Assembly (NCBI GenBank): GCA_025677825.1
Contig: JAIXMO010000066.1
Span: 1-64,000, forward strand
Length of the DNA stretch: 64,000 nt
Source: Helicostylum pulchrum
Taxonomy: Eukaryota > Mucoromycota > Mucoromycetes > Mucorales > Mucoraceae
Direction of reading: 5' to 3'
Shown: piece after piece, positions 1 to 64,000 of the stretch
Layout: every line of letters starts with the position of its first letter
Numbering within the stretch: the stretch's first letter is position 1
Translations under genes and position numbers: made by a program
The notes under the pieces: model-generated
The model's input: the letters and a program-made list of their open reading frames with translations, nothing else
What the model was told of the DNA's origin: nothing
Databases searched by the model: none

Positions 1-1
1 T

Positions 2-145
2 CTAAATGAGCAACAGTTAGAAAGTATCAAATCATACGTAGATGGAATTAGTTTGTTACTTCAAAACGATGACAGATTACCTTCAAACATAAATTTACAA
101 ACGCAACGTCGATTGATATTTAAAACCCGCTTATCTGTTAGGTAA
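2..145 (+). CDS. 3' end of an unidentified gene (partial)
   Basis: An open frame enters from the left edge and runs 47 codons to a TAA. It ends in a basic stretch (QRRLIFKTRLSVR). The composition is protein-like: a Leu-rich helix (ESIKSYVDGISLLLQ) followed by an Asn/Gln-containing segment. The opposite-strand frame over this stretch reads as hydrophobic noise, so I prefer the plus strand. The family is not recognised, and the rest of the gene lies outside the window. It could be the last exon of a longer multi-exon gene. Confidence 0.5.
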   Translation, partial: LNEQQLESIKSYVDGISLLLQNDDRLPSNINLQTQRRLIFKTRLSVR

Positions 146-311
146 ATAAGGGCGTTCCCCAAAAAGACCGACGTCATCAAGACAATCGAAATTTGATGGG
201 TATAAACCTTTAAACAAAAAAATAAGCCGCAAGAGAGAGAAAAAAGGGCTATTGTTTTTTTCCCTTGAACTGTAATAACCATCCCCACTCTTCTCAATAC
301 ACTATAGAATA

Positions 312-904
312 ATGGTACATATATACAGAAAGAATTCTATGCAAGTTTTTTTTTATTTAATCATCTCATCAATGTTCGATATTATATAGCCTGTACCTTT
401 TGAGTCACTTCTTCCGTTCGCAATCATTGCTGGCATGTACGTTGTTACTGCTACAGGTTTAAGCGTCACCAGATATTACTCCAACGACAAGAAGGTAAAA
501 ACAAAATGATCAGCAAACTTATATACGGTTAGAAATGACACTTTAGAAATACTAAAAAAAAATTAATTCGTAAATAGCCTACAAGATATGGTCTCGATAC
601 TTGGGAAAAGCAAATGATGGAACGTGATAGACGTTTAACTGGATCGCTTAGAGGACAAAGTGTAAATATATTTTACAGGCAGAAAAAATTGATATACACA
701 ACTAATGAAGTTTTTTTTTTTTTTTTTTTTTTTTTTTTGCATGTGCTTTATAGGATTCTCCTATTGCATCAGCAGCATTTGCCACCAACAGGTAAAAAAA
801 GAGAGAGAGAGAGAGGAACCCCCTCTGCAATTATAATATAAAAACTAACAACATAATCTGTATTCTGTAGTATTTGGTATTTGGAAAAGCAAAGAAATCA
901 CTAA
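312..904 (+). CDS. NADH:ubiquinone oxidoreductase MWFE (NDUFA1)-like subunit
   Basis: Small accessory subunit of the membrane arm of mitochondrial complex I. Exons: 312-314, 390-494, 578-661, 754-791, 871-904, giving 87 aa, the usual size of this family. The mature N-terminus reads MPVPFESLLPF followed by a hydrophobic helix (AIIAGMYVVTATGLSV) and RYYSNDKK. The second half has the typical WEKQMMERDRRLTG motif and ends VWYLEKQRNH or similar. What I recall of the Neurospora protein has the same MPVPFE start and the same MDRDRRLTG block. The first coding exon is the ATG alone, followed directly by the donor GTACAT; no other ATG gives the family start. Intron 3 carries a T-run of more than 20 nt before its acceptor. 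Confidence 0.85.
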
Positions 905-951
905 AAAGAATACATACAAAAATAATTATAATAAAAAAAGAAAGAATTTTA

Positions 952-2560
952 TTACAGGAAATTGGGGGAATATGTGTCAAAATCATGTAATTCTATGACA
1001 GCGTGATGGGAATTAGTTGTTGTATTTTCAGCTCTTTGTAAAATGACAACTGCTTTAGTATCATTTAATTGAATCTTCCAAACTGTACGAGCAGTCTCGG
1101 TAAATGACCGGATAAGCGTACCAGTTTCAATATTCCATAGTTTGACTTTACCATCGGAACCACCACTTATAATACGTTTATTGTCCACTTGAATACAAGT
1201 AACTGAGTTATCATGAGCAGATATTCTATGCTTACATTCATATGTGTTCATATCCCATACACGAAGACAACCATCGGAACCACCACTTACAAGATGATGA
1301 TCGAATAACTGTAAATGACCAACTAATGAAGTATGTCCTTGTAACGTGATTAAACAAGCACCTGTTTGTGCCGACCATATTCTTATATTAGAATCAAGTG
1401 AACCAGTAACTACCTTGTTACCATCAAAAGCAATAGCATATATTTGTGAATGATGTCCAGTAAATGTATGGATACATTGTCCAGTTTCTATATCCCATAA
1501 TCTTGCGGTGGAATCGTACGATCCAGATACAAATTGATTACCTGATATCTCCAAGCACCGTACACTACTTTGATGTCCTGCGCATACATGCTTTAATTGT
1601 CCTGTTTTTATATCCCATATTCTTAACGTTGTATCTCTAGATCCAGTAATAGCTACTTTATCATCACGTACTTTTAAACAACGAATAGTAGAAACATGAC
1701 CCCTTAATACAAAGAGTAATTCACCCGTCGTAAGGTTCCAAACTCTAGCCCCTCTAAAAATATCTGTAAGTAAATTTATTTTCTTTGTTTGTCAAATAGT
1801 TAAATATATACTGTAAATACCTATCACAACCTCCAGTGACCAAAATATGTTCATTATATTCATTCTTTATAAACTGAATAGCCCATACACCTCCTTCATG
1901 CCCTAACAATGATCGAATATATTTACCATCTTTTGCATTGTAAACCTCTATATGATTATTATCACACCCAATCACAATATATGTATCATCCATCTGTAAA
2001 GAAGTAGCTAATCCATCACCAATTTCATTTTGACAAAACGTAACATTTCCGCCCTGATTCCATGCAGTGTCAATATTATATCTGCGCCGAAAGAAATCAC
2101 GATAACAAATGGAAGGCGTCGAAACATATTGATGTTGTAAACATAAAGCTTTCCACGTACTTTCATCCTTTGTTAACCGATTCCATTGACGAGATACACG
2201 AGAAGCTCTAGCTAGCGTTAACGGGTCTTGAATAAATGACACAATATAAAGTGATAGTTCAATAGGTAATTCTTTCAAGAAATCAATCTTCAGTTTCGGT
2301 GTAATAAAGGTATAAATGTATTGTAATAGTTGATTATCACAGCAGTCTAATATTTCTGTTAAAAACGTATATTTTTGTTGAAAAGTCAAGTGTTGAAACG
2401 TATTCTTGACCTTGTACATGTAATCTAACCGAACCTTGTCCTTGAGGACATCAGCATTATTAGCATCCACTATATACGAAGAACGTTGTCGCTGCTGTGG
2501 TCTATAAGGTGGTGAAGAAGGCGGCGAAGAAACGTTATCTGTTTGTAAAAAGAAATCCAT
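952..2560 (-). CDS. F-box/WD40-repeat protein, Cdc4/Pop1/Fbxw7 type SCF adaptor
   Basis: Substrate-recognition subunit of an SCF ubiquitin ligase, expected to bind Skp1 through the F-box and phosphorylated substrates through the propeller. Exons: 2560-1821 and 1753-952 (513 aa). The intron acceptor is TTTTAG at 1754-1755; a closer AG would create a stop. Order: a Ser/Pro-rich N-terminus; a helical segment around residues 45-90 like the dimerisation region of Cdc4; an F-box near residues 96-142 (LPIELSLYIVSF..DPLTLARASRVSRQW..); then seven WD40 blades with repeated GSxDxxxRxWD motifs (TGSRDTTLRIWD, SGSYDSTARLWD, TGSLDSNIRIW). I chose ATG 2560 because the frame upstream of it is hydrophobic, AT-rich leader without family similarity. 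Which of Cdc4, Pop1 or Met30 is the closest relative cannot be settled by eye. Confidence 0.9.
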
Positions 2561-2857
2561 AACAACAAAGAAAAGCAACAACGACAACAACAAATTGAAA
2601 GAAAGAAAGGAAGCCGTATTAAAGGGGTAATGGATACACAAAGCTTCTTTTTTCTTTTTTAATCGGCATCTAAATGAACCTTTTATTGTATACACGCGCG
2701 ACGGGAAAAGACCTGTTTTTGGAAATAAAAATTATTTTGACCAATTGGTTGATCTTACCCCTTATATAAATTACACACCCGGCCATAAAAAACTAAGGTT
2801 TCAATAATGCAAAAAAAAAAATATTTGAAAAAATCCTAGTACAGGGAAGCTTCATAT

Positions 2858-4497
2858 TTGACTGATAGTTTAAGCATATACTATGATAAAGAAAAGAATA
2901 ACTATAAAAAATACACGATCTTTCTTCCGTTAAAATATTTTTTAAATGAAACTGGCGATAATGATCAATTAGAGAAGGCAGTGGATAAAATCAAAAGTAT
3001 TTCTAGTTTCTTATGCGTTTTGTTGTTCAAAGCTCAGGTCTTCGTCAATTACTACATTATGAAGTATCCCCCAAAATCTTTCAAACGAATTTTTAAAGCA
3101 AAACTTCTGGTGCTCGTTGTGTAGAGTGGTTTGCGAACAACAATCTGTTAGTGACTTTCAATCAAAGTATGCAAATATTCACCGCTTGAAAGACTTATGA
3201 ACGGAACTTAACAGTCTTGAGCATATAAACCTGATTGTACCAAAAGATGGGCTGACATATTACAGCCAAGCGCTTTCAACTGCATGTGAAACGATTGCTA
3301 CATGCTACAATAACTATTACATTGAAAACTTTCAGAACATTATCTGTAACTATTTTATTTATATGACGTGTAGAGAATTTCCTGTAAGTGGCAAGCTGAA
3401 ACGATAGTTTACAGGATATTAACATAAACTTAATATAGGATGTTAAGAAGTCCGTCATTAAGTACCTTGTGTACGAACATGTATTGGATCAAACATTATC
3501 ATCTAACCCTGTAGCTGATATTCCTGATAACATTCTTACTTCATTAAGCCAAGACGTTAAAGATGCAATTCAGGCGTTTATAAACCCTTTGATCACGGAA
3601 CTAAAGAATCGCTTGCCTTCATTTTCTATCACAAAAGCAAGTCAAAGCAAAGACCCCTTTGGTATCTTACCGGAATTAAGGCATATTCTATCCAAGTATG
3701 AAACTTTGATTGCAGAGAGCTCTATTACACAGACGCATAGCTCACATCCTGTACCATCTCAAGATATAAGTAATTCAAGTAGTATAAAGAAGGGTAAAGA
3801 GAAAGAAGACAATAAAGGTGAAAATAAACCAAAGTTCGTACCACCTAGACCGTTCAGCTTATTCCCCAATCCTGGTTTGCAATGGCGCTTTATCAAGATT
3901 GATAGTCAGAATGTAACTGGTATATTCCCTGGCACAGCGTTAACAAAAGAGGATGCGATTTTATTTGGCTATATACAAAGGTACTTTTACAGCTGTTTTA
4001 ACTTTGCCAAGTTGAGAATCAAAAAGTAATCATAAAAGAAAAGCCATACGGAAACTTTCTTTTTAAGACGTGACTAACGAAACCTATATACAAGTTTTTG
4101 TCAACTGTAGATTTGAAGATTTGCAGCGATTACCTGTCAATAAAGGCAAAATGTTTTTAAACGGAATATACGCTGACGGCTATACCTGTCGTGTGTTGTT
4201 TTGTCGCCGAGTACAGCCATCTTAACCTGTCGAAACCATTGCTTTGGAACTAGAAGATTTTAATATTGACGAGGTGAATGCGCATTTTAGGTCATGTGCG
4301 GTTGATCCCGGGCGATGGTCTCAAGAACAAAGACCAGATATAGTTTAGAGGCTTGCGCCACGGTGTCAGCGACAAGCTATATTGCCGACTTCGGGGGAAG
4401 AGAAAAGCTTGGAGAATTGTTGCTCTTAGATGTTAACGAATTTAGGACGTATAAAGTTAGTAAGTTCTTCCGGCGTGTCTGTATTCCCTTTTCCTAA
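2858..4497 (+). pseudogene. Decayed Fanzor-like (TnpB-family) gene, N-terminal half
   Basis: Successive coding scraps in shifting frames make one degraded protein. From 2858: a helix-rich segment with KIKSISSFLCVLLFKAQVF and NYYIMKYPP. Near 3290: ETIATCYNNYYIENFQNII. From about 3455: a long open piece with VADIPDNILTSLSQDV and FSLFPNPGLQWRFIKID. Near 4140-4310: YADGYTCRVLFCRR, then ELEDFNIDEVNAHFRSC and VDPGR. The last is the RuvC-I aspartate motif (GAT at 4304) in the position seen in fungal Fanzor proteins. A further frame (4315-4460) ends in LLLLDVNEFRTY. I count several stops and frameshifts, and no RuvC-II, zinc finger or RuvC-III follows. Assignment rests on remembered fungal Fanzor sequences and on the related copy near 51 kb. 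No terminal repeats were recognised. Confidence 0.6.
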
Positions 4498-5607
4498 AAA
4501 TAATAATAATTAGAAAATGTATTTGAAGTTAAACGTTATTTGCTAATACTTACTTTGTATCGCTGCTCCTCCTCGTCTTGAATTGCAGCGTATTTCGCTA
4601 ATCTCTTTTCCCGTAGTGGAGCTTATTGTTCAGGATATAACACTATACAGGGCATTTAAGAATAAAATACATACAGAAAAAAGCAAAGAAAAAGTAAAGA
4701 AAAGGTATTTTATTGTGCACTGATAAAAAAAAACGATTTATAGAATCTGTATTTTATTGATTTATTGAGAGCTCCCCTCTTTTTTTTGAGAGCCCATTGG
4801 TTTTAGGGTCTATGAGAAGATAAATTCATATAGTTATAGAAAATGAAAGCAAAAATGAATAAGTAAGCGTTAATACAAACTTGGAAACACATACTAATGA
4901 AAACAGTTACATTGTGGCTCCTTTGATACGCTGCTTTACCTGGTTGTAATTTGTTTAAAAGTATCTATTTATATGTATTGCGCAGACAAAAAATCATTCA
5001 TATATATCATTTTTAGGCAATCTTTTTATATCCATAGAGCAACCCAATTCTAAAGGTAAGTATCATTTAATTATTTTCTTTGATACTCAAGAACTAATAG
5101 TATTTACTATTCATAGGTAAGCCTTTTTACTATTGATTTCTTCTTCTCTGTATACTTTCGCTGCTCTCTATTTACTAGTATAAATAATACTAGTTAGCAT
5201 ACCATGATGCTCTGCTCCATCCTATACCATTTGTATTTTTTGAATATGATAAACTAGAGCTATTTATTAGTAACAGAAATTGAATTTCAATCCAATCTTC
5301 AAAAAAAAAAACTGACCATTCCCAAATAGGAAGTGAGCTTTTCCCCTTGCAACATAAAAAAGATACAACAATACCTTATCTGATCACTTTTTTAAGCAAC
5401 GTATATTCATTACAAGTTCTTGTTCTTACTAAATATCGAGTTTAGAAATAAAATAAATAAGGGAGGCTAGTTAGTTACTCACAAATATAAATGCGAAAAA
5501 GCTTTACTTTGCTAGCAATTAATCAGGTATAGGTATAAGAATTACGCTACGATGACTAATAAATAATAGCAAAATTTGTGAAATCAACACTTTTTTATTT
5601 ATTTAAA
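4498..5607. other. Intergenic, about 1.1 kb
   Basis: AT-rich sequence with homopolymer runs. The minus strand over roughly 4560-4635 could encode a short helix (KRLAKYAAIQDEEEQRYK) followed by a consensus donor GTAAGT, perhaps another broken exon tied to the relic on its left. Otherwise I see no gene, tRNA or repeat unit. Confidence 0.4.
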
Positions 5608-6486
5608 TTATTTAAGCAACCATCTTTGTTGGTAACGTCGAAGTCTTTGATGGATGTTTCTATTATTTTTTGTATAAAATCGAGGTTTATTACCATTGCG
5701 ACGAGCACCATCCAAAATTTGCATCTTTTTTATTCTCGATTCCTTTATTTTATCTTGTGCGTCTAATTTTGCATGTTCAGTCTTCATATTAGACTCGATT
5801 GATGTCAAGTAATCTAATACGTCAGCACTTTCTGGCATATGAAATATAGGTAATGGTCTGGATTCGTTCGGTTCAATCATATCAGCAAGTTCTGCTTCTT
5901 CTGTAATCGTATATTCTGTTTGTTCAGATTCTTTTTCAGCGTCATTAAATGCTTCTAAAAACTCTTCTTTCCAATCTTCTCCTTGTGTATCTGGAGGTAA
6001 TTGTGAAGGCTCTACAAACGGACTACAGTTATTCATATAAACTGCCAACATTAAATCCACTATTATGAAGTAATAAATTAATTTCATACATAAAATAAAC
6101 AAATATTAAACAAGTAGCTTACACTTTTCTTGCTCCACTTCTTCTTCTGTCTTTGGCAACTTATTTGAAAAGAAGGGCGTTTCGTTTTCGTCCGAAAGGC
6201 CTAGTAAAGGTCGATAAAGCGAAAAGAAGGAGTGATGCGCAAACTCTGTTTTTGGAATGTTGATAACTGGTACGAAAGAAATCTCGGGTTTATTTTCAAG
6301 TCCAAAAGGTTCAGTAGGTTTAGGTTCATTAGGTTTAGAAAGAGTCTTTTCTTTTTCGACTGTAGTTGGCGTAGTAGCATTATTCAATTGCAATTTATTA
6401 TTTACTGAAGAATTAAACCGAACAGGGATAAAATTTAAATTCTTTCTAGCTGTTAAAGAAAGTAGAGAGCGTTGATAACGAAGCAT
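5608..6486 (-). CDS. Mitochondria-directed protein of unknown function
   Basis: Exons 6486-6123 and 6059-5608, 271 aa. The N-terminus (MLRYQRSLLSLTARKNLNF..VRF) is rich in Arg, Ser and Leu and free of acidic residues, as in mitochondrial presequences. The middle is acidic and low in hydrophobics. The C-terminal 70 residues are strongly basic (KIKESRIKKMQILDGARR, HQRLRRYQQRWLLK), resembling an RNA-binding tail. A fungal mitoribosome-associated protein is plausible but I cannot name the family. The intron acceptor CATAATAG was chosen because the nearer AG (CTGTAG) would place a stop four codons later. It is divergent from the gene at 6712, with 225 bp between start codons. Confidence 0.75.
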
Positions 6487-6711
6487 ATTATAGCAAGTGT
6501 TTATATGTATGCGAATATAAAAGTGGGTGAAAGAGAAAAAGATATTTCTCACACATGGTCCTCCCCCAAATGATAACACATTCGGTAATCAAATAACGTA
6601 TTTCACCAATCAAACTGCCCCAATAAGGCTAGTATCATATATGACCAAACAGACGTAATAATAAGTTCGCTTTTACTTCTTTTTTTTTTTTTTGTTTCCT
6701 AAAGAAAAAAA
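6487..6711. promoter_or_regulatory. Shared divergent promoter region
   Basis: Only 225 bp separate the start codons of two divergently transcribed genes, so both core promoters must lie here. The segment contains CCAAT boxes on both strands (ACCAATCAAA near 6604 and its ATTGG counterpart orientation) and a T-run immediately before the right-hand start codon. No TATA box is convincing. Confidence 0.4.
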
Positions 6712-7302
6712 ATGAACTCCACTCAACTTGATATACCACAGTTTGTTGTTATACATGACCAATTACAAAAGACTTATAAACATCCCATAATCCATTATGT
6801 ATTTGAAGGAGACCCTTTTCCCGATGTCCCAAAAGACGAGTTAATAATAGTTGAACTCGACTCAACTGCATCTCAATTATTAAATGTAGACAGCTATAGT
6901 CCTCACTTTCAAGTAACTGACTGTGTATTAGAACAAAGTCAACTAAGTGACCAGTTTGAAGAAGACGCAAGCTTACTAAATTTAACTATTGAAGGTGTTT
7001 CTGCTATCAAACCGTAAGTAGGGAATATGCATATATATATATATGGGGTGGTATACATAATGAATCTAATTATATCAATCTACTAGTAACGATTCAAATG
7101 ATATATTACAACCTATTCGAAGTATGGATAACTTGAAGGAAGTTATAGCTAATTTCAAAAATAGGTAATGCACTAAACTATTTATATTTATAAAAGCACT
7201 CTACTTAAAAAAAATGTGTATAACATTAGAAATGCACTTGTTAAGAATATCTTGTTATCAGATAAGAAGAACGATCAACAATTAGTAGTAGAGCATTTAT
7301 AA
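6712..7302 (+). CDS. Conserved-looking small hypothetical protein
   Basis: Three exons (6712-7013, 7087-7164, 7230-7302), 150 aa, all with canonical donors and acceptors and matching phases. The protein starts MNSTQLDIPQFVVIHDQL and contains IIHYVFEGDPFPDVP and a run of beta-like segments (ELIIVELDS, FQVTDCVLE). It then has an acidic linker and a C-terminal amphipathic helix (RSMDNLKEVIANFKNRNALVK). There is no signal peptide or membrane segment. The YVFEGDPF..P pattern loosely recalls small fungal autophagy or kinetochore accessory proteins, but I cannot place it. Another short intergenic stretch of 339 bp follows (7303-7641) in which I see only A- and T-runs. Confidence 0.7.
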
Positions 7303-7641
7303 AACCAAATACCCTTCCTCTTTCATCATATCCCCCATAAATAGTATTTTGTGTTACATGCTTATAAAAAAAATGCAATTCTTTCTAATTAATAACATTT
7401 GATAAGGTATCCGTTGATAAACTTAAATAAACTATGTAGCAAATCATTATATTACCCTTCTAATACAGTGATTCCACTACCTATTTAAGGTAGTGTACCT
7501 GTTACTTTTCCAGAAAAAAAAAGAGAAGGACTGCTTTGTGGCTGCGTATCATTTTTTTCCGCAACTAAAAAAAAAATATTCCACTTGAATAATATTTTTT
7601 TTTTTTCCTTTGTAGACATAATCTAATCAAACTATTATAAA

Positions 7642-8041
7642 ATGGCTAGAAGTTTAAGATCTCAAGCCAAGAAAAGAACCAGAGGTAAATTATAAAATAC
7701 CAATGTAACAAAACAACAACATTAGTTAGTTTGTATACTAAAAAAATAATTAAATTCTACTTGTAGCTATTAAGAGAGAATTTATCTTTAAGCCTGTCGA
7801 GGATGCCCGTCTTGCACGTTTAGCAGCTGCACAAGCTGAAGCTGCCAACAAACCCAGTGTTGGAGATTTCATGGAAAAGGAAGAGGAAGAGTCCGCCCCT
7901 GTCGATAAGATGGTCGAAGAAGAAGTTGTCGAGGAAGATAAGCCCAAGAAGATCTCTACAAGTGGTCCTCGTAATAACAGACATGCTAGAAAGCTCAAGG
8001 AAAAGAAGAAGAAGGGAAAGAAGGGAAACAACAAGTTCTAA
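7642..8041 (+). CDS. LLPH/YBL028C-like nucleolar protein (DUF2423)
   Basis: Exons 7642-7684 and 7767-8041, 105 aa. The N-terminus MARSLRSQAKKR is the diagnostic block of the family (yeast YBL028C, human LLPH), which associates with pre-60S ribosomes in the nucleolus. It continues with IFKPVEDARLARLAA, also typical. The centre is acidic (MEKEEEE, EEEVVEEDK), and the C-terminus is a Lys-rich tail (ARKLKEKKKKGKKG) consistent with nucleolar targeting and RNA binding. The first intron follows codon 14. Downstream, 8042-8376 is T- and A-rich non-coding sequence, presumably 3' UTR and the next promoter. Confidence 0.85.
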
Positions 8042-8376
8042 TCTCTACCTAATCTCATTAACTTTTCTCAACCCTTTTTTTGTATTCCAATCGAGAGAAA
8101 AAAAAATTTTTTTTTCTTTGCAACTTAACCTTTCCCATTTCATTTTGTTTTTAATTTAACGTTTCCCTTTTCTTTTTTTTTTCTGTCAATTACTTTATTA
8201 TAGTTATTAAAAAAAATGTGTTTGTAAATAATACCATATTTGTTTCTTTTCCAGTGTAAAATGTGTCAAAAATAAATTTTTAAAAAACGGGTGTGTGTAG
8301 CTGTACTGCTATATGTATAAAACAACAGAGAAAATATAAAACTTTTTGTTCTTTTATCCTTTATATTTTATAAATC

Positions 8377-9089
8377 ATGACTGTCACATTACTTCAAGAA
8401 GCACCCGATGTTTCTACTTTAAAGCCTCGTCATATTCAAAAAGATACTGCTCTTTTAATTTCTCCTCCTTTAGCTGGTCATGAAGGACCTATTTTTGGTG
8501 AATTAAGTGTTTGTGAAGAGTAAGCATGAACCCTCTCTTTTTTCTTCTTTTTTACTGATCGCGTTTTTTTTTATAGTCAATTCTATTTCTATTCAGAATC
8601 AGCTAAATCAGGTATCGCAGTTCAATACCCTGATATTATTATTCATGCCATTTCTAGACAAGAAGGACAACCCAACATTTATTGTCAATTGGATGCAGGA
8701 TTATTCTTCCCTAACCAACAATTACCTGATGATGAACAAGAGAGAGAGGAAACTGTTACTGAACTTCGCTTGATCCCTAGAGACGGAGGTGCTTGTAAGT
8801 AATAATGACATATATATATATTTTTTGTAGCAGTAACTAATTATTTTTTTCAACAAAAAAAACAGTGGAAGGTATCTATATGGCCATGTCAGAATGTACA
8901 GAACTTCACCCTGATGAAGAATTCATGGCTGAACAAGGTGCTTATAGTGATGAAGAATATTATGCTGATCCTAGTGACGAAGCAGAATTAAATGAAATGC
9001 AACAAGCAGCTCTTGCTCACTTGGAATCTGTTTTCGAACAACCTACTATGAATGGACATAAATATGATGATATTGAAGAGGACAAATAA
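8377..9089 (+). CDS. pICln (methylosome chaperone subunit)
   Basis: Exons 8377-8519, 8577-8794, 8866-9089; 194 aa. pICln delivers Sm proteins to the PRMT5 methylosome during snRNP assembly in the cytosol. The PH-like fold is visible: N-terminal APDVSTLKPRHIQ, then LYV-like FYFYSESAKSGIAVQYPDII, HAISRQ and ELRLIPRD. The acidic C-terminal part (LHPDEEFMAEQ, YSDEEYYADPSDEAEL) matches the negatively charged loop and tail of the family. All intron phases close. Its 3' end faces the trehalose gene, with 95 bp between stop codons. Confidence 0.9.
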
Positions 9090-9184
9090 TAAAATATTTA
9101 TTTTGTAAATAAAAAGTGGAAGTGAATTTGTTTATATATTTGTATATGTGTGGGGGCTAAAAAAAAACCTCCAGGGCCTTTTTT

Positions 9185-12013
9185 TTATGCTTCTGCCATT
9201 TTAGCTATAAGGTTAACTACATTAGCAGGAATTTCAACTTGCCAATTGGCCATACTCTTCTTCTTGGCAGGTCCAACAGTGATTGTATAAAGTGACGATT
9301 TGGTATCGTTCCAAGTAGTTTCAGTGTTACCAGAGTTTAATTTATCTTGATAACGAGCGAAATAAGTAGCAGAAAGAGTACGGAACATGTCTTCATCTGT
9401 CTTGTCATCACCAGCACACACAATAAAGTCTGCATCAGGAGTTTGAGACAAGATACGCTTGACAATTTCACCCTTATTTACCATCATGGGACGAACTTCC
9501 AAGTTCTTCTTACCAACTAAAATTTCAACTGGCATTTTAGCGACAACAGAGTTCTCTAAATGGTTTTGACATTCCTTGGCTTGGAATAAACCATACTCTT
9601 CATCAGCCATACGATAATGCCATGTAATAGACGATTTCTTGTGTTCAACAAAACTACCTTCCGTGCGTTCAGTATAATAATCAAAGATTTCAATAACATC
9701 CTTCTTCCAGCTCATATCAACGTTTTCCAAAATATTTGTCCATTGAGAAGATCCAGAAGCCTTTACGAAACAACCGTGTTCTGCGCTTAATCCAAGGTTT
9801 TTGATACCTCCTAACCATTCTTCTAAACAAGCTTGATCACGACCAGATACAACCCAAACCTCATTATGAGGATCATTACAGATATCTTGCAAGTATTGTA
9901 ACATTTCTGTAGTAGGCTTAGCATCTGTAGGAACGGAAACAATAGGTGCCAAAGTACCGTCATAATCAAAGAACATAAGACGTTTCTTAGATTTCTTGTA
10001 ACTATCAATAAAACGTTGAGAATCCAAAGGAGGTGTAGATTGAGATTGAAGTGAAAAGTTTTGAGTACTTTCAACTAATTGCTTAACAAAAGATTTAGCC
10101 CAATAAGCAGCAGAATGTTCTTTTACATATTGGAAGAGTTGATTATGACGAGTAAGTTTATCTTCAGGACTCATCAATAAAGCTTCGTTCAAGGCCTTGG
10201 CAACACCAGCATAATCAAAAGGATTTACAATCAGGGCAGCACTTAAAGAGCCAGCAGTACCAGTAAACTCGGATAAAATAAGAGGACCATGAGATTCTTG
10301 TTGACAAATAATATACTCTAAAGATGTAGTGTTCATACCATCTCTTAAACTAGTGATTAAACCAACATCAGCGACAGATAAAAGTGCATAGTACTCATCA
10401 CGATCGATATCTTGGTAATAATGGTGAACAGGGGTGAATTCAAGAGACCCATAAAGACTGTTAATGTGACTGACAGCTTCTGAAACCTTGTTTTCTAATT
10501 TAGAATTATCACCATAGGTAGGGGTTGTTACTTGTACCAACACAACTTGCTTACGCCATTCAGGATAATCATGCAAAAATTTTTCAAATGCGTGTAATTT
10601 TTGAAGTACACCCTTGGTAGAATCCAATTTATCTCGACCGATAATAATCTTTTTACCGGCATACATGGCTCGGATAGCCTTCATTTTGGGTGCTACAGTA
10701 GGCTCGTGGCGGAATTGATCTACGCGGTTAGCGTCGATACCAATAGGAAATGTACCGACCGAAACAATATGACCGTTAACGTTAACACCTGTCTGTGTCG
10801 ATTCACAACCAAGTACTCTAGTACAAGCACCGATAAAATGTCTAGCATAAGAATATGTCTATGTTGATTTATAATTTTAGTACTACTGATGATTATTATT
10901 ATTTTCTATTTCCGTTTCTTTACCTGAAAACCGACTAAATTGGCACCCAACAAACCACTAAGAAGTTCTTTACGGGCTTTTAAAAAAAAGGGCTGTCAAT
11001 TTCATACGTAATGCTTTGGTAATGTAAAAAAAAAATACTTACTAGATAAACAACGGAAAATTTCAGAGCTAGGGAAGGTAGCATGAAGGAAAAGTCCAAT
11101 AGGAGCATCGGGAACCATTTCTCTCAACATTTCCGGAACCAACAATAAATGATAATCATTAATAAAAACTAGAAAGCATACAATGTTTAGCGATTTTTTG
11201 TTTGAAATAAAAAATATAAAAAAACTTACTTATATCTCCAGGACGATACTGTGAAGCAATAACTTGTGCAAATTGATGATTGACAGCAACATAATCTTCC
11301 CAATATTGTTTTTCGGATTTACCGTTACTATCATTTGTCCAAACTAAATAATGGAATAAAGGCCAAAGAACTATATACAAAAAAAAAAAAAAAAAGTTAT
11401 TAGAATACATAAATACAAATGAAACGCGAAAAATAAAGAATAGCTTACCCTCTTTACAGTAGCCTTCATAATGACCACGAGATTTACTATCCAAAAAGAT
11501 TGGTATAATATGGCCGGTTTCCATCAAGAGCCCAGATAGTTTAGTCTTGTCTTCTTCTGTTAAATCTTCTGCAGGAAGGACAACCTTATTTGATTCGTCC
11601 TTAATAGGACCAGTCCAACCAATATGTAAGGTTTGGTATTCATCATTTAAGCTTTGCAAACCAGCATTAAGTGCACCGTGACCTCTATTTTGTACAATCA
11701 TCCATTCAGCAGCACGGAACTTTGCACGTAAGGTACGACCACGACGATGATGACGGGTCACTTTTGATACGGGGGCGGCAATGACACCATCATCATCATC
11801 ATCTTCTTCTTCTTCTTCTTCTTTTTCAAATTTTTGAACAGATGGTGTAGATTTGGCTGGGTCATCACTTACCACTGTGGACACGCTATTGGAGGATCTG
11901 GAGATATTGTAAGGGATTTGATGCGTTACGTTGATAATACGTCCAGATATATGAGGCATTCTTCCTGCCAAAGGTAAATAATCGGCAACCTTTTCTGCTG
12001 TTAATGGTGACAT
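9185..12013 (-). CDS. Trehalose-6-phosphate synthase/phosphatase (Tps2-like, GT20 + HAD)
   Basis: Exons 12013-11449, 11370-11230, 11168-11043, 10976-10924 and 10858-9185; 852 aa. The first 90 residues are a variable tail with an Asp/Glu run. The GT20 domain follows (VLWPLFHYLVW, FINDYHLLLVPEMLR, LLGANLVGFQ, GRDKLDSTKGVLQKLHAFE, SLRDGMN, LILSEFTGTAGSL). The C-terminus is a trehalose-phosphatase domain with DYDGTLAPI (nucleophile Asp about 593, second Asp about 595), VSGRD, AEHG and GDDKTDEDMF, so phosphatase activity should be retained. UDP-glucose contacts in the GT20 part also look present; in yeast Tps2 that domain is thought non-catalytic, so bifunctionality is open. The pathway makes trehalose in the cytosol for stress and spore dormancy. 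Confidence 0.92.
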
Positions 12014-12520
12014 AATTTTATTGTTTTAAAGTTTTTTAAAGTGAAAAAAGGAAAAGAACAACAACAACAAAAGCAATAATTTTATATGAAAAAAAAATCG
12101 CTGGCTTAGAAAAAATCGCATAAAGCCAATTTTAGAATTCATCACTGTGCCGTAATTTTCGGAAAATTCTGTCTTGAAATTTGATGAACCGACAATCGTT
12201 TCGAATAGTTTATACTTGTTTGATCATTTCGTTTTACTATGCAAATACCATTTTATCACCATGTCGACCATGTAACAATATATAATTTCTATGAACATAC
12301 GGATTATTTAATAAAAGAGCGTAGGGACATAATTTACGCTTTTTTGTTCATGTGACAACATTATGTCATCATCACCGTTTATCTCTCTTCGAAATCAGTA
12401 ACATGTTGGCACAAGTAAAAAAAAAAATTAAATCCCCCAAAGGCTGGATCATTTAGATTACAGAGCGACTGGTAAATTTTGCCCGTTTTTAAAAAAAAAA
12501 TGGCGATTTCTGAAAAATAA
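12014..12520. other. Promoter region of the trehalose gene and upstream spacer
   Basis: AT-rich, with CAACAACAACAA just upstream of the minus-strand start. No stress-response element (CCCCT/AGGGG) cluster is obvious. I see no gene. Confidence 0.4.
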
Positions 12521-12819
12521 ATGTCTTTTTGGGGCAAAGTTAAATTGGTGTTGCTGCGAGTTATTGTCGACTATGATGTAAAGGCTTTAACATCTAATAA
12601 GTTTTCATCCACCTCCCTGCCTACAAAATCGCCTTATATAGGTTTTCGTACGACCGACAGGGACGCTAACCTTTTATATACACTGTATACCTTCTATCTA
12701 TGTCGAGTAAATTTTTTTAATAACGTAATGTTTAAATAAACGACCATTTTCCACAGGAATTAGCTGAAGCTCGTACTGAAGGTTATAAATATCATGATCC
12801 ATCTATATACTTAATTTGA
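12521..12819 (+). CDS. Small hypothetical protein, two exons
   Basis: ATG 12521 opens a frame whose first exon can end at a consensus donor (12707) and join an acceptor CCACAG, giving exons 12521-12706 and 12757-12819 and 82 aa. The sequence starts MSFWGKVKLVLLRVIVDYDV, and the second exon reads ELAEARTEGYKYHDPSIYLI. The 50-nt intron fits the locus. Composition is protein-like but I do not recognise it. The stretch around residues 55-62 (LLYTLYTFYLCR) could be intron read-through, so the true donor may lie earlier. It is possibly a remnant. Confidence 0.35.
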
Positions 12820-14527
12820 GCTTAAAACAAAAGATCTTATCAGAGCTTCATTTTTGACTTTCGCATCCTAGGACTTTGACAGGTACTTGTTGATATTGGA
12901 TTTAACAAATGTTCAAAATTTCAGCTAAAACTAAAATCTTAAAAAACAACTGTTACTCGACATATATGGGATGCTTGTGTTCATTTTTAAAGCTTTTAAT
13001 AATACCAAAGTGTAGCACTATGGTAAACAAAACCTATCGGCTCTACCTTTTGAGTTACAATCAAGAGAAATACAAATAGATGATATCGCTATAATCCCAT
13101 TCTAACTTCTGTTGATACAATAGATAAATTATGAGTATATACTAATGACAACGCAATATACTTGTAGTCGTCAAATGTAGAATACTGCTTTCGTGATTTT
13201 CTCGTCCGTATTTAATGAAGTACGACCATACTGTCCGTTTTATAATATATAACAGGCAAGGAAGATATTAATTACTTGGGTTTCTAGTTGACAGTATGTA
13301 TTAAGATACATCTGCTAGATTCATCTAACGATAGCAGTTTTGTAACGCTGATTAAAATATTTCGAGTAAACTGAAATATGTTTAATGGTACTCTGGTAAA
13401 AGTCGCCACCAAATTGACGAGGAGAACATACTGCTAAAAAAGGAGTAGAAATAGTTGAAGTGACACTGTGGATTCAAAGAATTTCAAGGTCAATTGCTGG
13501 TACAAGATGTGTAAGGTCTCAATTTACAATTGTTCCTGCATTATTGCGAGGACAATTAATAAATCTCAAAGCATTATCGCTCATCCAGCTTTAATTCACC
13601 TAGGTCACATTCCCTCTCATGGTTAAAACTATGCTGTATTATTTCAGTACAGGTATATACTCCAGTTAGAACTAAATAAACGTTTGGAAGTTAATCTTGA
13701 TGATATTGATATAATTAATTACTTTGAACAAAAATATCAAAAATTGCACTAAATACAAAACACTCTTAATACTACTCTTAAGCATTAACCCCACTCTCAA
13801 AAACAATATACAATAACACATCAAACACAAAGTTATCAATAGACTTATTTTTCTTAACCAACTGAACTTATTTAAATTATAGAAATCTCAATCAAAATTT
13901 AAATATAAATACCGGAGAAAGGATTTTTATAGAAAATATGCTGACCGAAATCAGTAACTTAAACGTAGTACTCGAGAACATAACGAGTCAAACGGCAGAG
14001 AAATAAATTATAGCAAAAGATACGATGAAAAAAGCTGTAGAGGTGGACAAACCAATCATACCTGAGAACACAAAAAAGAACTGCAAACCATAGCATTAAG
14101 AGTATTAGAATTAGTTTGATAGGACTTTTCCCAGATATTCTTCACCTGCGACTCGTTATACAATTTATGGTGATAAGCTTCATCTTTTTATGAATAGTTG
14201 TGTAAGTTAGCTTCTTAAACGTATTTATATTGCAATCTATTTTGATATACTGATTGAGGCAATGCTACGACTAGTTATGTAGGCCGTTGAAAGAGCTTAC
14301 AAAAAACAAAACGGAATAAAAAAAATATGGAACTGTTAGACAGCCATTAATACCGCTGAAAACAAACGAATTGAAAGAAGAAATACTTTAGACTATCTCA
14401 GCAAGCATAACAAGATATTCCCTAAAGCACTGTGTTCTTCAAATCAATAAAATCAGTTTTTTTTATTCAATTTACTAATCCTAAAAGTTGACTGGAGGGA
14501 ATAGATTATCCGTCGTCTGAACTTTCA
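12820..14527. other. Gene-poor interval, possible decayed coding scraps
   Basis: About 1.7 kb with no open frame of note. Around 13,680-14,090 short protein-like scraps appear in different plus-strand frames (LDDIDIINYFEQKYQKL; MLTEISNLNVVLENITSQT), consistent with an old, unidentifiable element. No repeats or RNA genes were recognised. Confidence 0.35.
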
Positions 14528-15839
14528 TCAACAAACTCGCTCTTTCAAATAGGCTTTTTCAGAATATTGTTTGGTTGTTACTTGGCTTGGGTAATATTTT
14601 TCATTTTTTGTTGTTGTATGCTTGATTTGACTTTGACTATTGGTTAGAAAAAAAAATCCCGAAGCTGAATCAAACAGAATCAAACAAGTTGACATACTAT
14701 TGTTTGGAACACCAATAGAATCAATCTTTTGGATTGCTAGCCAATCATCGTCAACGGGAGATAGTATAAATGATTCACCTTCAAAACCTTTTACCAGCAT
14801 TAAAGGCACTGACTTTAACTCAGCCGTATTTCCTTAAATGAATGAAGCCAGACGAACTATCTCTTAAAAATCAATTTTTTCTGGTTACAGTTTACGAAAT
14901 CAAAAATGTCTTGGTGTTATAGTACTTGGAAGTGCCAGGCTTAATAGCACTAAGGTCAATGTGTTTGGCAGTGTTTGCTGTTATTATCAAATCAATCTTA
15001 CAATTAAAACCGTTGTCTTTACATTCTTTTGGCTTTGTATCTCTCCTAGAACCAAAAATGAGTTCTTGTTAGTCAAAATTGTTTAAAAGTGGTACAGTGT
15101 GAAGCAAATCAGAAGGAGTACACTTGCCATCGTAATCTAATGCCCGTCCTTCGGAATTCACTCTATGATAGGACCATGCAGTTTAACAAGATAGTCATTC
15201 TCGCTATTTTTGTCATCTGAATCATATAAATACTCATCACGAAGCATTGTTTCTAAACTATAAAATAAAACAACACTTAAAACACTTTCTTATTATCGTC
15301 AAAAATTATACATACATTTGTAAATAAATTTTTCGGGTTCGTTTGTCGTCAGTCTTGATGTCATATATTTCTTTAATTGTCTTGCAGAGAATTTTTTTTA
15401 TATCCTGAATACCACGAAACTTTGTATAGTAAAAAGATCAATCAAACAATTCTGGATACAAATTGAATTTCGTTCTTACCTTTTCGATGACATTTTCAAA
15501 TGCAACCATATCACAAGCGGAGCGTGCTTCGATTTTTGGGGAAGACAGCTTTTGAATAATTTGTTGTTGTTGTAAAAGGGAGAAGAGACACAAATGTGAA
15601 TTTTGTGATATATCAGACATGTCTATAGTTTGATCCATTGCAAGTCTGTATAATATGGATAATAAAGTTAGAGTCTCATTCCTAAAATTGTACCGACAAA
15701 ACGACAAGTGACTGCAAACTTACGTTTTGAAATAGCTGGTTTTTCTGTCAACAATATCAGTGGCTCTCGCAGTGCTTCTAATAATAGCTCCAACACTTTC
15801 TTCGAGATTGTCAAGATACATGAGATCTGCAGCAACATC
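14528..15839 (-). pseudogene. Broken multi-exon gene of a lineage-specific family
   Basis: Well-formed exons run 15839-15724 (DVAADLMYLDNLEESVGA), 15645-15480 (QTIDMSDISQNSHLCLFSL), 15404-15316 (DIKKILCKTIKEIYDIK) and 15257-15158, with matching phases. The last exon ends LVKLHGPIIE followed by a TGA. Coding similarity continues past that stop in other frames: RALDYDGKCTPSDLL, CKIDLIITANTAKHIDL, and a final piece (about 14,650-14,810) with VPLMLVKGFEGESFIL. The last piece parallels LPIIQIMGFDVHIYIL of the gene at 47 kb, as does the order of blocks, so I infer the two belong to one large mucoralean family of unknown function. No first exon with a start codon was found upstream (15,842-16,178). 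Confidence 0.5.
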
Positions 15840-16178
15840 CTAAAAAAAGAATAATAAAGAGGCTAACAATTAATATTGCAGATATGTTGTGGTATTTTAC
15901 CATAAGTTAACGCAAGAGACTGTACCTTAAATAATTGAGGCTCTCAAGTAACATCTCAATATCATTGTACTAATTAATATCTTAGCCATTTACTTGTACC
16001 GCCTTAAACAATAGTCATGTTACCCTGGTTGTTCTTGAACTATAAAAAGAGTATTAAGAGGAGCAACCTTCTGCTCCCCCTCTTGTTTTTTAAAAGAAAT
16101 TTTAATCAATAAAGATCTATAAAAAGTTTCATCTTACTTACTGTTGTCTCTTTTATTATTTTAATTTGATACTATTTA

Positions 16179-16717
16179 TCACATATATGAAGCCAATGCA
16201 ATGTTACAAATTTTTTTTGTCGCTTTGGCAACCGTGTTTGTGAGGAAGTTGCTTGTGATGATAACGTTGCGTGTAACCTTTTCTGTTTCGACTTCTGAAT
16301 TTCCTGGCAAGCAGGTAATTTCCAGTATTCCTTTGTCGTTGATAAATGTAAAGGCTATAAAAGACGTATGAGGTATTATTAGAAACAAATTCATATAGTA
16401 TGAACTATATAACAAACTTTACACTGTATATATTTGCCTTCATATTCAAGACCCAACTGCTAAAGTCTTCATTATTACACTTTAATGCTAGCTTAATTGT
16501 ATATATGTAGTCTCCTTCTGCAACTTCACGCGTCCCAAGGGTGTATGCACCACAAGAGAAAAAGCCTGGAAGCCTGTTTTCTTCTTCATAGTGCTCTTCA
16601 AGCCAATCAAGTGAATTCCTAAAGAAACAGAAGCGCTATACTTTTATATAAATCTTCGAGGATAGCATACCACATCGGCTTTCTGAGTAAAGCCAGACTT
16701 CTTGTTTTTGACGGCAT
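16179..16717 (-). CDS. Hypothetical protein, three exons
   Basis: Exons 16717-16671, 16618-16425 and 16354-16179 give 138 aa with consistent phases and canonical GT/AG ends. It begins MPSKTRSLALLRKPMW and continues NSLDWLEEHYEEENRL and FFSCGAYTLGTREVAEGDY. The third exon holds ITCLPGNSEVETEKVTRNV. Alternating polar and hydrophobic strands suggest a small beta-rich domain (MATH- or C2-like is possible but unproven). There is no signal peptide. It sits between a broken gene and repeat scraps, so it may itself be a fragment of a larger family member. Confidence 0.45.
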
Positions 16718-17781
16718 GTTTGTATGCGGTTTCTTTAAAAAGGAGGGATTATTTAATCATGATTTATTTAATCAACATGACATATTATATTTCTCACGTA
16801 CTCATATTTACGTTATTAAAAAAAAACTCGTTTTTGTATGTAAAGTACCTGTTATTGTTGGACGTGCGCCAAAAAAAAAAATACGTAATAAATTAGTACT
16901 GAAGGTGTACTAATAATTGCTAACAATGGTTTCTAGCAATGAAGACTCTAAACAAGTTACCAAAAGACTAGTGTTGTATCAGGTTTAGTGTGAGGCTTTC
17001 TCGTTGCAAAAGGTATATATTTATTTACATGTCGTAAGTTAATAAAACCTCTCAAATCTATGGTACCTTATAAAGTACTTCATATGCGATCTCTATAACG
17101 GTTTCACACCTTTTACTACGTGGTAAGCTGTAATATTTACATATCATCACGTCTTTTTACTAACATGCTTATCCTCTCTTCAACTCATATCTCAATTCTC
17201 TTACTATAAAAAAATATAAGAGAAAGAATGGGAGCGTCAAGAGTTGCAATTTTTTTATACAGATATTTTATAGTCTATATATTTTGACCGTTTTTTTCTT
17301 AGTGAAAAAGAAAAAAGGGGTGTCTGTAAAAACGGCACAATTAAGGCTGCAGCTGCAGTTTTCTTTCGCACCTGACAGCGATCATGGCTTTCCATGACAG
17401 TCTAAAACAATCGGCTGTAATTTATAGTGTGATATTTTAATTTTTGTTTTTTGAGTGGGGAAACTCTACCTCTGTTTTCTTTGCTTTAATGAAAAAGGGG
17501 AGAGGGAACTCTACTATTTTTTTTATATTAAAAAAATAAGAGGGAGAACCTCTGCCATTTTTTTTATGAATGGTGTTTGGTTTGTGCTGTAACTATCTTT
17601 CTCCAAAATAAAAAGACCGTCGCTAAATGTTGCTACATCATGACATAAAACCTTTTGCGGAATTTGACTACGTTATTTGCAGTTAACTACATATCCATTA
17701 TAAACTATGCCGCCGCATTTAGCTAAAATTTCACTTTTTTCCTTGCTTTATTTTTATTCACATTTCGAAAAGTAATCTATA
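16718..17781. other. Intergenic, about 1.1 kb
   Basis: No supported gene. It contains a perfect palindrome CTGCAGCTGCAG (17347-17358). Just to its right are alternating A- and T-runs with three repeats of a short AGGGGAGAGGGAACTCTAC-like motif (17,450-17,560), apparently a decayed tandem array. Confidence 0.35.
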
Positions 17782-17985
17782 ATGCCACTTTTAGACATAA
17801 CGAACAAGGTCAGTAAAAGAGGAAAAGTCCTTTGATATTTCACCCATAGAGTCATTTGCGGCCTTTTTCAGCCTGCAAAATGGAATAATACTGACATTAG
17901 CAAAGAATTGTGTATACCAAGAACAACTGTTGTTACAATCTTAAAAAAGTTTGTAAATGAAGGTCTCTCCAAAAGTGACGCATAA
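17782..17985 (+). mobile_element. Tc1/mariner-type transposase N-terminal fragment
   Basis: One frame of 67 codons with a single internal TGA (after RGKVL) reads MPLLDITNKVSKRGKVL, then THRVICGLFQPAKWNNTDI, SKELCIPRTTVVTILKKF and VNEGLSKSDA. The second part is a helix-turn-helix of the paired-like kind that begins Tc1/mariner transposases (xxISKELxIPRTTVxxILKKFxxEG). The rest of the transposase, including the DDE/D core, is absent, and I found no terminal inverted repeats nearby. The family call is from motif shape, not from an alignment. Confidence 0.55.
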
Positions 17986-18687
17986 ATTTTGAATAAAAGT
18001 TGTATTTAGCTGTATACATTAGTATATATTTGAACACTGTGGCAATATTTGTAATTTAAAACGGTCCTTCTAGCATTGACCTTATAACTCTGAGTGCATT
18101 CACATCATTTATCCATTTAGGTTTGAGCTTGATGTTAATTGAACAATTTGTTTTTTGAGTGTATTTGTATTACGGTGTAAGTTTTCGTGTACTTGGTGAA
18201 AATAAATAAATAAGGAGATACAAGAGTTAAATTTTAATATCTATTCTCGTACGCATATGAAGGATCTACACGACTATTATGTATACACAAGTATATATAT
18301 ATTATATATATATAAAGGAATAGTTATCTAATGTATATGGAGGGAAATGAAATGTATATATATATATCACTTTGTTCTCCCGTTATTGTATTTGCATAGA
18401 GGAGACAATGCATTAATGTAAACAATGGAGTATATTATGTATGTATTTGTCACAAGTAGATATATGATGAGCCAAATTGAATACCAAAAACGCTCGAATA
18501 GCTCCTCCTCCCTTTTTTATTGGGCTTTGACTTGATTCTCCTACTTGGTTAAAGAGCATTTTTGTGAGACCTTTTAGTCAGGTGTGTATAAAGAAAAATT
18601 TAGCTTCAAGAAAGGCAAAATTACAACAGCGAAAAAAAAAAAGTTTTTTTCTTTCCTTCCTTTCCTTTTACAGCCCTTTTTAAACAA
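17986..18687. other. Intergenic with AT microsatellites
   Basis: About 700 bp without a gene. Runs of TATATA (around 18,290-18,312 and 18,355-18,366) and T-runs precede the sirtuin start codon. Confidence 0.4.
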
Positions 18688-19926
18688 ATGAAGGTTAAAA
18701 TTGCGATTTCTGAACCTACAGAAGTCATTGATCCTCTCCTTACTGATTTATCATCGTACATCGCAAAAAGTAAGCGTGCTTTGATTGTAACAGGTGCAGG
18801 GATCTCTTGTAGTAGTGGCATTCCAGTAAGTTACAAATATTTTTTGTTTTTGTTTTCATCATCAATTTTTTTTTTATGAACGCTAACGGTTATTATTATT
18901 GTTTAAAAAAAAAAGGATTTTCGTTCAGCAGATGGTTTATATAATCTTGTAAAGAAACAACATCCAAATACAGTATTACGTGGCCAAGAATTGTTTGACG
19001 CGACGTTATTTCGAAACGAAAAGACCATTCAATGCTTCTATACATTCATGGCAGAATTAAGATCACTTATTTCTAAAGCTAATCCAACCATAACCCATGA
19101 GTTTATTCAATCGTTAACCAATAAGGGACAATTATTACGCTGCTATACACAAAATATCGACTTTTTAGAAGAAGATTTAGATATTCCCACTATTCAATTG
19201 CATGGCACCATGAAGGAAGTAAAATGTACACTTTGTTCTACTAATTACGATTTTACCGATGAATACGAAAAAATGTTCCGTGAAGGTGAAGCACCTATTT
19301 GCCCTCGTTGTGAATCAATTGATATAGAAAGAACTAGACTAGGTAAAAGACAATTGGCAGTTGGTACACTTCGACCAGCTATTGTACTTTATAACGAAAA
19401 TCATCCTAATGGTGAGTCGATTGGTCAGCTGCAGGTCAGTGATTTAAAAAAGAAGCCTGATCTTATGATTGTGATGGGTACTTCTTTAAAAATCCCAGCT
19501 CTCAAAAAATTCATCAAGCAAGCTGCCCGTATTATTCATTCTAAACCTGGTGGATGTGTTGTATTTGTTAATCGTACTAGCCCAACTAAAGAATGGGATA
19601 AAGTATTTGATTATGAAGTACTTGGTGACTCAGATGAATGGGTTAAAATAACAAACGAGAAAATCGCCAACGAAAAATTAATGACTCAAACAGCTAATAA
19701 GCTTCGACGTATCGCTAAAGAACAACAAGAAGAAGAAGAAGAGGAAGACTCGGAAAAAGAAAATAAGAAACCCAGTAAACCAAAAAAAGCTACGATTATT
19801 ACAATTAAATCTTCTAATTTAAAAACTACATCAATCAAGAGAACAATATCAAAATCACAAACGACACTTCAAGATTTTCGTGTCACTAAACGTCGTGCTT
19901 GCGCAAAAGTTGGTAAATGTGCCTAA
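18688..19926 (+). CDS. Sirtuin, Hst3/Hst4-like NAD+-dependent deacetylase
   Basis: Exons 18688-18825 and 18916-19926, 382 aa. NAD+-dependent lysine deacetylase; the Hst3/Hst4 class removes H3K56 acetylation after replication. Visible motifs: VTGAGISCSSGIPDFR (residues about 34-49), TQNID (124-128), catalytic His142 in LHGTM, structural zinc cysteines C150/C153 and C175/C178, and MGTSLKIPALK. The C-terminal 90 residues are charged and disordered (a long E-run, then Lys-rich segments). They carry QTTLQDFR at 361-368, which resembles a PCNA-interaction box lacking the last aromatic, followed by TKRRA. The short spacing of the zinc module and the unusual RLGKRQLAVGTLRPAIVLY segment fit the Hst3/4 group better than Sir2/Hst2. 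Confidence 0.88.
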
Positions 19927-20309
19927 TCGTACTCTTTTTTAAAACCGATTTATATATATATATTTATACACACACACACACTCTCTCTCTCTCTCTCTTT
20001 CTCACACAAATACACGTTCAATTTACTTTATACTGTTTCATAATTAAACCGATATATACAAGCTGTTCACATACTTATGGGTATACATCAATTTAAAAAA
20101 CAACTCTTCTCGCCTTATTCGTGACCTTAGAGAAAATCTGATATGGTTACTATATATTTGAATAAAACAGGAGTTCAGTCTCTTATACTATGTACATATA
20201 TAGGAGAGTATATAATTAACATGTATGTATGAAAACTTAAAAATATTACAATGATAAATATATAAAAAATAAAAAATAAAAATCAAGCGGGGGTGGGTTA
20301 CTTTTTATC
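19927..20309. repeat. Spacer with (CA)n(CT)n microsatellite
   Basis: Between the sirtuin and the next gene. A compound microsatellite, six CA units followed by nine CT units, occupies about 19,968-19,998, preceded by a TATATA run. The rest is AT-rich with no gene. Confidence 0.7.
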
Positions 20310-21226
20310 ATGTTTACTTCTTTGTTACGCCCACTTCAACGTAAACATTTGCTTTTATGTAAAGGAATTTCAACCATTATGAGTCAACAAGAAAGAAGTT
20401 TTTCAGCGGCCTGTTGTATTATTGGAGATGAAATCCTTAATGGCAAAACTCGAGATTCCAATGCTTATTTTTTATGTAAAAAGTATTTCGACATGTATAA
20501 ATATCAACTATTATTAACAACGTTTTTATTATTAAAGCTAAATATTTATTTGAACTCGGCATTGACTTGAAAAGAGTAGAAACTATTCCAGACGATTATG
20601 ATTCAATTGCGGAAACCATAAAAAGATTATCCAGCCAACACGATATTGTATTTACAAGTGGAGGAATTGGACCTACACATGATGATATTACGTATGAAGC
20701 TTTAGCCAGAGCTTTTGATTTGCCATTAAAATTAGACGAGGAAACATGCGTACGTATGGAACAAGTATCAAAGACGAAGATTGAAGGTTGGAGCCTTACC
20801 GAGGAAAGAAAGCGTATGGCTATATTCCCAGAACCATCGATTAAGTTACGTAATCAGGATGATCTTTGGGTACCAGTAGTGGTAGTGAATAAAAATGTAC
20901 ATGTTTTACCCGGTATACCAAGATTATTTGAACGGTTATTAGAATCGTTGAAACCTCATTTTGTGACACTCGCGGGGGAGAGTACATCGTATCATCGTGT
21001 TCAAGTAGCTACGGAATTACCAGAGGGACAAATTGCGTCCTTTTTATCGCAATTACAAGACGAATGCAACAGTCAAAATATTAAGATCGGAAGTTACCCA
21101 AAATGGGGAAAAACCAAAGATGGTGTTCGTGTGGTTGTAAGCGTAGTAGGTAAAGATCAAGATAATGTTCATCTTGTTGGCAATAAAGTTGCTGATGGTA
21201 TATCTGGTTGGATCATTAAAGACTAG
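20310..21226 (+). CDS. Molybdopterin-binding (MoaB/CinA-like) domain protein
   Basis: Exons 20310-20475 and 20538-21226, 284 aa. The MoaB/Mog fold is clear: CCIIGDEILNGKTRDSNAY (family GDEIL..G...D.N), the DLKRVETIPDDYDSI strand-helix, and VFTSGGIGPTHDDITYEAL, the signature TxGG(I/L)GPTxDD. VHVLPGIPRLFERL follows. Eukaryotic relatives include the N-terminal domain of FAD synthase and stand-alone fungal proteins of unsettled function, so a role in molybdenum cofactor synthesis should not be assumed. The first 24 residues (MFTSLLRPLQRKHLLLCKGI) are basic and hydrophobic and could be a mitochondrial presequence; an internal ATG at codon 24 would give a cytosolic form. Confidence 0.8.
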
Positions 21227-21335
21227 ATGCTACTACTTGATTGGCTTAATAAATTTAATGTAAAAAAAAATCTTTTTTTTTCAAGATTGACAGGGCGTTT
21301 TTATGTAAAAAAATATTATATAACTCATACACGTT

Positions 21336-22963
21336 ATGAAACCACCACTCTTCTTTTTATCTATTAGACAATTTTCTACTACATTAAAAATGAGTTTTAC
21401 CTATAAAGAAGCTGTTGACAAATTAAACTCTTTACAAAGTAATGCTGCTCTCTTGGAACAACTCCGTAAAGCCGGTCCTCGTATGAACGAAAAAAGTTTA
21501 CCTGAAATGAGAGATTACTTTAAAAGAATCGGTTATGAACCCAAAGACTTTGATAAACTCAACCTGATACATGTTACTGGTACCAAAGGTAAAGGTTCAA
21601 CTAGTGCTTTAACTCAATCAACTTTGCATCACTATGACAACAAGATCAAGACTGGTTTATTTACTTCACCTCACCTCGTCGCTGTAAGAGAACGTATTCG
21701 TATTAATGGCGCTCCTATTAGTGAAGAATTATATGCTAAATATACATACGACGTGTGGGAAAGATTAGAAGCTACGAAGGAACAAGCTATCAAAGCTATG
21801 AATTTATCTGAACACGATACTAAAGAGTTATTACGAAACAAAAGAAACCATCCCGATAAGCCAATTTATTTCAGATTTTTAACTCTAGTTGCATTACATG
21901 CATTTATTCAAGAAAAGGTAAAGAAAAAAAAAATGATTTCTTTGATTTATTTTTAATTGAATGTAATTAGGTAGACTGTGCTATTTTGGAAGTAGGTGTT
22001 GGCGGAGAATACGACTCAACAAATATTATTGAAAAGCCAGTTGTGTGTGGTATTACAGCTTTAGGATTAGATCATGTTACTGTATTAGGAAACACAATTG
22101 ATCAAATTGCATGGCACAAGTCTGGTATTATTAAGCAAGATATACCAGTAGTTTCATTTGAGCAACCTCCTATTGCTATGGAAGTTGTTGTTAAGAGAGC
22201 ACAAGAAAAGAATGCACCTTTAACTGTTTTATACGCTAACCAAGTATCAAAATTAGATGGTGTTGAAATTGGATTAGCCGGATTACACCAAAAATACAAT
22301 GCTTTAACAGCTATCGAATTATGTAAAATTTGGTTAAAAAAGATTCGTGGCATTGAGTTTAAAGAGGATGTACCTGAAGGATTTAAAAAAGGTTTAAGAT
22401 CAGTAACATGGCCTGGTAGGGGACAAAAGCTTGCAGTGGCAGATACGAAATATAACAAGACAGTTGATAATGTTACATGGTTTTTAGATGGCGCTCATAC
22501 CATTGAAAGCTTAGAAACTTGTGCTGATTGGTTTCAAACAACTGTAAAAAATACTAATGATGATGTTACACGTATTTTGGTGTTTAATTGTACTCATGGT
22601 CGTGATAGTGATCGTTTACTTTCTATCATTACAAAAATTCAGCCCCAAGTTCAATTCGATCATGTCATTTTCTCTACAAACATTACCTTCAGAGATGGCT
22701 ACACTGCGGATAATACAAACAAGACTGTCTCGTTGGAAGAAGTAACTTCTGTACAACAAGCATTGTCACAAAGTTGGAAAAAACAAGTACCTGATTTTAG
22801 TCATGAAAATATTCATACTGCTGATACCATTGAAGATGCTGTTGATTTCACTGTCAATCTCTCCAAGAATCTTCCCGCTAATAAACAAGTACAAGTTTTG
22901 ACTACTGGTAGTTTAATCATGGTAGGTAATACCTTGACTGTATTAGGTATCCAACCTCAATAA
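21336..22963 (+). CDS. Folylpolyglutamate synthase
   Basis: Exons 21336-21917 and 21971-22963, 524 aa. ATP-dependent ligase that adds gamma-linked glutamates to folates, retaining them in cytosol and mitochondria. Motifs: P-loop HVTGTKGKGSTSAL (about residues 79-92), FTSPHLVAVRERIRING, ILEVGVGGEYDSTNII, LGLDHVTVLGNTIDQIAWHKSGI, WPGRGQ and FLDGAHT. The latter two are ligase C-domain signatures. Two in-frame starts are evident: ATG 21336 gives an 18-residue leader (MKPPLFFLSIRQFSTTLK) of presequence type, and ATG 21390 (MSFTYKEAV) begins at the conserved domain. This arrangement fits dual mitochondrial/cytosolic products. The gene lies 109 bp after the preceding stop on the same strand. Confidence 0.92.
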
Positions 22964-23155
22964 TTTAAAAAACGTCACAAACATTGCTTAAATGTTGGGT
23001 TATCCAATCACTTTACTTTGCTTAACTGTTTGGTAAATAAGAGCGTTCTCACCTTTAGATTCTGTGCTTGTACAAATTCCCTCTTTTTTAATCAATAAAT
23101 ACATTTTTTTTTTTATAACTTTCTTTCTAAATACTGTTTTTTTACGTATAAAAAA

Positions 23156-24204
23156 ATGACTGGAATACCACAAGAGTTTAATTTGGAAGTGGTGAGAGAG
23201 TTTTACAACTGAAAATAAACTGCGCATACATGCTGACTATTTATCTATTAGACAGCATTGCCTAGAGATCAAGTAAAAGATGCACTTCGAGGTAATTGAG
23301 TAAAAATTCAACTTAAAAGTCATTTGACTCATCCTTTCTTTTGTTTTGTTAGGAATTTTACACTCCATCTTTTTTCATCGACTGTTGATTAATGTCTTAC
23401 CTCGTGAGCTTCGAGTACTTAATACGAGCGTTGTAAAGTACACCCCTTCTTTTTACTTGTATATAAAAAAAAGAATTGTATTATTAACTTGTTAATAAAG
23501 TCCATTACAGACAGTAAAGATGTAGAGCGTCTAATTGAAGAAAAGATTGCCGAGTTTTTGCATAATACGAGCCCTACACAAGTAAAAAAAGGAAAGGTAT
23601 ATATTATATATGTATATGTATAAAATAATATAATTTATATAAAGTTTTTTTTTTATGTGTAGTTGGCATTATTTTTCTATGAAAAAAGATTAAAAAAGAA
23701 TTGGTTTCAATTTACAAAGACGGAAGAGTTTGTTTGTTGGGAACAATGGAGTATTACATTAAATTTGGTTCAAGCACCACAGTCAGAACAAGGTATAATA
23801 TAGATAAAATATATCATATTAAGTAATCTTAATACTTTATTCAATTAGAAAAGTTAAAGTCAGTTAAATCAGTCGAGAATCAATTCACGCAATGCCTTCT
23901 AAAGATTTTAAAGATTGTCAATGATTATAAGGAACATATTCCTTCAATTACAACCACAGAGGGTAATCCGTTTCCATATCAGGTATTTACTAATTTGCTA
24001 ATAAATAAATAAATAATTCGAGTCACTTATGTTTATCCATGTGCACAGATTGCAATACAATCCCAAACAGAAGGTTGGAGTTCAATGATAAAGCGCATGT
24101 TGGTAACTGATGCACCCACTATAGCTAGTAGTACGCATCCTACAGTACCTGCGAGTAATCCATCAAGTAGGCCAAGTAGTATAAAATCAGAAGGCAAAAT
24201 GTAA
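23156..24204 (+). CDS. Atg101 (HORMA-domain autophagy factor)
   Basis: Seven exons: 23156-23191, 23252-23291, 23353-23432, 23501-23596, 23663-23792, 23849-23982 and 24049-24204; 223 aa (human ATG101 is 218). Member of the ULK/Atg1 initiation complex that pairs with Atg13 through HORMA domains. Family features: EFNLEV..LPRDQVKDALRGILHSIFFHRLL at the start (the last part read across exon joins), LALFFYEKRLKKNWFQF containing a WF-finger-like Trp-Phe, and FVCWEQWSITLNL matching CIPWEVWTVKV of human. Near the end are PFPYQIAIQSQTEGWSSMIKRML. The exon 3 donor was set at 23433 to keep frame into SITDSKDVERL. A short Ser/Pro tail is added. Confidence 0.85.
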
Positions 24205-24384
24205 AATATAAAAAAACGTGTAACAATTTTTTTTTTATTTCTAATATTTTGTAATAAAAAGAATGAACCACACTTTTTTTTTATAGTCTTTTTAAAAACA
24301 ACCAAGATGAGTAGATAAGGTTTTACAGTATAAAAAAAATGAGAATATAGAATAATTAACAGAGTATTTAAATAAGTATTACAC

Positions 24385-25749
24385 TTATTTGGCAATTTCA
24401 ACACCACCGGTAGCACCCAAAACACGCTTGATATCACCATAGATGGCGCTAAAGAAAATAAAATAATTAGTAAATTTGTTTATACCTCACAGGAATTAAA
24501 AACACTTACAATTGACCAGCAGTAAGAGTAGCAACCATAACAACACGAGGACCGAGACCCAAGAAGAGACCCTTAACACCGAGTTGACCAGCCATGGTGA
24601 TGAGACGAGTGGTGAGAGATTCACCAGCGACACCCTTTTGCTTGTTAATCTTGGACAACAAGGTATCAGCAGGTTGGGAAACAATGGCAGCAACGGTACC
24701 AGCAACAATACCGGAACCAAGGTTAACAGTGGTCATAGTAGAGGGAGAAAGTTGATCCTTGGTCTTACCCATTTGGTTAATGATGAGTTCACTATAATGA
24801 TAATTGGTTAAAATACAAGGCAAACACAAATATACACACACATTTATACACTTTTTTTTCTTTTTTTAAAAAAAAATTAAACTTACGTGGTACGTTCGAA
24901 GACAACGAACTTGGCCATGGTATAAGGAACTTGCTTCAACAAGATGGGACCGAAACCAGAGTAGAAACCCTTAACGACACCTTCTTCCTTCAAGATTCTA
25001 GAGAAACCACCGAGGAGACCGGTAGCGAAAGTAGGTTGAGAGACAAGACGAATACGAGTAGCTTCGAGAGGACAGAGAGCAACATCAGCAAAGAATTCGG
25101 CAATAGCAGAAGAACCGAGGTAGATAGCAGTACGGTTCTCAGAAGCCTTCTCAGCACCGAGAACATCGATGGCAGTCTTCTTCCAGAATTCGTAACCACC
25201 GAACTTGAAAGCACCTTGCAAGAAGTAACCAGCAGCAGTGGGACCGAAACCGGTCAACAAAGCACCAGCACCCTCAGCTTGGATAACTTGACGGAAACCA
25301 CCAACCATACCCTAATAATAAATTTATGTTAAAAAAGGGGCGGCCCTTATTTTATTTTTGTTTGCTTCACTCCCACTATATTTTAGTTTACCTTGTTATA
25401 AATCTCGGGAGATAATTGAATTCTGGTCTTAACAACATCAACGGGAGTCTAATAATAATAGAGTAAGTATACAAATTTAAGGATCAATCTTAATTATAAT
25501 AAAAAAAGTTTTGTATATATATAGTGTCGTTATTTACCCTGTTAAAAAAGAAACAAATATTAGTTAGAAACCCTTTTTTATTTAATATGACCAAATATAT
25601 ACTTACATAGCACCGTGAGTGACAGCACAACAGACAGCACCAGCAAGAGCGAAACGAGCGTAGAGAGCGGCACCAGTAGGGGCAGCAACATCACCAGCGG
25701 GAGAAGGAACGATGAAGTTCTTCTTTAAGGAATCTTGAGAGGGGAACAT
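24385..25749 (-). CDS. Mitochondrial phosphate carrier (Mir1/PiC type)
   Basis: Inner-membrane H+/phosphate symporter of the SLC25 family. Exons: 25749-25607, 25538 (one nucleotide), 25448-25392, 25311-24887, 24791-24510 and 24448-24385; 323 aa. Three repeats with the PxDxx(K/R) signature: [19 protein letters not shown] in repeat 1, [14 protein letters not shown] in repeat 2 and [15 protein letters not shown] in repeat 3. THGAM just before repeat 1 matches ITHGAL of yeast Mir1. Without the 1-nt exon the join leaves AT|ACTCCC, which shifts frame and destroys the first signature. Both introns around it (68 and 89 nt) have normal ends. Codons are biased toward C-ending ones, as in highly expressed genes. 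It is convergent with Atg101, 180 bp between stops. Confidence 0.93.
25538..25538 (-). other. Candidate single-nucleotide exon of the phosphate carrier
   Basis: On the minus strand the sequence reads TTTTTTAACAG, then G, then GTAAATAACG. It thus has a strong pyrimidine-tract acceptor and a good donor with one base between. Exon 1 ends CAC GGT GCT AT at a perfect GTAAGT donor, and the next coding exon starts ACT CCC GTT GAT after TTATTAG. Inserting G restores ATG ACT CCC and the reading frame of the whole carrier. The alternative is a real or sequencing one-base deletion. Confidence 0.8.
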
Positions 25750-26977
25750 CTTTGATAAAAAAAAAGTGTGAAGAGTGGGGTTAAAAAAGAAATTAAACAA
25801 CAGGGTCACCCCGTAAAGATATATGAAAAAAATCTGCGGTTGTTCAAAAAAAAAAAAAAAAAAAAAAAGTCACTTTCTGGAAAAGCATTTCCTTTCGATA
25901 CACTACTATACATCACACCGAACGAACTTTCTACGCTGTCAATTAGATTGCTGTTATCTTATACGCTCTTAAAAGTTTTAAGCTAGTGAAAAAAATAAAA
26001 TAAAAGTTAAAACATGTGTTTTTACTATCAGTTTTTATTTGATAAGAACGAATCCTTTATCTTTCTAAAATGTAATAACTACTTACTTAAACTATAAACG
26101 TTTAGTTCATTCTGTGACGCCATGAATAATACTTAGTTCCCGGGGTTTCAACGCTCGCTTAAATGGTTGGTACGTATACCACTTGCAAACAAAAAATAAA
26201 ATTGTACCTGACTAGTTCTGTTTCCTTATAATTAAAACAGAGTCTATATATCGTATTTTTTAAAGGGGTAAATAGGAATTGATTGACTCAGTGTGGTTAT
26301 AAATTAGAGCTGCTACTATGATACTGTCTTGCATAAGCTCTGCATCTGTCTGAGTCATAATAACCCCTTTTAAAAGAATCTTTGATCAATTCTTAAAAGG
26401 TACTTACATAATTACCCCAATTCACGTTTCGATTGTAGTACAATTTATTAGCCATATAATGAGTTTGTGTTGCTGATCTTATATTTATTTTATTTTATTT
26501 TTTATTAGATGGTTAACGTTAATAGTAAAAATATAAAGCACAGACCTGGTACCTGTTTCGAAATATTACACACGGTGCAGCAAGATTTTTAACCAATCGT
26601 GACTATTTTAATTTCAGTCGCACAATCTCATAGCCATAGGTTCCCTCTGACAAGTGAGTGAATACGTTTACCTCAATAAACTTAAAATAGCTTCTAGTTG
26701 CCGTATGTTTTTTAATCAAGACTTTTATTATATGAAAGAATGCCTTATATAATTAAGTATATAATACGCCTTCATTTTTTTTTAAAAAAAAAGAAATAGT
26801 TTGTCGTAATGCTACCATGTATAGTATTCTACTGTAAATGATAAAGCTATATTTATTACGTCTGTGCTACAAACAGCCGAAAGTAGTATTGTAAGTCAGA
26901 AGCGGGGAATTATATTAAATATAAAAAGTAGGGACAGGAAGTTTTTTTTTTTAACTTTCTCTTTATTATTACAAAAA
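25750..26977. other. Divergent promoter region, 1.2 kb, with a stem-loop element
   Basis: Separates the phosphate carrier (minus) from the NmrA-like gene (plus). An A-run of about 22 lies at 25,846-25,867. No coding sequence is supported. An inverted-repeat element at 26,255-26,377 is listed separately. Confidence 0.5.
26255..26377. repeat. Imperfect inverted repeat with two Gcn4/AP-1-type sites
   Basis: Left arm TTTTTAAAGGGGTA (26256-26270) with TGACTCAG (26284-26291); right arm CTGAGTCA (26350-26357) with TAACCCCTTTTAAAAG (26361-26376). The inner 8-mers are perfect reverse complements and each contains TGA(C/G)TCA, the bZIP Gcn4/AP-1 consensus. It could be a decayed MITE-like foldback or a paired regulatory site. 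The flanking duplication test is not decisive by eye. Confidence 0.45.
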
Positions 26978-27865
26978 ATGGTTATTTCAACTGAACGTAT
27001 TTTCATTATCGGTGGTACTGGTAACATTGGTTCCAAGGCTGTACAAGACCTTTTATCCAACAAAGTTGCCTTAACTTTATACGCACGTACACCTAGCAAA
27101 GTTGAAGCCATGTTCCCTCAAAGCCAAAATTCGATTAATATTGTTGAAGGAGACCTTATCGATTTAACTTCTTTTAAACAATCAATCAAGGGCCATACTC
27201 GTTTATTCCTATTACTTACCAACTTTAACGGATTTGCTCAAAAAAAGAAAGAAATAGCTCAAATCGCATATGAAGCTGGTGTAAAGCAAATTGTCGATAT
27301 TTCGTCGTTTACTGTCAATTTGGGTTGGAGAACCAGTTACATTGGTACCACTCATTTTGATGCTGAAAAAGCTATTTATGATCTCCCCAATCGTGGTAAA
27401 TTTGTTGCTTTGCGTCCTGGTAGATTTATGACCAATGCGCTTATGGCTGATCGCCCCTCTGCTGATAACAAGATTTTCGATTCAGTCGATGCTGATTCTC
27501 GTTATGGATATATATCTACTAATGATATTGGAGCTGTTGCAGCAGTTGTGTTGACTGAGGATATTGAAAAGCATGCTGACTCTGTTTATAGTTTAACCGG
27601 TGATATGGTCTCTCCAAATCAACGTGCTCAAATTGTCTCCGACATTGTCGGTCGTCAAATCAGCTATCAACAAATTACTGCTGCTCAAAAATACCATATT
27701 ATTATGGGACTTGGTCATTACGATCATCGTATGGCTATGGACCTTTGTGGTCCTTTGAGTAGCCCTGATACCTCTGCAGTAACACCTGAAATCTCTATTT
27801 TGTTAGGAAGAGAACCTGAAACTTTGAAAGAATTTCTTAATGCTAACAAGTCTGCCTTCTTTTAA
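26978..27865 (+). CDS. NmrA-like / atypical short-chain NAD(P)-binding protein
   Basis: Single exon, 295 aa, start ATG 26978 (the open frame upstream is AT-rich leader). The N-terminal dinucleotide-binding motif IFIIGGTGNIGSKAV (GGTGxIG) is followed by ALTLYARTPSKVEAM, typical of NADPH-preferring NmrA/QOR2-like proteins with an Arg after the second strand. GDLIDLTSFKQSIKG follows. KQIVDISSF and FVALRPGRFMTNAL fit the catalytic and substrate region of this atypical SDR family, which often lacks the YxxxK pair. It is likely a redox sensor or quinone/azoreductase-like enzyme; the substrate is unknown. Confidence 0.8.
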   Translation: MVISTERIFIIGGTGNIGSKAVQDLLSNKVALTLYARTPSKVEAMFPQSQNSINIVEGDLIDLTSFKQSIKGHTRLFLLLTNFNGFAQKKKEIAQIAYEAGVKQIVDISSFTVNLGWRTSYIGTTHFDAEKAIYDLPNRGKFVALRPGRFMTNALMADRPSADNKIFDSVDADSRYGYISTNDIGAVAAVVLTEDIEKHADSVYSLTGDMVSPNQRAQIVSDIVGRQISYQQITAAQKYHIIMGLGHYDHRMAMDLCGPLSSPDTSAVTPEISILLGREPETLKEFLNANKSAFF

Positions 27866-28284
27866 AGCAATAAATAGAAAAATGTTTGTTTTAAATGCAA
27901 ATAAATCGAGATTTAAAAAGTATCGACATGATTGGTCATATTAATTCGCGCAGTAAATCTTCCAGCAACTAAAAAAAAAAAGGGCGGGCACTTACTCGTA
28001 ACTTTTATCACTTTCTACAATAAAAAAAGTACTTTGTATCGTAAAAACAGTAGTTTCGGTAATTAAAAGCGTACAGAAGAACACAAGTGTCACATCCTAT
28101 ACGGGTACGGTTATTATGCCTTTGCGTTTTAATTACCAATTTAGTTTTTATTCGAGCAGGTATTTTTCTCACGTTTGCACCAGTCTAAAGTTTATTAATT
28201 TCCAAAGTATTTTTTTCCCTTTCTACACCAAAAGAAAAAAGCAGGGAAAAAATAAAAATAAAAGCCGAAAAAGGGGGATATATT
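27866..28284. other. Convergent 3' spacer
   Basis: About 420 bp between two convergent stop codons, AT-rich, with no gene or clear repeat. Confidence 0.5.
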
Positions 28285-29020
28285 TTATTTACGTTCGGAG
28301 ACAGGTTCCCAAACAGTTCCTGCAACATCCATCTCATTCTCTATATTTACTTTAATCAAAGCATCTAAACAAGCCTTTCCTACTAAAGGTTCCAAAATAT
28401 CAACTTGCTCGGGACGAATAAACGAGTTGCCAACACGGTCAGCAAAGACTTGCATACAACCAGCGGCCTTGATAGGTTTAGTAGAGTCACGGGCACACTG
28501 AGCCAAGTGAAAAAGCATACTAGTTTCCATTTCGATAGAATGAGTATCAGGGAACTTGGTATTGATTTCTTCTACCAACTCTTCATTATCATCCCAAAAA
28601 ACAGGATCTTGACGTCCCTGGGAAGAATAAAATGAGCAACCATCGGCATTTAAGCCACCAGTTAAGACGGGTCCAACTGGCTTACCTTGTTCGATAGCAG
28701 GAGCAAGAGCATTCTCTACAGTTTGAGCAAGGATTTGTGTCATACCATCATCTGCCTTAAAGCTTCCAGAAAAGAAATAAGGAATATCTTTTAATTGAGG
28801 ATAAATAGGCTCTTCGGCGAAATGATCAAGATTACGACGAATACAATACCCGCCTCTAGGAACAACAACTGACCCAGCAGGTGCACTAGTGGTTAATGAC
28901 CCGCAAGAGCCGAAACGGATAATAGCCAAAGTACCATCTACACTAGCACGAGTTTCACGAACAAAGAAATCCATCATACAGTTACCCATACCACTAAATA
29001 TAAACCTTTTTTTTAATATC

Positions 29021-29051
<31 letters not shown>

Positions 29052-29308
29052 ACTTACATTGCCATAATAGACACTGGGACACCTTTATATCTACCAGTAA
29101 TGGTAAGAAATCCTCTTTGACTTTGCTTTTCGAAAATAGGGTGACCAGTTTCTTCTTCGGTATCTAATAGTTTAGCTATTCTTCTGCCACGGACATGGTC
29201 ACCTACAGTCAAGACTCGGTTGGCTACGTCTCCTGTCTTGACACTTATATGGTATACTCTGTCCTCAGCGTCTCTTGGAAAATTGGCGTTTGAGATACTT
29301 TCCTTCAT
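28285..29308 (-). CDS. Uridine phosphorylase-like nucleoside phosphorylase
   Basis: Exons 29308-29058 and 28993-28285, 319 aa. PNP/UDP phosphorylase superfamily; cleaves uridine (or a related nucleoside) with phosphate to base and ribose-1-phosphate in pyrimidine salvage. Motifs: ANRVLTVGDHVRGRRIAKLL (phosphate-site GDxxR), GMGNCMMDFFVRE, IRFGSCGSL, and SIEMETSMLFHLAQ (the conserved EMExs..). Length and motif order agree with eukaryotic uridine phosphorylases. The intron contains an A-run of about 29, which probably varies between strains. It shares a 159-bp divergent promoter with the gene at 29,468. Confidence 0.88.
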
Positions 29309-29467
29309 TTTTTTTTTTAGAAAAGAAGAAAAAAGAAAAAACCCACTAGAAAAAAAAGGCCCGCCTTTTTCTAGTCCCACTTTGTGACTTTTTTGTAGTG
29401 TGACAAAAAAGATGGGAGTACAGTACCAACGGGATGCTTAATCGACCCACTTTTAAATTTTTATTAA

Positions 29468-30031
29468 ATGATCACAATTCATCAAATCATTCGACGCCTA
29501 TCGACAGCCGATAAACAAAGCCAACTAGCTCAATTTTTAAAACAAACCGATAAAGATGTTACCAGCACCGTGTATCGCGGGACCTTATTCGAACTTCAAA
29601 CTTTGACATCGTTAGAGAAAACGACAGGAATGTCATTACAACATGTAGGCGGTAAAAGCGATGGTGGTATTGACATTCGAGGTCGATGGTTTAATGACAT
29701 TTGTATTGTGATTCAATGTAAAAATTTAAAAATGGGTTGTACACCGGATCATATTAGACAATTGATGGGTACAACCGTCATATCCTCTTCCAAAAAAAAC
29801 AAAACCATTGGCATTTTATCAACTATCAGTCATCGACATTTTACTCGTGACGTCCTGTCTCATTTTAATGCAAGTACAGTACCTCTTGGTTTAGCTACTG
29901 TACAAGATACCACTTTAAAATCTTTAATGTTTAATCGAAAGGCTCAGGCCATTCTAAAAGGGTTAACTATTACGACACAATTTGATTCACAAGGTAATGA
30001 GTCTGTATATATTGATATACCCTCATCTTAA
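29468..30031 (+). CDS. Rrg7-like protein (DUF2034, restriction-endonuclease fold)
   Basis: Single exon, 187 aa. Homologous in layout to yeast Rrg7, a mitochondrial protein required for respiratory growth. The centre has a PD-(D/E)xK-type core: Glu42 in LFELQTL, Asp69 in GGIDIRG, and Gln83-x-Lys85 in VIQCKN. The HVGGKSDGGIDIRGRW block is the family hallmark. The N-terminus (MITIHQIIRRLSTADK) is presequence-like. The catalytic residues are all present, so nuclease activity is conceivable, although none has been shown as far as I know. Its stop codon lies 91 bp from that of the convergent zinc-finger gene. Confidence 0.78.
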   Translation: MITIHQIIRRLSTADKQSQLAQFLKQTDKDVTSTVYRGTLFELQTLTSLEKTTGMSLQHVGGKSDGGIDIRGRWFNDICIVIQCKNLKMGCTPDHIRQLMGTTVISSSKKNKTIGILSTISHRHFTRDVLSHFNASTVPLGLATVQDTTLKSLMFNRKAQAILKGLTITTQFDSQGNESVYIDIPSS

Positions 30032-30122
30032 TAAATAAATAAATGCTATTTTTTTTTTTTTCTGTGTATGTATATTTTTTTTTTATTAAGTATATTCGTA
30101 TGTACAATTAAATTTTACTTTA

Positions 30123-30862
30123 TTATTTCAAGTGTTGTAACCTTCCTAAATAACCTTGTTGCGGTGGATTACAATAATGAACTTTTAAATGCCTTCGCAT
30201 ATTACTTTGTACACTAAACCTTCTACCGCAACCGACCTGAGGACACACATGAGGTTTTTCACCTGTGTGAGACAATATATGTATTCTTAACGAAGAAGGT
30301 CTTGAAAAGGTTTTTAAACATTGATTGCATTTATATCTATTATTGTTGGTATTATTTACTTGTAAAGATGAATTTAATTTTTCATAAGTTTTGTTTAATA
30401 CATCTGAGCTGCTACGTCGGTGACGAGGGGGATCGACCGCGCTGGAAGATAAAGATGCAGATGATCTTCGCGGTAAAAATTGATCAGAATAAGATCGACT
30501 GTGATAATGCAGGGGCTGTTGATGGCCGTAGTATTTACCGCTGTTGTGTTCAGTGTTTGTTGGCTTTGCAATCATGTCTTGCTTGTCTGCTGATCTTTGT
30601 TCCCAGTCTAAATATGTATTGCCTTGATAAGGTGTAGGCGATGGTGACTTGTTGGCTGATTGGTATACTATATTAGATGAATTTGAAGAGCAAGTAGAAG
30701 AAACTGGTGAAGTTGGTGATTGATTATGGTCTATATTATTATAAGTAATGTATCCTTTTTTTTTATATACTGTATCTAATAAACACTTTTACCTTCTGTA
30801 AACGATAATGGTTTACAAAGCATGTCCTGAATAGGAGGAAGATGAATTCTACCACTGTCCAT
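30123..30862 (-). CDS. C2H2 zinc-finger transcription factor
   Basis: Exons 30862-30793 and 30730-30123, 225 aa. It starts [15 protein letters not shown], a short motif often seen at the N-terminus of fungal zinc-finger regulators. A Ser/Pro/Asn-rich region follows ([16 protein letters not shown]). Two tandem C2H2 fingers sit near the C-terminus: [19 protein letters not shown] and [19 protein letters not shown], joined by the canonical HTGEKP linker. The RPSSLRIH and VQSNMRRH helices resemble Azf1- or NsdC-like factors. Target genes are unknown. The long upstream region (over 1 kb) is consistent with regulated expression. Confidence 0.85.
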
Positions 30863-32361
30863 TATATATAAGTAAAAAAAAGAAAAAGAAAGAAAGAGAG
30901 AGAGAGAGATATGGGAAAAGTAAGTTTATAAAAAGAAGAAAAGGTAAATAAAGAAAAAGACATCAGTAAGTAAATATATACTTACGGTAGTATGGTGTCC
31001 CAAAAAAAAACTTTTTTAAGGTTCTGCTGTTACCATTGGTTTACAGAACGATCATACAAAAAAAAAAAGCCAATGTATCAAAAGGGAACATACATGGAAG
31101 AAGGGAGAGTAAATATAGTACAGAAAAACCTTGTGCGAATATGGGAATTAGAGCCAACATATACCTTCATCTCCTCTGGTAAAAAAAAAATCCCTACATG
31201 ATATATCGTCGATCTTCTTTTTTTTTTTTTGACACGCAAGATGTTGCTGTTGTTGTTTCATTTACTAACAAATATACGCAACACTATGTGGTTCTTTTTT
31301 TTTTCGTTCTTTTTTTGTGCGTAGGAATAAAAAGATCAGATTTGGTCATAAGATTGCTTTGATGAGCCATGGGACGCTATTGTACTACTTGATCTTTTTT
31401 TTTTTCTCTCTCTTTTACCATCATAAAGCCCCATTATCTTGTAAATATTAGGACGGATAAAATAAGTGCAGTGTTTGTGCATGTAGATATATGCCCAAAA
31501 TATACGAACAACCGGTTGTCTTTGTGCATAATAAGGTAAAACCGAGATGAAACAAAGAACAACTTTTTTTTTCTTAATTGTCTATTATAGAAAGTAGATC
31601 AGCACTGTTAATTGTTGTATACAACAAGTTACACGGACGAAGGCGTGGTTATCGCTTACTCAAATATCAGTTGATTTTATGTATATCTATTCTGCAGTAT
31701 CAATTTTTTTTTTAGAAAAATATTCTGTGTGCTTCCAATATACGTAGAAAGATAAGGAGGGCTTTGTATGTCTCTTTTTTTTTTCGAGAAATGGCCTCAT
31801 CATGTGTCAGAATACATAACAATATTAAAGGAGGTCCAAAGAACATGCCTTTTATCCATTTTAAATACTAATTAACTTTAACATTAACTGTTCTTCTTGG
31901 TTCTTTATTGTCTATTTTTTTTTAATACAAGATGCAGGTAAAAGGGTATTGATTATATGTGTATGAAAAAGGTTTCAGCAGTAAACAAAAAACAAAACAA
32001 TAAGGCGGGCTTTGTGTTATAATAGGGGAAGAAGTAATAGACACTGTACTGCAGAAGACGCTTGGCAGGAATAAATCGCATACGGTAACTATCTAGTTTG
32101 GCCTAGGCTTTTAACATTTACCTGCGATAAAAATAAAGCGCTTTGATATTTAAAAGCAATTTTATATTGTAAGAGTCTGCGAATTTAGTTCGAATTTCAA
32201 TTACTAAATCCTTAAATTGGCAGTGGAACGACTGTAACTTTTTTTTTAAAAGAAAAAAAATGCATTACAACCCTCAGCTCACTTAACTTTACTTCCTCCT
32301 TTTTTTATGACTAAATGTTTATTTATAATGTGTTGCTCGTATGTCACTACACTGACACTTT
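30863..32361. other. Long upstream region of the zinc-finger gene
   Basis: About 1.5 kb with no supported gene. It contains a GA-rich tract (30,880-30,910), many T-runs of 8-10, and a perfect 16-bp palindrome TTGTTGTATACAACAA at 31612-31627. Short open frames here are not protein-like. Confidence 0.5.
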
Positions 32362-32685
32362 CTAGGTATCAGTCTTTTGTTTCTTGGCAGTTTGCTTTTC
32401 TTCTGTTTCAGGTCGATCAACCGACATGGATGATTCATTTGGTTCTTCATCTTCCTCTTGATTCATTTCTTTTTGTTCTTGCTCTCTTTCGTCTTGCTCG
32501 ACTGTAGAAATAGTAGCAATGGCTTGTTTGGCCTTCTTTTCGTCTTCTAACATTTTAGTTAAGAAAGTATTGACATGGCCTTGTAAATCGATAATAGAAG
32601 CTGTCAAGGGTTTGCTTGTATCTAAAGGTGATTCAATAACGTGGTTTGTACTATTTGAAACGTAGGTTGCTTTAAGAGTTGACAT
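32362..32685 (-). CDS. Gon7-like KEOPS subunit (tentative)
   Basis: Single exon, 107 aa; start ATG 32685 is preferred over upstream in-frame ATGs in hydrophobic leader. The N-terminal half MSTLKATYVSNSTNHV then LQGHVNTFLTKMLEDEKKA fits the pattern of fungal Gon7, a small disordered subunit of the EKC/KEOPS complex that makes t6A on tRNA: a short beta segment followed by a helix ending in LTxxMxxDK. The C-terminal half is Glu/Gln-rich, ending in a basic KKQKTDT. The match is short and composition-driven, so an unrelated acidic nuclear protein is possible. Confidence 0.45.
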   Translation of the reverse strand: MSTLKATYVSNSTNHVIESPLDTSKPLTASIIDLQGHVNTFLTKMLEDEKKAKQAIATISTVEQDEREQEQKEMNQEEDEEPNESSMSVDRPETEEKQTAKKQKTDT

Positions 32686-34604
32686 GATTAGTTTTTGATT
32701 ATGAAAAAAGCTGAAAACGTTGAAAAAAGTTCGTGAAGAAGGTTTGCCTTTTAAGAACAGTCTCGTTTTGTTAGGATAATAATATATCCGAGTAATAAAA
32801 ATGAACCATTTCACCGTCTATACGTTACTAATTCTGGCCAATATAGTCGACGGCAGCTATAAATTGTATACAATTGATTTCTTGTAGAAAACAGAAGCTA
32901 TCTAACATCAGTATATAAACTCATCTGTTTAAACCAATATTAGTACTGTGATGCAAAAGCATTGAAATGAATAATAATAAAGACCATTTTGTATTGTAAT
33001 AAATAATCCTTTCAATACTATATCTAACGAATAATTCTTTTGATACTGTCGCTAGCAGTTACTAATTTTCGCTACTTTTCGCTATTTTTGAGCATTTTAC
33101 TTTTAAATTGTTTAAAACAAGACAATCTTTTTTTTTTATAGCTAACAAAATTGCATACTTGCCTATTATATTAAGTCCTTCCCTTTTTCTTTTTTCTTTT
33201 TACCTATTTTACCTCTTTGCTGCGGTTATAAAAAGAAAAGAATACCTTTTGTTTTAACCAAAAATGGCTGTAACTTGTAGTTACTAATTCCAGAAATAAA
33301 AATCGACTTAAAGTTTGCAACTATTAAAATCGCCCATAGATATCAAGAGCGCAATTCAATATAATACAAAAAATTGTTTCTTTTATTGTACCTTACAATG
33401 CTAATGGTCTCTTGTATTAAGTTACTACTATTACTACACATAATCCAATTGTGTCGCACGTATAAGTACATCAGCATAGTTACAAAAAAAAAAAGAAGGT
33501 ATATACAAACAAAAAAGTTTTGATTTAAACAATGGATTTACTATACTTTTTTTGTAAAGTGGAAAAAATGGAACTTTACTAAAAAAAAAAAAAGAGATTT
33601 GATGTGATTAAATGAGATCTCAGGAAATGATACTGATCAAGTGTAGCTTTTATTTTCAACGAGAAATATAGTTACTGTATAACTAATGTCTACAGAATAA
33701 TAGTGTAAAATCGATGTCGCAAACGAACTTTGGCTGGTTTTTAATGGTCGCTTTTCTTTTTTTTTATTACGACTATCTCCCCTAAAAAAAAATGCAATTA
33801 ACGCCGTTCTGATATATGATGATTGTACGTAGTATTGTATTTATGAGGTTTGTTAGTAAACGTATATGGCTTGTTATCATCTTACGATGTAATTACTACT
33901 GAACTAAAACCTAAAGTAAAGGACTCTTTGAAACGGTTAATCGTTTCAATTATGATCGAAGAGTGAAACGTATTTGAAAGGAGAGTCTTTTTTTTAAGAT
34001 AAATATGTGATACGTCTATCAAAAAAACAAATATAAATGAGGATATACAGAGAAAGCATATCATAGTAAAGTTGTTGAATGCCTGCTTAGAATATATTAT
34101 GCCTCGATCAAATAGTATTTATGCTAAGATTTTAGGTTCCATTATACACCAATGTGATACCGACAAGAAAATATTGTATTTTAAAAACTATTTGCAGCTT
34201 GAAGCAGTACGCTTCTTGGCCGGTTTCAACGAGATAAAGTTTGACAGTTAGAAACTTTTAATAAAATAAAAAAAAGGGTTTATACTGTATGCCGGACCGG
34301 ACTAGTATGCCGACACGGACATCAAAAAAAGTTAAGCTTTTGCGCCTGTACACATTGTTTGAGCTGGGATGCCACAGTAGATTCCTTCTTTTTCCAAAAC
34401 CATAGGTGAGTAACATAATGATTGGGGAATATCTAAAGAGGGATTATAGATACGAGAATGATATAATCAATGGATGATTGAAAACGGATGATTTATAATT
34501 GAAGATGAACTCACACAATACCGCTCTTTTTTTCTTATATCTTGATACGATATTTTTTTTCTTTCTTTTTTTTTGAATTTGGAATGAATTCGTAGATTAT
34601 CACA
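32686..34604. other. Intergenic, 1.9 kb
   Basis: AT-rich, T- and A-runs throughout. Near 34,285-34,325 GCCGGACCGGACTAG and GCCGACACGGACA form a degenerate direct repeat. No tRNA, rRNA or coding sequence is recognisable. The right end holds the pyrimidine-rich promoter of the ribosomal protein gene. Confidence 0.45.
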
Positions 34605-35067
34605 ATGGCTCAACGTCTCACCTACAGACGCCGCTGTTCTTACAACACTCGCTCTAACCGCGTCAGAGCCGTCAAGACTCCTGGTAAGATAATGATTTAG
34701 AGAAAGAGAGAGAGAGAAAAGTTACTGTTTTACTGATTACAATTATGTATAGGTGGAAAGCTCGTCTACCAATACGAGAAGAAGCCTGTCAAGGCTCCCC
34801 GTTGTGGTGACTGTGGCGAGGCTCTCGCTGGTGTAAGTTTTTGAAAATTGAAATAATACGAGTGAAATAGTTTATTGATATGTACGTTATATATAGATCA
34901 AGGCTCTCCGTCCTCGTGAGTTCGCTACCGTCTCCAAGACCAACAAGCACGTTTCTCGTGCCTATGGTGGTTCTCGTTGTGCTCACTGTGTCAGAAACCG
35001 TATTGTCCGTGCTTTCTTGATCGAAGAACAAAAGATTGTTAAGAAGGTCCTCAAGGCCCAAAAATAA
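34605..35067 (+). CDS. RPL34: 60S ribosomal protein L34 (eL34)
   Basis: Exons 34605-34683, 34753-34832 and 34897-35067, 109 aa. It starts [19 protein letters not shown], the invariant eL34 N-terminus, and continues [20 protein letters not shown]. It has zinc-ribbon cysteines CGDCG and CAHC, and IKALRPREF in the third exon. Codon use is strongly biased (CTC, GTC, AAG, CGT), unlike neighbours, as expected for a highly expressed gene. The upstream TTTTTTTTTCTTTC tract is a typical fungal ribosomal-protein promoter feature. Confidence 0.96.
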
Positions 35068-35211
35068 ATCTAATACACTCACACATACACACTAAACAAC
35101 ACAAAATGGTCTTTTTTTTTTTAAAAAAAACAATAAAGCCAGTTTTTTGAAATCAAAAAAAAAAAAAAATATTTTACAAGCAATGTACAAATTATATATG
35201 TTTTATTTAAA

Positions 35212-37470
35212 TTATTTCTTTTGACGTTTACCAGAGGTATTTTTATCTAAACCAGACTTACGCTTCACTGAAGCAACAAGTTGTGAAAGGGAAGACTTTG
35301 GCTTACTGCTATCATCACCATCATTTGTAGTATTACTAGTCTTTTGCTTCTTTTCCTTTTTCCATTCATCATTTACTGCAACAGTACTTTCCTTCATCTT
35401 TTCTTGTCTAGCATTTAATAACTTTTGCATATTCTTAGTCTTCTTATAGTGAGGGTTAGTAGGATCAATAGCGAAATGATGAGATTCTTGAACGGCAGAG
35501 AAACGAGGATCAGCAACATCAATTTCAAAGTTATCTTCACCCATTTCGTCCTTGGCCTTCTTTGCTTTTTTACCCTTCTTTTCTAATTTCTCTCTCTTCA
35601 AGACTTCCTTCATATTAAAACCATCTCCCTTGCCATCATCATCCATAAGAAGTTCAAGCTCGGCTCTTTCACGAGCCTTTTCGTCACGCTCTTCCTTGGA
35701 AGCTCTCTTTTTAGTTGACTTCTTCTTATCTGCTGCCTTCTTTTTAGCAACAAATCCTTCATCTGCCATTTCTTCCATAGCTTCCTTGAAGAAGGGATCA
35801 TTTTCAGTTTCTGCATCAACTTCAGCTATTATATATATACACATTTAAAATCTATACTTAAAAATATAATACACGTAGAAAAAAAAATACTTACAGTCAT
35901 CTTCTTCTTCATCATTATCACTCTTTTCTGTATGTTTAGCGGTCTTCTTAGCCTTTCTCTTTTCCTTTTGCTTACGAATATATGCTTCAATAGTAGTTTC
36001 TTCCTTTTCTTCAACATCCTTATTCTTGACAGCAGCACCAACAACCTCACTTAAACCAGGAGTGAAAGTAATTTCCATATCACCATCCTCATCGTCTTCG
36101 GGACCATTGTCTTCATATGCAGAAGATTTACCGGCACTATTTAATAATTTTCTATACTTTTCACGAAGAGCATCGACATCTTCATCTTCATCTTCATCCT
36201 CATCAGAAGAAGCAAGATAGGCATCAAAATCGAGTTGTTTAATATCATCTTGGGTGAAATCACGACGAGTGACAGTCAAACGATCAACATCGTCTTCATC
36301 CCAAGTTAAACTGACTTTTGTACGTTGAAGGGCATCGGTCTTGAACTTGGTAGGTGTGTAACCTTCAGGAGCTTCCGTAGCAACTTCCTTGGGCTGGTCA
36401 TCAAAAGTCATGTCTTCGGGTATATAACGTAAATCAAAAAAGTTTGCACTACTTTCATACTCTGTATTATCACATGTCTTGTAAATGACCTTGGCGGTTT
36501 GTGGACTATCACATTCAATAACTGCATAATAATACTTAAGACGATCCAATTGATATTTACGCAAGGCTTCTTGATCAAAATCTAGACCTGCACCTTCTTC
36601 TACTTGATTCTTAATAACAGATTCAGCAGTAACTTCTTCGTCGTCATCAGAAGCATCTCCCTTCTTGGAATCCTTAAAGATTTCTTTAGGAGGACCTTGA
36701 GTATCTTCTAAAGCTATACGTTCCTTACCGAATTCAGAAGGGTAGATGGCAACACTCTTTACAACACCAGTGTCGGGTTTAAATCCACTCAAGACCTTTA
36801 AAATATCTACAGCCTTAATCTTATCCCAGTCCATATTAACCAAGGCTAATCTACTAGTTTCTTCACCTTCAGAAATATGTTTAATGGCGTCAATCTCGTC
36901 TACTTCTTCTTCGTCACTTTCGACTTCAGCACCACTGTCATCAGTATCCTCATCAGAAGATGAAATTTCACCTCTTCCACGCATAGGATCGAAACCTACT
37001 TTAGAGCTAACTTTGGATTCTTCTTCTACTTCATCGTCTGATTCCTCATATTGAGATTCTTCATCGAGTAAGTTTTCCTCGTCTTCAGCAAGTTCCTTTT
37101 CCAATTCTGTTAAACTCTTTTCTTGGTCGGAATCCTCTTCTTCTTGTTCTTCCTCGAGTTGATAGAAACGCTTTAATTCTTTCTCGGCAGTTCCTTGTTG
37201 TAAACGACGACCGTACTTGTCGACACGAGCTATAGAGATATATGAGTGTCTTTGTCAAATTGGTTACGAAGAAAAAAAAAAAGTTTACTTACGTGCGTCA
37301 CTGAACTCGGTAGAATTCATCATGCCAGCAAAACGCTTATCGATGGTGACCTTCATGTCCTTCTTCTTGGGTCTCAAGAAACGAGGATCATTATGAACAC
37401 TAGAGAAACGAGGATCGCTGGTGATGGGAACCTTGGGTTCTCCTTTCTTATAAGATTTCTTGGGCGCCAT
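35212..37470 (-). CDS. ESF1: ESF1 pre-rRNA processing factor
   Basis: Exons 37470-37293, 37229-35895 and 35825-35212, 708 aa. Nucleolar protein needed for early 18S rRNA processing in the SSU processome. The N-terminus contains ITDxRF-like repeats (TSDPRFSSVHNDPRFL, TIDKRFAGMM) and VDKYGRR. After an acidic region, the family block LVNMDWDKIKAVDILKVLSGF, VKSVAIYPSEFGKERI and LKYYYAVIECDSPQTAKVIY is clear. The C-terminal NUC153 motif ADPRFSAV..FAIDPTNPHYKKT and a basic tail complete it. Very high Glu/Asp content. The first splice join creates an Ala-Pro-Arg step that is not strictly confirmed. Confidence 0.93.
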
Positions 37471-37808
37471 TGTTGGTTTTGATCTTGAATAAAAAAAAAA
37501 GGGTTGAATTTGGGGGAAATTTGATAACGAGAAAAAAAGAGAAACGCAGTCATATTAAGCCACACTTCGCATGAACCTTGACCTTCTCTTTTTGGAAGTT
37601 TTTACTTGTCAAGCAAAAAAGTAGATTCACAGTGGTTTACCTGCCCTTTTTAAAAGTACAGCGCCTCACCACTAAACTAGGTCAAATTGGCTCTGGTCAC
37701 GCAGAAATGAGGGTTTGTTTTAGACGAGACGAAAATAAAAAGGGGGAAAAAAAATTATAGGTCTTCTTCCCATTACCTCTCTAATTTTTTTGAGCGATAT
37801 AGAACATG

Positions 37809-38143
37809 TTAGCTATCTGTTCCAGAAGATATTGCAGTAGTTGCAAACTAATATAAAAAAAAGATGGAGATGTTATCGGCTGCTTTGAGGTATCGCAGTT
37901 GCCGTACAAGAATGTCGGACCTATGCAATCAATATTAATATGTACCTGGGCGAAAATATCTAATAATTTTACATTTCCAGCACCTTTTTGTAAAGGAATC
38001 CGTAAAGTTCTATCATAGGTAGAAGGTACCTTGTAGGAAGCTGGCATTTTCATAGGGCTTTCGATCATGGCTATCTCCTTTTTTTTCTTCCTTTTGCTTT
38101 TTTTTTTTTTTTTTTTTTTTTTTTGAGTACTCATACTATGCAT
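37809..38143 (-). CDS. Small lysine-rich hypothetical protein
   Basis: Two exons with canonical ends, 38143-37946 and 37847-37809, would give 78 aa: a poly-Lys N-terminus produced by a long T-run on the plus strand, then MPASYKVPSTYDRTLRIPL, KGAGNVKLLDIFAQ and FATTAISSGTDS. The stretch after the Lys run is protein-like, and the donor GTACAT lies right after a plausible helix. The start is uncertain, since an ATG within IAMIESPM would avoid the homopolymer. The 338 bp between it and ESF1 (37,471-37,808) hold no other gene. Not recognised. Confidence 0.35.
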
Positions 38144-38569
38144 TGAACTGAGCGATATTTAAACCTTTTAAGAGATTAGAGCGAAGGTTCGTATTGTATT
38201 CATTAATAAAAATATTGGAGCGCTTTTTGTTCGCCTCTAAAATTAAAGAAGTGAGCGAAGAATCTTTCTTGTGTAATAAATGTCTCCTTTTTGTTCTTTT
38301 TGGGTAGACTTTGACAATAGATTATTAATTCAGGCTTAAACTAGAAGCTCGGAATTGAGTTTATTTCTAAATATATCAATTGTTTTACAGCGTGTAAGGG
38401 ATATCCTTTCTCATCTGTCGTTATATTTTACGCTCCTCACTAAATCGTTTAATTGGCACCATTGTGACTGTAATGCTCTACTATTTTGAAACTCAAAATA
38501 TTTCGTTTAGTAGACTTTTGCAGTCAACGTCACGTAGATTTTTTTCTATTTTTTTCGCACTTAACAAAC

Positions 38570-39285
38570 ATGGTAAGAATAGTAAAAAAAAAGAAAAGGG
38601 TTCGCGAGATGGATGACTGATATAACGTGCTTAGGGAAATCATACTATTTTATTATTGCAATCTGCAAATAGCCAAACGTAAAGTGATGAAGTGTATTTT
38701 TGTATATGAATATAAACGACAGGCAGTTTAACCTTTTTTTTTTCTTCTTTTTTCCGTAGCACACGTTCCTACTTGTAAGTTAAAAGAGACAGTGTTTTTT
38801 TTATAGAGTGTGAGTAACTCAACTGTTTTTCGTTTTGTATAGTGATTTCAATAGTGAAAGTGAGGCTATGGATCGTAAGTGAAAGTATATGTGTATGTGT
38901 TTTTTGGCAAAAAAGTTAATAATTTTTGTTGCGGGGGGAAATAGATATTGCTGGGTTGTATGAAACACGTCTTGCAAAAGAGAATCCTGGAGCAGGACAA
39001 GTACAATACAGAGCGGAGGATCTTTTTAGATTTATTGATACATATAAGGAGTTTGTAGCACTTGTATTTGAACCATCAAAAGCCGTAAGATGAAATTAAG
39101 TTTTTTTTTTCGCATGATTTTTTTTTTAAATTGTTCTTTTTTAGATGTATCAACCACGCGATATAGCTTGGATCAAGGAAAGTTTAATCGTTCATTTTAG
39201 TGGACAACAAGCTGCTCCAGCTCCTCTTTCTCCTCCTCGACATCATCAACCACAACAATATGATAGACAACGTAGACGTCGTTAA
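38570..39285 (+). CDS. Enhancer of rudimentary homologue (ERH)
   Basis: Small nuclear protein involved in mRNA elimination and RNA processing. Reliable exons: 38843-38874 (DFNSESEAMD), 38945-39084 (IAGLYETRLAKENPGAG, VQYRAEDLFRFIDTY, FVALVFEPSKA) and 39145-39285 (MYQPRDIAWIKESL). These match human DYESVNECMEG, YDISQLFDFIDDL, LVYRADTQTYQPY and DWIKEKI in order. Upstream, ATG 38570-38572 is followed at once by GTAAGA, and 38760-38774 encodes HTFLL flanked by CCGTAG and GTAAGT, giving MHTFLL as in MSHTILL. I could not join HTFLL to DFNSES in phase across 38775-38842, so one small exon or an error remains there. The C-terminus adds a Pro/Gln/Arg tail (YDRQRRRR) that animal ERH lacks. Confidence 0.8.
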
Positions 39286-39618
39286 AAAAATATTTATTTA
39301 TAAAAAAAAAAGACAATATGTGTTTGTGTTCAAATCAATTTTCTGTAAACTCAGCACCGCGACAACAAAAAAAAAAAAAAAAAAAACTATAAATTTTCCC
39401 TTTTTTTTTTCCCTCCTTTTTTTCTTTTTTTTTTCTTTATATAAATATATACATATATACGCACGCACACAAACACATTCATATATAATAAATTACGTTC
39501 TGAAAAGAAAGAAATAAAGAGAGACATAGAAAGGAACGAAGAAGAAGAAAGAAAGAAAAAAAGTAAATGTAAACAGCTATTTAAAAAAGAAGCATGTAAA
39601 AAACTAACGACAATAAAG
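39286..39618. other. Promoter of the PABP-like gene
   Basis: Low-complexity: poly-A (39,367-39,386), poly-T, then a TATATA/CACACA region and a purine-rich leader (GAAGAAGAAAGAAAG) before the start codon. No gene. Confidence 0.5.
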
Positions 39619-42431
39619 ATGTCAGTTTATACACCAGTGATTAGATTACCCTCGAAACGAAAGCCGAGTCTAGTTACGAGTACTTATGAAACACTTGAAC
39701 CAAATGATTGCCTTGTCTCGGATACACTCTTCCTGAGTACATTACCACGGGATGTACGAGAAAGTGATATACGTACGCTGTTACAACATTGTATGCCAAT
39801 AGAGTAAGTAATAAATAGAATATAAACTCCACTCCAATAGTAACTTTACAATTATATAGAATTATAATTGATCGAGAAAAGGATATTGGACAATTACGAT
39901 TCAGTCACCCAAAATACGGTATAAATATATACATACATGTATACATATGTAACTGTAATTGTAAAAATTAATATATTTTTAATGTAGCTGACAGAGCGTA
40001 TTCCCTTTATAATGGATTTACTTTTACAAACAATACTAAATTATCACTTCAAATGTATCAAGACTCCAAGTTGGATCCCGAGGCAACTGCCGCTCTTTTA
40101 GAAATAAATTGTTTACCCGAGTATTACGACGATAACAAGTTGTATGATATATTTCGACCATTTGGTCCATTAAACTTGTGTAAATGTGTAATGAAGGATG
40201 GTGCCTTCAGAGGTAATGCGTACGTGCAATTCTTTGATTCTAGTAATTCACAAGATGCCGAAAGAAACCTGGTAAACAAACAATACACTACAGAAAAAAG
40301 TTTAATTTTTTTCCTCTTCTTTTTTCTGATCTAATACTTATTTAAATTAGAATGGTCGTTTATTGGATGGTTACAAATTGTAAGGGGAAACAGTACTGTT
40401 TAAAAGCTATTTAAGGAGAATCGGTTATTCATTTTATTTTATATCTCTTTTTTTTTTTTTTTTTTTTTTCTCTTTTTCTTTTTTAGATCTGTTATTCCTT
40501 TTATGCATGCAGTACAACAAAAAGAGGAGGTAAATAATTATTATACGTTTCTTCTTTCTTTTTTCCCTTTTTCCCTTTTTTTTTTTTTTTTTTTATATTT
40601 AAAAAACATATATTAACACGTCATAAATTATTATTTTTACGTGTAGACTGAAGATAACGGTGTTGTAGATATTATGAACCTCTATATTAAGAATCTCGAA
40701 CCTCACATTACAAATAATGACTTGACTCAAATATTCCGAAAGTTTGGCCGAATCATCTCGGCAAGAGTAATGACTAACCCACAAACTGGTCAATCTAAAG
40801 GTTATGGTTTCGTTAGTTATGGTAAGACTGAAGAGGCTGCTGCTGCTTTACAAAATATGAATGGCGCCATGTTAGGAAGTCGTCCTTTGACTGTAGCCTA
40901 TCATGAACCTAGAAAACCCAGGCCTACTACTACTACTACTACTACAAACTATCAAGACCCATATTATAACAACAACAATAACAACAATAATAATAATCAT
41001 CATCATCAGCAGCAGCAGCAACCACAATACCAACAACAGCAACAACAACAACAACAACAACAATACCAACAACAACATCAGCAGCAACAATATCAACAAC
41101 AACCACACATACATCAGCAACAACATCAACAACCACAACAACAACAACAACAAAGATCCTTAAATAGTATGTAAAGTTTGTTGTTAACGAATAGAATACG
41201 AAAACTAAAACCTTATTTTTTTATATATTTGTATATAGTACCGATTAGTGGTCTTGGTATCGATAACGTGGATGAATTGGGAATGAATATGAATTTAAAA
41301 GATCTTTCAATTGGTCAGAAACCTGCTACCTTGCATACCACTACTACAATCAACTTGCCTCAAAGAAAACTATCGTCATCTCCGAAATCAGGTACAAGTG
41401 CTGGTAAATCGCTTGCTTCTTTAGCTTCGGGCCTTAGTATTCAACAACCCCCAGTACAACAAAACATACATCAACATGCTATTGTAAATATGGGTAATAA
41501 TGGACGTCCTACTTTACGTAGAAGAGGGTCCCTGGAATCTGTAATGACAGAATCCAGTGCAAATATTCAACGTGTAAAGTTGGAAGACGCTGTGAGGTCT
41601 TGCGGTGATTATGGAAAGGCAGCCACTGATATTGTTGACATGCTATTAACTTTAAAGAGAAAAGAAAGATCCTTGTGTTTATTTAATCCTGATTTCTTGA
41701 AAGAAAAGGTAGATTTAGCTCTGGAAGCTTTAGCTACTTGTAATGATACTGAGAGTGATGAAGAGGATGAAGAAAATGAAGATGAAGATGATGTAGATGG
41801 TTTAAATATGGAATATACGATGAGAAAGTAAGAAAGAAAAAAAAAATTACGACCATTATAGATCTAAACTTTCTTTTAAAATAGTAGGTTGGCTTCTACT
41901 GTAATTTTAACCAAGAAATCACCTTCTCCACCTCACTCACAACCTTCTTATTATGGCTCACCTTTAAATCAAGCGCCTCATACACCTCCTCTTACAACAA
42001 TGAGAAGAGAATCAAAAGCTATACCTATTGTTGCACCTCCACATCCTCCCTCATCTTCAACAATGACTTCATCCACTGCTTCTTTAACAAAAGAAAATCT
42101 TGTCAATTCTGATACTACGCCTACTCCTATTATTAATAAGGATGTAGAAGCTCTTTTGTTCTCTTTTGAAGGTAAACCTATTCACGAAAAAAAGCAATTG
42201 TTGGGTGATAAATTATTCCCACTTGTCAAGGTAGTACACACACACATAATGCACTTCAAAAAACTAAAATCACATCATATTTTTTAATAGTCTACGGGTA
42301 CCAGACAAGCTCCCAAAATAACCATTTATTTATTGGATACAGTGGATTTACATGATTTAGCAAAAATTATGTACGATACCCCATTATTAAAAATGCGCGT
42401 TGAAGAAGCATTTCATTCTTTACAATCATAA
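39619..42431 (+). CDS. PABP-like RNA-binding protein: RRMs, Q/N-rich linker, MLLE domain
   Basis: Nine exons: 39619-39803, 39860-39918, 39988-40271, 40351-40379, 40487-40529, 40647-41166, 41239-41827, 41888-42230, 42291-42431; 730 aa. RRM1 is divergent (DTLFLSTLPRDVRESDI). RRM2 has LLEINCLPEYYDDNKLYDI and FRGNAYVQF. RRM3 is canonical (LYIKNLEPHITNNDL, SKGYGFVSY). A long Thr/Asn/Gln/His low-complexity linker follows (about residues 310-375), then Ser-rich sequence and an acidic run. The C-terminus is an MLLE (PABC) domain, with EKKQLLGDKLFPLVK and MRVEEAFHSL, which binds PAM2 peptides. Combining RRMs and MLLE suggests a poly(A)-binding-protein relative, but RRM count and spacing differ from Pab1. 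Only 50 bp separate its stop from that of the convergent lipase. Confidence 0.85.
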
Positions 42432-42481
42432 AAAAGCAAGTAAAAAACACCAAAAAAAAAAGAAAAAAAAAAAAAAAAAAC

Positions 42482-44875
42482 TTAATTTATTCCTTTTGAA
42501 ATAATACCTAAAGACTCTGTCATGCCTTCTTGTTCTATATTTTCGTAATAAACTCTTGCTCTTTGCAGTCCTTCAAAGTACCGTGAAGGAATATGATCCA
42601 TTAAAAAGAATGGATACATCTTTTCAATAAAATAAATTGGGTTACCATTAGGTAAATAACGTTGTAACCACGGTTTGCTAATAAAGAATTTAGCCCAATT
42701 TGGTAACATTGGTAGCGGTTGTGTCACTCCTTTGGGTTTGCTTAACACCACTTGTCCTGCACTTGCACTTGTTTGAGTCACAATGTTCACTTGCATAGGA
42801 GGTTGATAACTCGACGGAAACGTCTTTAACGGTTTAGCGTTCCATTTACGTGTAATTTTAATAGCATGTCCAACATGGGAATAATTGAAAAAATCTGACT
42901 CAGATACAAAATGCCCTAGAAAAAGGGGGAGAAATACGTATTAATATATAAAGGAGTTATGCAAGGAGGGGGGAGGTAAAAAAAAAAAGAAGAAGGGGGG
43001 ATGATTCTTTTGTGTGTTAAATTTACCACAAGACTTGCTATCATAACCTGGAGGAAGTCTTGTAAAAATATCCGAATTGTTTATGATTCTCCATAATGTA
43101 GAAGATCGAGTAACAGGTAAATTACTATGCGAAGCAAAAGTCGACGCAAAATCATTATCACCTACTGCAGGTGTACCAATCACATAACAATCACGTAAAA
43201 CCAATCGACGAGATAAATCTGCAGGACATTTTAACCATCTTGAGAATAAGAGCGAACTAAGGGCGGCTCCCAAGGAATGACCTGTAATCCATAGCTGAAT
43301 GGGTTCCGTGGTATTTAATTGTTCTTGGATTTGGGACGCCTTGGCTTGCACTGCCGCTAAAATAGCGCCGTATGGGTCTCGAATATCTTGATCGCCAAAT
43401 CCTTGCGTACTAAACAGCGATTCGTAAAATCCTTCATGCACACAGCCAAACAGAAATGATCTAGCATCCGTGCGTTGGAACGTAGCATCCACTAGAAATT
43501 CCTCATAATTAGTAGGTGTTGTACCTTTAAACGCAACCATGATAAACGGAGACGTTTCAGACCAAAATATACCTATTTTTTTTTATTTTTTTTGTTTAGT
43601 TTTTTATGTTGTACTTTTTATACATTTGTGTGTGTATATATTACCGCAGAAAGGCCCTCCCAAAGACTTTAATTCTGAAACACCGGCGAAATGAAGTCCC
43701 CAACTCTCTGCAATTTGTCGGATTCGGACCTCGGATTGCCAAAGCAGTTCCTTCATTTTGGCTTCTACCTCTGCAATTGCGGTTGTCGTAATATGAGGAT
43801 CTTTACGTGAGTTGGCATATAAGTCATATGCTTCTTTTACTTTAGAAGCATCACGTTCATAGATTAACGAAGACAAAAGTACAGACGTTTGAGCAATGGA
43901 AAGGTCAAATGTACGACGTCTGCAGCTAGACACTGTAATTGGTATAGCAGGTAAACCTAGCGTAGGTATAGTAGATTGAACAAGTAAAGCGGAAGATTCG
44001 GATAAAAGTAACTCTGGCGTACCTATACATCAATATAAACATAAATACATCTTTTTTGTGTGTATGTACTTTTTTTATTTTACCCCAATTGATTGCACCA
44101 AAACCTTAAAAAAAAAAAAGTAATATTACGACACATGATGACAATATAAAGCTTATAAATATAATATATTACCATGTCCAAACTTGAGACTAATGTACCG
44201 AATGACTTCAGCGCCACCCATCTTTTCCATAAACAACTTGAGTCCGATTTCAAACACGACAAGAAACGATACGGTGGTAGGGTAGACTATAATAAATGCT
44301 GCAGAACTAATAGGAGCGGTTAAAATCATGGTCCAATTAAAATAAAAAGTCAAGACAAAATTTTTAAAGCTATTCATCATGTAACCCAGGTAAGGCCAAG
44401 GTGCGCCTCGACCAGGTTCAGGTACACCAACAACCGACTGTTGTTGTAAATTACGGAGGAATTTGTTGCCTGGTTTCTTGGTTTCAAGAAAGACTGGGTT
44501 ACCTGAAACGCTGGTTTTGGCATGCTGTGTACTGTAGTCTTTTTCAACAGAGACGTGCATAGTAGGAGAACGAGGAGGTGGCGACGTCTTTTTAGTACTA
44601 CCTCCGGTTGAACCAAGACTGTTGGTATGGCTGTGGCTGTGACCATGGTGTGGAGCGTGCGTACTGGAATGGATTTCCTTGGCATAATGAGGTTGCTTGA
44701 GATTGGTTACTTTACTATTGTTATTGACACTACTGTCGGAAGTAGAGCTATGAATACTACTTGCATCCAGAGACCTCGACCCCTTCACTAAAATAATTTT
44801 TTCTTCTATTAACTAAATATAATTGTATCTTCCTTGCTACTGTATCATACCGTGATGTAAGTTATGAGAATACAT
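42482..44875 (-). CDS. Class 3 lipase with N-terminal membrane segment
   Basis: Six exons: 44875-44851, 44787-44173, 44104-44084 (21 nt), 44022-43645, 43572-43027 and 42915-42482; 672 aa. The N-terminal 130 residues are Ser/His-rich and disordered. A hydrophobic hairpin follows around 150-195 (MILTAPISSAAFIIVYP, TTVSFLVVFEIGLKLF), then a helical region (SVLLSSLIYERDASKVKEA). The alpha/beta-hydrolase core has VAFKGT, the nucleophile elbow ITGHSLGAALSS (Ser446), Asp514 in NNSDIFTRLPP and His542 or His545 in SHVGHAIKI. This is the architecture of fungal membrane-linked triacylglycerol or diacylglycerol lipases; the exact substrate cannot be read from sequence. The 21-nt exon encodes GFGAINW. Confidence 0.85.
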
Positions 44876-45032
44876 GTTGTGAAACTATAACAAGAAAGAA
44901 AGAAAGAAAAAAAAAGGAGTAAAAAAATAGAGAGGAAACAAGTTTTATATACAGGTTTTTGATAAATGTTTATTATAATTATCATACAGTTATATTTATA
45001 CGTTTCAGGTTACGCCCAACAAACTTCATTGT

Positions 45033-46298
45033 TTATAAAAGACGATCTTTATCTTGAGAAGTTAAACGAGAGACTCTGACTCTTGATTTATAATCGTCCC
45101 AAGGGAAATAAGCACCACAGATACGTCTGTGACCAGTAAAGGCACTGCGACCGTGTAATACACGCCAATTATCAAAAGTAACAACACGCCCTGGTGCCAA
45201 TGTATCCCACAACTCGTTCTTGTGTGAGGTTAATAACTTGTTCCACATAAACAAGGCGTCATAGAATTCATCCAGTTGAGTAGAGCTAAGGTGATCCAGA
45301 GTAGATCTATCATCGTTATTATAGCGAATCTGGTAGAGTTCACCATCGGTGCCATGGCTTAAAATAGGATTAGCACGAGGTGTAGGAACGATCAATACAT
45401 TTTCATCACCTGCTGAGTGCGTGGGAATTCGAGTGTTTGACAAAGTACGATACGCGTTAGCAGAGAGATCCTTGAGCTGTTGAGCGACATGGAACCCGTC
45501 TACAAATAAAGAGTCACCGCCTTCTCCCTTAAACTCAAGCTTGTGAAACATTTGCAAGCCTGCTGGCTCGGTAAAATAAGTATTATCGGTATGAGCGCCT
45601 AATGCTAATTGGGTATAGGCCGTATCTGCGTGAGCTAAATCTGCTGTAAATGACCACATGCCTTGGGAATAATGGGTTTCTCTTAAAAAGCATAAGCGAC
45701 GAGCCAGTTTCTCGGTAGCCTCCAGTGTAGTAGGTACGCCCTCCACAAATGAAATACCGTAAGTTTCAAGTTGGTCCAGCCATTGCTTTACACCTTCCTC
45801 GGTATGCATGACAGCTTCGTGTGCAACGGGTGTTAGTTTAAAATCGGCGTCCCATAACTTGGGTTTCTTCCCCTGGAGTGGTTCAGAGGTACGAAGGACA
45901 GGGCTGTAAGAGTGCGTATGTAACCAGTCCCAGCGGTACACGGATCTATGACCGTCAGGCCAAATAACAGACAAGCCTTCGTTAGTACTGTCGACGGCAG
46001 TAGGTTGGATATCTCGAGGAATGCCAAACGTATTGACTAATCTTTGTCTCGTAACGGAATGGTAACATTCTTCACAACGACAATGATCGCGCAACCAAAA
46101 GTGATTGTATACACTGGTCTTTCGTGCATTCCAGTCAAGAAATACTTGTCGGTCGTTGGCAAGACCCGCTCTTTGAGGCACTTGGCCAGTACCTTGTAAC
46201 TGCTTCTTGGCGTTGGGTTTATGGAACCGTGGTACTGACGTAGAGAATAACGCTCTACGCATACAGGTGTTGCTTATAACCTTGCTTATACTTTGCAT
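45033..46298 (-). CDS. Trimethyllysine dioxygenase (carnitine synthesis)
   Basis: Single exon, 421 aa. Fe(II)/2-oxoglutarate oxygenase that hydroxylates N6-trimethyllysine, the first step of carnitine synthesis, usually in mitochondria. The start MQSISKVISNTCMRRALFST is presequence-like. The N-terminal zinc site is intact (HFWLRDHCRCEECYH: C73, C75, C78, H80). Iron ligands are H236 and D238 (GAHTD) and H382 (RVLHGR). LALGAHTDNTYFTEPAGLQ, GGDSLFVDGFHVA, IRYNNDDR and GRVVTFDNWRVLHGRSAFTG favour trimethyllysine dioxygenase over gamma-butyrobetaine dioxygenase, though the ending (GAYFPWDDYKSRVRVSRL) shares features with the latter. GC content is a little higher than in neighbouring genes. Confidence 0.88.
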   Translation of the reverse strand: MQSISKVISNTCMRRALFSTSVPRFHKPNAKKQLQGTGQVPQRAGLANDRQVFLDWNARKTSVYNHFWLRDHCRCEECYHSVTRQRLVNTFGIPRDIQPTAVDSTNEGLSVIWPDGHRSVYRWDWLHTHSYSPVLRTSEPLQGKKPKLWDADFKLTPVAHEAVMHTEEGVKQWLDQLETYGISFVEGVPTTLEATEKLARRLCFLRETHYSQGMWSFTADLAHADTAYTQLALGAHTDNTYFTEPAGLQMFHKLEFKGEGGDSLFVDGFHVAQQLKDLSANAYRTLSNTRIPTHSAGDENVLIVPTPRANPILSHGTDGELYQIRYNNDDRSTLDHLSSTQLDEFYDALFMWNKLLTSHKNELWDTLAPGRVVTFDNWRVLHGRSAFTGHRRICGAYFPWDDYKSRVRVSRLTSQDKDRLL

Positions 46299-47030
46299 TT
46301 TTTATTTTAGTAGTGGAGAAAAATAAATAAAAAATAGAAAGGGCCTGTCTTTTTTTTTAAAAAAGGGGGGGGGGTCCGAGTAATTTTATTTTTCCCAGCA
46401 AACTGGCCCATTTGGTAATATGGTACTATGAACTTTAACTTGTCAATATACCCTTTTTTATATGTGGTTATTAGTCATAAGGATGGCGCTTTATTTCCCA
46501 CAGACAAAAAAAAAAAAAAAAAAACTCTTTTTTGTGGTTAGCGTCATTTGGTAGAAAAAGAAATAACTAAAAGGCATAATTCGTACCCAAGGACATAAAT
46601 GGTTGGTGTAGTGAAAAAAGTAAAAAAAAAAGTGGTACTACCATATTTTGTGTACTCGAAAAATGCCCAATTGACCCAAACTAATGAGTAGCTTGATTCG
46701 AGAATGGTCACACTGTATTTAGTAGCACTTTTGAACTTGGTGGTACATTTCTTGAAAATAAAATGGAGTATTCAACCAATTAAATTCGAACAAAGTTTGA
46801 ACTTACTTTGGAACGCCCTTCGAACTTCAATTGGAAGCTTCATATACGTAAACTATGATTGATATTCAAATCTTTTACATTAATTAGTAAACGGAAAGGC
46901 TTATTTACAACTTCTTACATTAATAAAGAAGCTTAGTTTAGTTTATTAGTCAAAGCAAGTAACGTATAAAAGAATTATAATAGAAAGAAACAGAACCGGC
47001 AGAAAAAAAAACCGACCAAAGACAGCAGCT
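46299..47030. other. Intergenic, 730 bp
   Basis: No gene seen. It contains an A/G homopolymer block (AAAAAA then GGGGGGGGG at 46,360-46,375) and an A-run at 46,506-46,524. The sequence near 46,730-46,850 repeats a GAACTT theme (TTTGAACTTGG, TTTGAACTTAC, TTCGAACTTC), suggesting an old local duplication. Confidence 0.4.
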
Positions 47031-49035
47031 TCACTCCTCTTTTTCATCATCATGCTCTTGTCCTTCATCATCTTCATATTCATCATTATCATCATTATCA
47101 TCAAAAAAATCTTCACATTCATCTTCTTCATTCTCAATAAAGTTGTCAATATAGACATCTGAAATCCAATTATCAATTTTCACCTTTTTTTTCCTACTTG
47201 ATCCATCAACTATTCTTTGCATGGAGTCTTCTTTAATAGTTTGACCTGTTTCATACAATCGACGTAGCTCGGAAACAAGGGACTAATTAGTTTATAAGAA
47301 ATTATTTTAGTTTCATGTTTTTTTATCAAGATTTATTTGCTACTAACCTCTACCAAAGACAGACCATTTATAATCTTCTCTATTCCTGATCTAATATCCT
47401 TTGCAACTGTTGGAAAAGAAAAGGAAAATACATCTTCAATTATATAGAGTTTTCGGTTGACAAGTTTCAGGATATAAATGTGGACATCGAAACCCATTAT
47501 TTGAATTATTGGAAGAAAAACCTTTCTTATATCATTTGCTGAAACAAAAGGAATAGAATTAAGAAAATTATTAAAGTGGCACTTTGAAGCCAAAATAGAC
47601 TTCAACTTATCATCGTAAAGTTTTTATTTGGTAGCTTTCTTAGCTAGTTCACCGGTTAGGCCATCAAGAACTACTTTTTCTTCATTGAAAATTACTAATC
47701 TAAGATCAAGTTTGAAAAGCAATTTTGATGATTTACACAGGGATGTCATTGTGTCGCCCCTTTGAAAATTATAAAATATTAATTAACAAGTGAAATAAAT
47801 ACAATTTACATGATTTGACTTACCAGTGCAATACGATGGACCCATTATCCGAGAAAAAGGTCTCAAAAATAAAGTCCCAGAACTTTATTTGATAATCGGC
47901 TTCACTGTAATTATTTATAGCCTCTTTTCTAAAAATCCAGGGTCTTTCTACATGCATTGATATGCTATGATAATAGTAATAAACTGTTAATAACTTCATT
48001 TGATATTATAAAAAAATTATAGTTACATGTATTCATAAATTTTTTTTATATTCTTTTCTTTAATGGTAAGTTTCTACAACATTCAAAGATTTATTAACTG
48101 AAGAGAATGTGCCCGTCTATAAAAGGGATCTTAGGATAAAGCTTCTTCTCAAATATCTGCTTACGAGCAAAAAAAATACTTTGATTTTTTTCAAAAGAAA
48201 CTGATTGTTTCTATCATCGTATGTAATATCTTTAGAATTAAACTTCTTAAAAATAATACTTTTTATATCATCACTGAAAAATCCATTTGGGATCCGGAAC
48301 TGTTAAAATTACCAGTATAAAGTAACCTTTTCCGTCAAATCAATGACAGATCAAGTAAACATATACATTGTCAAATCAATGACAGTAGACATAAACATTT
48401 TGTCTATATATGGAGTCACCCAATATATAAGACGGCCTTTACATGGAATCACCCTATAGATACGTCTAATATTGAGTTAGATGATAGGCTAGAAAAAACC
48501 CGTTAGTGATAGTGTGTTTATAATAAAAAGGGTTGTTTTAAACTTACGTGACTTGGCATCATTAACTTTAATTCCATCTGTATAATTAGCAATAGCTTCA
48601 CCCAAAGTGACATCAAGACCGGGTATTCTTACATCGATTTCTAAATTAATCTATCATAGTAAATATTAATAGGTAAAATAAATAAATAGATAAATAAAAT
48701 AAGGATAAATTGATTTGACGGAAAAGGTTAAGCTTACTTTATACTGGTAATCTTCTGGGTGGTTATCGTGGTCTTATATATAGAGTGATTCCTTATGTAC
48801 TTTTCTCTTTTATTACTACTACTACTACTATTATTATCATCATCTTCGTTGCTTTCTAAAAGCTGTTATAAATAAATAAAATAAAAAGTATTAAAAGCAC
48901 TTCCACATATATATTTAATTAAAGTGGTTTACGTACCTTTTGCGATTGTTTTATTCTTTTATTAACGGCTTTAGCACTGATTAAAAGGTGGTTATCAGCA
49001 TTTTTAAGTAACTGATTGACATATTCGTCGGACAT
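47031..49035 (-). pseudogene. Lineage-specific hypothetical protein, near-intact copy
   Basis: ATG 49035 opens MSDEYVNQLLKNADNHLL. Exons then give LLESNEDDDNN..., INLEIDVRIPGLDVTLGEAI, an exon ending at 47824 with KFWDFIFETFFSDNGSIV, one starting at 47759 with GDTMTSLCKSSKLLFKLDL, and the last (47282-47031), an Asp/Glu-rich acidic tail. The core block HFNNFLNSIPFVSANDIRK, VFLPIIQIMGFDVHIYIL and SGIEKIINGLSLVE is repeated in the copy at 49.4 kb. A TAA at 47624-47626 interrupts KKATK..KLYDDK in the middle of an otherwise good exon, so this copy is probably dead or needs an unseen splice. The acidic tail suggests a nuclear protein. Function unknown; I believe it belongs to a large mucoralean-specific family, by memory only. 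Confidence 0.55.
48308..48751. repeat. Inverted repeat copying an exon end and its splice donor
   Basis: ATTACCAGTATAAAGTAA followed by CCTTTTCCGTCAAATCAAT stands at 48308-48344. The same sequence with six extra bases (GCTTAA) occurs on the opposite strand at 48709-48751. The right-hand copy is the end of exon 2 and the first bases of intron 2 of the gene read on the minus strand; the left-hand copy lies in its next intron. Beside the left copy, GTCAAATCAATGACAG is repeated directly at 48334-48349 and 48370-48385. Confidence 0.8.
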
Positions 49036-49429
49036 GGTTAGAAATGAAAAGGATGAAGTTATTCAGTAAAGGATAAAGTAAAAGATAAAGTAAAAGATAA
49101 AGTAAACAAGAAGAAAAAAAGTAATATGAAAGTAAAGTGACAACTTTTTCGTTAGCATATGATAAATCTTTGTTACCTGACGAAATAAGGGCGTGATCTT
49201 GAAACATGAAACGCCTTTTTAGATAATCACAACAAAATAAAAAAGCTAACTACGCATCATCGAATAAATACTGTAGATGTTCGGTGAGACAGAGGATGTC
49301 CTTAAGCTGAAGATGAGTCTTCTAGTTTTTTCAATAACTTTAATTACATATTGTAAGTTATCACCCTCTTTTTTATTAATATTATACTGACACTTCTATG
49401 GAAAATGTGTTCAGTTTGGAAACATCCTA

Positions 49430-49830
49430 AAATGCATTTGCTACCAACCTCCACAAGAGATAAGCCATTAATATATTTTTTGATGATGTCGGAAAGTAAA
49501 AGTGAAATATGTCTTCAATGGTGTAAAGACTATGACTAACAAGTCTCATTAGATATATATGGGTATCGAAGCCCATAATTTGGACAATTGGTATAGCGAC
49601 CTTCTTTAAATCATTTTTGGGATATAAAGGGAACATACTTCATAAGATTATTCAAATGGTGTTTTGTTGCTAAAATTGATTTTAGCTTAGCGTCATAGAG
49701 TTTTTTTTGGCGAGCTCTCCTATAACTCCATCGACTACAATTTCTTCTTCATTAGAAATTACTAGTCTGAGGTTTTTTTTTTTTTTTTTTTTTGCGTGGT
49801 GAAGTCATTATATCACCCCTTCAGAAATAT
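49430..49830 (-). pseudogene. Second, truncated copy of the 47-kb family
   Basis: Reading the minus strand, the copy resumes GELAKKKLYDAKLKSILATK (one frame), then FISQK, then NDLKKVAIPIVQIMGFDTH, IYLMRLVSHSLYTIEDIF and HFYFPTSS, with at least two frameshifts. These align block by block with the gene at 47.0-49.0 kb. Its upstream end (about 49,770-49,830) keeps GD-MTSPR and LRLVISNEEEIVVDG but is interrupted by a T-run of about 20 on the plus strand, and it stops where a LINE fragment begins. The orientation is the same as the left copy, so this is a tandem duplication. Not functional. Confidence 0.65.
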
Positions 49831-49834
49831 GATA

Positions 49835-50010
49835 CTGAACTTCCTAAAGAGCTTTCTTTCTCGTACCTTGGTATTCCTATAAAATCAAGTGGTCTAATTG
49901 ATATTAAGACTCTAGTCCAACAAAATATTATTAAAGCCAGTCGTACTATCAACCAACTTGCATCTATTGGCGTCAATCGAGATATGGAGATGGAGCCTGT
50001 CGCAAAAGGA
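49835..50010 (+). mobile_element. Non-LTR retrotransposon (LINE) reverse-transcriptase fragment
   Basis: An open segment reads ELSFSYLGIPIKSSGLIDI, then KTLVQQNIIKASRTINQL and ASIGVNRDM. The F-x-YLGIPI..G..D motif followed by a helix and L..IGVN is the region just after the catalytic core of fungal and other LINE reverse transcriptases, where the old strand of the element hands over to the thumb. The catalytic YADD motif and the endonuclease are missing. A hairpin with a 9-bp stem, AGCTTGTAG / CTACAAGCT (50035-50043 and 50052-50060), follows closely. Confidence 0.6.
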
Positions 50011-50362
50011 TAGAAATAGAAAAGCACCAGTATTAGCTTGTAGCTCTCAGACTACAAGCTTATTACCAGTGTGCATCTCATGATTAAGATATGAGTCTAT
50101 GTAGAGTAGGACAACTAAAGGGGTAGCAAGTTATCTATAGCCGTAGAATGACACGCTTAAGTAGGTATTACTATGAGGATAATTGGAAGTGAAAATTCCA
50201 GCAGTAATAAATAACACACACCCATAGGCATCTCCTAATACGTCTTCAGTTGCACTATTTAGAGGATAGAAGAGGGGGATCGCCTCAGCCGCAATTAATG
50301 TACTCCTCCATTGTCAACACTTCTTCATAAGATACCCGCTTGATAAACCATAATAAAAAACC

Positions 50363-50496
50363 TGTACTTTGGAAGACACCAAAGTAGTAGGACTTTGGAA
50401 AAGACGAAATAGTAGGGCTTCGGAAACTACTAGGTAGTAGGACTTCAGAAAACACCAGGTAGTAGAACTTCGGAAAACGCCAAGTAGTAGAAGACG
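50363..50496. repeat. Minisatellite, about 26-bp unit, about five copies
   Basis: Degenerate head-to-tail units of the form (G)GTAGTAGGACTTCGGAAAA plus 6-8 variable bases (CACCA, CGCCA, GACG). Units begin near 50363, 50383, 50409, 50435 and 50461. Copies differ by 3-6 bases, so the array is not fresh. The flanking 50,014-50,362 and 50,497-50,675 hold no gene. Confidence 0.75.
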
Positions 50497-50675
50497 GTTT
50501 TTTTATGACCAAAAGGAGAGGATCACCAATTTTCTTCCACTTAGATCTTGCACTTAGACGATGTTTAGACGATACATAGCTAAAATATATTTTGCGATTA
50601 TTAGCAGCTAGTGGAATTTTAAATCAATGAACGAAATTTACCTTTTACCTTACTTGAAAAAAGAAGCACTTCAAG

Positions 50676-51713
50676 ATGGAACTGAACTTCGCCATAATTT
50701 TAAAAATTGTTAACATGACTTTACAAGATTTTGACGATACAGAAACAACGTCTACTTTTTTGCCAATTGCTTTAGATCCCGGTAGAAAAAGTGTATTCCA
50801 GGCTACACTTGCCTCTGAAAATGGCCCTAACCAATTCAGAAGATGTACCACCAAAGAGTACTATAATTTTACAGGATCTACCAAGATACAAGCTGAACTA
50901 ACAAGGAAAAAAAAGGAAAACTGGAATTGAAGATCTTGAAATACGTATTCCTACTTCTAAAGCTACCAATATAGATACTTATAAGCTTTATACAAGATAT
51001 ATGTTTACTCATTTGGATGCTTTTTTCAATTTTTACGGCCCGAGTTCAGCCAGGGATAGATTCGTGTTGTACCAGGGAAGGCAAAAGGCGCCTAAGTTGA
51101 TGGTGGACCTGCTAGTGAATGGTGGAAGAAAGTATGACAGAAAGAAACAAAATAAGAAAAAGAAGAAAAAGCAGAAGCAGAAAACCAAAGACTCTAAAAA
51201 GAAAGCTATAACGAATGATGAGAGCTCAAGAAAGAAAAACTCTACAAAGTAATACTAAAAAAATATTTGTCTAAATATACATTAATTATGTTAATATATA
51301 ATCTGTGATGTAGAACCAACAAGTTCTTGTCCGACCAGTTTAACCAATACCAACAAAAGGTACCATTGGTGATCTTCGACGCGGGAATATTTGGCAAAGA
51401 TAACGTAAAGTTAAAGGGAAACCGCTGCGGTGTAACAGATGTGTTCTGGCGCGCGTTGAAGAAGCGTGAAGCTGACGGCGGGTTAATTGCTGTCACAATT
51501 GACGAGTATTTAACGTCTCAAATATGCGGTGCTTGTAATTACAGAACCCTGAAGGATGTTGGTAACAAAGGGAAGAGTTCTCTAGTCTGCGAAACCTGCA
51601 ACAAGATTTGGCAAAGGGATGTAAACGCTGCTAGAAATATGTTGACTATGGTAAGTTCCATTTTTAAGACTAAAGTCGTACCCGTTGCTTTCCAGAGAGC
51701 TACAAGAATCTAA
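50676..51713 (+). pseudogene. Fanzor-like RNA-guided nuclease relic, RuvC and zinc-finger half
   Basis: TnpB-family (OrfB zinc ribbon) protein of the eukaryotic Fanzor type. Similarity starts at VNMTLQDF, followed by the RuvC-I motif IALDPGRKSVF (Asp codon 50775), FRRCTTKEYYNFTGSTK and YMFTHLDAFFNFYGPSSA. VDLLVNGGRKYDRK and a Lys-rich linker follow. A canonical intron (about 51,249-51,313) leads to VPLVIFDAG, the RuvC-II-like Glu in TIDEYLTSQICGAC (Glu codon 51504), the second zinc pair CETC, and RuvC-III RDVNAARN (Asp codon 51618). So the catalytic D-E-D set and all four zinc cysteines are present. Defects: the N-terminal half is missing, and one extra base in A8 (50907-50914) shifts frame before GIEDLEIRIP. 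In this region alone the damage is slight. Confidence 0.75.
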
Positions 51714-52247
51714 TTCAAAGCTCAAATCGCCGTAACAGATACGGTTTGTCTTTCCAAGACTTTAGATTTTATACACGTAATGTATCCAAAATTTATTACA
51801 CTTCACATAATCTGACTTGCCTTTTTTGAAACATAGATCTCTAGGTGTGTAGTGAAAACCTTTATGACGGATAAACAAGTTATTTGCTTTTGCTTAATAA
51901 AAAGTGGTACTTTTTTCAACTCTACCAAAAATTGCATAGTTCACCGATATATGCGGCACGTTTGAATAAAAAGATAGACGTTGTACCGCAACTAAACCCA
52001 CTTTTTTAATAAAAAAAAAATTTCTTCTTAGTGCGCGCAAAGTTGATCCTTTTACGAAAGTTTTTTTTTTCTTTCTCTGCGTCGCAAAAAGGTCTTCAAA
52101 GGGAGGGGTAAAACCGTCACGACCTCACGCGTCATTGGTCCTGTTGACTCTTTTACAGAATTAAGGTGCCGCTATGCAATATTTTTTTTTTCTTTTTTTT
52201 TTTTTTTTTTAACCCCTTTTCCCTTTCATTGTATAAATAATTAAAAC
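51714..52247. other. Intergenic; promoter of the SR protein gene
   Basis: About 530 bp without a gene. T-runs are prominent, including about 30 nt of mostly T (52,181-52,210), just before the start codon of the next gene. Confidence 0.5.
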
Positions 52248-53962
52248 ATGTCTTACTACGGAGGTGATAGAGATCGTGGCGATCGTGACAGAAGTGAAAG
52301 AGGAAATGATAGAACTAGTGGCGAAAGAGGCGCTGAAAGAAGCGGTGGAGCTGGAGGTGATAGAGGAAGACCTAACCCTTGCAGACTTTATGTTGGTAAG
52401 TTTGCCCTTATTTTATTTTACATCATTTTGGTACTCATCATTCAATCTATACTGTATTTCTTTATTGTTATATAGGCAAAGTTAGTCGTTATGTTCGTGA
52501 ACAAGATTTAAAAGATCTTTTCTCTAGATTTGGTAGAATCAGAGATTTAGTTCTTAGAGTAAGCTTTTTTTGTTGTTATTGTTATTATGATTTCAAAAAG
52601 ATGTTAATCTTTTTTTTCTTTTCTTTTATAGGACTTCTATGCTTTTATTGAATATGATGTACGTAATCTTAAGCTTTTTTATATTATTTTATTGTTTCAA
52701 TCTTATTAATTTTTCTTTTTTTCTTTGTTATTAGAATGTCAGAGGTATTTGCTTGCCTTTAATTTATTTAATTTGTTCCTATTTGAAAATTTTTCTCCTA
52801 AACACTCCTCTCTTCTTGTTCTAGATGCTGAAGATGCCTCTAAAGAACTTAACGGTTACAGACTTGAAGATGAAAGATTGATCGTTCAAGTTGCCAACAG
52901 AGCTCGTGATCGCTCTGAACGTGATAACCGTGATAGCCGTGATAACCGCGACACTCGTCGTGATACTCGTGATACTCGTGACAGTCGTGATAGTCGTCGT
53001 GATACTCGTGATACTCGCGATTTTGACAGAAGTGACAGAACCAGAAGAGGTACTGACACTGCTGCTGAACCTGCCAATGATAGGTGTTATAACTGTGGTG
53101 AATTCGGTAAGTCTTTTATACTAATTTAATTCTTGGAACTATTACTGATATTATATTTCGTTTCTAGGACACATGTAAGGGACTTTTAAAATTATTAATT
53201 CATATAAAAGAGAGAGGAAATAAAACGAGTGCGAGAGGGAGAAAAGAAAAAAGAAAGAGAGAGAAAAAGAGATAAAAAGGAGGGGCATATGCTAGTTATT
53301 GCTTACTAACATATTTGTTTTTCTTTATTTTTTTATGTGTACTATAGTGCTAACGAATGGTAAGTCTCTTTAATTAACAAGATCAAGTTCACATTACTAA
53401 ATCTCTATTTCTTTTTCTTTCTAGTCCTTTACCCAAGGGTAGCGGTGAACGCGCCATGAGATTCCAAAAGGGTTGTTGTTTGTAAGTATAGTAACGTAAT
53501 CGAAAGTTAGTCTTGCAGAGTATTAATCTTTTTTTCTGTAGCGAATGTGGTCAATCTGGTCACAGAGCTCGCGATTGCCCGTAAGTTTTTAAAAGAACGT
53601 TTTTTTTTTAGTGAGTTTTTTTTTTTCTTAACGTACTATTTTAAAATTGTAGTGATAGAGCAGAAGGTGGTAGCTCCTCAAGAAGACGCAGATCCCGCTC
53701 TCGTAGTCCTAGACGCTCTCGCAGTCCTCCCAGACGCTCTCGTGGTGGAGACAGACGTTCTCGTAGTCCTGCTAGACGTTCTCGTAGCCCCAGAAGATCA
53801 ATCAGCCCTAAACGTAGACGCTCTGTCAGCGGATCTCGTTCCGGAAGTCCCCGTCGCCGCTCTATTAGCCCCTCTAGCCCAAAGCGTCGCTCGCCTAGTC
53901 CTGCTCCTCGTCGTTCCAACAGTAAAGATTCTGTAGATGTTAATATGGATAGAATGGATTAA
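52248..53962 (+). CDS. SR splicing factor with RRM, two CCHC knuckles and RS domain
   Basis: Ten exons: 52248-52395, 52476-52558, 52632-52658 (27 nt), 52735-52744 (10 nt), 52825-53106, 53168-53174 (7 nt), 53348-53359 (12 nt), 53425-53481, 53542-53580, 53653-53962; 324 aa. N-terminal Arg/Gly/Asp-rich tail; RRM (CRLYVGKVSRYVREQDLKDL, DFYAFIEYDNVRDAEDA); an RD-repeat linker (RDTRDTRDSRDSRRDTRD); zinc knuckles CYNCGEFGHIANEC and CFECGQSGHRARDC; then an RS domain (SRSRSPRRSRSPPRRS). This resembles SRSF7 or plant RSZ proteins. The first knuckle reads correctly only with the 7- and 12-nt exons included, which validates them. It probably regulates splice-site choice, and its own transcript is unusually exon-fragmented. 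Confidence 0.88.
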
Positions 53963-54116
53963 AAAAAAAATAACCAACGAGAAAAAAAAAAGCGATTTCG
54001 AATGACGTAAATAAAAAAAAAAAAAAACTGTCCAGTCAATTTGTTTGTAATCTTTTCCCTTGGAAGAACGCGCGTTTGTTGTTGTTTTTGTTGTTTATTT
54101 CCACACACATTTTAGT

Positions 54117-54872
54117 ATGCCTATTGTTTATTCATTCGCTAATGGAGATGCGCTTTCGAGTGGTCTTAACGAGTTCGTAGAGAAAGTATCTCGTGACGCT
54201 ATTGCAGATCATGGACATCTTTCTATTGCCATTTCAGGTGGTTCATTACCAAAGATCCTTTCAAAGGACTTGGCACATAACAAGAATGTTGACTTTTCCA
54301 AGTGGCATATTTTTTGGGCCGATGAACGTTGTGTTTCTCACACTAATGCCGACTCTAATTATCTCGAAGTAAAGAAATCGCTTTTAGATCATATTCCTCA
54401 AATTCGCCAAGAAAATATTTATGCTATTCATGAAAAATTTGCTAGCGAAAAGGACGCAGAGAGAGCCGCTGTTGACTATGAAGAACAATTAAAGAAATTC
54501 TTCAAGAATCAATTGCCTAGCTTTGATTTGCTCTTGTTGGGTATGGGCCCCGACGGTCACTGTTGTTCATTGTTCCCTGGTCATCCTTTACTCGAAGAGA
54601 AGAAGCGTCTTGTAGCTCCCATCTTTGATTCACCAAAGCCTCCCCCAGAGAGAATTACTTTGACTTATCCTGTTGTAAATAACTCTAAATTAGTTGTATT
54701 CGTCACTGCTGGTGATGGTAAGAAGGATATGGTGCAGCAAATTATTGAGCAACCTGAAATGGATTTACCCTGTCAAAGAGTAAAGCCTACAAACGGGCAA
54801 GTTTATTGGTTTATTGATCATGCTGCCGCTGCTAAATTAAGAAAAGAATCTTGTTCAAAATATAAATTGTAA
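54117..54872 (+). CDS. 6-phosphogluconolactonase
   Basis: Single exon, 251 aa. Second step of the oxidative pentose phosphate pathway (6-phosphogluconolactone hydrolysis), cytosolic. Motifs: LSIAISGGSLPKIL, WHIF-WADERCVSHTNADSNY (family WxDER.V......SN), LLLLGMGPDGHCCSLFPGHP and the PPERITLTYPVVNNSK substrate loop. Length is standard. Start ATG 54117 matches the usual N-terminus; an upstream in-frame ATG would add a hydrophobic, non-conserved leader. The gene follows the SR protein by 154 bp on the same strand. Confidence 0.93.
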   Translation: MPIVYSFANGDALSSGLNEFVEKVSRDAIADHGHLSIAISGGSLPKILSKDLAHNKNVDFSKWHIFWADERCVSHTNADSNYLEVKKSLLDHIPQIRQENIYAIHEKFASEKDAERAAVDYEEQLKKFFKNQLPSFDLLLLGMGPDGHCCSLFPGHPLLEEKKRLVAPIFDSPKPPPERITLTYPVVNNSKLVVFVTAGDGKKDMVQQIIEQPEMDLPCQRVKPTNGQVYWFIDHAAAAKLRKESCSKYKL

Positions 54873-55388
54873 AATACGCGCATATAATAAATAAAAATTA
54901 TACGGTTATTATTATAAAGGGGCTTTTATTAACTTCATTACGCTATTTTTATTTATTGTTTTTGCTATCGTTATAATTTGTTATACGCACTGCAAAAGAA
55001 AGCGCTAGGCCAAATGTTACACGTGTCGTGAAAAATATAAATAAATAATAATTCATGTAAACGGAGTGCGCATCTTTTTTTTTTTTACTGTATGTTACAT
55101 AGAAGAGGGGTGAAAAGGCTACAGTTCCCTTCTTTCACCCTTTCCATTGTCTATATAGTCTGGATATATTACATTCTTGATCACTTTGAGGGTTAATTAC
55201 ACTTTACCGATAAAAAATAATAATTTGAGGGGCTTCATGAAATTCTCCTGTGCACACACACACAAAAAATTAAAAAAAAAACCTATATATACGTCAAAAA
55301 CTTTTGCAAAACTTTTTTTATTTTATTCATTACACAATCTCTTCTTTTTATTTACATAAAAACAATACTCTACAGTAATAATACAATA
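54873..55388. other. Intergenic, promoter of the secreted-protein gene
   Basis: About 515 bp. T- and A-runs, a CACACACACAC tract at 55,252-55,263 and TATATATAC at 55,284. No gene. Confidence 0.5.
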
Positions 55389-56024
55389 ATGGCTCGTCTT
55401 ACTCATATCTGTTTATTCGCTCTTGCTTTGATCGTAGCTGCTACTAAAGCTGCTCCTTGTGGACATGAAGGTGGTCATGGAGGTGGTATCACTGACCATC
55501 CCGACCACGACTTTGATCACGACCACGACCATGATCACGATTTCGATCATGATTTCGATGAATATGAGGGAGATGAAGGTGATAACTGGGAGCATGATGG
55601 TGATAACTGGGATAACAATGGTGGTGACTGGGATCATGATCCTAGCCATAACGGTAATGGCGGTGATTGGGGACACGGTGGTGATAACATTGATAACTGT
55701 CAAATCGAGTGCGGCGATGATTACACTGAGTACGTTGATGATGGCTATGATGATGGATTCAACGGTGGTAACAGTGGCAACAATGGCGGTAACCATGGTG
55801 GTAACAATGGTGGTAACAACGGCAACCATGGTGGTAACAACGGTGGTAACCATGGTGGTAACCATGGTGGTGGTAGCGATAATGATGATGATTCCTCACT
55901 TATCGGTATTAAATCTGGTTACATTGGTACTGGTGATATTACCGGCAATAATATCGGTAACGATGCTGCCAGTATTGAAAACTTACATGTCCATGATATC
56001 CTCCAAGAACTCGATGCCCTTTAG
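55389..56024 (+). CDS. Secreted His/Asp/Gly/Asn-rich low-complexity protein
   Basis: Single exon, 211 aa. A clear signal peptide (MARLTHICLFALALIVAATKA, cleavage near AAP) precedes PCGHEGGHGGG. The mature protein has an HDHDHDHDFDHDF block (about residues 38-57), acidic EGDEGDNWEHDGDNW repeats, a short cysteine pair (NCQIECG), and a GGNHGGNNGGN array (about 125-165). It ends in a non-repetitive tail (LHVHDILQELDAL). The alternating His/Asp tract suggests divalent metal binding (Zn, Ni, Cu), possibly cell-wall or extracellular; this is inference from composition. Opposite-strand and shifted frames are also open because of the repeats and are not genes. No family is recognised. Confidence 0.8.
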   Translation: MARLTHICLFALALIVAATKAAPCGHEGGHGGGITDHPDHDFDHDHDHDHDFDHDFDEYEGDEGDNWEHDGDNWDNNGGDWDHDPSHNGNGGDWGHGGDNIDNCQIECGDDYTEYVDDGYDDGFNGGNSGNNGGNHGGNNGGNNGNHGGNNGGNHGGNHGGGSDNDDDSSLIGIKSGYIGTGDITGNNIGNDAASIENLHVHDILQELDAL

Positions 56025-56981
56025 ATACTTACATCCTAATCACATTTACTCATCATATACTTTACAAAAAAAAACACCCCTTTCTCCCGTACATCTCTTC
56101 TAACTTTCAAGCTCATCATAGTCATTAATATTCATATATGCCATTGATCATCATTCTATAAACTTAAATAATAAAAATCATTATTGTCTCAAATCATTAT
56201 AATATATTAGGAGTTCAAACCTTAAAACAGTTTAATTATTTTAATGTCGATCTTTTTTTTTTTTGATACAAAAAGTGACAGGATTAAATTTATATTGTAG
56301 TACTCACATAAATGAATTACATATTCAAGTTGCTAGAGATCAACCCTTATTTATGAAAAAAAAAAAGTTCCTGCATATATAGCTACTTTGGGAGGGTTCT
56401 ATTCTAATACTTTTTTTGTTCGTGTAGCGTAAAAAAAAGGGGGGGGGGTGGAGGGGTTTCTATCGTTTTTTATTTATGCGTGTCATTTCTAGAGCAATCG
56501 ACTGGAGGGTCTATTACGGAATATGTTGCATAAATTGCGCGTGCACTATCTTGTCTTTCCCAGGCTTTGATATATATGCTCAGCCATGACATTGCATACT
56601 TTTTTTTTCTCTTTCGTTTTAATAAAAAAAGCACTGTCTCTTCTCCTCATTATAGTACGAGTCTTTGCATCTTACTTTTTGTCTCTGTATTCTAGTTATT
56701 TACTTGAAAGCAGGAGGAAAAATTAAGAAATCACGACCTTTTTAAATCAGTCTAGATTTTTTTTTTTTAAGTAAAAAAATAAAAATAAGGGCACCCTTTT
56801 GTCGTACCTTCAGAAATGAATTATCTAAATGCCTGGTATATTCATATTCTACTATTTTGCTACGGAGTTTATTTATAAGTAGTTAACCTTTTTCAGTAAG
56901 TGTATAGAGCTGGAGTATATATATTTGTTCTAGCGATTAATCTTTAACAATACAGTTAGTAAAATTACATTCGCAATATTC

Positions 56982-57012
<31 letters not shown>

Positions 57013-57843
57013 TTGCCTATTTTAGATTGATATAAATCCTCCTTCTATCACATATTTGATACATATTAGATAGCAATATCGTATTTAAATTAAAAAAAAA
57101 GTAACTGCAGTGTTTTAAATTCAGACACAAATTTTTATTTTTCAGACTAACAGAAGTTGCTTTTCAGATTTTGCGATAAAAAAAATCAGACTTTTATATT
57201 TGGACTTAACAGACAGGGCTATATACATAGATTCATCTACAGCTTGGAGGTTGACCTTTCTAGTGTATGTTTGAAGTCTACAATGAAATTTTTTTTAGTA
57301 ACTAAGTTATCCACAAAGCATATTTACTTACAAATTATAAAGAACCTTGCAGCAAACTCTAAGGTTGTCATTGCCCATGTGCTCCAAAACTATTTCCTCG
57401 GCATGCCCATTTTCATTTGTCGCCAATTTCTATAGAAGTTATTGTTAGTCATGTATTGCTTCATTTTAGCCATAGTTTATAGTTACATAATAAACATAGT
57501 TGATCAATTCATGCTCCTTATTCGAGATTTGATAAAAATATTCATTTAAATTGAAATCACTGATAAGCTCTAAGTGAACAGGGGGAAACGATGTGCCGCA
57601 GTTATATTAAGCCGAGTTCATAACAAGTACACAGACAGGGTCTTTTTACGGCTAGAGTTATTCTAGCCGTAGAGTTCATTTTTACCTTGTTGGTTTACTG
57701 TCATCGTTACCGTCAAATAGGAAGGTGTGATTTATGGCCATTTTTCCTAAGTCACATAGGGGTAGAAATTGATGGTGCAGGCTAAGAGAATGCTTTCAGA
57801 AACCAACTAAAACGGCACTAATGTCAAAGTCGCCGATATTCCA
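56025..57843. other. Intergenic, 1.8 kb
   Basis: AT-rich, with a T-run of about 26 at 56,990-57,014 and G-run AAAAAAAAGGGGGGGGG near 56,435-56,447. An open plus-strand segment at 57,290-57,433 reads VTKLSTKHIYLQIIKNLAA and VIAHVLQNYFLGMPIF, which is protein-like, but it has no start or splice context and may be an exon remnant of an unknown gene. Confidence 0.4.
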
Positions 57844-58524
57844 CTATGAAATATAAAATAGGTAAGACGCAGAAATGTGTTGTATTTGCTCACGTACTAT
57901 AGGCTCTAAGCCATCAATCTCATCTTCTGATGTATCTGTATATGGCTCGTATGAAGATTGGGACTGTTGGGAGGAAGACTGGGAAGAGGTAGCCTCATTT
58001 TCAATCTCTGCTCTTAAGCGTTTGTTGGAAGCAGTTGTAATGAAACGCTGTGTTCTTAGAGTTTCGATTTCTAAGTGTCTTTTGGTTTTTCTCTAAAAAA
58101 ATTATTAGTTATATGACACGTTATATTTGGCCACTTTAACTAACTTATTCGCATTTTAATTCGATATCGTCAGTAATATCTTTGCGTATTTCCAAAAGGC
58201 TTGTTGTGGGTGCACGACGCTAATAAAATTTAGTAGACTGTTTCAAACTGTCGTCTTGCTTAAATGTATTACCTTTATCACTGCAGCTTTGATGGTTTCG
58301 TACATCGAATTAAATCTTTCAGTCCATAATTTGCGAAATTCTACGTCGTCGATTTTCTCTTCATGCCAGCAAGCCAATGAGTCTTTATAACTTCGCAAAA
58401 ACCCAATCAAAGTTGGCTTAACGCATCCCGTTATATATTGTGATATTTCACAGCTACAGGATTCTTGATTAATTTTTTTTTGTCTGCTTATACCACGACC
58501 AACAGATTCACGAATTCTGTCCAT
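57844..58524 (-). CDS. Hypothetical protein, multi-exon, possibly broken
   Basis: Exon 1 (58524-58273) gives MDRIRESVGRGISRQKKI and SQYITGCVKPTLIGFLRSY and ends at a good donor. Exon 2 starts at 58219 with RRAPTTSLLEIRKDITDDI but reaches TAA (ELKCE stop) just before the apparent donor GTTAGT. Exon 3 (58093-57844) follows TTTTTTTAG with KTKRHLEIETLRTQRFITT, a Ser/Gln-rich stretch and EDEIDGLEPIVREQIQHI. The in-frame stop at the end of exon 2 means that either the gene ends there or it is damaged. The protein would be helical and charged, with no membrane segment. Not recognised. Confidence 0.4.
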
Positions 58525-59783
58525 CGCAAAGCGAACAACTGTTTTTCAGTTCGGCAAATTTATATTCCAATTGCTTATCAAAAGCAAAGAGCGTAAACCG
58601 AGCATTTCGATTTTTTCGCGAGAGCTTCGCTCGGCCCTCTCTAATAAGGTGTTTTTATTATAGTATATAGTGTTACAAATGAAGTGGTGATTTATTTGTA
58701 AAAATAGAGAGTAAGGTATAAAATAAAAAGATTTTATTTTATCAAGGTTTTATTTATTTAGAAATGCGACATCACGGTATGAGGTGGTGTGCGCGAAAAG
58801 TACGTTTCGCGACGTAGACTTTTTGAAAAAAAAATTTGGTGTGCCATTTGGTGTGCGCCAAGTTTCCCCCTTATTTAAACAAATTTTTTTAGTAATGGTC
58901 TCTTTCATATAAGGTAAGTAGCCTCTCCTATAAGTATATTTTCCTAGATTGATGGTGTATGAGGCCTTTTGGATAGCATCGCTACTCCTGAGGATGTACT
59001 GAGTTCTTACGTTCGAGTGTAATGCTCTCGTCTTGGGTCATTCACTATATTCTGCATCCAAGAAATAATCTTAGGGTATCTAAAAGTAATTTCTAATCGC
59101 CTCAAAATTTTGAAAATCGACTCAAACAAGTTATTGATTTTTTCCTATGAATTGTGGTCATCTTCTTTTTCTTTAAAGCCACCAAAAAATAAAATTAAAC
59201 GATGAAATGAATTTGATAATAATAACAACATAATTGATCTTCTAAGGGAGGGAATATGGTTTTGGAACAATATAGAAAGATGAAGCAAGTTTGTGTTTGA
59301 TTATCAAATAGCAGGACTCGACATATCAATAAACATCTTTAAAGTGTTTCACTAATTTTATAGTTGTACACATTTATGCAACGCAATAGTTTTTTTTTAA
59401 AGTTGAAACTTTTAATGAGTTCGCAATCAACTTAATAACTGTATATATCTACTTGGCGAAAAAAAAAAAAGAAGAAAAGACAGCCTGATCAATTCATTTT
59501 TAATCGTAGTACCAATTCTATGTAATTCTCCCAGGGGAACTTCAGACTATCTCGCTAGTTGTTTGTATTGTGACTGAGTAAAACATACATATCACATGAA
59601 CTTTGTGTATGCGAGCTGAGATAAAAAATTGTAGTCTCCGGCATGGTCATGCTGGTAACTTTCTTTTTGATGCGAAATACATTTGGAATAAACGTTTTTA
59701 TTTTCGTTGCTCTTTTGCTCGTTTTACTATCTGGCAACTTCTTTTTCTTTCATAAAACAGAACCCACAACTATAAAAAATAAC
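58525..59783. other. Intergenic, 1.26 kb, with GC-richer inverted repeats
   Basis: No gene supported. Contains CGCGAAA / TTTCGCG (58792-58798 and 58805-58811) as a perfect 7-bp stem, and a CGAGAGCTTCGCTCGG hairpin-like motif near 58,618-58,634. Two GGTGTGC-type repeats (TTTGGTGTGCCA, TTTGGTGTGCGCC) stand near 58,838-58,860. Together these look like edges of an old mobile element, not identified. Confidence 0.4.
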
Positions 59784-60410
59784 ATGTCTTTCCAAGTTGT
59801 TCTCCGTGAAGGTATTACCGGTGGTTTCGCTGGCCCTACAATCAAGTAAGTTTGTTTTACTTTGGTAGTGATATTTAGGTTTGGTTTATACTAACACGGT
59901 ATACAAAAAGGCAAGTAGTTGATATCAAAGGAGATCGAACTGGTGCTGCTATTATGCAAGCTACCTTGAAACCCGAATCTAAAAGTGATTACCATACTCA
60001 AGTAGGAGGAGTTTCTTCGTACGTCATTGTTATGATTTCATATATAAAAAGAAAAAGGCTAACACGATAGTTGTATAGTGAACAATTGAACAGCTTTTTG
60101 GAGTTATTGAAACAAGAACTCCAAACCTTACCTACTGAAGAGCCTCAAGGTAGTGAAGATATTTATGGTCAAGATATTTCCTTATCTTTCTTTTCGGACG
60201 ATTTCCAATGGTCAAATGGTACGTACAAACAAATAAAAAGAAAAATCTATTTTTATTAACATGTTTTTTTTAAAAAAAAAAGGTGGACCTGAAGGTTGCA
60301 CTCAAGGAGAGTCAAAACAACAGGCCTCACCAGAGCAAAAAGAAAAATTCAAGGAACTCGTTAGCGTTGTAAAAGGTTTAGGCGAACAATACGCTATTAC
60401 TGTACAATAA
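59784..60410 (+). CDS. Small hypothetical protein, four exons
   Basis: Exons 59784-59845, 59911-60018, 60079-60218 and 60283-60410, 145 aa, all phases consistent. It starts MSFQVVLREGITGGFAGPT; an upstream in-frame ATG (59643) would add a hydrophobic leader but lacks support. It continues VVDIKGDRTGAAIMQATL, ELLKQELQTLPTEEPQGSE, DISLSFFSDDFQWSNGG and ends ELVSVVKGLGEQYAITVQ. The pattern of short strands and one helix suggests a small globular cytosolic domain. Not recognised. Its stop codon is 3 bp from that of the convergent gene on the right. Confidence 0.7.
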
Positions 60411-60413
60411 GTT

Positions 60414-60826
60414 TTATTTGCTTTCTTCTTCTTTTTCCTTCTCATCAGCAGCTGCTTTAAGCTTTGCTAAACGTTCTCTATTTCTTTTTAATAAAACTCG
60501 GTTTACGTTTGCTCTTTCAATGTCGTTCATTTCAAACCAGTTATTGATTCTACTCATTGTTCCGTTTTCATTAATAACTAGATTACAGAAAAAAAAAGTT
60601 AGGATCTTGAACATGTGTACATGGATAGATATACTTTACCAACGGGACCCATTTCTTTAAGTTTATACGTATCATTAATATCAACTGAGACTGTTTCATC
60701 TGCAGTAGAAGGAAGTGCGAGAATAGGCTTCTTTTCGGTATTTTCACTTGACATGGTGGCTTTTGAAAGGACGTTTAACTTTTTAGAAAAAGGCTTTTGT
60801 CGTAAAAATGTCGTTCGTAGAAACAT
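60414..60826 (-). CDS. Small mitochondria-directed conserved fungal protein
   Basis: Exons 60826-60640 and 60577-60414, 116 aa. The N-terminus MFLRTTFLRQKPFSKKLNVL is basic and lacks acids, like a presequence. The conserved part reads KEMGPVVINENGTMSRINNW then DIERANVNRVLLKRN, a block I associate with small uncharacterised fungal proteins (GPxVxNxDGTxSRIxNWxxM..E...), followed by a Lys/Glu coiled-coil tail. The splice join (G|TT) reconstitutes GPVVINENG, supporting the gene model. The function is unknown. Confidence 0.72.
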
Positions 60827-62881
60827 GAAGGAAAAAAAAACACGCGGAGAGATAACTATTTATTTTAGGGGTAATTATTTATCCATTTAATAATAAAAGA
60901 GAGAAAAGCTCTTTCAAGTATCATATCTTCAGTTAATGCCCAGCTGTTCTCTGCACCACCTATTGTCATGTATCTATTTGTATTTATATAGTGATAACAC
61001 ATGGTACGTAACTACTTGACAGTTACAGTAACATTGCACGCATAAAAAACAAAGTACTCATTATAAGCTATCGAACAACATATATATTCGATTTAATAAA
61101 GAACTCTTGGTTTTCATTAAACCTACTATGATAAGTGTACAGCTAAAGTATCCCCTCATCAGTCTTTTGTTTGCCATTCGGGCTTTTTATTTCACTTGAT
61201 GATTAATCATAATCAGGTTTTGATACGAAAAAAGAAATATTCTTTTTTTTTTCTCCCTTTTTTTTCTCCTTTTTTCTTTAACTTACTTGTCTCTGGGTCC
61301 GTCTTTTAACACTCTGCTATAGTGAAGCACACAGGTTGTATGTAGAGCTTTATTGCTCGTCCAATTTCAATAAGCCTCAATAGGTATGACAGAGGTCCAA
61401 CCGCATTTACTAGCACACATCTATATTTTTGTCAAAGAGGGTATAAATGGATTCGGGAAACCAGAATGAAGGCCGTTTTTTGTGGTCACCATGACGGCAG
61501 GATTTCCATTTCTTCAGCTAGGTCTGGACATAGAAGTAGGGTTAACACACTTTACGATACTGAAGGAGTGTCTCTTGACGCTTTTTCTTTATTGGGTCTT
61601 CTTTTTATCTCATTGCTAGGAGATTCTTTTTTGACTTGTGGTTGTACATCAAGTTTGTGACAATAACTGCTTCATCGGGTGTTAATTTGTACTGGGGATC
61701 ACTGTATAAGAGCAGGTGGTGGTGATGGTTCCTGTTGGGGTTCGTTGCTGCGTCCCAACTTGTGTATGTTTACATATGCCGCAGCAATTCATTTATACAG
61801 AAGCTATTTGCTGGTTTTTCACATTACCCTCAAGTTTTCAAGTTTTCATTCAAGTTTTGGTAGTGTGCGGTGTGCGGTGTGTCTTGATATGCAAATATAA
61901 AAAAAACCCACGTTTAGTTTTTCTAGCCGCGTCTGCTAGGTTTTTTACGTGTACGTTGGTTGGCGTAAATTTCTACGGATGCTATCCTTTGGCAAGTAAA
62001 GTTCTACTTATAGTACTCAACCCGATTCCTCTCTCTCGTGGAGGGTATGAAGGTTATTTACTCATGGGGTTCGAAGTGATTACTCTGAAATATGGGTATG
62101 AAGGGTCGTTCGTCATTATATTTTTTGGGTCCCAAAGTGCTTTTTACCTTCTCGTGGTGGGACCTGTGAGTAGTTTGGCTTTCTTCTTTTTTTTAGCCTT
62201 TCGAAACTAAATTTAGCACAGAGGTAAATATTAAGAGACGCTCGCGTTTTAGAATATGATAAAGTACTCTAAATATTGTTTTTCAAAATTAAAATTTTAC
62301 GTCACTTAAATAAAAAAATTACTTTATTGAATAACTTTTCTCTTGTGAATAACTACTTTTTATTTATGTGAAAACATCCAATTCGCTTTTTTTGTTGCAC
62401 GATCTAATTTTTTTAAATTTCTTGCATGAAACAAGTCCACAAAAAAAAAAAGATTGAATAGATCACATCATTCAAAAGTGGTCCACCATTTTATCAGCCT
62501 AAGCTGTATTTATTCTATGCAGGTATCCTCAAAAATATGCTGCGGGTTTGCTCTTTGTCTCATTCTAATCCACGTATCTTTTTCTAAGTTTAGAAACCTT
62601 ACCGTAGGTGCGGAATGAGGGGCCCCTACTATTACTACTGTTCCTGAAAAAAAGATCCACAGGGTACTCAATCCAAATGTAGCCTATACACTACCTGTGG
62701 TCAGAAAAATTTAAGCTGGGGCCCCATAAGAAAAACGATCTTTTATCTGTCGTTTATTTATTTCTAAACTTATTTTATATATTATTTATTCTTCTCATTT
62801 TAAACTAAGCCTCAAATATTACAAAATAAAAAGACACTTTTTAATTTAGCTCTCTCTCTCTTTTTGACGACTATTATCAAC
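60827..62881. other. Intergenic, 2 kb, with a GC-richer relic and palindromes
   Basis: The segment 61,440-62,210 is visibly less AT-rich than its surroundings. On the minus strand it shows protein-like scraps in changing frames (DPQYKLTPDEAVIVTNLMY; ESPSNEIKRRPNKEKASRD), so it is probably an old coding relic, unidentified. At 62,580-62,730 are palindromes AGGGGCCCCT and TGGGGCCCCA and an inverted pair CCACAGG / CCTGTGG (62657-62663 and 62694-62700). The plus-strand open frames here are not convincing genes. Confidence 0.45.
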
Positions 62882-64000
62882 ATGTCATTTTCATTGTATG
62901 GGGCCCTTCCTCCATCCAAGTCTGGAAAGGACTCCGAAAAAAACGAAAACAATACTACAACTACGCCCTCAAATAATATCAGTAGTCTTTATTCTTCTTT
63001 ACCTGCACCTGAATCAGGTTCAAGTTCATTCCAAAGGGATGCCTCCAAACACTCTTCTCCTGCGGTAGAAACACCACCACCAACTACAATTACACCTACA
63101 CCTGCTGCACCAACAGGTTAGCATCATTCGTTTTTCTTATTAAAATGTAAACAATTGTTGAACATGTACCTTGTTTTATTTTAGGTTGGTCTGCATTCAA
63201 TAAGTTTAGACCTGCTTTACGTCGGCCTACAATTCAAGCAAAACCTAAACTAAATAAACCTTTTATTCCTGCCGGTGCAACTATTGTCTCTACAAAAACT
63301 ATTACCAAAGAGGAACGAGAAAATGAGCAATCCGCTCCTGTACATAACGCATCAAATATGACTAAATCTGCATCTGAACAACCTAAAGATAATATCGACC
63401 TTGGCTCAATTCCTTATCTTACCACTTCAGATGATGTAAATGGATTTAGAGCTACCCAAAAGTCAAAGGTATAATAGATAGGGGGGCCTTCCTTTCGATT
63501 ACTATTATATATAAAAAAAAAATTACTAATACCAAAGTTGCTGTGTACAGAAGAAGGGCAAGAAAGGAAAAGTCAACACTAATAATCCTCAGCCTTTACC
63601 TACTGTATTTAATATGTTGGAAGATTATGACCCTCACAGACCTAATGATTATGAGCAGTATAAAGAAGAACGTAGAGAACTTCGTGAACGACAAAGAAAG
63701 AAGAGAGAATGGGAGAAGCGCCATCAAATGTCTAGATCAAGGTCACGATCGAGATCTAGGTCGCTATCAAGATCAAGGTCAAGATCAAGATCACGGTCAA
63801 GAAGCGGATCCAGATCCAGATCACGCTCTCCTTATTCTTCCCATTATTCTCGATCTCGAAGCCCTGAGCGTAAGTTAATACACCATAAGCAAAAAGAAAA
63901 GAAAAAAAAAGACGTGTATTCTTATATTATACTTTCTTTAATAGCATTCAATCCTCCTCCCGTTAGAAATGAGGTACCTAAAATCAATGTAAAAGAATCT
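62882..64000 (+). CDS. SPF45 (RBM17)-like splicing factor, 5' part
   Basis: Partial gene, cut by the right edge. Exons 62882-63116, 63185-63468, 63551-63869 and 63945 onward. N-terminus MSFSLYGALPPSKSGKD, Ser/Pro/Thr-rich, then GWSAFNKFRPALRRPTIQA. The diagnostic block is LEDYDPHRPNDYEQYKEERR, matching ADEYDPMFPNDYEKVVKRQ of human SPF45. It is followed by an Arg/Glu helix and, unusually, a long RS repeat (SRSRSRSRSLSRSRSRSRS). FNPPPVRNEVPKINV comes last. In the family a G-patch and a C-terminal UHM/RRM would follow outside the window. Start ATG 62882 gives the typical MSxSLYG beginning; ATG 62864 is six codons upstream. Confidence 0.82.

Follow-up and report, generated by a model that had tools for sequence, protein, structure and literature searches.

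Can the spliceosome keep a single base as an exon of its own? The question is raised by a carrier gene of Helicostylum pulchrum lying within the 64,000-nucleotide stretch of DNA that was analysed here as a whole (the window). The gene runs on the minus strand from an ATG at 25749 to a TAA at 24385, and 323 residues are encoded once five introns are spliced out to leave six exons. The protein holds three Mito_carr repeats (PF00153, E 8.7e-47), and mitochondrial phosphate carriers (SLC25A3/MIR1) are among its best named relatives in the matches listed by a protein search; both results bear out the first-pass annotation, which had called it a mitochondrial phosphate carrier. A search of solved structures with the same protein returned distant carriers only. 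The features of the gene, in transcript order, are as follows.

25607..25749, minus strand: exon 1, 143 nt, coding; its last bases are GCTAT, in which AT starts the split ATG codon 48, and it meets GTAAGT
25539..25606, minus strand: intron A, 68 nt, GTAAGT...TAACAG, with CTAAC 25-29 bases upstream of its end
25538..25538, minus strand: putative one-nucleotide exon, G, third base of ATG codon 48
25449..25537, minus strand: intron B, 89 nt, GTAAAT...TATTAG
25392..25448, minus strand: exon 3, 57 nt, 19 residues, opening ACTCCCGTTGAT and holding the first carrier signature
25312..25391, minus strand: intron, 80 nt
24887..25311, minus strand: exon 4, 425 nt
24792..24886, minus strand: intron, 95 nt
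24510..24791, minus strand: exon 5, 282 nt
24449..24509, minus strand: intron, 61 nt
24385..24448, minus strand: exon 6, 64 nt, including the stop codon

Words such as CTAAC and CTTAC can act as branch sites, and the sequence of intron B has CTTAC 15-19 bases upstream of its end.

The problem lies at the first junction. The 3' end of exon 1 reads ...ACTCACGGTGCTAT and abuts GTAAGT, and the coding exon after intron B opens ACTCCCGTTGATGTTGTT, with the ACT at 25448 encoding Thr 49. When the AT ending at 25607 is joined straight to this ACT, the reading frame shifts and runs into a stop after 85 codons, so the 158 intervening bases are not removable as one canonical intron with the frame intact. 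Inclusion of the G at 25538, which stands between an acceptor and a donor of its own (...TTTTTTAACAG/G/GTAAAT; slashes mark splice junctions throughout), leaves an open frame of 323 residues and a stop. Joins of GT donors to AG acceptors were tried with exon lengths of 1-30 nt and a minimum intron length of 40 nt, and among the combinations tested the conserved THGAMTPVDVVK was produced by one only, namely the 68-nt and 89-nt introns around this G. Other lengths (1-40 nt) for a hidden exon were rejected: no second AG...GT pair leaving at least 40 nt on either side fits within the 158-nt stretch. The locus therefore combines an AG and a GT spaced by one base, a frame that needs that base and workable introns on both sides. 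It differs from a zero-length recursive splice site in having one G between acceptor and donor, which the frame requires. The first-pass annotation had described the AT end at GTAAGT, the ACT start of the next exon, the frameshift on direct joining, the restoring G with its own acceptor and donor, and a pair of introns (68 and 89 nt) that would be normal in this genome; the coordinates and sequence agree on each point, the intron lengths being exact and normal among the inferred introns described below. Its interpretation as a one-nucleotide exon is supported, and from the genomic sequence and the proteins of relatives we put the probability that the H. pulchrum carrier gene has a spliceosomal one-nucleotide exon, with codon 48 composed of AT and a lone G, at roughly 0.92. 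The G at 25538 would accordingly be retained in the mature message.

Whether such a module might arise by chance was judged against 264 kb of background DNA, consisting of the window and 20 stretches of 10 kb from the same genome. The reference introns were inferred from coding potential and splice signals, not from cDNA, and the set is rough; an initial candidate set of 140 introns with broad lengths proved contaminated, and a stricter selection of 69 took its place, or 66 without those of the carrier gene. These 66 have a median of 67 nt, with 58 between 53 and 113 nt. Ranked against them, the acceptor TTCTTTTTTAACAG/G stands at 0.70 and the donor AGG/GTAAAT at 0.68. Among 20,000 dinucleotide shuffles made from the 158-nt stretch, 9.0% contained an AG-G-GT arrangement flanked by 45 nt or more on either side, but only 5 contained one that scores as high. 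Position 25538 also has the top combined splice score: the two strands of the 264 kb hold 1,498 AG-N-GT sites, and no other among them reaches it. Among AT-rich 158-nt segments, the observed score was reached in 1 of 1,275, the sole such site in the 264 kb being 25538 itself. The 264 kb were likewise scanned for micro-exons of 1, 2, 4, 5, 7, 8, 10 or 11 nt that have good splice sites, adjoin short introns and are followed and preceded by coding sequence; 25538 was the sole match.

The nearest relatives agree with the restored frame. The closest protein among the matches listed, from Thamnidium elegans, has 323 residues, differs by 8 substitutions (98% identity) and carries THGAMTPVD intact. 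Three further proteins on contigs of 1,053-1,398 bases are uninterrupted, 323 residues long and also hold THGAMTPVD; contigs so short suggest spliced transcripts of relatives. A public H. pulchrum protein, P0002, has 317 residues, all of them matching, and lacks solely VTHGAM, the six residues at this junction. It can be obtained from the window DNA by one join only, GCT/GTCACT to TATTAG/ACTCCC, which bypasses the G and uses a cryptic donor of -0.6 bits, lower than all 66 inferred donors. The public model is thus probably wrong at this junction. The contig of P0002 measures 139,156 bases and that of the window 150,574, from which it follows that the two assemblies differ. The genomes of H. pulchrum KT1b and Mucor flavus KT1a were sequenced with PacBio HiFi and annotated with Funannotate, RNA-seq being unmentioned (PMC11385716), and the names suggest that P0002 and P0007 derive from the KT1b and KT1a assemblies, respectively.

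The most serious alternative is that a G is missing from the assembly at an exon boundary, the true sequence being AG/GACT or ATG/GTAAGT, so that a single ordinary intron of 158 nt is removed. Either added G gave the correct protein with one canonical intron in the two hypothetical sequences tested, introns of 158 nt or longer do occur (4 of the 66 inferred), and relatives seem to have AG/GACT, from which an assembly minus one G would look like that of the window. P0002 would be impossible, however, if the exon started with GACT. A true ATG/GTAAGT would permit it, yet a strong in-frame donor would then have been passed over for the -0.6-bit cryptic one. With a lost G, the AG-G-GT module would also have to be a chance event, at odds of about 5 in 20,000. 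Further, the KT1b genome, in which P0002 appears to originate, was built from PacBio HiFi data (PMC11385716). Because P0002 lacks six residues exactly here and is obtained from the window DNA only by a join that skips the G, an assembly error is unlikely, and we regard the lost base as a very improbable explanation.

A single intron with non-canonical ends, either ATG/TAAGT...TTAG/ACT or AT/GTAAGT...TTATTA/GACT, would, as far as the sequence goes, be enough to bring back the frame, no second intron being needed. Strong canonical sites are nevertheless present at the right place, and to our knowledge the major spliceosome does not use TA...AG or GT...TA ends, which makes this explanation less credible still than a lost base. 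That the gene is a defunct copy with a frameshift, as the direct join taken alone might suggest, is the least probable of all, given that the remaining exons are all intact, that the protein is so nearly identical to that of T. elegans, and that a genome search with exon 4 found no further close copy, the next two matches having 47% and 46% identity. These two loci, L002 (G000:C1:753946-754332) and L003 (G000:C57:584345-584731), are phosphate-carrier-like duplicates at 46-47% identity over exon 4. They were set aside as paralogues: their first intron lies elsewhere (before PTHSLVTPLD or PTHMLVTPLD), there is none at codon 48, and their motif is TPLD.

The one-base exon thus remains the preferred reading for H. 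pulchrum, and how it would be spliced can be considered from the lengths of the parts. A single base would be too short for splicing factors to occupy both of its sites simultaneously; in their study of Arabidopsis APC11, Guo and Liu likewise argue that simultaneous binding at its two ends is hardly possible for a one-base exon (PMC4674806). Introns A and B are short, and each would most likely be recognised as a unit, the two being excised in succession. If intron A left first, ATG/GTAAAT would remain, a good donor that ranks 0.62 among the 66 inferred donors; if intron B left first, AACAG/GACTCCC would remain, a normal acceptor. Such a stepwise removal, which we infer for introns A and B, would resemble recursive splicing, except that one base is kept instead of zero. 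The computed proteins end at 85 residues if the exon is skipped, at 48 if intron A is kept and at 63 if intron B is kept. Since skipping or retention truncates the protein, inclusion of the G should be close to constitutive, and in a conserved gene without another close copy such splicing should be easily assayed.

The state of this junction was surveyed in the best 47 of 120 listed proteins (P0001-P0047), 43 of which have a named organism. Insertions or deletions at positions 41-57 of the carrier protein of the window were found in nine of the 47, as compared with none near the junction at 67, none near 208 and one near 302. The nine carrier models, P0002, P0007, P0008, P0019, P0020, P0023, P0029, P0030 and P0039, have residues around the first signature missing or distorted. 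They fail in different ways: VTHGAM is absent from the H. pulchrum model; TPVDVVKTR is absent, with M replaced by I, in M. flavus, Rhizopus arrhizus, R. stolonifer and one R. delemar record; additional residues stand upstream of TPVD in the M. bainieri and Mycotypha models; and residues are both replaced and added in those of R. azygosporus and R. microsporus. Some public carrier proteins, then, are incomplete or distorted near the first signature, the junction being one that annotation software was unable to place. P0061 (Apophysomyces), beyond the 47, is likewise odd at this point.

Four of the faulty models, P0008, P0019, P0020 and P0030 (those of M. bainieri, Mycotypha, R. microsporus and R. 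azygosporus), have R immediately before TPVD. An AG/ACT acceptor would give NAG at this codon and never R, and AGG, i.e. AG/G ACT, therefore explains all four. In these species the codon is probably interrupted by a single ordinary intron, the G being the first base of the following exon, and the whole order probably does not share the AG-G-GT module. The first-pass annotation had suggested comparing orthologous genes for conservation of the module; P0002 is consistent with the module, and the four peptides, from which the DNA is read indirectly, imply an ordinary intron. The idea that annotation errors at this place are the mark of a conserved tiny exon was accordingly withdrawn for the species of these four proteins. 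Since models err in four of nine cases without a tiny exon, a faulty model alone proves none. The proteins of T. elegans and M. flavus are compatible with either an ordinary intron or a one-base exon. P0121 (on a 64 kb contig), P0122 (9 kb) and P0123 (1.3 kb), which look Umbelopsis-like by eye, read straight through the junction and carry stray end residues; the genomic DNA of these three seems to be intronless at this codon. A search for orthologous carrier DNA had no match in the viral and prokaryotic collections.

Across the 181 proteins P0001-P0181, 177 of which hold the motif, the position preceding TPVD or TPLD holds L in 126 proteins and M in 43. The proteins with M are mostly from Mucorales and Umbelopsis, grouped by eye, and the ATG codon that is split in H. 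pulchrum may be a mark of this group.

The distribution of these states suggests, tentatively, an origin by intron gain. In the ancestors of the Mucorales, codon 48 would have been split as AT/intron/G ACT, and this arrangement would have received a second intron one base into the next exon, stranding the G in the Helicostylum lineage, with Thamnidium and Mucor flavus perhaps sharing that lineage. If so, living species would show all three conditions, i.e. no intron (Umbelopsis-like), one intron and a one-base exon. Another history also fits, in which a G was lost from the exon start and a cryptic AGGGT was adopted; base loss followed by adoption of a cryptic AGGGT is what Nelson and Syed propose for Fusarium (PMC12940212). 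The Mycotypha peptide ...FNR/TPVD fits TTYAAYAG/G, which resembles the TTTTTTAACAG/G of intron A, and weakly favours intron gain over base loss. An origin of intron B as a copied intron was rejected: a genome search with it found no second copy, its sole match being itself. Neighbouring lineages seem to hold the prior states, and the birth of a one-base exon may consequently be traceable.

One-base exons are better documented than the first-pass annotation had allowed. It took them to be rarely reported and mentioned a single Arabidopsis case; published examples include APC11 and VPS55 of plants, Fusarium CYP621A and organellar genes. A close parallel is CYP621A, whose authors call theirs the first one-base exon in a fungal gene (PMC12940212). 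It shares with the carrier a nuclear fungal setting, an AG-G-GT core and a base required by frame and by a conserved motif, and its combined intron, at 139 nt roughly double the usual length, is comparable to the carrier interval. It differs in belonging to Ascomycota and to a P450 of unknown role, whereas the carrier is a conserved protein of Mucoromycota, and its junction was confirmed by SRA reads and is conserved in 20 orthologues (PMC12940212), whereas the carrier exon is predicted from DNA and its conservation can be read only in part from the peptides of relatives. Arabidopsis APC11 has a constitutive, frame-required one-base exon with a proposed stepwise removal of introns, as suggested for the carrier; it is a plant gene, the base is A, the interval is 422 nt and reporter constructs were tested (PMC4674806). 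The plant VPS55 and APC11 microexons are, like that of the carrier, absent from reference annotations and located in conserved genes with good donors, but are supported by RNA-seq and RT-PCR (PMC8831610). A single base between two introns also occurs in fungal rnl, which is organellar and has group II rather than spliceosomal introns (PMC12308204), and in placozoan cox1, again an organellar gene (PMC5436844).

No one-base exon of Mucoromycota was among the matches listed in the literature on one-base exons and microexons, which mostly excluded subscription papers and bioRxiv. Within the literature searched, one other nuclear fungal gene has a one-base exon, and the carrier would be the first case from Mucoromycota; the stepwise history of its exon could be new. 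It would illustrate how short a stretch of message splicing is able to retain, and account for the trouble that gene-finding software has with this gene.

The carrier gene adjoins an NmrA-like gene that is uninterrupted and lies at 26981-27865 on the plus strand. The corresponding protein cluster has five members on two contigs, one of them that of the window, as would be expected if this species had been assembled twice.
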